DNA from: an uncultured Lachnospiraceae bacterium
GTDB taxonomy: Bacteria > Bacillota > Clostridia > Lachnospirales > Lachnospiraceae
Assembly (NCBI GenBank): GCA_900317475.1
Contig: ONGY01000002.1
Coordinates: 1 to 35,011 of the forward strand
Direction: 5' to 3'
Length of the DNA: 35,011 nucleotides
The position numbers and the translations under genes were made by a program. Position 1 is the first letter of the stretch. Each line of letters opens with the position of its first letter. Below are positions 1 to 35,011 of the stretch, one piece after another. The notes beneath the pieces were generated by a model, which was given only the letters and a program-made list of their open reading frames with translations, ran no database searches and had not been told where the DNA came from.

Positions 1-1
1 G

Positions 2-74
2 CTGGGCTAGTAGGATTCGAACCTACGAAATGACGGAGTCAGAGTCCGTTGCCTTACCGCTTGGCTATAGCCCA
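2..74 (-). tRNA. tRNA-Gln (anticodon CUG)
   Basis: Read on the minus strand, the acceptor stem TGGGCTA pairs with TAGCCCA, the T arm contains GGTTCGAATCC, and the anticodon arm is ACGGA-CTCTGAC-TCCGT. The seven-base loop gives anticodon CTG, which reads CAG glutamine codons. The discriminator base is G at position 2. Position 1 is a C that probably begins an encoded CCA, so the 3' end is cut by the window edge. It has its own promoter and does not simply depend on read-through from the amidase gene. Confidence 0.95.
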
Positions 75-80
75 ATAGTC

Positions 81-104
81 CGTGACGGTTTTCTCTCCGT
101 CACG
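81..104 (-). other. Perfect leader hairpin upstream of tRNA-Gln
   Basis: CGTGACGG (81-88) and CCGTCACG (97-104) form an 8-bp stem with an 8-base loop. It lies between the tRNA promoter and the mature 5' end, ending six bases before the tRNA. There is no U-tract after it on the minus strand, so it is not a normal terminator. It may be a 5' leader structure of the pre-tRNA, removed during processing (inference). Confidence 0.6.
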
Positions 105-111
105 AATTGTT

Positions 112-140
112 ATTATACAGACGGTATCTGTGGATTGCAA
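112..140 (-). promoter_or_regulatory. Promoter of tRNA-Gln
   Basis: On the minus strand a -35 TTGCAA (135-140) and a perfect -10 TATAAT (112-117) are separated by exactly 17 bases. The spacer holds a small inverted repeat, ACAGA-5-TCTGT. The start site would be near 105, just before the leader hairpin. Confidence 0.8.
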
Positions 141-154
141 GCACTTTTTTATAG

Positions 155-937
155 TCAGTCAAATGGCCCGACCGGGTAGGTGATCGATTTCTCTTCATAA
201 TTTGAGAAGTCGACTCCATATGCGGACGACTTTAGATGCAGATGCTTTGCAAGGGCCAGTGCATCTGCATGGCCGAGCTTTGACACAGCATCCTTCTGCG
301 CAAGGAATCTGCGGTCCTCCGGCCCATCGAGGTAGCAGTGCTCGATAATGACTGACTGCATGCCGTACGCCGTCGCCCGGCGGATGATCCCATAATAATC
401 CTGGCCATTTTTTCCAATCCGGTACTTAATGCCGCGCACGGAAAGTCCTGCATTTTCAAGCTCATTCAGCTCTGTCTGTGCAAAATATGCCTCTGCAGGG
501 AACAGCGCCGGATTTGCACTGACATGGACTTCCGCCCCGTTTCTCGAACCGTCGCCGTATGCATTGTAGTGGAGGCAGCAGAGAAAATCTGCGCCCAACT
601 GATGTGCCGTCTCCACACGCTGTGCCAGCGTCGGATCCGACCCGTCCGTCCGCGTGAGATAAACCTTCACATTGTCATACTGAGAAAGTTCACCCGCGAT
701 ATACTGTGCAAGCTCCAGCGTCATCTGCCCTTCATTGTAAGGGGGATACTGTGCCCCCAGGTCCCCGCTGACTGCGCTGTGGCCGGGATCAAGTACAATT
801 ACTGTCTCCCCGTCTGCTCCCTTTGCTTCTGCCTTCATACCGGCTGCTCCTGCCGAGGTTAAAACCAATGCAGCCGCAATCAGAAACGCTGCTGCCCTCC
901 CAAGAGAGCTGTGCCCGAAATGTCTCATCCGTACCAT
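155..937 (-). CDS. N-acetylmuramoyl-L-alanine amidase (Amidase_3), secreted
   Basis: Cell-wall hydrolase cleaving the bond between N-acetylmuramic acid and L-alanine of the peptide stem. The 260-residue protein starts with a basic segment and a hydrophobic signal-type helix (about residues 13-33) ending in small residues. The Amidase_3 fold follows with its zinc ligands: H53 in LDPGHS, E69 in NEGQ and H123 in LHYNA, and the catalytic glutamate E199 in IIEHCYLD. It is a bare catalytic domain without SH3, LysM or other wall-binding repeats. The ATG at 937 follows GGAGG by 11 bases, and the SD lies inside the 3' end of the preceding trhP gene. Only a few bases separate the two genes, so they are co-transcribed. 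No convincing terminator follows. Confidence 0.9.
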   Translation of the reverse strand: MVRMRHFGHSSLGRAAAFLIAAALVLTSAGAAGMKAEAKGADGETVIVLDPGHSAVSGDLGAQYPPYNEGQMTLELAQYIAGELSQYDNVKVYLTRTDGSDPTLAQRVETAHQLGADFLCCLHYNAYGDGSRNGAEVHVSANPALFPAEAYFAQTELNELENAGLSVRGIKYRIGKNGQDYYGIIRRATAYGMQSVIIEHCYLDGPEDRRFLAQKDAVSKLGHADALALAKHLHLKSSAYGVDFSNYEEKSITYPVGPFD

Positions 938-943
938 GATTTT

Positions 944-2230
944 CTATTCCTCCGCCGGCGGGTTCTTGCGGATCAGATCGCCGACCTTAAGTCCGTCAAA
1001 ATCCGGTTCCGCGCTCTTTACTTCAAGCCAGAGCATCTGCTTCGGATGCGGCGCACCGTCAACAGCCTCTCCTTCCTCTGTTGTAAGCCCGGTTACCGTC
1101 ACCGGTATATCGCGGCCGTCCGGCTTCATGACCTCAATTTCATCCCCGACGAGGAATTTATTCCGCTGCTCAAACAGGCCGCGTCCCTGCGCATCCGCCT
1201 CGCCGATCAGCCCAAGGTAAACCGAATCACGATGATAGGAATTGGTTCCATAGACCATAGAACTCACATCCGGCTTGCGGTTGTAATAAAACCCGGTCGT
1301 AAACGGCCGATACGTACACTTCGTGATCTCCGCATCGCACCACGGGAGCACTTCCCTGTACTTCTCATCGCTTTCCATCAGCGCGTCGATGGCTTTGCGG
1401 TACGCTCTCGCAACCGTCGCCACATACAGCGCCGTGCGCATGCGGCCCTCGATCTTGAAGGAGTCAATCCCCGCATCGCACATGTCCGGGATATGATCGA
1501 TCATGCAGAGGTCCCGCGAATTGAAGATGAATGTCCCTCGCTCATTCTCGTAAACCGGCAGATACTCGCCCGGCCTCGTCTCCTCCATGACGGAATATCT
1601 CCACCGGCACGGGTTCGTGCAGTCACCGTGATTTGAATCGCGCCCGGTGAACCAGTTTGAAAGAAGGCACCGTCCCGAATAACTGATGCACATCGCACCA
1701 TGAATGAACGCCTCAATCGCAAGGTCCGGATCCGTTTTGGCGCGGATTTCCCTGATCTCTTCAAGGCTCAGCTCCCGCGCGCACACGACGCGGTCTGCGC
1801 CAAGGCTCTGCCAGAAATTGAAGTCCGCGTAGTTGAGACTGTTTGCCTGCGTCGAAACATGCAGCTCGCACATCGGGCAGATTTTTTTCGCCAGCATGAA
1901 TACGCCGGGATCGGCGATGATCAGCGCATCCGGTGCGTCCCCGCCAAAACCTGCAAGCTCCCGGAGGTATTCTTCAATTCCGGCCAGTTCATCGCTGTGC
2001 GCAAGAACATTCACTGTCACATGGACTTTCACACCGTGCGCATGTGCATAGTGGATGCCTTCTTTCATGTCTTCCATCGAAAAATTCTTGGCATTGGCAC
2101 GCAGGCCATATGCCTCGCCGCCGATGTAGACGGCATCCGCGCCGAAATGCACGGCGGTTTTGAGCACTTCAAGGCAGCTCGCCGGAATCAGAAGCTCCGG
2201 CCGTTTCCGTTTTGGCTGTGTATCACCCAA
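944..2230 (-). CDS. trhP: U32 family Fe-S protein, probable tRNA ho5U34 hydroxylation protein TrhP
   Basis: Member of the U32 'peptidase' family, whose characterised members TrhP (YegQ; YrrN/YrrO) are needed to make 5-hydroxyuridine at tRNA position 34 using prephenate-derived chemistry. The family signature is present around residues 174-189 (EAFIHGAMCISYSGRC). Further cysteines in GDCTNPCRW complete four likely [4Fe-4S] ligands. At 428 residues it has the usual length. The start is a TTG at 2230 preceded by GAGGAAT; no better ATG lies nearby. It sits directly downstream of trmR, whose product methylates ho5U, exactly as in the Bacillus mltG-trmR-trhP cluster, which supports the TrhP assignment over other U32 roles. 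Only one U32 gene is seen here, where Bacillus has two. Confidence 0.85.
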   Translation of the reverse strand: MGDTQPKRKRPELLIPASCLEVLKTAVHFGADAVYIGGEAYGLRANAKNFSMEDMKEGIHYAHAHGVKVHVTVNVLAHSDELAGIEEYLRELAGFGGDAPDALIIADPGVFMLAKKICPMCELHVSTQANSLNYADFNFWQSLGADRVVCARELSLEEIREIRAKTDPDLAIEAFIHGAMCISYSGRCLLSNWFTGRDSNHGDCTNPCRWRYSVMEETRPGEYLPVYENERGTFIFNSRDLCMIDHIPDMCDAGIDSFKIEGRMRTALYVATVARAYRKAIDALMESDEKYREVLPWCDAEITKCTYRPFTTGFYYNRKPDVSSMVYGTNSYHRDSVYLGLIGEADAQGRGLFEQRNKFLVGDEIEVMKPDGRDIPVTVTGLTTEEGEAVDGAPHPKQMLWLEVKSAEPDFDGLKVGDLIRKNPPAEE

Positions 2231-2252
2231 TTTTTATTCCTCATTAAAGATC

Positions 2253-2957
2253 TTAAAGACCTGCACTTCCCGGTGCAGTATTTTTCACGCTCATTGCTGC
2301 GCCGTCTCCGGTTCCCAGCACTACTGTGATGAGTTCCGGATCCTTCGTCAGTGCATCCAGATATTCACGCATGCGCTTATGAATCGTCCGGTTGCGCCGC
2401 GTCACTGCAAATTTTGACTCCAGCACTTCACCGTCCCGGAGAATATTGTCGGACAAAAGAACTCCGCCGCATGCGAGCAGGCGTTTCACCGCGGGAAGGA
2501 AGTGGATATACTGTCCTTTGGCCGCATCCATGAAGATAAAATCGAAAGCTTCATCCGGAAGCGACGGAAGGATTTCGGCGGCATCGCCCTCGAGCAGTTC
2601 GGGAACAGAAACTGCCTGTCCCGCAGCGGTGCTCTCCTTTCCCTTCCTGTATGCCTCGTAATTCTCCCGCGCCCTTGCTGCCCGCGGCGCATCCTTCTCG
2701 ATCGTGGTGATCCGTGCGCCTTCCGGGGCATATTCCTGCATAAAAAGGGACGAGTAGCCGACAGCCGCACCGACCTCGAGGATTCTCCCCGGCTTCTTCA
2801 CTGCGAGGAGAAACTGAATCAGTGCCTGTGTCTGCGGGCGGATGATCGGCACGCCTTCTCCGAGCGCTTCTTTTTCCAATTGTGCAAGAAAAGGCGTCTG
2901 CCGCACTTTCATTGATTCAATGAAGGCGGTCAGGCGCTCCTCATCACAGTCTTCCAT
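2253..2957 (-). CDS. trmR: SAM-dependent O-methyltransferase, probable tRNA 5-hydroxyuridine methyltransferase TrmR
   Basis: Class I methyltransferase of the YrrM/TrmR type, which converts ho5U34 of tRNA to 5-methoxyuridine. Visible motifs are the SAM-binding loop ILEVGAAVGYSS, the acidic residue in ITTIEKD, the metal-binding/catalytic FIFMDAAKGQY and LLSDNIL. It has 234 residues, slightly longer than typical, with a low-complexity tail (NTAPGSAGL) whose codons can form a CTGCAC/GTGCAG hairpin. It lies between an MltG-like gene and trhP, reproducing the conserved yrrL-yrrM-yrrO order. That context argues for the tRNA substrate rather than catechol or caffeoyl-CoA substrates, which the same fold also serves. 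The gap to trhP is 22 bases. Confidence 0.88.
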   Translation of the reverse strand: MEDCDEERLTAFIESMKVRQTPFLAQLEKEALGEGVPIIRPQTQALIQFLLAVKKPGRILEVGAAVGYSSLFMQEYAPEGARITTIEKDAPRAARARENYEAYRKGKESTAAGQAVSVPELLEGDAAEILPSLPDEAFDFIFMDAAKGQYIHFLPAVKRLLACGGVLLSDNILRDGEVLESKFAVTRRNRTIHKRMREYLDALTKDPELITVVLGTGDGAAMSVKNTAPGSAGL

Positions 2958-2972
2958 CCTATACCTGCATGA

Positions 2973-3521
2973 TTAATTGTTCTGTTCCGCAGACTCTTCC
3001 GGGGTTTCGGAGAGCGCCTCCGAAGATTCCGTAAGAGACTGCGAAGATGCTTCCCCGGAGGACGTTTCGGACGCGGACGTACTCGAACCGCTGCCGGAGC
3101 CCACGGACGATGATGATTCATCACTGCCCTTCGACATCGTTTCCATGATCTCCGACGGCAGCATTTCCGTACTCAGCTCATATGTACCCGGCATGAGCTT
3201 GCCGTCGTAATCCGAGAATTTCAGCTGAATCTTGAAGACAGTCGCATTTTCAATGAGGCCGTTCTGTACAAGCAGATTTGCAATGTCATCGACCGACATG
3301 TCCGAGGTAACCGTAACGGTCACCGTATGGCCCGATCCGACCGGATCCACGGCCTTCGGGTTAAAAATACTATAGCCCAGGTCATATGCGGACCGCGCCC
3401 TCGAGACAAAGAACATGATGAGAACAATGATGACAATGTACTTCACCACGTTCCCGATCAAATCCGGGGCTGTCTGTTTTGACCCCGGCATGTCTTTTCT
3501 TTTTCGCGGCTGATAGCTCAT
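2973..3521 (-). CDS. Shortened MltG/YceG-like membrane protein
   Basis: This 182-residue protein has a basic N-terminus, one transmembrane helix at about residues 22-41 (VVKYIVIIVLIMFF) and an extracytoplasmic segment. The latter resembles the LysM-like N-terminal subdomain of the endolytic transglycosylase MltG (MSVDDIANLLVQNGLIENA, then MPGTYELS). The sequence then becomes a Ser/Glu-rich low-complexity tail from about residue 130. The catalytic YceG domain with its essential glutamate is absent, so it cannot be an active transglycosylase by itself. It occupies the MltG slot in the mltG-trmR-trhP cluster. Such short forms seem usual in Lachnospiraceae (recollection). The ATG comes three bases after the RNase J stop, with GGAAG eight bases upstream. 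Confidence 0.75.
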   Translation of the reverse strand: MSYQPRKRKDMPGSKQTAPDLIGNVVKYIVIIVLIMFFVSRARSAYDLGYSIFNPKAVDPVGSGHTVTVTVTSDMSVDDIANLLVQNGLIENATVFKIQLKFSDYDGKLMPGTYELSTEMLPSEIMETMSKGSDESSSSVGSGSGSSTSASETSSGEASSQSLTESSEALSETPEESAEQNN

Positions 3522-3524
3522 AAG

Positions 3525-5213
3525 TTATGCTTCCATTATCGTTGTGATAATCATCGGGCGGCGCTTCGTCTTCTTCCAGAAGTAATCGCTCAGGGCATCG
3601 CGCACATCCGACTTCAGTCTCGTCCAGTCAGAGATTCCTTTTCCAAGATCTGCTTCAATTGTATCACGTGCCTGCGCCTGTGCCTCAACCATCATATCAT
3701 CTGCTTCCTTCATGTAAACAAAACCGCGGGAAGTAAGTTCAGGTCCGGCCACAAGATCGCCCATATACTGGTCGAGGACAAAACTCACGAAAACGACACC
3801 GTCCTCCGCCAGATGCTGGCGGTCGCGCAGAACAACATTTCCGACATCGCCGACACCCAGACCATCGACCATGATATCGCCGACCTGTACCCGGCCAGTG
3901 ACGGATGCGCTGTTTTCATCGAGAGAGAGCACATCGCCGGACTGCAGAATGAAGATGTGATCATCATCATAGCCGAGCATCTTTGCGATCTTCCGGTGCG
4001 CGGTCAGATGCTTGAACTCGCCGTGGACCGGAACGGAATATTTCGGCTGGACCAGCGTGTAAATCAGTTTGATTTCTTCCTGGCAGGGGTGGCCGGATGC
4101 GTGTACATCCGAAGAAATAACATCCGCGCCCTTCATGAGCAGCAGATTGATGATATTCGTCACGGCCTTCTCATTGCCCGGAATCGGATTCGACGAGAAG
4201 ATGACTGTGTCGCCGGGACCGATCCTTATCTTGCGGTGCTGGCTCTCAGCCATGCGGGAGAGTGCCGCCATGCTCTCGCCCTGGCTTCCGGTCGTTATGA
4301 TGACCGTCTTCTCCTCCGGATAATTCTTGAGCTCATCGATATCGATCAGCGTGTTCTCCGGGATGCTGATGCATCCGAGCTCCTGCGCGATATTGATGAT
4401 CTGAACCATGCTGCGGCCCTCGATGACGACCTTGCGGCCGAACTTGTACGCAGAATTGATGATCTGCTGTACACGGTCGACATTGCTGGCAAATGTCGCA
4501 ATGATGAGCCTTGTGTCCTTGTGCTCCTGAAACAGAATATCAAACGTCTGCCCGACCGTCTTCTCGGACGGCGTATAGCCGGGCCTTTCGGCATTCGTAG
4601 AGTCACACAGCAGCGCCAAAACTCCTTTTCTTCCAAGTTCCGCGAATCGCTGCAGGTCGATGGCATCGCCGAAGACAGGCGTATAATCTACCTTGAAATC
4701 ACCGGTATGAACCACAATGCCGACCGGCGAATAAATAGCCAGTGCCGCGGCATCAACGATACTGTGGTTGGTTTTGATGAATTCTACCCGGAAGGCACCG
4801 AGATTGACTGTCTGACCGAACTTCACGACATGCCGCTCGGTCGTCTCCATCATCCCGTGCTCCGTGAGCTTGTTCTCAATGATGCCCATGGTAAGGCGGG
4901 TCGCGTAGATCGGGACATTAATATCGCGGAGGACATACGGCAGTGCGCCGATATGATCCTCATGGCCGTGGGTGATCACAAATCCCTTCACCTTGTCCAG
5001 ATTGTTCCGCAGATACGTCGTGTCCGGGATGACGCAGTCAATTCCGTACATATCTTCTGTCGGGAAAGCCATGCCGCAGTCGACGACGATAATACTGTCT
5101 TCGTATTCGAAAACAGTGATATTCATGCCGATCTGCTCGAGCCCTCCGAGCGGAATGATTTTCAATTTGCTTTTGGATGCCTGTGCTTTACTTGTTGTTT
5201 TCTCTTTGCTCAT
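3525..5213 (-). CDS. rnj: Ribonuclease J
   Basis: Beta-CASP metallo-beta-lactamase nuclease with endonuclease and 5'-3' exonuclease activity, central to mRNA turnover and rRNA maturation in Firmicutes. From the chosen ATG it has 562 residues. The core begins LKIIPLGGLEQIGMN, the zinc motif HGHEDH is at 82-87, later metal ligands are in VVHTGDF, and the beta-CASP region contains SNPIPGNEKAV, HASGH and PVHGEF. An in-frame GTG 14 codons upstream lacks a ribosome binding site. The ATG at 5213 follows AGAGG closely and fits family N-termini, so I prefer it. That SD is inside a hairpin (5215-5250), suggesting controlled translation. Downstream genes follow with gaps of a few bases. Confidence 0.96.
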   Translation of the reverse strand: MSKEKTTSKAQASKSKLKIIPLGGLEQIGMNITVFEYEDSIIVVDCGMAFPTEDMYGIDCVIPDTTYLRNNLDKVKGFVITHGHEDHIGALPYVLRDINVPIYATRLTMGIIENKLTEHGMMETTERHVVKFGQTVNLGAFRVEFIKTNHSIVDAAALAIYSPVGIVVHTGDFKVDYTPVFGDAIDLQRFAELGRKGVLALLCDSTNAERPGYTPSEKTVGQTFDILFQEHKDTRLIIATFASNVDRVQQIINSAYKFGRKVVIEGRSMVQIINIAQELGCISIPENTLIDIDELKNYPEEKTVIITTGSQGESMAALSRMAESQHRKIRIGPGDTVIFSSNPIPGNEKAVTNIINLLLMKGADVISSDVHASGHPCQEEIKLIYTLVQPKYSVPVHGEFKHLTAHRKIAKMLGYDDDHIFILQSGDVLSLDENSASVTGRVQVGDIMVDGLGVGDVGNVVLRDRQHLAEDGVVFVSFVLDQYMGDLVAGPELTSRGFVYMKEADDMMVEAQAQARDTIEADLGKGISDWTRLKSDVRDALSDYFWKKTKRRPMIITTIMEA

Positions 5214-5214
5214 A

Positions 5215-5250
5215 GTCCTCTTTCTTTTGATTTTGACGAAAGCAGAGGAC
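5215..5250 (-). promoter_or_regulatory. Hairpin sequestering the RNase J ribosome binding site
   Basis: On the minus strand GTCCTCT (inside 5238-5250) pairs with AGAGGAC (5215-5221), and flanking TTTC/GAAA extends the stem past a two-base bulge. The loop is 13 bases. The right arm contains the AGAGG that serves as the only SD of the ATG at 5213. This is a plausible translational switch or RNase J autoregulatory target (inference). Confidence 0.55.
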
Positions 5251-5427
5251 CGCACTTCACTAAACGGCCCGGATTCCGATTTGTTTTAACGGAACCGGCC
5301 CGTTTCTCCGGCGGTCTTGTGCCTTCGCCTTCGGACATGCGCCAATCTGACGGCAGAAACTCCCCCTGTCTTTGCCTTTCTGAAATCCCGACCGTCCCCT
5401 GCGGGATCGGTCCTGCTGGAATTCAGG

Positions 5428-5694
5428 TTATTTCTCGAGATCGATGCCCATGTCCTCTGCCGCATCACGGAAAAGCTCCGCAACTGCCGACAGTTCTGTA
5501 TCATCATCTACTATTTCATAGACACTTTCCGCGTCATTCTCCCGCGAAGTGTCCTTTAATATAAGTGCCTCTCCGTCACCGTCTTCGGTGTCCGTCACAA
5601 GAATATATGTGATGCCGCGAAGCGTTGCCTGATCGAGCACATAAAATTCAACCGGCTTTTCTCCCCCGGCCGGTGTAAAAACAATTTTATCCAT
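5428..5694 (-). CDS. DUF1292 domain protein (YrzB-like)
   Basis: Small acidic protein of 88 residues with the DUF1292 pattern: an N-terminal strand MDKIVFTPAGGEKPVEFYVLDQ, a central ITYILVTD, and a C-terminal helix rich in Asp/Glu. Function is unknown in the family. Its place right after ireB and ruvX is the widely conserved Firmicute arrangement yrzL-yrrK-yrzB. The ATG at 5694 follows AGGAAAT. The 83-base gap from ruvX contains a CCCAGCTGGG palindrome and a long stem GCCGCCG/CGGCGGC between the ruvX stop and this SD. The 214 bases from here to RNase J hold several GC-rich hairpins but no convincing gene. Confidence 0.85.
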   Translation of the reverse strand: MDKIVFTPAGGEKPVEFYVLDQATLRGITYILVTDTEDGDGEALILKDTSRENDAESVYEIVDDDTELSAVAELFRDAAEDMGIDLEK

Positions 5695-5777
5695 TTGGAT
5701 TTCCTGTAGAAATTCTCCGCTGCCGCCGTTTCCGGTCTGCAGTTTCCGGCGGCGGACTTCCCAGCTGGGTTCCGGTA

Positions 5778-6224
5778 CTACTTCTCTTCTTTCAGCTTTG
5801 CGAGAACATCCGGATGCGCGTTCATATATTCCTGCAGAATCACCGATGCAGCAATCTGGTCGACATATCTCTTGTCGCCGGCCTTGTGCCCCATCTTTGC
5901 AAGAATCTCATCGGCTTCCACAGTCGTCAGCCTCTCATCCTGAAAAACGCATGGAATTCCGCTTCTCCGCTCGATGTGGTCCGCGAATTCCCGGGCGAGA
6001 CGGGCTCTCTCCCCTTCGGAATCGTCCATGTTCAGCGGAAGGCCGACCACAATCAGTCCCACATCGTTTTCCTGCACAAGCTCTTCAATGCGCGCAAAAG
6101 TCTTCCGGATCTTGCTCTCGCGGTCACGGTAAATGGTCTCCTTCGGCTGCGATGTGAGAAGGAGGGCATCACTGAGCGCGACACCGACCGTTTTGGCGCC
6201 GTAATCAAGTCCCATGATCCGCAT
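5778..6224 (-). CDS. ruvX: RuvX/YqgF family Holliday junction resolvase-like nuclease
   Basis: RNase H-fold protein of 148 residues. The family motifs are complete: MGLDYGAKTVGVALSD with acidic D7, VVGLPLNMD in the middle, FQDERLTTVEAD, and the C-terminal DQIAASVILQEY. YqgF proteins are essential in many bacteria and have been linked to pre-16S rRNA 5' processing as well as to Holliday junction resolution; the sequence does not separate these roles. It starts five bases after the ireB stop, with a weak ribosome binding site, so coupling to ireB translation is likely. Confidence 0.93.
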   Translation of the reverse strand: MRIMGLDYGAKTVGVALSDALLLTSQPKETIYRDRESKIRKTFARIEELVQENDVGLIVVGLPLNMDDSEGERARLAREFADHIERRSGIPCVFQDERLTTVEADEILAKMGHKAGDKRYVDQIAASVILQEYMNAHPDVLAKLKEEK

Positions 6225-6229
6225 GGCGC

Positions 6230-6526
6230 TTACCAGTTGTTATTGCGGATGTAGCTCCGGAGAATCTCCTCGACGAGCTCATCGCGCTCCACACGCATGA
6301 TAAGACTGCGCGCACCCATGTAATTTGTGATATACGTGGGGTCACCCGACATGATATATCCGACAATCTGGTTGACCGGATCATATCCCTTGGTCGTGAG
6401 TGCCTCATAGACAACCGACAAAACCTTCTTTGCCGCCGATTCTTCTTCCTTCTGCGGCTTGAAATACTGGGTATTGCCGAAATCATCGTCGCTTCTGTTC
6501 ATGTTTCCATTCTGACGATCTGTCAT
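6230..6526 (-). CDS. IreB family regulatory phosphoprotein (UPF0297)
   Basis: This 98-residue protein carries the IreB core ALTTKGYDPVNQIVGYIMSGDPTYIT followed by RDELVEEILRSYI. In Enterococcus, IreB is a small dimer phosphorylated on N-terminal threonines by the PASTA kinase IreK and affects cell-wall stress and cephalosporin resistance. Here the N-terminal FGNTQYF offers one matching threonine (T19). The N-terminus before that is longer and Asn/Asp-rich compared with enterococcal IreB. The ATG at 6526 has AAGGAAG eight bases upstream; that SD is the last unit of a 9-bp tandem repeat. It heads ireB-ruvX-DUF1292-rnj. Confidence 0.92.
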   Translation of the reverse strand: MTDRQNGNMNRSDDDFGNTQYFKPQKEEESAAKKVLSVVYEALTTKGYDPVNQIVGYIMSGDPTYITNYMGARSLIMRVERDELVEEILRSYIRNNNW

Positions 6527-6533
6527 GAAATCG

Positions 6534-6587
6534 CTTCCTTTGCTTCTATTGCTTCTATAGCTTCGATTACTTCTATAGCTTCTATTG
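6534..6587 (-). repeat. Six-unit 9-bp tandem repeat upstream of ireB
   Basis: On the minus strand six consecutive 9-base units follow the pattern CAATAGAAG / CTATAGAAG, ending in CAAAGGAAG, which is the SD of ireB. All units keep the GAAG tail. Unit number variation would not change the SD spacing but would alter the leader. The frame running through it encodes an Ala-Ile-Glu repeat but has no start codon. The remaining stretch to mtaB (6588-6795) holds a CCCTGCAG/CTGCAGGG inverted repeat and an ACCTGA/TCAGGT pair, without a clear promoter or terminator. Confidence 0.8.
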
Positions 6588-6795
6588 CCGATTATTTCCT
6601 GTAATCCTTCGCCGGTCCGCCGAACTGCCGTGCTGTTTCCCTGCAGCCTGCAGGGCAGTTACTATCGGATTCCTGCGGTTCTTTTCCGGAACATAGGACA
6701 TATCCCGGCTGAAACCTCAAATATTGCTGCCGGATAATCCGGTCCTGTAAACGCACCTGAAACAAGCCCGTGCCTCAGGTCATAGTATAAAAATA

Positions 6796-8337
6796 TTACT
6801 TCATTTTTATCCTGTCCGCAATGTTTGTGAAAACCTTCAGCAGACGCACGGTCGTCCCCGGGATGGCAGGACCGATAATCCCTGTGAGAACCTGCCCGCG
6901 CCGGATTTTTGTTCCTTCTGCCGGAACTGCAGCTTCAATATAACGCGCGGTATGGCCGACAATCCACTCTGCGCCGTTCTTCTCCTGTACGCCCGCATCT
7001 TCCCCTGCATCTTTTCCATACGCCATCTGCGTGCGGCCGCGCATTTCCTCATACGAGTGCATTTCCTCGGCGAGGATAGACTCCTTCTCACCGCGAAAAC
7101 TCTCCCGGAACGCGCGGGCCTGCTTCATGGTAAGTTCCTGCAGGATATGACTCCGCTCTTCCTTCACGGCTTCCGTGATCTGGTCCGGCATCCGGTCTGC
7201 GGCGGTTCCGTGCCGTCTCGAATATTTAAACACGTGAATTTCATAGAAATTCACTGTTTCGAGGAACCGCAGGCTTTCTTCGAATTCCTCTTCAGTCTCT
7301 CCGGGAAAGCCGACGATTACATCGGTCGTGAGCGCCGGACGGTCATAATACCGGCGCAGGCGCTTCGCCGTTTCCAGGAATTCTTCCGCCGTATAATGCC
7401 GGTTCATCCTCTTCAGGACGGAATCACAGCCGCTCTGAAGGGAAAGGTGAAAATGCGGGCAGATTTTCGGCTCCGATGCGATGGCTGCCACAAATTCCTC
7501 ATTCATGACGCGGGGTTCCAGCGATCCGAGGCGGATACGCTCAATGCCGGGCACCTCTGCGATGGCGTGAAGAAGTCTTTGAAGATCCGGATTTCCGCCC
7601 TCCGTATCGTTGTAGGCAACTCCGCGGAAATCCGTGCCGTAGCTTCCGATGTGGATTCCGGTCACAACAACTTCCTTTACGCCCTCCGCCGCCAATGCGC
7701 GCACCTCACGGAGCACATCCTCCGGCTTCCTGCTCCGGACTCTGCCGCGCGCATAGGGAATGATGCAGTAGGAGCAGAACTGATTGCAGCCGTCCTGAAT
7801 CTTGATGTCCGCCCGGGTGCGGCCGGGCACCTCCAGCGTCATCTCCTCGTAGACCGGATGGTCCGTGATATTGCTGAATGTGCGGCCGTCCAGCGTTTTG
7901 GCGCTGCCGGGATCTTCGCTGTCCCCGGCATCTTCGCTGTTTCCGGCATCTTCGCGGGTTCTGAAGTCCCCGCTGCTCCCGGAGTTTTCACGTTCACGGA
8001 GGTAGTCTTCCAGTATCTCCGCAAGGCTTCCTTTGCGGCCGGTGCCAACGGCAAGATCGACAGCCGGGTCCTTTTCCACTGCCTCGCGGCCGGTCTCCAC
8101 ATAACAGCCGACGGCCACAACTACCGCTTCGGGGTTCTCTTTCTTCGCGCGGTGAAGCATCTGACGGCTCTTGCGGTCGGCAATGTTCGTGACCGAGCAG
8201 GTGTTTACGACATACACATCCGCTTTTCCGTCAAAAGGCACAATCTTCCACCCTTTTTTCTGTAGGTTCTGCATCATTACATCTGTTTCATAAGCATTCA
8301 CCTTACATCCCAGATTATGAAACGCTATCGTTTTCAC
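6796..8337 (-). CDS. mtaB: tRNA (t6A37) methylthiotransferase MtaB
   Basis: Radical-SAM enzyme that converts t6A37 to ms2t6A37 in ANN-decoding tRNAs. The N-terminal UPF0004 domain has C11, C47 and C79 for the auxiliary [4Fe-4S] cluster. The radical SAM motif C184-x3-C188-x2-C191 lies in GCNQFCSYC, and a TRAM-type tail ends the protein. At 513 residues it is about 70 longer than usual. The extra length comes mainly from an acidic Glu-Asp-Ala-Gly repeat (about 117-152) between the two domains and a Gly/Asp-rich insertion near 430. The start is a GTG at 8337 with GGAGGG seven bases upstream. In Bacillus the same gene follows prmA and rsmE; here csd, thiI and the HPr-like gene intervene. Confidence 0.95.
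   Translation of the reverse strand: MKTIAFHNLGCKVNAYETDVMMQNLQKKGWKIVPFDGKADVYVVNTCSVTNIADRKSRQMLHRAKKENPEAVVVAVGCYVETGREAVEKDPAVDLAVGTGRKGSLAEILEDYLRERENSGSSGDFRTREDAGNSEDAGDSEDPGSAKTLDGRTFSNITDHPVYEEMTLEVPGRTRADIKIQDGCNQFCSYCIIPYARGRVRSRKPEDVLREVRALAAEGVKEVVVTGIHIGSYGTDFRGVAYNDTEGGNPDLQRLLHAIAEVPGIERIRLGSLEPRVMNEEFVAAIASEPKICPHFHLSLQSGCDSVLKRMNRHYTAEEFLETAKRLRRYYDRPALTTDVIVGFPGETEEEFEESLRFLETVNFYEIHVFKYSRRHGTAADRMPDQITEAVKEERSHILQELTMKQARAFRESFRGEKESILAEEMHSYEEMRGRTQMAYGKDAGEDAGVQEKNGAEWIVGHTARYIEAAVPAEGTKIRRGQVLTGIIGPAIPGTTVRLLKVFTNIADRIKMK
7910..7963 (-). repeat. 18-bp tandem repeat inside mtaB
   Basis: Three consecutive 18-base units (7910-7927, 7928-7945, 7946-7963) share the core ATCTTCGC on the plus strand. 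They encode a six-residue motif of the form (S/R)-E-D-(A/P)-G-x in the MtaB interdomain linker. Being a multiple of three, unit gain or loss would keep the reading frame. Confidence 0.8.
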
Positions 8338-8371
8338 TGATGCCCTCCGCCTTTTCTGTATATTTTGAACA

Positions 8372-8400
8372 TTGACTTATAATTTTCTTTTTAATAGTAT
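8372..8400 (+). promoter_or_regulatory. Promoter of the HPr-like gene
   Basis: Plus-strand -35 TTGACT (8372-8377), 17-base AT-rich spacer and -10 TAGTAT (8395-8400). The expected start is near 8407, leaving a short leader with GGAGG nine bases before the ATG at 8442. Its -10 box overlaps the oppositely oriented -10 of mtaB. Confidence 0.75.
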
Positions 8401-8424
8401 AAATAGCAGGAAACAGATTTTCAA
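8396..8424 (-). promoter_or_regulatory. Promoter of mtaB, overlapping the HPr-like promoter
   Basis: Minus-strand -35 TTGAAA (8419-8424), 17-base spacer and -10 TATACT (8396-8401). Five of the six -10 bases coincide with the plus-strand -10 at 8395-8400. RNA polymerase could melt the same AT-rich box in either orientation, but not in both at once. Confidence 0.65.
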
Positions 8425-8441
8425 AAAGGAGGATCAGTCCA

Positions 8442-8672
8442 ATGAAAACCGTAAAGATTTCTCTGAATTCCATCGACAAGGTAAAGTCCTTCGTCAATGA
8501 TATTACTAAGTTTGACTATGATTTCGATCTGGTATCCGGCAGATATGTCATTGATGCCAAGTCAATCATGGGAATCTTCTCGCTGGATCTGTCCAAGCCG
8601 ATCGACCTGAACATCCACGCTGAGGATAACATCGACGAAGTCATGAAGGTTCTCAAGCCTTACATGGTCTGA
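8442..8672 (+). CDS. HPr-like protein lacking the phosphorylatable histidine
   Basis: The only convincing plus-strand gene. The 76-residue protein has the HPr fold pattern, and residues 39-48 (AKSIMGIFSL) match the region around regulatory Ser46 of HPr, giving S41 here. The active-site segment that in HPr reads GIHARPA is replaced by NSIDKVK. The single histidine, H59, lies far away, so it cannot accept phosphate from enzyme I. This recalls Crh of Bacillus, which keeps Ser46 but not His15 and acts in catabolite repression. A regulatory or non-PTS role is therefore likely (inference). GGAGG lies nine bases before the ATG. A strong terminator follows, shared with convergent thiI. Confidence 0.85.
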   Translation: MKTVKISLNSIDKVKSFVNDITKFDYDFDLVSGRYVIDAKSIMGIFSLDLSKPIDLNIHAEDNIDEVMKVLKPYMV

Positions 8673-8725
8673 TTCAATGGAAAGAAGAGAGCGTCTTCGG
8701 ATGACCGGAGGCGTGAGTTGTTTTT

Positions 8726-8765
8726 AAAACTGCCGTATCCGAAAGAGATACGGCAGTTTTTCTAT
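8726..8765. terminator. Bidirectional terminator between the HPr-like gene and thiI
   Basis: AAAACTGCCGTATC pairs perfectly with GATACGGCAGTTTT around a seven-base loop. There is a T-run after it on the plus strand and T-rich sequence after it on the minus strand (an A-run following TTTTT on the plus strand). It serves the two convergent genes ending at 8672 and 8774. Confidence 0.9.
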
Positions 8766-8773
8766 GCTGTCAA

Positions 8774-10126
8774 TTACTTTTCATCCGCTGGCGCGGTTTT
8801 GGGCGAATCCGCACTCACGGACGCGTTCCCATCGGCGGATTCCGTTTTGACCGGATCCGTTTCTCCCGCCGGACGCTGTTCGATATTCTTTGCGAGTTCG
8901 CCGGTCAGCGGGTCTTCCCTGTGCTTGACAATGCGCGATCCCTTCTCATCGACCACGATGATCTCATCCGTCTCGAGAGCCCGCTTCACCATCTCATCAA
9001 TTTTGTCGTCGAGATGATGCTCATGCCGCTCGATGACATCGAGAACCGGCTTTGTCACGGGATGCTTTGCGACAAAAATCGTGCAGCAGTCCTCGTACGG
9101 AAGGATGGAAGTCTCGAACGCGCCGATTTTCTTCGAGATGTTGATGATCTCTTCCTTGTCAAAACCAATGAGAGGTCGGAACACAGGCAGTGTGCAGACT
9201 GCGTTGGTGCACTCGAGTGAACGCATGGTCTGAGACGCAACCTGTCCAAGGCTCTCACCTGTGATGAGGGCGCCGCATTCCGTGCGCCTCGCGATGAGTT
9301 CTGCAATCCGCATCATGTAGCGGCGCATGATGATCGTGAGCTCGTCATGCGGGCATTTGTCGTAGATGTACAGCTGAATCTCGGTGAAATTGATGTTGTG
9401 AAGCCAGATCGGCCCGGTCCATTTTGCGACAATGGAGGCAAGGTCGATGACCTTCTGCAGTGCGCGCTCGCTTGTGTACGGCGGCGCGTTGAAATAGGTC
9501 GCATCCAGTTTGAGTCCGCGTTTTGCCATCATGTACCCGGACACCGGAGAATCAATGCCGCCGGAGAGCAGGAGCATGGCTTTGCCCGCGCTTCCCACCG
9601 GCAGGCCGCCGGGTCCCGGAAGGATGTGCGTATACACATAAACCTTCTCACGGATTTCGACGTTTACAAGGATTTCCGGCTCGTGGACATCAACCGAAAG
9701 ATCCGGATACGCCTCGAGAAGATCTCCGCCAAGCTCTTCGTTCAGCTGCTGCGAATTCATCGGGTATGTCTTGTCCAGCCGGCGCGTGTGCACCTTGAAG
9801 GTATGATGCCGGTCCGGATATTCCCCGCCGAAGAATGCAACAATCTCCTTCGAGAGAGATTCGTACGGCTGCACCTCGATTTCCTTCATCGGGCAGATGC
9901 CGACGATGCCGAACACATGCTGCAGGGCATCCGTGACTTCATCGAAGTCATAATCCTCATGGCATTCGACAAAAATACGGCCCGAGCTCCGATGCACCGC
10001 AAAGGACCCGGCGCACTTCTTGAGGGCAATCCGCATCTGCTGTACCAGCGCATCCTCGAAGAGATAACGGTTCTTTCCCTTCACACCGATTTCCGCATAT
10101 TTGATGAGAAACGACTGATATTTCAT
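8774..10126 (-). CDS. thiI: tRNA 4-thiouridine synthetase ThiI
   Basis: Adenylates U8 of tRNA and transfers sulfur to make s4U; in many bacteria it also supplies sulfur for thiazole synthesis. From the chosen ATG the 450 residues contain an N-terminal ferredoxin-like/THUMP region (to about 165) and the PP-loop SGGIDSPV at 188-195. The rhodanese domain found in E. coli ThiI is absent, as is usual in Firmicutes, where a dedicated cysteine desulfurase delivers sulfur. That partner is the gene just upstream. The last 50 or so residues are a low-complexity Thr/Ala/Asp tail not seen in typical ThiI. An in-frame GTG five codons upstream would overlap the SD (GGAG nine bases before the ATG at 10126). 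Confidence 0.95.
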   Translation of the reverse strand: MKYQSFLIKYAEIGVKGKNRYLFEDALVQQMRIALKKCAGSFAVHRSSGRIFVECHEDYDFDEVTDALQHVFGIVGICPMKEIEVQPYESLSKEIVAFFGGEYPDRHHTFKVHTRRLDKTYPMNSQQLNEELGGDLLEAYPDLSVDVHEPEILVNVEIREKVYVYTHILPGPGGLPVGSAGKAMLLLSGGIDSPVSGYMMAKRGLKLDATYFNAPPYTSERALQKVIDLASIVAKWTGPIWLHNINFTEIQLYIYDKCPHDELTIIMRRYMMRIAELIARRTECGALITGESLGQVASQTMRSLECTNAVCTLPVFRPLIGFDKEEIINISKKIGAFETSILPYEDCCTIFVAKHPVTKPVLDVIERHEHHLDDKIDEMVKRALETDEIIVVDEKGSRIVKHREDPLTGELAKNIEQRPAGETDPVKTESADGNASVSADSPKTAPADEK

Positions 10127-10205
10127 AATTCCATTCTCCACTGCCGCAAGGGCATTTATTCCGCTGCAGAACAGCTCCGGTCCGTCAAAACTTTCCGCGG
10201 GAAAA

Positions 10206-11420
10206 TTAATGTCTCGTATATTTTCTCAGCATCGGCACAATTTCCTTCAGTGCGTCTGCCGCCGCATCCATGTCGTCCATCGAATTCATGACGGAGGTCG
10301 AAATCCGGATGGTATTGTCGAGCGCATCTCCGGTGACGCCGATTGCCTTCAGTGTCTCGGAAAGATGCGGCCGGTTCGAGGAGCAGGCACTGCCCGATGA
10401 AACATAAATATTCCTGTCCTCAAGGGCATGCAGCAGAACCTCGGCGCGCACCCCCGGCACTGTGAGAGAGATCACCTGCGGAGCTGTGGTGCGTACGGAT
10501 GCCGACAGTTCCTCTTCTCCGACATCCGCAATTTTCTTTCCATACAGCGCAGGAACTCCGTTGATAATGACGTCCGGAATCTCCTCACACCGGCGCAGGA
10601 AGTGTTCCTTCATGGCAAAAAGCTTCTCCCGCTCGCCCGCAAGATCAGAATATAGCATTTTGGCCGCAAGCGCCATGCCCGCGATCCCCGCAACATTCTC
10701 GGTCCCGGAGCGGAGGCCGCCCTGCTGCCCGCCGCCGAAAATCAGATTCCGCACTTTCACGCCGTCCGCGACATACAAAAGCCCAATTCCCTTCGGACTA
10801 TGGATCTTGTGCCCGCTGGCCGCGAGAAAATCGATGTGCATCTTCGAAGGATAAATCTCTTCTTTTCCGAACGCCTGCACCGCATCGACATGGAACAGCG
10901 TCTTCGGATTTTTCTTCTTGATGGCTTCTCCGATCTCCGCTATGGGCTCGACTGCGCCGATTTCATTGTTCGTGAACATGCAGGAGACAAGAATCGTGTC
11001 TTCCCGCACTGCATCCGCGACGTCCTGCGCGGAAACGTGACCGTTTGCATCAACCGGAAGATACGTCACTTCAAAACCGATGCTCTCCAGGAACTTCATC
11101 GACTCCAGAACCGCCGGATGCTCGAGTTTTGATGTGATGAGGTGCTTCCCCGCGCGCTGATTCGCGAGCGCACCGCCGATGAGTGCGATGTTGTTGGATT
11201 CTGAGCCGCAGGACGTGAAATAAAGATTCTGCGGTCTGCATTTCAAGATCTGCGAGAGCGTCTCTTTGGCCGTGCGGATTTCCTTCTCTGCCTCGACGCC
11301 CTTGTGATGCATGCTCGACGGATTGCCGTATTTTTCCAGATAAATGGTATTCATGAGTGCGGCGACCTCCGGAAAAACCCGTGTCGTCGCGGAATTATCA
11401 AGATAAATTTCCTTTTCCAT
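10206..11420 (-). CDS. Cysteine desulfurase (NifS/IscS family), probable ThiI partner
   Basis: PLP enzyme that takes sulfur from cysteine to form a protein persulfide. Visible landmarks are YLDNSATT at the N-terminus, HVDAVQ (D179), the Schiff-base lysine K205 in SGHKIHSPKG, and the catalytic cysteine C346 in SSGSACSS. The 404-residue length and the N-terminal pattern fit the IscS/NifZ-type desulfurases that pair with ThiI. The rsmE stop overlaps a possible TTG start at 11432 (TTGA); I prefer the ATG at 11420, which matches family N-termini, though the TTG has the better SD (GGAG). An 80-base gap separates it from thiI, so both are probably one transcription unit. Confidence 0.92.
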   Translation of the reverse strand: MEKEIYLDNSATTRVFPEVAALMNTIYLEKYGNPSSMHHKGVEAEKEIRTAKETLSQILKCRPQNLYFTSCGSESNNIALIGGALANQRAGKHLITSKLEHPAVLESMKFLESIGFEVTYLPVDANGHVSAQDVADAVREDTILVSCMFTNNEIGAVEPIAEIGEAIKKKNPKTLFHVDAVQAFGKEEIYPSKMHIDFLAASGHKIHSPKGIGLLYVADGVKVRNLIFGGGQQGGLRSGTENVAGIAGMALAAKMLYSDLAGEREKLFAMKEHFLRRCEEIPDVIINGVPALYGKKIADVGEEELSASVRTTAPQVISLTVPGVRAEVLLHALEDRNIYVSSGSACSSNRPHLSETLKAIGVTGDALDNTIRISTSVMNSMDDMDAAADALKEIVPMLRKYTRH

Positions 11421-11428
11421 ACTCGCTC

Positions 11429-12181
11429 TCAATCGTCTCCGGCGCCTTCAATCTCCATCCTGTAAACGAGGAAGGACAGTGCGCACATCCCTGCGGTCTC
11501 TGTCCGGAGAATCCGGTGTCCCAGCGTAACCGGCTCACAGCCGGCTTTCTTTGCCTCTTCCACCTCTGCCGGCGAGAAGCCTCCCTCCGGCCCGATGAAA
11601 ACCGCGATACTCTGCCCAGGTCTTATTCCGCCCAGGATTTCCCGCGTATCCCGTCCGTTCTCTGCCTTCTCATAGGGCAGGATCCGGATATCATAATTCC
11701 CGGCCATTCGGAGCGCTTCCTTCATGGAGACAGGGCTCTGCACCGCCGGTACCTTCGTCCTGCGGCTCTGCTCTGCCGCCGATTCCGCAACCGACTGCCA
11801 GTGTTCTCTTTTCTTCTCCCGGCGCGGGCCTTCAAGCTTCATCACGCATCGTTCCATCTCGACCGGCACAAATTCATCGCAGCCGAGCTCCGTGCACTTC
11901 TGCACGATAAAATCCATGCGGTCGCCCTTCGGAAGACCCTGAAACAAAGTCACGTGCACGGGAAGCTCCGCATCGGACACTCCGGCCGAGACAAGAGACA
12001 GAACCGCCTCTCCCTCCGCATACTGTTCGATGCGGTAGAGGTACGTCCGCTCACTCCCGTCACTCACAGAAAGTTCTTCGCCCGGACGCATCCGCAGCAC
12101 ATTTTTAATGTGATTAAAATCGGCCCCGCGGACCCGGAGCGTATCTCCGATCTCCGAGGGATCCGCAAAAATATGCGTCAT
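11429..12181 (-). CDS. rsmE: 16S rRNA (uracil1498-N3)-methyltransferase RsmE
   Basis: SPOUT-class methyltransferase that methylates U1498 of 16S rRNA. The 250-residue protein begins MTHIFADPSEI and has an N-terminal PUA-like region (HIKNVLRMRPGEELSVSDG). The C-terminal knot contains FIGPEGGFSPAEVEEA and LGHRILRTETAGM, typical of the family. The frame stays open about 40 codons upstream, but that part is Ala/Gly/His low complexity encoded by hairpin-rich intergenic DNA, so ATG 12181 is the real start. It follows prmA as in other Firmicute heat-shock operons and overlaps the possible TTG start of the cysteine desulfurase. Confidence 0.93.
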   Translation of the reverse strand: MTHIFADPSEIGDTLRVRGADFNHIKNVLRMRPGEELSVSDGSERTYLYRIEQYAEGEAVLSLVSAGVSDAELPVHVTLFQGLPKGDRMDFIVQKCTELGCDEFVPVEMERCVMKLEGPRREKKREHWQSVAESAAEQSRRTKVPAVQSPVSMKEALRMAGNYDIRILPYEKAENGRDTREILGGIRPGQSIAVFIGPEGGFSPAEVEEAKKAGCEPVTLGHRILRTETAGMCALSFLVYRMEIEGAGDD

Positions 12182-12332
12182 ACCTTTACCCCGCTGAGGC
12201 GCCGCAGCAGCGGCCGCGGCAGAATGCCCGAATGGGCCCTCTCCCGCATCCCGTTCATCGGTGCAGGTTGCACCGTGCAGACAGCACCGTGCCGGCGGCA
12301 CCCCTGGTTCCGATGGCTGGAACCAGCGTCCG
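12182..12332 (-). repeat. Hairpin-rich gap between prmA and rsmE
   Basis: The gap holds CTGGTTCC/GGAACCAG (12304-12326), CGGTGCA/TGCACCG (12260-12276), a duplicated GCACCGTGC, and a GCCGC-TGCT-GCGGC hairpin just before the rsmE SD. The sequence GCCTCAGCGGGGTAAAGGT before the rsmE ATG closely resembles the GCCTCAGCGAGGTATAAGT before the DUF1667 gene at 27274. This suggests a degenerate relative of the element at 27291-27354. Confidence 0.5.
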
Positions 12333-13340
12333 TCAGACTTCTGCCTTCCGCCCGGTGACCGAGTGCCATTCGCCCTGATCTGCGATGTTCACAATCTCAA
12401 GTCCCGCCTTTTCGCACGCGTCCGCAACGGTTTTCTCGTAACCGTCGATGATTCCGGACATGATGCAGACCGCTCCCGGCTTCATACAGCGGACGGCTGC
12501 CGGTGTGAGCGGAACCAGGACCGACGGAAGAATATTGGCCACAACGATGTCGTATTTCCCGTATCCGACCTCATCCTGAATCTTCTTATCGTCCGTAAGA
12601 TTTCCGAGAATCATATGAAAGCGCGAAGGATCGACGCCGTTTGCCTTCAGATTATCATTCACGGCCGGTACCGCACAGGGATCAAGATCCGTCGCCGTCA
12701 CGCTTCTGCCGCCGAGCATCAGGGAGAGAATTCCCAGGATTCCGCTTCCGGTTCCGATGTCGAGAAGGTTCGTCTCATCCGTGAGATACTTCCGGATCTC
12801 CCGGATGCACAGCTGTGTCGTCTCATGCATACCCGTGCCGAATGCCGTGCCGGGGTCAATGTGAAATACAAGGCGCGGCTTTTTCTCCCCGTCTCCCTTT
12901 TCCGGCTTCTCCCAGGAAGGGATGCAGAGAATATCATCGATCCAGAACTGGTGAAAATACTGCTTCCAGTTGTTGATCCAGTCCTCGTCCTTCGTCTCGT
13001 CCACGGAGATCGTTCCGTCCCCGATAATATCGGAATAACTCCGGAGCTCATCGAGGCACTGCGCGATTCCCTTCCGGATTTTCTCGGGTTTTCCCTTGCT
13101 TCCGTCCGGCATCTTCAGCGTTCCGTCTTCGTTTTCCTCTACGTAAAAACTCAGAACGGCAGTGCCGTCATCGGGTCCCGGCGGCGGGCAGATATCGACA
13201 AACATCTGCTCTTTCTCTGCAGCCGTGAGGGGAACATTGTCCTCGATCTGGGCCCCCTCAAGGCCGATATCTTCCAGCTTGCTGATGATGATGTCTTCCG
13301 CATCGACTGTCGTGCGGACTCTGAAACGCATCCACTTCAT
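12333..13340 (-). CDS. prmA: Ribosomal protein L11 methyltransferase PrmA
   Basis: SAM-dependent enzyme that trimethylates ribosomal protein L11. The 335-residue protein has the family start MKWMRFRVRTTVDAEDIIISKLEDIG cut here to its key features: an N-terminal ferredoxin-like domain, an extended middle region, and the catalytic domain. The latter carries FGTGMHETTQLC, the SAM loop LLDIGTGSGILGI, and VANILPSVLVPL in place of the classical NPPY-type motif. It lies downstream of dnaJ and upstream of rsmE, the conserved Firmicute order. GGAGG precedes the ATG by five bases and follows a small GGAGA/TCTCC hairpin. Confidence 0.94.
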   Translation of the reverse strand: MKWMRFRVRTTVDAEDIIISKLEDIGLEGAQIEDNVPLTAAEKEQMFVDICPPPGPDDGTAVLSFYVEENEDGTLKMPDGSKGKPEKIRKGIAQCLDELRSYSDIIGDGTISVDETKDEDWINNWKQYFHQFWIDDILCIPSWEKPEKGDGEKKPRLVFHIDPGTAFGTGMHETTQLCIREIRKYLTDETNLLDIGTGSGILGILSLMLGGRSVTATDLDPCAVPAVNDNLKANGVDPSRFHMILGNLTDDKKIQDEVGYGKYDIVVANILPSVLVPLTPAAVRCMKPGAVCIMSGIIDGYEKTVADACEKAGLEIVNIADQGEWHSVTGRKAEV

Positions 13341-13385
13341 AAACGCCTCCGGGAGATCGCTCTCCTCCGGTGATACTGCATGAAA

Positions 13386-13426
13386 TCGGGCGTCCGTCTG
13401 AAGAGCACTTCATTCCGGACGCCCGA
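13386..13426 (-). terminator. Strong hairpin between dnaJ and prmA (partial terminator or processing site)
   Basis: TCGGGCGTCCG (13386-13396) and CGGACGCCCGA (13416-13426) form an 11-bp stem, with GAAG/CTTC able to pair inside the loop. On the minus strand only ATTTCAT follows, so termination would be weak. It may reduce read-through from the heat-shock genes into prmA or protect the dnaJ 3' end. The rest of the 216-base gap has no gene; a GTATCGGTC direct repeat is the only other feature I see. Confidence 0.5.
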
Positions 13427-13556
13427 CCGATACTCTTTCTTCCGCCCCAAACCCCGGTCAGACATCATTGCTGACGTTTAAGCTGATCCATTGGCTCCAG
13501 GCCTCCGCACTATATATCAGCTCTGATACAGGGACCGATACTTCAGCGGCAGTTCA

Positions 13557-14714
13557 TCAGCGGAAGAATCCTTTCTTCTTTTTTCCTTTTTCCTCGGGTT
13601 CATCGGAGGATGCGACATTCAGTGTATCGCCGATCTCCGCATCATACTGCTTCAGAAGTTCCTTTGCCTCCTTCGAAATGTGCGTCGGAACATCCACGAC
13701 GATCGTCACGATCTGATCCCCGCGCGACTTCGAATCACGAAGCGAAGGAACACCCTTGTTCCGCAGACGGATCTTCGTATCTGTCTGCGTTCCCGCCTTG
13801 ATGTCGACCTCGATGGGTCCATCCACCGTGTCCGCCTGAATGGTTCCGCCGAGCACGGCAATCGGATAGGAAATTTTCTCTGTCGTATAAATTGTGGTAT
13901 CGTCCCGCGCAAACTTCGGATCGGAAGAGACGATTACCTCCACCAGAAGATCGCCGCGCGGTCCGCCGTTGAATCCGGGTTCACCCTTTTCGCGGATACG
14001 GACGCTCATGCCATTGTCAATTCCGGCTGGAATAGAGACACGAATGGTCTTGCGGCTCATCTTGTACCCTGTTCCGCCGCAGTCCGGGCATTTCTCCTTG
14101 ATCACCTTGCCGGTTCCGCCGCAGTCCGGGCAGGTCTGCACGTTCCGGACGGTCCCGAAGAAGGACTGCTGCGTATAAACGACCTGTCCCTTGCCGCCGC
14201 AGCGGGGGCACATGACCGGATTCGTGCCGGGTTTTGCGCCGCTTCCCTTGCAGGTAGGGCACTCATCCTTGAGATTCAGCGTAATATCCTTCTCACAGCC
14301 GAAAATTGCCTCCTTGAAGGAAATCCGCACGCTCGTACGCACGTTGCTTCCCTTCATGGGGCCGCTCGAAGCACCCGGGCGCGTTCTCGAACCGCCGAAA
14401 ATATCGCCGAAGATATCGCTGAAAATATCGCTGAAATCAGCGCTGTTGAAATCAAAGCCGCCCTGACCGAATCCGCCGGTTCCGTCAAACGCAGCCTGAC
14501 CGAACTGATCATATTGCCTTCTCTTGTTCTCATCGGACAGCACCGCGTATGCCTCGGATGCCTCCTTGAACTTGTCGGCTGCCTCCGGATCGTCCGGATG
14601 CAGATCCGGATGATATTTCTTGGCAAGAGTCCGATACGCCTTCTTAATATCTTCCTGAGAAGCATTTCGGTCTACACCGAGCACTTCATAATAATCACGT
14701 TTCTGTTCTGGCAT
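13557..14714 (-). CDS. dnaJ: Chaperone protein DnaJ
   Basis: Hsp40 co-chaperone that delivers substrates to DnaK and stimulates its ATPase. Of 385 residues, the J domain occupies about 1-70 with the invariant HPD at 35-37. A Gly/Phe-rich region (about 75-115) has repeats of SDIFSDIF type. The zinc domain has four CxxCxGxG repeats (about 152, 169, 195 and 209). C-terminal substrate-binding domains follow, then a Lys-rich tail (GKKKKGFFR). The gene ends in tandem stops (TGATGA). It lies 263 bases downstream of dnaK, an unusually large gap with its own hairpins and a candidate promoter. The SD is AAGGTAGG. Confidence 0.97.
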
Positions 14715-14786
14715 AATTACCTACCTTGAATAAGGAATAACGCGAAATACAATTGCAGATGCAATGTACGCATAAACTGCGGGCTT

Positions 14787-14814
14787 ATTCTAACACAGTT
14801 CTCTGCTGCCGCAA
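14787..14814 (-). promoter_or_regulatory. Candidate internal promoter of dnaJ
   Basis: Minus-strand -35 TTGCGG (14809-14814), 16-base spacer, -10 TAGAAT (14787-14792). Transcription would start near 14780, giving a leader of roughly 65 bases. It would allow dnaJ-prmA-rsmE-csd-thiI expression independent of CIRCE control. Confidence 0.5.
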
Positions 14815-14842
14815 AAGCCCTTAAGCTTTCAATGCGCGAAAG

Positions 14843-14872
14843 AGCCCAGAGAGATTTCGCTCCCCCTGGGCT
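14843..14872 (-). terminator. Attenuator-like hairpin between dnaK and dnaJ
   Basis: AGCCCAG pairs with CTGGGCT on the minus strand, with a GAG/CTC extension within the loop, followed by CTTTCG. The short U-rich tail suggests partial termination, which would lower dnaJ relative to dnaK. The candidate dnaJ promoter lies just downstream. Confidence 0.45.
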
Positions 14873-14920
14873 TCTTCTATGTTCAGTTACCGTGCTTTGG
14901 ACTGCTTTTTGCCGAATGCG

Positions 14921-16948
<2,028 letters not shown>

Positions 16949-16997
16949 TCAGTTGCTGTACTGATGCTGTCTGCCGTTTTCACGGCAATGCATGTAT

Positions 16998-17771
16998 CTA
17001 TTTTGCAACCGCGACCATACTGTGCCGAAGCACCTGATCGTGGAACATGTAGCCTTTCTGAAGCTCCTGCGCAACGACGCCGGATTCGTACTCTTCGCTG
17101 TCCACCTGCATCACTGCATTGTGGAAGTTCGGATCGAATTCTTTGCCGACCGCCTCGATCGGGGTGACCCCCAGATCTTTGAGCTGCTTTACCATCTGCT
17201 GGTAAACTTTTTCGATTCCCTGGACGAACGGATCATCCTTTCTGTCATCTCCCAGGCTCTGAAGCCCGCGCTCGAAGTTGTCCACAATCGGAAGAATCTT
17301 CTCACAGACGTTCTTCTCACCCATCGAGAACATCTGATCCTTTTCCTTGTCCGTTCTCTTGCGGTAATTGTCAAATTCTGCAAGCTGACGGCGGAGCTGA
17401 TCCGTAAGAGAAGCATTCTTCTCTTTGAGATCCGCAAGCTCCTTGTCTTCCTTTTTCTTTGCGAAGAAGGATTTCTTCTTTCCGGAGTCTGCGTCCTTTG
17501 TATCCGTGTCCTCTTTTACTTCCTTTTTCGTATCGGCTGCTTCCGGATGATTTCCTTTTTCGTCCTTTGTTTCACCGGGCTTCTCTTCCTTACTGCCATC
17601 ACCCGTTTTTGCTTTATCCGCCGCAGCCTGATCAGCGTCCCCGGAAGTTTCTTCCGTCTTCGCTGCCTCTTCCGTCTCCGGATCTGCCGGATCTGTATTT
17701 ACATCGGCCCCGTTGGATTTCTTCTCTTCCTCCTGGCCGGTATCTGCATCATCAATTTTGATCTCTGCCAT
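16998..17771 (-). CDS. grpE: Nucleotide exchange factor GrpE
   Basis: Releases ADP from DnaK. The conserved part starts near residue 108 with a long coiled coil (ELADLKEKNASLTDQLRRQLAEFDNY trimmed here; note AEFDNYRKRTDKEKD). The C-terminal beta domain contains GKEFDPNFHNAVM and VVAQELQKGYMFHDQVLRHSMV. The 257-residue length is unusual: the first 100 residues are a low-complexity Asp/Glu/Lys/Ala stretch, ending in a KKKSFFAKKK basic patch resembling the Lys-rich FF tail of DnaJ here. The ATG is preceded by AGGAGG at nine bases. In the gap to dnaK a TGCCGT-GAAA-ACGGCA hairpin is present. Confidence 0.96.
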   Translation of the reverse strand: MAEIKIDDADTGQEEEKKSNGADVNTDPADPETEEAAKTEETSGDADQAAADKAKTGDGSKEEKPGETKDEKGNHPEAADTKKEVKEDTDTKDADSGKKKSFFAKKKEDKELADLKEKNASLTDQLRRQLAEFDNYRKRTDKEKDQMFSMGEKNVCEKILPIVDNFERGLQSLGDDRKDDPFVQGIEKVYQQMVKQLKDLGVTPIEAVGKEFDPNFHNAVMQVDSEEYESGVVAQELQKGYMFHDQVLRHSMVAVAK

Positions 17772-17890
17772 TTGCCAAAACCTCCTGCCGCTTCTTTCTT
17801 TGCTGTTCTTTACGAACCGATTTTTCTGTCTCTGTCCCGTTTTTTCTGTTTACGGGCTGTTCTTTCTATAAATAAAAGATCGTGCCGCGG

Positions 17891-18922
17891 TTACTTCTTG
17901 TAATAATCCTCCAGCTGATGCATGACATTCTTCAATGCATCCACGACCTTGTCGTAATCCATCCGCTTCGGTCCGACGATTCCTATGGTTCCCTTCATGC
18001 CGTCGCCAAGATCATACGTTGTAGTGACAACACTGCAGTCTTCCATACCCTTGCCGGCAGACGGAACCTCGTCGCCTATATAAACCTGAATTCCTTTCTG
18101 GTCCGAATCCTCCAGGGTGTTCCGGACGATATTCCCGAGGACTTCCTTTTCCTCGAAGTCTCCGATGATCTGGCTTGCTCTCGACTGATCGGCCAGTTCC
18201 GGATACCGGAAAATATTATCTGCGCCGCTGGTGTAAATCTCCGGCTTCTCATCCGTCTGAATAGCCTCAGCCGCAGCATCCATCACGTGGCTGACCAGCT
18301 CGCTGTGAATACCCGCCTGTTTCTTGATCGCGGCAATCAGTCCCAGATTGATGCTTTCAACCGTGAGACCGTCCAAAGCACTGTTGAGCAGCATGTTCAG
18401 CTTCAGCAGCGTTTCAGAATCAAATACCTCATTGACCTCGATCATCGAATTCCTTACGAGGTTTCCCTCTATGACGATGACTGCCAGAACATGATGCACA
18501 TCGACCTGCGACAGCTGAATGAATTTGATCTTGTTGCCGCCAACGGTCGGCATCGAAATCATCGATGCATAATTTGTGTTGTTCGCGAGCAGCTTTGCAG
18601 CCTGCTTGAGCAGATTCTCAAGCTTGTCTTCATGCTCGAGAAGCATCGACTTCATGTCGTCGACCTGTCTGTTCTTTTCCTCCAGCAGTTCGTCAACATA
18701 CAGACGGTAGCCTTTGTCAGTCGGGATTCGTCCTGCCGATGTATGCGGCTGAACGATGAGTCCCATTTCCTCCAGATCCGACATTTCATTGCGGATCGTC
18801 GCGGAGCTCAGTTTCAGATCCGTGAACTTGGAAATGGTCCGGCTTCCCACCGGCTCGCCTGTCTCAAGATAAGTTCGGATGATGGCCTGCAGGATTTTCT
18901 TTTTTCTTTCCGGCAAATCCAT
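17891..18922 (-). CDS. hrcA: Heat-inducible transcription repressor HrcA
   Basis: Represses class I heat-shock genes by binding CIRCE; its activity depends on GroEL. The 343-residue protein has the N-terminal winged helix (KILQAIIRTYLETGEPVGS start region, then SSATIRNEMSDLEEMGL and HTSAGRIPTDKGYRLYVDEL) and a GAF-like C-terminal domain ending GIVGPKRMDYDKVV. It is the first gene of its operon. A perfect CIRCE lies 43 bases upstream of the ATG, so the operon is autoregulated. GGAG precedes the ATG by seven bases. The 119-base gap to grpE is featureless. Confidence 0.97.
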   Translation of the reverse strand: MDLPERKKKILQAIIRTYLETGEPVGSRTISKFTDLKLSSATIRNEMSDLEEMGLIVQPHTSAGRIPTDKGYRLYVDELLEEKNRQVDDMKSMLLEHEDKLENLLKQAAKLLANNTNYASMISMPTVGGNKIKFIQLSQVDVHHVLAVIVIEGNLVRNSMIEVNEVFDSETLLKLNMLLNSALDGLTVESINLGLIAAIKKQAGIHSELVSHVMDAAAEAIQTDEKPEIYTSGADNIFRYPELADQSRASQIIGDFEEKEVLGNIVRNTLEDSDQKGIQVYIGDEVPSAGKGMEDCSVVTTTYDLGDGMKGTIGIVGPKRMDYDKVVDALKNVMHQLEDYYKK

Positions 18923-18964
18923 TTCGATACTCCATCTTCAGGTGAACTTCAGGTTGTTTCCCTG

Positions 18965-18991
18965 TTAGCACTCATTCGTCTTGAGTGCTAA
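18965..18991 (-). promoter_or_regulatory. CIRCE operator
   Basis: TTAGCACTC-N9-GAGTGCTAA, a perfect match to the HrcA-binding consensus, located between the predicted start site and hrcA. Confidence 0.98.
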
Positions 18992-19005
18992 CACCTTACT
19001 CGTAT

Positions 19006-19034
19006 AAAATAGCACCGCCCCATGGGAGAGTCAA
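19006..19034 (-). promoter_or_regulatory. Promoter of the hrcA-grpE-dnaK operon
   Basis: Minus-strand -35 TTGACT (19029-19034), 17-base spacer and -10 TATTTT (19006-19011). The start would be near 19000, immediately upstream of CIRCE. A 15-base palindrome AATTCTT-A-AAGAATT (19041-19055) lies just upstream of the -35 box. Confidence 0.75.
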
Positions 19035-19088
19035 CAGGGAAATTCTTAAAGAATTGTGAACACAGAACGTGCGCCCGCCGGGCGCACC

Positions 19089-19122
19089 AAAAAAATACCT
19101 CCGGACCTGCGTCCGGAGGTAT
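19089..19122 (-). terminator. Rho-independent terminator downstream of the DUF6465-type gene
   Basis: ATACCTCCGGAC (19095-19106) and GTCCGGAGGTAT (19111-19122) form a perfect 12-bp stem with a four-base loop, followed on the minus strand by a run of seven T. It lies about 140 bases after the stop at 19264 and insulates the heat-shock promoter. The intervening bases contain no recognisable gene. Confidence 0.9.
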
Positions 19123-19263
19123 TCCTTTCAAGTCAATTCATGTAAGTTCAGTCGATTCATTCCCGGTGTCAAATAAAGGTTCTTTCCGTCGGGGATTTAA
19201 AATCTGTCCCCAGGATCTTTGCCTTTCCGGTCTGCCGGGAACGGACCGGAGCTTTTCTTCCGA

Positions 19264-19710
19264 TTAGATTTCGAAGCTGCCGAGCTCGCCATCCATTACA
19301 TAGTAAACTCTGCTCTCTTCCGTCTTTACATACAGCTGGATAGACTTAAGGTCTGCCGGGTCCTTCTTGAGATCATACTTCCACACATCCTTTGCGGACT
19401 GGATCAGAGTCTCAGTGGTATAGGTCTTCCCGTCAAACTGTACGCTGACTTCTGTCTTGGGAGCTGCGGTCTTCTTTGCTACCTTTGCTGCAGCCTTCTT
19501 GACGTCCTTCTCTACTTTTGCGGTTACTTCTGCTGCCTTTGCTTGTGCCTTTTCAGCGACAGCCTTTACGTCTGTCTTCGGAGCTGCGGTCTTCTTTGCA
19601 GCAGATGTCTTCTTTGCTGCCGGCTTCTTTGCAGGAGCTGCTGCCTTTGCCTCTTCCGGCTTCAGGTTTACGCTCTTTACAGTTGCCTTCGGTTTTGCTT
19701 CTTCTGCCAT
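19264..19710 (-). CDS. Lys/Ala-rich DUF6465-type protein
   Basis: The 148-residue protein has two parts. The first 90 or so residues are a histone H1-like Lys/Ala/Pro-rich stretch with repeats such as PAAKKTSAAKKTAAPK and KVAKKTAAPK. The last 55 residues form a compact domain (VSVQFDGKTYTTETLIQSA, then SIQLYVKTEESRVYYVMDG), which I match from memory to the DUF6465 family of Lachnospiraceae. Function is unknown; the basic tail suggests nucleic-acid or polyanion binding (inference). The frame is open upstream, but the ATG at 19710 follows AAAGGAG and is the sensible start. It is monocistronic, with its own promoter inside an operator-like palindrome and a strong terminator. Confidence 0.8.
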   Translation of the reverse strand: MAEEAKPKATVKSVNLKPEEAKAAAPAKKPAAKKTSAAKKTAAPKTDVKAVAEKAQAKAAEVTAKVEKDVKKAAAKVAKKTAAPKTEVSVQFDGKTYTTETLIQSAKDVWKYDLKKDPADLKSIQLYVKTEESRVYYVMDGELGSFEI

Positions 19711-19804
19711 GATAGAAATTCTCCTTTCATAACATATACTCTGTACTTCCGGGTTCAATGCCCAAACCCTTGGTATTACTGCATTTCTCCTCGACTTCAG
19801 CGTC

Positions 19805-19847
19805 AGATTATCACAATCACGATATTGTGTCAATATTTTCACAATAT
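19805..19847 (-). promoter_or_regulatory. Promoter and palindromic operator of the DUF6465-type gene
   Basis: Minus-strand -35 TTGACA (19828-19833), 17-base spacer and -10 TAATCT (19805-19810). CACAAT-6-ATTGTG lies in the spacer (19812-19829), and ATATTGTG-10-CACAATAT (19822-19847) overlaps the -35. The TTGTG/CACAA half-sites resemble Rex- or CRP/FNR-type operators, but spacings do not match precisely. The remaining bases to uppP (to 20058) are AT-rich without a gene or clear uppP terminator. Confidence 0.65.
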
Positions 19848-20058
19848 TTACATGCGGTCACACTTTATCGGAAAATGTCAAACTTTTATTGTTACTTTTA
19901 CAGAAGTTCTTTTTCAAAATTTGTGATTAACTCACAACCGGATGCGGATCGTTTTGACGCGGAGCGGTTTAATCCGTTCTTTATAGTGTTATTAAATAGA
20001 CGTATTTACGTGTATATATGCAATTTGAAGGCAATCGACGTTTTTTCGCTCACTCTGC

Positions 20059-20907
20059 TCAGGCCGCCAGTACAGCACGGATTCCGAAGAAGGCAAGCAC
20101 GATGATTCCGAGGATGATACGGTACCAGCCGAACACCTTGAAATCATGCTTTCTTACATAATTCATAAGAAAACGGATGATGAAAAGCGAGACAAGGAAG
20201 GCTGTCGCCATGCCGATGAGAAGAATTCCCCATTCCGACCCGGTGAGGCTTCCGTTGTATTTGACGAATTTCAAGACACTGGCGCCGGCCATGACCGGGA
20301 TAGCGAGGACAAATGTGAATTCTGCGGCAGCCGGTCTTGATATTCCGATGATGATGCCGCCGATGATCGTAGCTCCTGAGCGGGAAGTTCCGGGGAAAAT
20401 TGCGGCCACCATCTGGAAAAGACCGATGATCAGCGCCTGCAGCGGCGTGATGCTGCTCATCTTCGTGGTCGTCGGCGTGAGGCCCATGTTGTAATTCTCG
20501 ACCACAATGAAGAGAATACCGACAAGGATCAGCATGATGGCGACGACATACCAACTGTACAGATGTGCATCGATCCAGTCATCCGCAATCACCCCGACGA
20601 TACCGGCCGGAATGCAGGCGATGATGATGAGAATCCAGGTCCGCAGGACGCTTCTGCGAAAACTCACGTGCCGCGTCCCGTTCTGCATTGTGCGCATGCG
20701 GAATGGCCAGATTTTATTCCAGAAGAGCAGGATAACCGCAAGAATCGCGCCGAACTGAATGACGACGAGATACAAATTCCAGAACTCCTCGGACACATTC
20801 ATCGGCATGATTTCCTGCAGCAGAATCATATGCCCCGTCGAGCTGATCGGAAGCCACTCCGTGATGCCCTCAACAATACCGAAAACAATCGATTTCAGAA
20901 AGTCCAT
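20059..20907 (-). CDS. uppP: Undecaprenyl-diphosphatase UppP (BacA)
   Basis: Integral membrane phosphatase that recycles undecaprenyl pyrophosphate, the lipid carrier of cell-wall synthesis; also confers bacitracin resistance. The 282-residue protein has about eight hydrophobic helices. Both active-site motifs are intact: GIVEGITEWLPISSTGHMIL near the N-terminus and FPGTSRSGATIIGG in the middle. ATG 20907 is chosen over an in-frame GTG two codons upstream, as AAAGGAG lies six bases before it. That SD is the end of a 53-base repeat unit, so the gene is translated from repeat-derived sequence. It may be co-transcribed with the aminotransferase. Confidence 0.95.
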   Translation of the reverse strand: MDFLKSIVFGIVEGITEWLPISSTGHMILLQEIMPMNVSEEFWNLYLVVIQFGAILAVILLFWNKIWPFRMRTMQNGTRHVSFRRSVLRTWILIIIACIPAGIVGVIADDWIDAHLYSWYVVAIMLILVGILFIVVENYNMGLTPTTTKMSSITPLQALIIGLFQMVAAIFPGTSRSGATIIGGIIIGISRPAAAEFTFVLAIPVMAGASVLKFVKYNGSLTGSEWGILLIGMATAFLVSLFIIRFLMNYVRKHDFKVFGWYRIILGIIVLAFFGIRAVLAA

Positions 20908-20912
20908 AACCA

Positions 20913-21111
20913 CTCCTTTACGCGAAGCAAATCTGCAAATGCAGATTTGCTGATGCGATATCCGAGGCTGGACCTGTCCAGCCTCGAGTTTTACTGCCGA
21001 GCATCAGCGAAGGCAGTAAAACGCAGCTCCTTTACGCGAAGCAAATCTGAAGATGCAGATTTGCTGATGCGATATCCGACTTAATGGACGGGCTTTAGCC
21101 CGTCCATTAAG
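20913..21111 (-). repeat. Composite hairpin/direct-repeat element between aminotransferase and uppP
   Basis: Two 53-base direct repeats (20913-20965 and 21027-21079) differ at only two positions. Each contains an AGCAAATCTG/CAGATTTGCT hairpin, GATGCGATATCCGA on one side and the uppP-type SD complement CTCCTTTACGCG on the other. Between and beside them are perfect hairpins: CGAGGCTGGAC/GTCCAGCCTCG (20963-20986), GTTTTACTGCC/GGCAGTAAAAC (20988-21022) and a 14-bp stem at 21080-21111. The last holds the aminotransferase stop codon TAA. The loop at 20999-21011 contains GCATCAGC, complementary to GCTGATGC in each repeat, so a kissing or pseudoknot contact is possible. Confidence 0.85.
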
Positions 21112-22297
21112 CCGGGTACTCGCTCCTCACAAACTTCTCTATAACCGGCAGAGACCGCTTTACTTTATCCGTATCCAGGCAGTAGGCGACACGGAAATAG
21201 CCGGGTCCGCCAAAACTGTCGCCGGGCACGAAGACAAGGTCGTACTTCAGCGCCTTGCGGCAGAATGCATTTGCATCCTCCTCAAGCGCTTTCGGGAAGA
21301 TGTAGAAGGTGCCGCCGGGCCGCACGACAGTAAATCCGAGACGCACGAACGTGTCATACAGAAGGTTCATGTTCGTCTCATAGACGGAAAGATCGCTCGT
21401 GATGTCCACGCACTTTCCCATCGCCCTGCAGATCAGCGATGACGGGCAGTTGTGCCCGATCCCGCGGGAGATCTGCGCCATGACCGGCACGAGTCTGTCC
21501 GCCTTCTCGCAGCGCGGGTTCACGGCGACGTAGCCGATTCGCTCGCCCGGGATGGAAAGCGACTTGGAAAAACTGTAGCAGGTGAGCGTGTTGTCATAAA
21601 ACTTTGCCGTGTACGGCACCTTTTTGCCGTCAAAACTGATCTCGCGGTAGGGTTCATCCGAGATAATGAAAATGGAATGACCGTATTCCTTCTCCTTCGC
21701 ACGGCATACATCAAAGAGACGCTGCAGCGTTTCTTCCGAATAGACAGCTCCGGACGGATTATTCGGAGAATTAATGAGAATAGCCGCGACATCCGAAGTC
21801 AGATATTCATCCAGAACATCAAAATTTACCTGAAAATCCCGGAAGTTTGCGGGGACGACGCGGATTTTCGCGCCGGTGAACGTGATGTACGGATTGTATT
21901 CCGGGAAGTAAGGTGCAAAGACCAGAACCGTCTCGCCCGGCCGGACGACTGCACGCAGCGCATGTGCAATGGCTCCGGCCGCTCCGGACGTCGGGAAAAT
22001 ATGGTTTGCAGTGTAGTCCATGTCAAACCGGCGGTTCAGAGAATCGGCGACCTGCTGCTTTGCCTCCGGCAGACCATTGCTCGGGCTGTACCCGTGAAGG
22101 CTCACGGAATCCATCGTTTTAACAAGGTCAATAATTGTGTCGTCGAAGGATTGTGGGGTGGGAACAGATGGATTCCCAAGGCTGAAATCGTAGACATTCT
22201 CCGCCCCGATTTCCTTCGCGCGCGCCGTCGCATACTCAGAAAGTTCCCGGATGACTGATTTTTTCCCCAGCATGGAAATATATTCTTCGTTGATCAT
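21107..22297 (-). CDS. Pyridoxal-phosphate aminotransferase, class I/II
   Basis: Fold type I aminotransferase of 396 residues from the ATG at 22297. Landmarks are FSLGNPSVPTP near residue 38, SPNNPSG (N179), the PLP-contacting SDEPYRE (D214), the Schiff-base lysine K245 in SFSKSLSIPGERIGY, and the substrate-carboxylate arginine in YFRVAYCLD. The sequence resembles aspartate/aromatic aminotransferase-like enzymes of clostridia annotated as 'pyridoxal phosphate-dependent aminotransferase'; the exact substrate cannot be read from the sequence. The frame is open 46 codons further upstream, but that part covers the promoter. GGAAGGA precedes the ATG directly after a CCGC-5-GCGG hairpin (22309-22321). 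Confidence 0.9.
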   Translation of the reverse strand: MINEEYISMLGKKSVIRELSEYATARAKEIGAENVYDFSLGNPSVPTPQSFDDTIIDLVKTMDSVSLHGYSPSNGLPEAKQQVADSLNRRFDMDYTANHIFPTSGAAGAIAHALRAVVRPGETVLVFAPYFPEYNPYITFTGAKIRVVPANFRDFQVNFDVLDEYLTSDVAAILINSPNNPSGAVYSEETLQRLFDVCRAKEKEYGHSIFIISDEPYREISFDGKKVPYTAKFYDNTLTCYSFSKSLSIPGERIGYVAVNPRCEKADRLVPVMAQISRGIGHNCPSSLICRAMGKCVDITSDLSVYETNMNLLYDTFVRLGFTVVRPGGTFYIFPKALEEDANAFCRKALKYDLVFVPGDSFGGPGYFRVAYCLDTDKVKRSLPVIEKFVRSEYPA

Positions 22298-22399
22298 AGT
22301 TTCCTTCCCCGCATGAAGCGGATTCAGGCTGTCTGCCGCCAGTACTTTTTCGTCAATACCCGCAAAATAAAAAATACGAATGTCTCCGGCACCCGCCGA

Positions 22400-22460
22400 T
22401 ACGTATAGACGTATTATACAGCCGCGGGAGAACATTGAAAATTGTCAATGTCCCCGCAGC
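22400..22460 (-). promoter_or_regulatory. Promoter region of the aminotransferase gene
   Basis: A perfect -10 TATAAT lies at 22413-22418 on the minus strand, preceded by TG-type context; the -35 at 17 bases (TTTCAA) is weak. An ACATTG/CAATGT inverted repeat overlaps the -35 region and could be an operator or help explain a weak -35 through activator dependence. The gap continues to the GH130 stop at 22608 with a CCGCA/TGCGG hairpin and AAACCGGTTT but no clear GH130 terminator. Confidence 0.55.
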
Positions 22461-22607
22461 CGGGGTGTCGGAAACATCCGTATCCTGTTCAAGTCTTGCA
22501 TCCGCCGCAGTGCGGCTTTGCAAAAACCGGTTTCCTGTTCTGCACTGTCTTAATCCCGGGAAAATTGGCTCCTCCAGGGTGCTTTCATTTCAGAGCATTT
22601 CACCGGA

Positions 22608-23795
22608 TCACTGATGCTTTTCCATGTATTCGAGATTCTTCTTAATAAAAGCACATCTTTGCTGTACGCAGAGAACGCTGCGGCCCGGGTCCTCCGGGGT
22701 ATTAAAGACGTAATCCTCGAGTTTTTCAAGGGTCGTGGTTGCGACATGCATGCGCGTATCGCTCGATGCATAGTAAATGAAGACCTTTCCGTCATCATCC
22801 ACAATCGCTCCGTTGGAGAAGACGACATTCGATACATCGCCCACGCGCTCAGTGCCGCGCGGTCCGATGAGAAGTCCGGACGGCTCTGCAATAACTCTGG
22901 TCGGATCGTCCAGTGCCGTCGCATACGCATAGATGACGTAGCGCAGTCCTGCTGCCGTATTGCGGACACCATGCGCGATGTGAATCCAGCCCTTTTCAGT
23001 CTTGATCGGCACCGTGCACTCGCCGTTTTTGGCTTCCGTGATCTGATGATATTTGCGGCGGGAAAGAATCTTCTCCTCGTCGATGACAGCATGAGTAATA
23101 TCATCGCAAAGGCCGAACCCGATTCCTCCGCCTGAGCCAGTGTCGATGAAGCTGTCCATCGGACGGGTATAGAAGGCGTACTTGCCGTTCACGAATTCCG
23201 GGTGAAGAACGACATTGCGCTGCTGCGGGCTGTGAAGCGTCACCAGGTTGGGAAGGCGCTCCCAGGTTTTCAGATCCTTTGTGCGGACAATGCCTGCTGC
23301 TGCGACCGCCGCTGACAGGTCCGGATTGGTCTTATCCTTGCTCTCCGAGCAGAAAACGCCGTAAATCCAGCCGTCCTCGTGCTGAGTAAGCCTCATATCA
23401 TATACGTTTGTCTCGTCCGGGCAGGTATCCTCGAGCTGAATTGGGTAATCCCAGAAACGGAATCCGTCGATTCCAGTGTCGCTCTCCGCGACCGCAAAGA
23501 ACGACTTGCGGTCCGCTCCCTCGACACGGACAACCAGATAATATTTTCCGTTCAGCTTGATCGCGCCGGAATTGAATGTGCAGTTGACGCCAAGACGCTC
23601 CATGAAATGAGGGTTCGTCTCCGGATTCATGTCATACTTCCAGAACAGCGGAACCATCTCCCGCGTCACAACCGGATAGACATAACGGTCGAAAATACCG
23701 TTATAATAGCGGTCATCGATGCGGTTCTTCCTTGTGAGGAGCGCGTCGAGTTTTGCCTGCTCGCGGTCCCTGTTGATTTCGAACTCTGTTGCCAT
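22608..23795 (-). CDS. GH130 glycoside phosphorylase, probable 4-O-beta-D-mannosyl-D-glucose phosphorylase
   Basis: Inverting phosphorylase that would split mannosyl-glucose with phosphate into alpha-mannose 1-phosphate and glucose. The 395-residue protein shows GH130 landmarks: [20 protein letters not shown], the catalytic-type aspartate D133 in [32 protein letters not shown], and [11 protein letters not shown] with a C-terminal [14 protein letters not shown]. The neighbour upstream is a 2-epimerase, exactly the pair used in the mannobiose pathway (mannobiose to mannosyl-glucose to Man-1-P). That supports this GH130 specificity over mannooligosaccharide or N-glycan-acting subfamilies. ATG 23795 follows AGGAGGG; an in-frame start eight codons upstream would swallow that SD. 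Confidence 0.9.
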
Positions 23796-23823
23796 AGTTT
23801 CCCTCCTGATTGAATGCACAGGA

Positions 23824-23865
23824 AAGGCCGGCGGCCTTCCTTTAATGTACGGCGGAATACGCCGT
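23824..23865 (-). other. Stop-codon hairpin and pre-SD hairpin between epimerase and GH130
   Basis: Right after the epimerase stop TAA, ACGGCG pairs with CGCCGT (23849-23865). A second hairpin AAGGCC-3-GGCCTT (23824-23838) follows, then the GH130 SD. This is the same two-hairpin-plus-SD layout as in other gaps of the window. It may tune relative expression of the two enzymes (inference). Confidence 0.6.
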
Positions 23866-25041
23866 TTACAGACGGCTCATAATTTCAAAGCAGAGACGGC
23901 CATTGTGATACGGGCATTTCCACTGCTCGAGAACCGGATGCCCGACCATCGGCGAGCCGTCCTTGTTCACATCGCGCAGCCATTCGCCGCCCGGACGGTG
24001 GTCGACGACGTATTTCTCGATGAAATCCCACTGTGCTTCGGCGGCCTCACGGAAATCCTTCCGCTCCGGGTGTTTTGACGCTGCATTCAGAAATCCGACA
24101 ACGCACTCGGCCTCCGCCCACCAGATACGCTGTTCATTGACAACGCCGTTCTCTATCTCCATCGGAAGAGAATGACCGTCAAACGCGTTCTTCAGAATGT
24201 TGTCCGCCATCGCATCGGTCGCCGGCGCGACTTTCGCGGTGACGGCAGGGTCATTCAGAAGTGCGAGTGCCTCATCCATCAGCCAGCTTGTCTCGATGTC
24301 ATGGCCGCAGGAATAAAGATCGATAAGGCTCTTCCAATTATTGTCGAAGAAGACCTCCTGGCGCTTCTTTGCAGGATTCCAGACCTTCTCATACCACTGG
24401 TTTACAATGGCCTTAAGACTCTCCTTCACCTCATCATCCCCGCTCACGCGGTACAGATTCGAATATGCCTCGAGCACGTGGAGCATCGTGTTCATCGTGC
24501 GGTCGGCCATAACGCCGTTCTCAGAGAGTTTGTCGTTCGGAACCGGATTGAATTCGCGGTCAAGTGATTCAAGATATCCGACTTCATCCTTCATCTTCGT
24601 CTCGATGAGATAATACTGATTGTATGCAAGCAGCAGAGCTTCCGGATCATCCGAGACCTCATAATATTCGGACAGCGCATAGATGGAGAATGCCTGATTA
24701 TAGGTGTGCTTGGTCGTGTCATCCGGCTTTCCGTCATACGTGACCGACCAGTATATGCCGCCGTTCTCTTTGTCAAAACAGTGGTCCCTCATGAATTCGA
24801 AGGCTGCCTTCGCCTCATCCAGCAGGGCCGGATCCCCGAGGACCTTGTAAGCTCTTGAAAAGAACCAGCAGATGCGGCTGTTCAGAATGCAGCCCTTCAT
24901 CGCTTTCTTGTCAAGGTTCAGATCGTAATCCATGTAACCGTAAAAACCGCCGTACTCTTCGTCGCGAAGCCCTTTCCAATACGGAATGATCTTATCGCAG
25001 AGCATCTCCTTCGCGGCCTTCTTGAATTCTTCGTTTGTCAT
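23866..25041 (-). CDS. AGE-family cellobiose/mannobiose 2-epimerase
   Basis: N-acylglucosamine 2-epimerase fold (alpha6/alpha6 barrel) enzyme of 391 residues, interconverting the C2 configuration at the reducing end of beta-1,4-disaccharides. Conserved features include [10 protein letters not shown] near the N-terminus, [28 protein letters not shown], the histidine of [30 protein letters not shown], and the C-terminal [16 protein letters not shown]. These fit cellobiose 2-epimerase rather than sialic-acid-pathway epimerases. Coupling to GH130 suggests use of beta-mannan-derived disaccharides. No transporter or mannanase gene is within the window. The ATG at 25041 follows GGGAGG. Confidence 0.9.
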
Positions 25042-25090
25042 GGCAACCTCCCGTCCGGCTGCTCCCTGCAGCCATTTTTATACCCCCCTG

Positions 25091-25104
25091 CCGCATCTTT
25101 GCGG
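25091..25104 (-). other. Leader hairpin upstream of the 2-epimerase, similar to the one before glpK
   Basis: CCGC-6-GCGG is followed on the minus strand by a GGGGGGTATA tract. The glpK leader has the same order: CCGC-6-GCGG at 26863-26876 followed by GGGGTATA, which there is the SD. In this leader the real SD (GGGAGG) is further downstream, so this may be a relic copy. Confidence 0.5.
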
Positions 25105-25178
25105 TACCCGCGCGCGTTTCGGACATTGATGATTGTTTTCATATCCGGCTGTACAAAAAAGACCGATGAATGAAAAGG

Positions 25179-25226
25179 CGCTGATTAATTTAGTTTTATA
25201 GTAAAGCTAAATTTAATCAGCGTCAA
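25179..25226 (-). promoter_or_regulatory. Promoter of the 2-epimerase/GH130 operon inside a large inverted repeat
   Basis: Minus-strand -35 TTGACG (25221-25226), 17-base spacer and -10 TACTAT (25198-25203). An inverted repeat with arms of about 15 bases (25179-25193 and 25207-25222, one bulge) brackets the -10 box: one arm fills the spacer and the other covers the start site. This is the geometry of a repressor operator, presumably sugar-responsive. The leader from about 25191 to the ATG is 150 bases. The stretch from 25227 to the glpK stop at 25343 has no gene and no convincing glpK terminator. Confidence 0.75.
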
Positions 25227-25342
25227 TTTACCTACTGCCAAAGATTAACGATTCTTTTTTGTTGTAAATTACTTAAATTTTTTTGTCCGCACACGCAGAC
25301 TGCGGAAACAGCACTGCCCGGGGAAATCATTCTTTGCGATTT

Positions 25343-26848
25343 CTAATCGCCCTTTTCATCGTCTGCCCAGGCCAGGGCGCAGCGCACAGCCCGATGCCAG
25401 CCGGAGATGAGCTTCTCTCTGTCCTCTTCCGCAATATCCGGATGGAAGGTGCGGCCCAGCTGCCAGTTTGCCTTCGCCTCTTCGCGGTTCTTCCAGTATC
25501 CGACGGTCAGTCCCGCAAGGTAAGCTGCTCCCAGCGCCGTGGTCTCAATCAGCTTCGGCCGGTAGACCTCCGCTCCCATGAGATCAGCCTGGAATTTCAT
25601 AAGGAAATTGTTTGCACTCGCGCCGCCGTCCACCTTGAGGCCGGACAGCGGAACACCGGCATCCTCCTCCATTGCCTTGATGACATCCATGGACTGATAA
25701 GCAATGGATTCAAGCGCCGCGCGGATGAAATGTTCTTTCCTGCAGCCCCTGGTGAGTCCTACGATCGTGCCTCTTGCATACGGATTCCAGTACGGCGCCC
25801 CGAGCCCCGTGAATGCCGGCACGATGTACACGCCGGCCGTATCGAAGACCTCATCGGCGTATTCCTCGGACTGGGACGCGGTCTTCACCATGCGCATCTC
25901 GTCGCGGAGCCACTGGATGACCGAACCCGCGACGAATACAGAGCCTTCGAGGGCATATTCCGGCTTCTCGCCTTCAAGAACAGCCGCACATGTAGTGAGA
26001 AGGCCGTGTTTTGACGCAATGGCCTCGGTGCCGGTGTTCATAAGAAGAAATCCGCCGGTTCCGTAGGTATTCTTGACCTCGCCGGGCTCAAAGCAGCACT
26101 GCCCGAAAAGAGCCGCCTGCTGATCACCTGCCGCACCCGCAATCGGAATCCGCCCGCCGAGAACGGATGGGTCCGTATAGCCGAACATCGATCCGGACGG
26201 GCGCACCTGCGGCAGCATCTCTTCCGGAATATCCCAGACAGAAAGAAGGTCCTGATCCCACTGCATCGTGTGGATGTTGAAGAGCATCGTGCGCGACGCA
26301 TTTGTATAATCCGTTGCATGCACCTGACCGCGCGTCAGATTATAAATGAGCCAGCTGTCTACTGTTCCGAAGGCAAGCTCACCGCTCTTCGCGCGCTCCC
26401 GCGCTCCCTCAACATGATCCAGAATCCAGGCAATTTTGCTTGCCGAAAAGTACGGATCCGGAACAAGTCCCGTGCGGGAGCGGATGAGCTCGCTCTCTCT
26501 CTCCGTCAGGGCTTCAATCTTCTCCGCCGTGCGGCGGCACTGCCAGACAATTGCGTTGTAGATCGGTCTTCCGGTCTTTTTGTCCCAGATGATGGTCGTC
26601 TCGCGCTGATTGGTGATGCCGATGGCCGCGATGTCCGTCGCTGTCGCACCCGCCTGCGCCATGGCCTCAATCGCCACTGCCAGCTGTGCAGACCAGATTT
26701 CCATCGGGTCATGCTCCACCCATCCAGGCTGCGGATAATACTGCGGGAATTCCTTCTGCGCCATCGAACGGATCTTCCCCTCGCGGTCAAAAAGAATCGC
26801 GCGTGAGCTCGTCGTACCCTGATCAAGGGCAAGTATATACTCTGCCAT
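25343..26848 (-). CDS. glpK: Glycerol kinase GlpK
   Basis: Phosphorylates glycerol to sn-glycerol 3-phosphate with ATP. The 501-residue protein starts [21 protein letters not shown]. It contains [11 protein letters not shown], the substrate region [22 protein letters not shown] and the nucleotide-binding [19 protein letters not shown], so the FGGY fold is complete. Upstream, the frame stays open for 17 more codons, but only the ATG at 26848 fits family starts and is preceded by GGGGTATA. It is the last gene of the glp block, so its G3P product would feed the dehydrogenase encoded just upstream. No glycerol facilitator (glpF) gene is seen here. Confidence 0.97.
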
Positions 26849-26862
26849 TTCTATACCCCATA

Positions 26863-26908
26863 CCGCGTTTTTGCGGCATCCCCCTGCTTTCGAAGGCATC
26901 TATGCCTG
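26863..26908 (-). other. Two hairpins between the DUF1667 gene and glpK
   Basis: GGCA-TAGA-TGCC spans the DUF1667 stop codon TAG (26900-26902), which lies in its loop region. CCGC-6-GCGG (26863-26876) then precedes the GGGGTATA used as SD by glpK. This repeats the stop-hairpin, second hairpin, SD layout seen elsewhere in the window. Confidence 0.5.
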
Positions 26909-27274
26909 CGCTTTTGCCACGTTCTTTGTCGCGACAACATCCACACCGGTTCCCGCCACGTCATGAACGATGACGTCTCCGATGGCGACAGGTGCCGAAA
27001 CTTCCATTTTGTTGATGGCCTTCACGCACTCAAACATCTTTCCCTTCGGAACATCGCCTTTTGTCTTGACAGAGACAACCGGAAGAGTGCCGCCCTTCAC
27101 GCGGACCGTTGTCGTCACGATTCTCGTCGGATTTGTAACTTCATTTGCAGCATATTTATATCCGTTCGGGCAGGAATTTCCCGTGATATCGGTCACTTTC
27201 CCGTCATCATCCTGTGTAACTGTGATCGCACACCCAATCGGGCAGCGGATGCAGGTAAGTTCTGTTTTCTTCAT
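26900..27274 (-). CDS. DUF1667 protein, probable third component of the anaerobic G3P dehydrogenase cluster
   Basis: The 124-residue protein begins MKKTELTCIRCPIGC and has further cysteine in GNSCPNGYKYA, giving CxxC-x3-C...C candidates for metal or Fe-S binding. The remaining part (RIVTTTVRVKGGTLPVVSVKTKGDVPK) is the conserved DUF1667 pattern. Genes of this family are usually linked to a GlpA-like dehydrogenase and an FAD/NAD oxidoreductase, and probably replace GlpC as the small electron-transfer partner (inference from context). The frame is open upstream through the double-hairpin element, but ATG 27274 with GAGGTATA is the plausible start. Confidence 0.88.
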   Translation of the reverse strand: MKKTELTCIRCPIGCAITVTQDDDGKVTDITGNSCPNGYKYAANEVTNPTRIVTTTVRVKGGTLPVVSVKTKGDVPKGKMFECVKAINKMEVSAPVAIGDVIVHDVAGTGVDVVATKNVAKAQA

Positions 27275-27290
27275 ACTTATACCTCGCTGA

Positions 27291-27354
27291 GGCAGCCGGT
27301 GCGGAGGCACCGATGCTGCCGTTTGAAAATGACATATCAGTGTCATTTTCAAAT
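27291..27354 (-). repeat. Double-hairpin intergenic element, copy B
   Basis: On the minus strand a 13-14-bp stem ATTTGAAAATGACA/TGTCATTTTCAAAC (27321-27354, six-base loop) contains the upstream stop TGA at 27349-27351. It is followed by GGCAGC-AT-CGGTGC-4-GCACCG-GCTGCC (27291-27320). The second hairpin core is identical to that of copy A at 14921-14948, and both begin with the same TTTGAAA at a stop codon. The distal stems differ but each remains self-complementary, so base pairing rather than sequence is kept. Confidence 0.8.
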
Positions 27355-28683
27355 ATCTTCATTCTTTCTCACGCGAATCGTGATGCTCTTAAGTCCGTCA
27401 AAACCAGTGAGATCGCTCTTCTTCAGGATCACCTGTTCCATCTCGCCTGGCGCGAGGATTTTCTTCTTCTGGCTTCGGAAGACGGTGTCGTTAAAATCGA
27501 TCTCGACCGATGCTCCCTTGAAGACGGCCCCCACGCGGAAGCGGATCCGCTGCAGGTCTTCCATATGTCCGATGCGAATGGACGAGGGAACCGTATAGCG
27601 GACACCGTCGGCTGCCGTCACCGGAATGACTGTGCCGTCCTCCTCGTTTTCTCCCTCGTGAAGGACGAAAGAAGCCGCTCGTTTTCCGGCCTCCGACGCT
27701 TCCTCCGAGACATAGTCGACAAGGTCATGGACATGCAGAACATTGCCGCAGGCAAAGACGCCCGGAACGGAAGTCTCCAGAGACTCGTTGACAACCGGTC
27801 CGTTCGTCACGCGGGAGAGTTCGACACCGAGCTGCGTGGAAAGTTCATTCTCCGGGATCAGTCCGCAGGAGAGCAGAAGTGTGTCGCACTCGTAGGTTTC
27901 CTCCGTCCCCGGTATCGGCCTTCGGTCCGGTCCGACCTCGGCGATGGTGACCGCTTCGACGCGTTCTTTTCCCTGGATGTCGATAACGGTATGCGAGAGT
28001 TTCAGCGGAATGCCGAAATCATCGAGGCACTGGACAATGTTCCGCTTGAGTCCGCCGGAATAGGGCATCAGCTCGGCGACAACCTCAACCTTCGCGCCTT
28101 CCAGCGTCATGCGGCGCGCCATGATGAGTCCGATATCGCCGGAACCGAGGATGACAACCTTTCTGCCCGGCATTTTGCCCTCGATATTGACGAAGCGCTG
28201 TGCTGTGCCGGCTGTGTAGATGCCGGCAGGACGGTAACCGGGAATATTCAGGGCTCCTCTCGGGCGCTCCCTGCATCCCATTGCAAGGATCACCGTATCC
28301 GCCTCGACGGTGAAGAATCCATCGGTCTTGTTCATGGCGGAGACAATCTTCTTCGGATTCTTCTCCCGTCCCGCTTCCCTCGCGGTTTTCCCGTCTTCGG
28401 TGCTGATATCGACGACGATCGTCGAGAGCAGGCAGGGAATATGACGCTCTTTCACCTTGTCCTCGAAACGCTGCGCGTATTCGGGGCCGGTCAGTTCCTC
28501 GCCGAATGTGTGCAGTCCGAAACCGTTGTGAATGCACTGATTGAGGATGCCGCCGAGAACATTGTCCCGCTCGATGACGAGGACATCCCCGGCATCGAGC
28601 CCGCTGTCCACTGCGCTCGATGCAGCAGCGAGCCCCGCGGGGCCGCCGCCGATAATCACTGTTTTATATGACTTGTCTGCCAT
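27349..28683 (-). CDS. FAD/NAD(P)-binding oxidoreductase (GlpB-like partner)
   Basis: Two-dinucleotide-binding-domain flavoprotein of 444 residues. The FAD-binding site is TVIIGGGPAGLAAASSAVDSG at the N-terminus, trimmed to IIGGGPAGLAAA. A second Rossmann motif VILGSGDIGLIMARR lies near residue 175 for NAD(P)H, and VFACGNVLHVHDLVDYV near 330 is the second FAD contact. A cysteine in LNQCIHNGFG follows the first domain. It sits between the GlpA-like dehydrogenase and the DUF1667 gene, a recurring three-gene set thought to pass electrons from G3P to NAD or quinone-free acceptors. This role is inferred from context. Confidence 0.88.
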   Translation of the reverse strand: MADKSYKTVIIGGGPAGLAAASSAVDSGLDAGDVLVIERDNVLGGILNQCIHNGFGLHTFGEELTGPEYAQRFEDKVKERHIPCLLSTIVVDISTEDGKTAREAGREKNPKKIVSAMNKTDGFFTVEADTVILAMGCRERPRGALNIPGYRPAGIYTAGTAQRFVNIEGKMPGRKVVILGSGDIGLIMARRMTLEGAKVEVVAELMPYSGGLKRNIVQCLDDFGIPLKLSHTVIDIQGKERVEAVTIAEVGPDRRPIPGTEETYECDTLLLSCGLIPENELSTQLGVELSRVTNGPVVNESLETSVPGVFACGNVLHVHDLVDYVSEEASEAGKRAASFVLHEGENEEDGTVIPVTAADGVRYTVPSSIRIGHMEDLQRIRFRVGAVFKGASVEIDFNDTVFRSQKKKILAPGEMEQVILKKSDLTGFDGLKSITIRVRKNEDI

Positions 28684-28710
28684 GATGACTTCACCCCATA
28701 GAAATATATG

Positions 28711-30213
28711 TCAGTTCTGCTTCCTGCTTTCCAGATCCGCCGCATTGGTATATCCGAAGCAGATCGTTCCGTTTGGGTCCGCCTGTTTGGTCGGGCCGCA
28801 GAGAATCTTTGCGTCTTTTCCGGATTTCACGATATCCTCCAGCGGTATGCCAAGCTCCCGGGAGAGAATATCCATCTGTTTCGGTGTGCAGAAGCCTGCC
28901 TGGCAGCGTCCCATGCCCGCGCGCACCCTGCGCTTGATTCCGTCCAGCGTTTTTGCGCCGAGCGGACGGTTGATCGCATCGACGATCTCCCCTTCCGTCA
29001 CCAGCTCGCAGCGGCACACAACATTGGCGTACAGCGGATTTGCGGCGACAAGCCTCTTGCGCTCTTCCGGCGAGGCGGTCGCCATGCACGGGATACCCTT
29101 TCGCTTTGCGACAAAGTTTTTCTTCTCCGGAGCGTGATCGCGCTCTGTGATGAGCTGCGCGACATAGACGCCGATGGCCGGAGCGGAGGTAAGGCCCGGT
29201 GATTCGATGCCTGCCGCATCGAAGAACCCGGGGCAGTCCGGGACTTCGCCGATGATGAAGTCGCCGCCGTCCTCATGCGCACGAAGTCCGGCGAAGGAAG
29301 TGATCACCTGTCTTGTCGGCAGATTGTCAGCGGAGAGACCTGCCTTCTCAAGAACCTCTGCAAGTCCTTCAGCCGTTGTGAATGTTCCCTCTTTATCGTC
29401 GATATCCTCGGCGGTCGGTCCGATCAGGAGATTGCCGTGCATCGTAGGTGTTACAAGCACGCCCTTGCCCATCTTTGTCGGGCACTGGAAAACGGTTGCA
29501 TCGACAAATCCCGCCGTTTTCTTGTCCATGAGGAGATACTGTCCGCGGCGCGGCGTAATGTGAATCTTCCTGCCCGACACCAGGTTGTGGAAGTAATCCG
29601 CATAGACGCCGGCCGCATTGATCACGTACTTTGCCTCATACATGCTCCTGTCGGCGCATTTCACGACAAATCCGCCGCGCTCACGGTGAATTTCCTTTAC
29701 TTCCTTTCCAAATTCAAACTGCACTCCGTTGACGTTCGCATTCTCGGCCAGCGCGATGTTGAGGAGGAACGGATCGACGATGCCGCCCGTCCTGCAGAGC
29801 AGGGCACATGTCACCTTCTTTGAAAGATTCGGCTCACGTCCCCTCGCTTCATCGCCGGAGATGATCGCAAGTCCCTCGACACCATTCTCTTCTCCCTGCT
29901 CCTTCAGCTTCTCCAGTGTCTTTCTGTCCTCATCGTCAAAACCGATGACAAGCGAAGTATTTCTCCTGTACGGAAAGTCGAGTTCTCTCGCCAGTGTCGG
30001 CATCATCCGGGACCCGAGCACATTCATCCTCGCCTTCATGGAACCCGGCTTCGCATCGTGTCCTGCATGTACGATTCCACTGTTGGCCTTCGTCGTACCT
30101 TCGCAGACATCGGGCCCCTTCTCGAGCACCAGAACGCTTCTGTCGCGCCTGCCAAGCTCCCGCGCAATCGCCGAGCCGGTTACACCGGCACCGATAATGA
30201 TCACATCCAGCAT
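28711..30213 (-). CDS. GlpA-like FAD-dependent glycerol-3-phosphate dehydrogenase with BFD [2Fe-2S] domain
   Basis: DAO-family flavoprotein of 500 residues. The FAD motif is DVIIIGAGVTGSAIARELGRRD at the start (key GAGVTGSA). The catalytic domain includes NSGIVHAGHDAKPGS, typical of GlpA/LhgO-type enzymes, and TSFAGLRAHEDGGDFIIG. The C-terminal part (about 400-450) is a BFD-like domain with CRCELVTEGEIVDAI and GRCQAGFC, giving a C-x-C...C-x4-C set for one [2Fe-2S] cluster. With glpK and a DeoR regulator adjacent, glycerol 3-phosphate is the likely substrate; other 2-hydroxyacids are possible. AAAGGAAG precedes the ATG, right after a CGGCC-6-GGCCG hairpin. Confidence 0.88.
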   Translation of the reverse strand: MLDVIIIGAGVTGSAIARELGRRDRSVLVLEKGPDVCEGTTKANSGIVHAGHDAKPGSMKARMNVLGSRMMPTLARELDFPYRRNTSLVIGFDDEDRKTLEKLKEQGEENGVEGLAIISGDEARGREPNLSKKVTCALLCRTGGIVDPFLLNIALAENANVNGVQFEFGKEVKEIHRERGGFVVKCADRSMYEAKYVINAAGVYADYFHNLVSGRKIHITPRRGQYLLMDKKTAGFVDATVFQCPTKMGKGVLVTPTMHGNLLIGPTAEDIDDKEGTFTTAEGLAEVLEKAGLSADNLPTRQVITSFAGLRAHEDGGDFIIGEVPDCPGFFDAAGIESPGLTSAPAIGVYVAQLITERDHAPEKKNFVAKRKGIPCMATASPEERKRLVAANPLYANVVCRCELVTEGEIVDAINRPLGAKTLDGIKRRVRAGMGRCQAGFCTPKQMDILSRELGIPLEDIVKSGKDAKILCGPTKQADPNGTICFGYTNAADLESRKQN

Positions 30214-30345
30214 GTTGTCTTCCTTTCTGCGGCCTTCCAGGGCCGAAGTGTTATTGTCGGATTATCCGTAAAACTCACCGTAAATGGAAGTAAATTTCAG
30301 GCAGACCCGCGTCCGGACTTTCTGTGCGCCCGGCCGCCGACCGGC

Positions 30346-31140
30346 TCAGATAGTTCCGCCGGGTCCGCAGACGATATGCATTCCTTCCTTTTCGTACATC
30401 TCTTTTGTTTCCTCCGGAAGGTTTCCATCGGTCACGATCAGGCTCACTGCATTCGTTCCGCAGACACGAAGAAGCGTCTCCCTGCCGAAGCGGACATGTG
30501 AACAGACGAGAATTGTCCGCTCCGCCATCTCCATCATGGCCTGTTTTACCTGAAGCTCTCCCTCGCCGATATCCGTGATGCCGGAGCGGAGGGTAACGCC
30601 GCAGCAGCTCATGAGATAAAGATCCGCATGATAGTTGCGGAGCTGTCCGAGCGTAACCTGCCCGAGGGCACAGTGCTCCTTGCGGTCCAGATTGCCGCCG
30701 AGCATCACGACCTCGATTTCGTCCCTCTCGCCGAGTTCTTCGGCGATCGGAAGAGAATTTGTTATGATATGAAGATTGTGGAATTCTTTCCGGAGCCTCC
30801 GGAAAATGACAAGATTTGTCGTGCTCGAGTCAAGCGCGATGGCCATTCCCTCCCGGATAAACGGAAGCACGGCCTCCGCGACACTTTCCTTGTCGGAAAG
30901 ATTCTCCCGGATCCGCTTCTCATACGGCGCGAGAACACTCGGTCTCCCGCCGGATGACGCCTCTGTTCCGGTTGCCCCGCCGTAAACCTTCTTCAGCGCG
31001 CCTTTCTGCTCGAGCTCGCTCAGGTCCCGCCGGATCGTCTCGCGGGAGGTCTGAAAACGGTTCACGAGATCACTCGTGTATACGGTCCCTTCCTCGCGAA
31101 GGAGTTCTATTATTCTAGACTGTCTCTCATCCGCAAGCAT
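30346..31140 (-). CDS. DeoR/GlpR-family transcriptional repressor
   Basis: The 264-residue protein has an N-terminal DeoR winged helix-turn-helix (ERQSRIIELLREEGTVYTSDLVNRF trimmed; recognition helix SRETIRRDLSELEQKGALKK). A sugar-phosphate sensing domain of the NagB/RpiA type follows, with IALDSSTTNLV, LHIITNSLPIAEEL and VMLGGNLDRKEHCALG. Members usually sense phosphorylated sugars such as glycerol 3-phosphate or fructose 1-phosphate. Both candidates fit here, as glp genes lie downstream and a PfkB kinase upstream. It has a strong promoter with tandem 10-bp repeats over the start site, suggesting autoregulation. The 132-base gap to the dehydrogenase has GC-rich hairpins but no clear terminator. 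Confidence 0.93.
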   Translation of the reverse strand: MLADERQSRIIELLREEGTVYTSDLVNRFQTSRETIRRDLSELEQKGALKKVYGGATGTEASSGGRPSVLAPYEKRIRENLSDKESVAEAVLPFIREGMAIALDSSTTNLVIFRRLRKEFHNLHIITNSLPIAEELGERDEIEVVMLGGNLDRKEHCALGQVTLGQLRNYHADLYLMSCCGVTLRSGITDIGEGELQVKQAMMEMAERTILVCSHVRFGRETLLRVCGTNAVSLIVTDGNLPEETKEMYEKEGMHIVCGPGGTI

Positions 31141-31156
31141 GTGCTGCCTCTTTGCA

Positions 31157-31217
31157 TATTTGTGTATTTATGTGCTTTTCTGTGGTATATTGTATTCTTT
31201 CTGTGGAATCCGGTCAA
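31157..31217 (-). promoter_or_regulatory. Promoter and tandem operator of the DeoR-family gene
   Basis: Minus-strand -35 TTGACC (31212-31217), 17-base spacer and -10 TACAAT (31189-31194). Around the start site three consecutive 10-base units CACAGAAAAG, CACATAAATA and CACAAATATG follow each other, and a fourth CACAGAAAGA lies 21 bases upstream in the spacer. Helical-phase direct repeats are typical of DeoR-family operators. The stretch from here to the AEC remnant (to 31334) shows nothing else. Confidence 0.8.
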
Positions 31218-31334
31218 CGAATACCGCATGAAAAAGTGCACAAACTTACCGCACGCACCTGCAGCGGCACGGACTTACAGCCCTGCCTGCGTGGAAGAGA
31301 AGAGGACTGACTGCGACGCAGATCCGAAACTTGC

Positions 31335-31637
31335 TTACAGCACCAGCATGACGACCGGGATGGTGAAAATACATATGATCGTGGAAAGAATGATGCCCCG
31401 CGAAAGCTCGCCGCATTCCAATCCCATCTCCTGCGAGAGGATGAGCGGCATATTGCCGCCGGGCAGTGAAATAAGCACGGCCAGTGTTCCAAGCATCAGT
31501 GGGTCTTTGATGAAACACTTCATGATAAGAACAATCACGATGGGAAGCGCGATCATTCGCAGCAGGAGGAACGGATACATCCGCCCGTCCCTCGAAAGAA
31601 CTTTCTTCCTTAAGAGGAACGGGATTCGGAAGAGCAA
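31335..31637 (-). pseudogene. Truncated AEC (auxin efflux carrier) family transporter, C-terminal remnant
   Basis: The 100-residue frame encodes LLRKKVLSRDGRMYPFLLLRMIALPIVIVLI, then LGTLAVLISLPGGNMPLILSQEMG and a last hydrophobic helix: the final third of an AEC permease, which normally has about 300 residues and ten helices. The N-terminal two thirds are missing, and the frame is closed by a TGA a few codons upstream. The apparent TTG start is directly after the stop of the PfkB gene. So a deletion appears to have fused the intact kinase gene to the remnant. Three helices alone are unlikely to transport anything. Confidence 0.8.
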
Positions 31638-31638
31638 T

Positions 31639-32571
31639 TCACTCCAGTCTTCTCACCTGTACTTTCGGCAGAAGTTCTTTGATCCGCTCCATGTCCGCGG
31701 GTTCTGTTCCCTCGCACTCCACACTGGCTGCCGACGCGGCGATGCAGAGGCGGACGAGATCTTCATTCTTTCGATGCAGAGACGTACTGAATACAGCCGC
31801 TGCAGCCATACTGTCGCCGGCGCCGACAGTGCTCCGGACAGGGACGGATACTCCCCCGGCACGATAAACTTCCCCCTTCAGAAGAAACAGCGCACCGTCA
31901 CCGCCCAGGGAGACAATTACATTCGGGATGCCGCTCTTATTAAGATTCAGAGCTGCTCCGAGCACATCTCTGTCCGCGGGGAGATTGCGTCCGCAGAGGT
32001 GTTCCAGTTCTTCCCGGTTCGGCTTAATAAAATCAGGATGCGCGAGAATTCCCCTCGCGAGAGCTTCCCCGTCCGCATCGAGAAAAACCTCCGCGCCGGC
32101 ATCATGAAGCTCCAGAATCATGCTTCGGTAGGTGTCCTTGGAAATTCCCGCCGGAATGCTTCCCGAGATGACTGCCGAATCGCCCGGCCTTACCCGGTCC
32201 GTAAGCTTCTGCATCAGCTCCCGGACCTTGTCTTCGGTGATTCCGCTTCCCGGTTCATTGATGTCTGTGTTTGTATACTCCTCCGGGTCACGGATTTTGA
32301 GATTGGTCCTGGTTTCGAAATCCCCGAAGATAAACTCGCAGTCAAAACGCACGCCTTTCAGGAGTGCCTCAAGCGTTCTTCCGGTACTGCCGCCGAGCAG
32401 TGCAAAGGCCGTGCTCTTCATACCGAGGCTCTCCAGTACCCGCGACACATTGATGCCTTTTCCGCCGGGATCTGTGCGCAGATCCCGGATCCGGTTTACC
32501 CGGTCCGCGGCAAAATGCGGTATGACTGCTGTTTTATCCAATGCAGGATTCAAGGTAACTGTATAAATCAT
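31639..32571 (-). CDS. PfkB-family kinase, 1-phosphofructokinase or tagatose-6-phosphate kinase
   Basis: Ribokinase-fold kinase of 310 residues. It begins MIYTVTLNPALDKTA, with the sugar-binding GGKGINVSRVLESLG near residue 36, FIKPNREELEHLCG, VSLGGDGALF and the catalytic signature STVGAGDSMAAAAV (D253). This is the hexose-phosphate (FruK/LacC) branch of the family; the sequence alone does not decide between fructose 1-phosphate and tagatose 6-phosphate. No PTS permease is adjacent, but the remains of another transporter follow. A GTG four codons upstream is an alternative start; neither start has a strong SD. Confidence 0.9.
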   Translation of the reverse strand: MIYTVTLNPALDKTAVIPHFAADRVNRIRDLRTDPGGKGINVSRVLESLGMKSTAFALLGGSTGRTLEALLKGVRFDCEFIFGDFETRTNLKIRDPEEYTNTDINEPGSGITEDKVRELMQKLTDRVRPGDSAVISGSIPAGISKDTYRSMILELHDAGAEVFLDADGEALARGILAHPDFIKPNREELEHLCGRNLPADRDVLGAALNLNKSGIPNVIVSLGGDGALFLLKGEVYRAGGVSVPVRSTVGAGDSMAAAAVFSTSLHRKNEDLVRLCIAASAASVECEGTEPADMERIKELLPKVQVRRLE

Positions 32572-32637
32572 GTCTGAATTCACCCGTCCGGAGCCTGTCC
32601 GGTCTGCGGCGGCTCTCCGCGAAGCATTTCTTCTGCA

Positions 32638-32679
32638 CGTTCATAATTCGTTCATATTTCATTTAAAGAAACTTTAAAT
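32638..32679 (-). promoter_or_regulatory. Palindrome and direct repeats upstream of the PfkB gene
   Basis: ATTTAAAG-3-CTTTAAAT (32661-32679) is a perfect palindrome with 8-base arms. CGTTCATA occurs twice with an 11-base period (32638-32645, 32649-32656). Both lie between a -10-like TATAAT (32719-32724; no good -35) and the gene, and are possible regulator sites, perhaps for the nearby DeoR protein. Confidence 0.55.
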
Positions 32680-32724
32680 CCGCCGCACAGTTTGTACATC
32701 AATTATCCGTATACTCTGATTATA

Positions 32725-32932
32725 AGTTAATTGCAAGAGGAAGCCGAACGCCAGTAAACAGCTTTTCCCGATTAGCTTTGCTAATAACTTTTTCATAATA
32801 ATAGCCGGGTATCGAAAGGTACCCGGCATCCTCCCTTTTATAGGGATTTTTTTATTTTCATCAATTTTCGGATTCCGAAGGATCCTCCAAGGATTCCCCT
32901 TGGATCTCCTGATAATAACATACAGCGCTGAC
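32725..32932 (-). other. Structured non-coding stretch between ftsH and the PfkB gene
   Basis: The minus strand shows TCCAAGG/CCTTGGA (32886-32904), a GGATCC-TTCG-GAATCC hairpin with a UUCG-type loop (32870-32885), a promoter-like TTGATG-16-TATAAA (32837-32864), GCCGGGTA-8-TACCCGGC (32804-32827) and TTAGC-3-GCTAA. On the plus strand TCCCT-5-AGGGA followed by seven T (32832-32853) looks like a terminator although no plus-strand gene is near. It could be a leader or small RNA; I see no supported gene. Confidence 0.4.
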
Positions 32933-32995
32933 AAAAAAGAACCGCAGCGACTCCGATTTATCGTTCATCGTAAATCAGAGTGCTGCGGTTCTTTC
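32933..32995 (-). terminator. Rho-independent terminator of ftsH
   Basis: AAAGAACCGCAGC pairs with GCTGCGGTTCTTT, extended through CTCNGATTTA-type inner arms around a ten-base loop. On the minus strand a run of six T follows (32933-32938). It lies 48 bases after the ftsH stop. Confidence 0.93.
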
Positions 32996-33042
32996 TATGT
33001 TGAAAAAATTGCTTTGTCTTAAAAAATCAATATTGAAGAAGC

Positions 33043-34929
33043 TCAGTCTGCACTCGGTGCAGCCGATGCACCTGTCAGCTGCGGCTTGCGGGTGAGAATA
33101 TCCATGAACTCTTCTCCCGTGATGGTCTCACGCTCATACAGGTACTTTGCGATTTCATCGAGTTTGGACTTGTTATCCTGAAGGAGCTTCTTCGCCTTGT
33201 CATGCTGCTTTTCCACAAGGTCGACCACTTCCTGGTCGATCTTCGTCTGGGTCTCCGGCGAGCATGCCAGGGAAGCATCTCCGCCCAGATACTGGTTCTG
33301 CACCGTCTCCAGGGCGACCATTCCAAAATCGTCGCTCATGCCGTACTGCGTGATCATCTGGCGGGCAAGTTTTGTCGCTTTCTCGATATCGTTCGAGGCG
33401 CCAGTCGAAACCAGACCGAACTCGATCTCCTCCGCACTGCGGCCGCCGCAGAGCGTCGCGATCTCCTTCATCAGCTCATCCTTGCTGTACAGATAATGAT
33501 TGCCCTCGTCGACCTGCATCGTATAGCCAAGGGCGCCGGACGTGCGCGGGATGATGGTGATCTTCTGTACCGGAGCGGTGCCCGTCTGAAGCGCTGCGAC
33601 CAGTGCGTGGCCGACCTCGTGATAGGAAACGATCATCTTCTCCTTGTCAGTCAGGATCGCATTCTTCTTCTGGTATCCGGCGATGACGACTTCGATCGAT
33701 TCCTCGAGGTCCTCCTGCGTCACGAACCTGCGGTGCATGCGGACTGCACGGAGCGCAGCCTCGTTGATGATGTTTGCAAGCTCCGCGCCGGAAGCGCCTG
33801 CTGCCATGCGTGCAATCTTGTTGAAATCGACATTGTCCGCGATGCGGACATTCTTGGCGTGAACCTTGAGAATATCCTCTCTTCCCTTGAGATCAGGCAG
33901 CTCGACAGGGACACGGCGGTCGAAACGGCCGGGTCTTGTAAGGGCCGGGTCCAGAGATTCCGGACGGTTCGTCGCCGCCAGAATGATGACACCCGTATTC
34001 TCGTCAAAACCATCCATCTCGGTGAGAAGCTGGTTGAGGGTCTGCTCGCGCTCGTCGTTTCCGCCGATGTTGCCGCCGCTTCTCTTCTGGCCGATCGCAT
34101 CAATTTCATCGATGAACACGATGCAGGGTGCCTTTTCCTTGGCCTGTCTGAACAGGTCACGCACCTTCGAAGCACCCATGCCGACGAACATCTCGACGAA
34201 TTCCGAGCCGCTCATGGAGAAGAACGGAACATCCGCCTCGCCGGCGACCGCCTTGGCGAGCATGGTTTTGCCGGTTCCGGGCGGACCCACGAGCAGGACG
34301 CCCTTCGGCATCTTCGCACCGATCTCGCGGTATTTCGTCGGATCCTTGAGGTAAGTGACGATTTCCTGCAGATTTTCCTTTGCCTCCTCTTCACCCGCGA
34401 CATCCGAGAATTTAATGCCGCCGCTTGACTTCACATATACACGGGCATTGCTCTTGCCGAAGTTTCCCATGCCCATTCCGAAGCCGCCGCCGAACGACAT
34501 GGAGTCGTCTCCGGTCATGTTCTTCATGGCCTGCTTCTGAATAATATGCGCCAGCACGAAGAAGATGATGATCGGCAGGATCCAGTACAGGATAAAGCTG
34601 AGTACCGGCGAGGTCTGCTCAACAATTTCACTCGAGAATGTAACGCCGTTTGCCATGAGACGATCGATCAGCCCTGCATCCTGTACGATGCCGGTCTCAT
34701 AGACCATCTTATCGTCGTCCTTGCGCGTATAAATAATCTTATTGGTCTCGATTTCGACCTCTTCGATCTTTCCTTTTTCCGTATCATCAATGAAGGTGCT
34801 GTACGGGACGTCAGAGATCTGCTGCTTTTGCGCAAGCGGAACCAGCACAAGGTTCAGAGCAAACAGCACAATCAGCGCAATCGCCCAGAAAATCAGCAGC
34901 GGTTTCTTGGGGGTATTTAACTCGTCCAT
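33043..34929 (-). CDS. ftsH: ATP-dependent zinc metalloprotease FtsH
   Basis: Membrane-anchored AAA+ protease that degrades misfolded membrane proteins and regulators. From the ATG at 34929 it has 628 residues. Two transmembrane helices (about 10-32 and 109-130) flank a small extracytoplasmic domain. The AAA module has Walker A GPPGTGKT (215-222), Walker B VFIDEID (271-277) and the second region of homology [10 protein letters not shown]. The protease zinc site HEVGH is at 437-441. A Gly/Met/Phe-rich linker ([14 protein letters not shown]) between membrane and AAA parts is typical of clostridial forms. The open frame continues to the window edge, but GGAGGAGG before this ATG and the promoter upstream fix the start. 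Confidence 0.97.
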
Positions 34930-34977
34930 CGTTCCTCCTCCAATAATAAGTATTGATCGATTTTTTCGAACACAGTC

Positions 34978-35006
34978 ATTATAGGGCCGGCTCAGAGGCG
35001 CCGCAA
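34978..35006 (-). promoter_or_regulatory. Promoter of ftsH
   Basis: Minus-strand -10 TATAAT (34978-34983), 17-base spacer and -35 TTGCGG (35001-35006). The start would be near 34971, giving a leader of about 42 bases containing GGAGGAGG. The window ends a few bases further upstream. Confidence 0.7.
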
Positions 35007-35011
35007 GCAAA

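Follow-up and report, generated by a model that had tools for sequence, protein, structure and literature searches.

The gap between a class I/II aminotransferase gene and uppP in the window, by which we mean the whole stretch of 35,011 nucleotides of Lachnospiraceae DNA analysed here, is a copy of a dispersed element with a partial tandem copy in front of it. The element belongs to a real family of structured interspersed elements that carry their own Shine-Dalgarno (SD) sequence and, in most of the clusters examined, stand immediately in front of a start codon, frequently downstream of what looks like a native SD; its anatomy, the covariation of its stems, its copy number, its phasing to start codons, the SD-like sequences in its 5' flanks and the polymorphism of its sites were all observed directly. 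We think it likely that these are small non-coding elements which have spread in Lachnospiraceae by coming to lie between the native SD with its spacer and the start codon, bringing an SD of their own, and the element is probably mobile. In the open PMC literature, as surveyed, we recognised no description of an interspersed repeat locked to the SD/start junction.

Both genes lie on the minus strand, and in their direction the gap runs from the aminotransferase end through a hairpin, a unit C, hairpin A, hairpin B and a second unit C to the SD and the ATG of uppP. The first hairpin (21081-21110, minus strand) has 14-bp arms, TTAATGGACGGGCT and AGCCCGTCCATTAA, around a 2-nt loop and contains the stop codon of the aminotransferase gene (21107-22435, minus strand, assigned by its Pfam domain), whose 3' end extends into the element. 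A repeat search found a 53-nt direct repeat with copies at 20913-20965 and 21027-21079, 96% identical with 2 differences, at a spacing of 114. The first copy in the direction of the genes, unit C' at 21027-21079 (minus strand), has an internal hairpin at 21040-21065 with 10-bp arms and ends in an SD-like AAAGGAG (21027-21033) with no gene behind it. It is followed by hairpin A' (20988-21022, minus strand; 11-bp arms GTTTTACTGCC and GGCAGTAAAAC, 13-nt loop with GCTGATGC), which in the copy on contig C107 has the arms GTTGTACTGCC and GGCAGTACAAC, by hairpin B' (20963-20986, minus strand; 11-bp arms CGAGGCTGGAC and GTCCAGCCTCG, 2-nt loop) and by the second copy of unit C' (20913-20965, minus strand; hairpin at 20926-20951 with 12-bp arms), the terminal AAAGGAG of which (20913-20919) is the SD of uppP, a BacA-family gene with a BacA/UppP Pfam domain (20062-20907, minus strand, start at 20907). 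A preliminary description of this DNA had reported two near-identical 53-base repeats with two differences, alternating with hairpins in the order hairpin, repeat, hairpin, hairpin, repeat, with the aminotransferase stop inside the first hairpin and the uppP SD as the last part of one repeat, the other having the same SD without a gene, and all of these points were borne out at exact positions. Absent from it were the fact that each 53-base unit is a hairpin in itself, terminating in AAAGGAG, and the position relative to SD and start codon, the most striking property of the family. The predicted folding energy of the window element is -117.4 kcal/mol, whereas 200 dinucleotide shuffles gave -69.6 (sd 4.75), which corresponds to z -10. 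A second member of the family lies at 27276-27357 (minus strand; covariance-model match of 26.4 bits, E 0.0002) and consists of hairpin A (27321-27357), hairpin B (27291-27320) and the SD tail TCAGCGAGGTATAAG (27276-27290), with hairpin C missing and the ATG of a DUF1667 gene (26903-27274, minus strand, by Pfam) directly behind it at 27274.

The family consensus comprises three hairpins, A-B-C, of about 100-110 nt, and then the element's own SD and a spacer. Their common forms are GTTTGAAAGTCCTGC TGAT GCAGGACTTTCAAAC for hairpin A, GCAGC AT CGGTGC TGAA GCACCG GCTGC for hairpin B and CGC ATTC GGCAAAACCGC ATCC GCGGATTTTGCC TCA GCG for hairpin C, which is the 53-base unit; behind hairpin C come AGGTATAAGT and the start codon. 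The copies in the window and on C107 form a diverged subfamily. By a simple rule, hairpins A and B are both found upstream in 59 of 140 units; tandem C-A-B-C arrays occur, as does A+B without C in the window, and the 20 pairs of neighbouring units are all on the same strand, 13 of them at a spacing of 109-111 nt. An alignment of 24 hand-chosen elements, one of which (L129) is cut short in A, had 97.7% of its cells paired and double changes in 19 of 40 pairs, values reached by 0 of 500 shuffles, the cells not being independent events since the copies are related. RNAalifold predicts the same three-hairpin structure, and 15 C units from the window's own genome, taken alone, were 96.2% paired with double changes in 5 pairs (0 of 500 shuffles). 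Double changes accounted for 70 cells of the 24-element alignment, four of them to U-G, and one-sided changes for 7, an excess that would also fit hairpins maintained at the DNA level. Other hairpins (for instance CGGGAGAAAGCCCATTCGGG..TTTCTCCCG and GGTGCCGCAAAA..GCGCGGCAC) terminate in the same GGGGTATAAG-type SD, alone or before A-B-C, as seen in L149 upstream of 1113, in L260, L263, L255, L257 and L261 and at 25078-25086 of the window (minus strand), and they are perhaps a second family with the same habit.

The preliminary description had left room for a unit unique to this locus and invariable among strains, and the data point the other way on both counts. Within the window's own genome (G000), blast found one further copy, 91% identical, before a GntR-family gene, and a pattern search found a third, before a gene that we take to be ABC-transporter-like, in which the stem GCAAATCTGC has become GCAAAACTGC with the matching change opposite and complementarity kept. 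A covariance model of the 53-base unit, R1, gave 87 rows at E≤1 in this genome, some of them the same palindrome on the other strand, and with R2, a model of 15 own-genome units, the number of matches was 80 at E≤1e-5. Several copies are found at the ends of contigs, and two contigs of this genome, C107 and C68, share an overlap of exactly 99 bases whose start falls within the last unit in front of the GntR gene, which indicates that the assembly breaks at these repeats and that 80 may be an undercount. Copy number among relatives is very unequal, R2 matching 12 of 62 genomes of the genus with 80, 37, 28, 27, 14, 13, 12, 6, 4, 2, 1 and 1 matches, and a comparison of two close genomes shows single sites at which the element is exactly present in one and absent from the other. 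By blastn with the 167-nt element, only the own genome was hit among 61 genus genomes; the family is visible to structure models and missed by blastn because its stems change. All of these genomes are drafts, and one contig of the own genome may be misbinned or transferred. The same element-bearing gene is 98.8% identical at L160 (G000, contig C61) and L265 (G030, contig C31), the UppP proteins of the two genomes being only 60% identical, which would be either horizontal transfer or a wrongly binned contig. A hairpin cluster at L041, similar-looking but spanning a run of masked N, was rejected as a family member.

Beyond the genus, a family-wide search matched 2 of 397 genomes (the own genome and G065), a weak negative since no more than 14 candidates per genome were scored. 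A model built on four G065 units, R3, then matched 10 of 35 genomes of a second genus, with tandem arrays and with 20 matches in G065 and 11 in G479. This version is diverged, with stems GAGAAACCGC / GCGGATTTCTC and outer CCA/TGG, and its full copies have the order, the hairpin A feet (GTTTGAAAG/CTTTCAAAC), the SD and the start-codon position seen in the window's genus. Two loci of the second genus (L341 and L349, both in G457) have units with ATCGCATCAG...CTTCGCG that, by eye, resemble the window subfamily more than they do the own genome's main family. Viral contigs (searched with one exact pattern), phages and plasmids gave no match.

To place the units relative to genes, we ran R2 over 115 loci, which represent the better-scoring matches from 13 genomes, and kept 140 of 141 matches (a partial antisense match in L196 was dropped), 121 of them being the last unit of a cluster. 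When frames had to span 80 codons or more (25 or more where the end of the locus truncates them), a start codon stood 0-3 bases behind the unit in 84 of the 121 clusters and exactly at +1 in 72, compared with 4.4% and 1.1% for random positions in the same loci. The phased clusters were 33 of 59 in the own genome and 51 of 62 in the other twelve together, three sites common to G006 and G059 being counted twice. Among the 37 clusters without a start codon at this place (26 of 59 in the own genome), 10 have no such frame starting anywhere from 12 bases before to 80 behind the unit end. Three own-genome copies have their ends at a reading frame or within one (L137:5119, L153 and L158), and a fourth, L168 around 1380-1562, lies in frame inside a longer reading frame, its own frame being open across all three hairpins. 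The L158 copy (1581-1641) ends inside the early part of a frame that is presumably TrpG-like, with no usual start codon in frame in the element's 3' end. Phasing recurred in the second genus, at 25 of 29 loci with frames of at least 60, four of which are also among the 121 clusters; a 30th locus, L353, was left out as its match was not at the assumed place, and the four misses are two inner tandem units and two units with one extra hairpin before the SD and ATG.

On the other side of the element, 39 of 61 non-tandem cases had a tetramer resembling an SD within the 16 nt before hairpin A, against a background of 17%; the start of hairpin A was set by a simple pattern that admits a few false starts. 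Many 5' flanks resemble a complete RBS plus spacer without an ATG (for example L184, L278, L185, L194 and L230). These flanks were no more like the tail of their own element than like other tails (P 0.28, 44 pairs), but they resembled tails more than random sequence did (6.7 against 5.1 matches), which argues for two independent SDs, one native and one borne by the element, and against a target-site duplication. Predicted exposure of the element's SD was only slightly raised, 0.376 against 0.320 with shuffled upstream sequence (higher in 48 of 77; Wilcoxon P 0.002).

Polymorphism of single sites was followed in G006 and G059, two close genomes that have three element sites in common at 96-99.7% protein identity and differ at others. 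Ten pairs of filled and empty sites were compared, of which six were readable (L253, L257, L259, L261, L263 and L274); at L192, L262 and L276 the alignment beside the element was too poor. L193 is a site common to both genomes, since the G006 contig starts within the element. Beyond these ten pairs, L256 and L277 lacked a counterpart in the second genome, L260 offered too short a stretch, and a match in G059 was limited to the final 68 bases of L255. At the clearest site, before a gene that we take to be ArgC-like, the flanks are near-identical and the difference is exactly 99 nt, with TCAGCGGGGTAGAG at both ends: the empty site reads ...TCAGCGGGGTAGAG and then GAATG, and the filled one ...TCAGCGGGGTAGAG, the element from GTTTGAAAG to CCTCAGCGGGGTAGAG, and then GAATG. 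Deletion between the 14-nt repeats could also account for this difference, so that the change may have gone in either direction. At L253 (before an Era-like gene), L257, L259, L261 and L263 the element is bordered on one side by the upstream gene or by an SD-like sequence and on the other by the ATG, and the empty site has an SD-like sequence of its own. For the window's junction, uppP was matched in 51 of 62 genus genomes and 30 loci were fetched, and the element was present in the own genome alone (0 of the 29 others). In G065 of the second genus, one copy occupies the junction that is filled in the window, with what is by eye an aminotransferase-like end on one side and, on the other, a uppP homologue (46% identity); this copy is probably an independent insertion, since the junction is filled there while 29 genomes of the window's genus lack the element.

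Taken as an interspersed element with its own RBS, the family would usually insert between the native SD with its spacer and the start codon, in the direction of the gene. The native SD would then lie ~100 nt upstream and the element's SD would replace it at the normal distance from the start codon, so that translation could still start, and tandem C-A-B-C arrays would come from further insertion or duplication at the same junction. We infer that the spread is by active transposition, through an enzyme acting in trans on the hairpins or through recombination via the SD-like ends, and that the element's SD keeps translation going. The search for a mobilising gene, which covered the Y1 family (PF01797), found none. 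A more far-reaching reading, which we put forward tentatively and consider rather doubtful, would make the family a class of small mobile elements, new in kind, whose target is the RBS/start-codon junction and whose guide is the SD itself or mRNA and ribosome, not an ordinary DNA site. Such an element would put its own structured RBS in place of that of the host, and insertion in front of an essential gene would thereby be tolerated. Bearing on this are the covarying versions carried by each genus and the aminotransferase/uppP junction filled in two genera.

The strong structure with covariation, situated in most cases just upstream of a start codon, would also suit a cis-regulatory leader (a riboswitch, thermosensor or protein-binding leader) controlling a regulon, yet we judge this unlikely. 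Pfam searches with 20 proteins (the window's uppP, aminotransferase and DUF1667 products, those of 16 further downstream genes and that of the GntR gene) gave BacA, an Era-like GTPase with a KH domain, IPP transferase, aldehyde dehydrogenase, OMP decarboxylase, DAP epimerase, the acetolactate synthase small subunit, ribulose-phosphate epimerase, Rrf2, LysR, ROK, MatE, acetate kinase and others, and 111 downstream proteins included few mutual relatives, so these unrelated genes do not look, from their sequences, like a regulon; a cell-envelope regulon (uppP, GntR, ABC transporter) had been entertained and was dropped once the other downstream genes were seen. Against a leader also speaks that the site is not kept at orthologues, as the 29 other uppP loci illustrate. 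Rfam scans of the window element, C107, C116, four further genus loci and one second-genus locus gave no family at gathering score for the element, the best hit below threshold being to Thr_leader, on L150 in the opposite strand (33.8 of 55 bits, E 0.0037), and the window having only a tRNA at gathering score. A switch masking the SD through CCUC:GAGG pairing was unsupported, with a mean probability of 0.072 over 61 leaders and values >0.5 in 3, and the predominance of double over one-sided changes is unusual for a constraint on RNA only.

The same scarcity of one-sided changes is expected of DNA hairpins and brings in an element of REP/BIME type or of IS200/IS605 descent that a Y1 (RAYT) transposase would move as single-stranded DNA; palindromes with conserved foot and loop, many copies and direct tandem arrays would fit such an origin. 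Y1 genes are present in 44 of 62 genus genomes, the own genome having two partial matches and G005 four, but the element-rich G030, G006, G050 and G049 have 0 PF01797 matches (in drafts, where absence is not proof), while the 4.3-Mb genome G061 has 38 Y1 matches and only one element match. Within 300 nt there were 0 opposite-strand unit pairs and 20 on the same strand, and no GTAG-type head was seen in the consensus, so that we regard this origin, too, as improbable. That the window merely holds a local duplication of terminator-like or mRNA-stabilising hairpins, as its two adjacent and 96% identical units might suggest, is hardly credible and was rejected on the R1 and R2 matches across the own genome and the genus, where dozens of copies have the same module order and the same SD position.

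The usual view is that small interspersed repeats persist by avoiding genes, and the present family does the opposite: it is placed where disturbance of translation should be greatest and appears to be tolerated, apparently because it carries an SD at the right distance. As an element with its own RBS, the family would amount to an experiment of nature, with the RBS exchanged at dozens of genes in each genome. It would make related gut bacteria differ in expression and would lend itself to the study of how an element can recognise a translation start, and the structure models offer a direct way to further lineages.

Among known repeats, the preliminary description had likened the sequence to BOX-type modular elements of unfamiliar sequence. 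The modular, dispersed composite was confirmed, and the tie to BOX holds by analogy only. As described in the part of the literature drawn on here, BOX elements of Streptococcus pneumoniae consist of short modules in fixed order and variable number, have about 100 copies, are predicted to form stem-loops when transcribed, have terminal inverted repeats and cause target-site duplications (PMC3049150). The present element is likewise assembled from short modules whose order is fixed and whose number varies, and it has a similar number of copies and predicted stem-loops, an analogy of architecture and not a homology of sequence; it differs in being phased to start codons and carrying an SD, a position that this part of the BOX description does not give (PMC3049150). 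Its consensus ends, GTTTGAAAG... and ...GCGAGGTATAAG, are by eye not inverse complements, and the comparison of flanks and tails gave no support for a target-site duplication, although one that is old and worn may be present. It is BOX-like in architecture and, by the features tested against the published description, not a BOX member. With REP/BIME sequences and their RAYTs, as far as the cited account goes, it shares dispersed palindromes, composite arrays and lineage-specific sequences, and it differs in the single orientation of neighbouring units, in the four element-rich genomes with no Y1 match and in its placement at translation starts (PMC2817692). Rickettsia palindromic elements (RPEs), in the portion of their description cited, reside inside coding sequences (PMC10969869); the present element resembles them in being palindromic, with its own frame open, and in being able to lie in frame in a gene (L168, perhaps L153), and it departs from them in that most of its copies (84 of 121) stand before start codons, L168 being the one clear in-frame case (PMC10969869).
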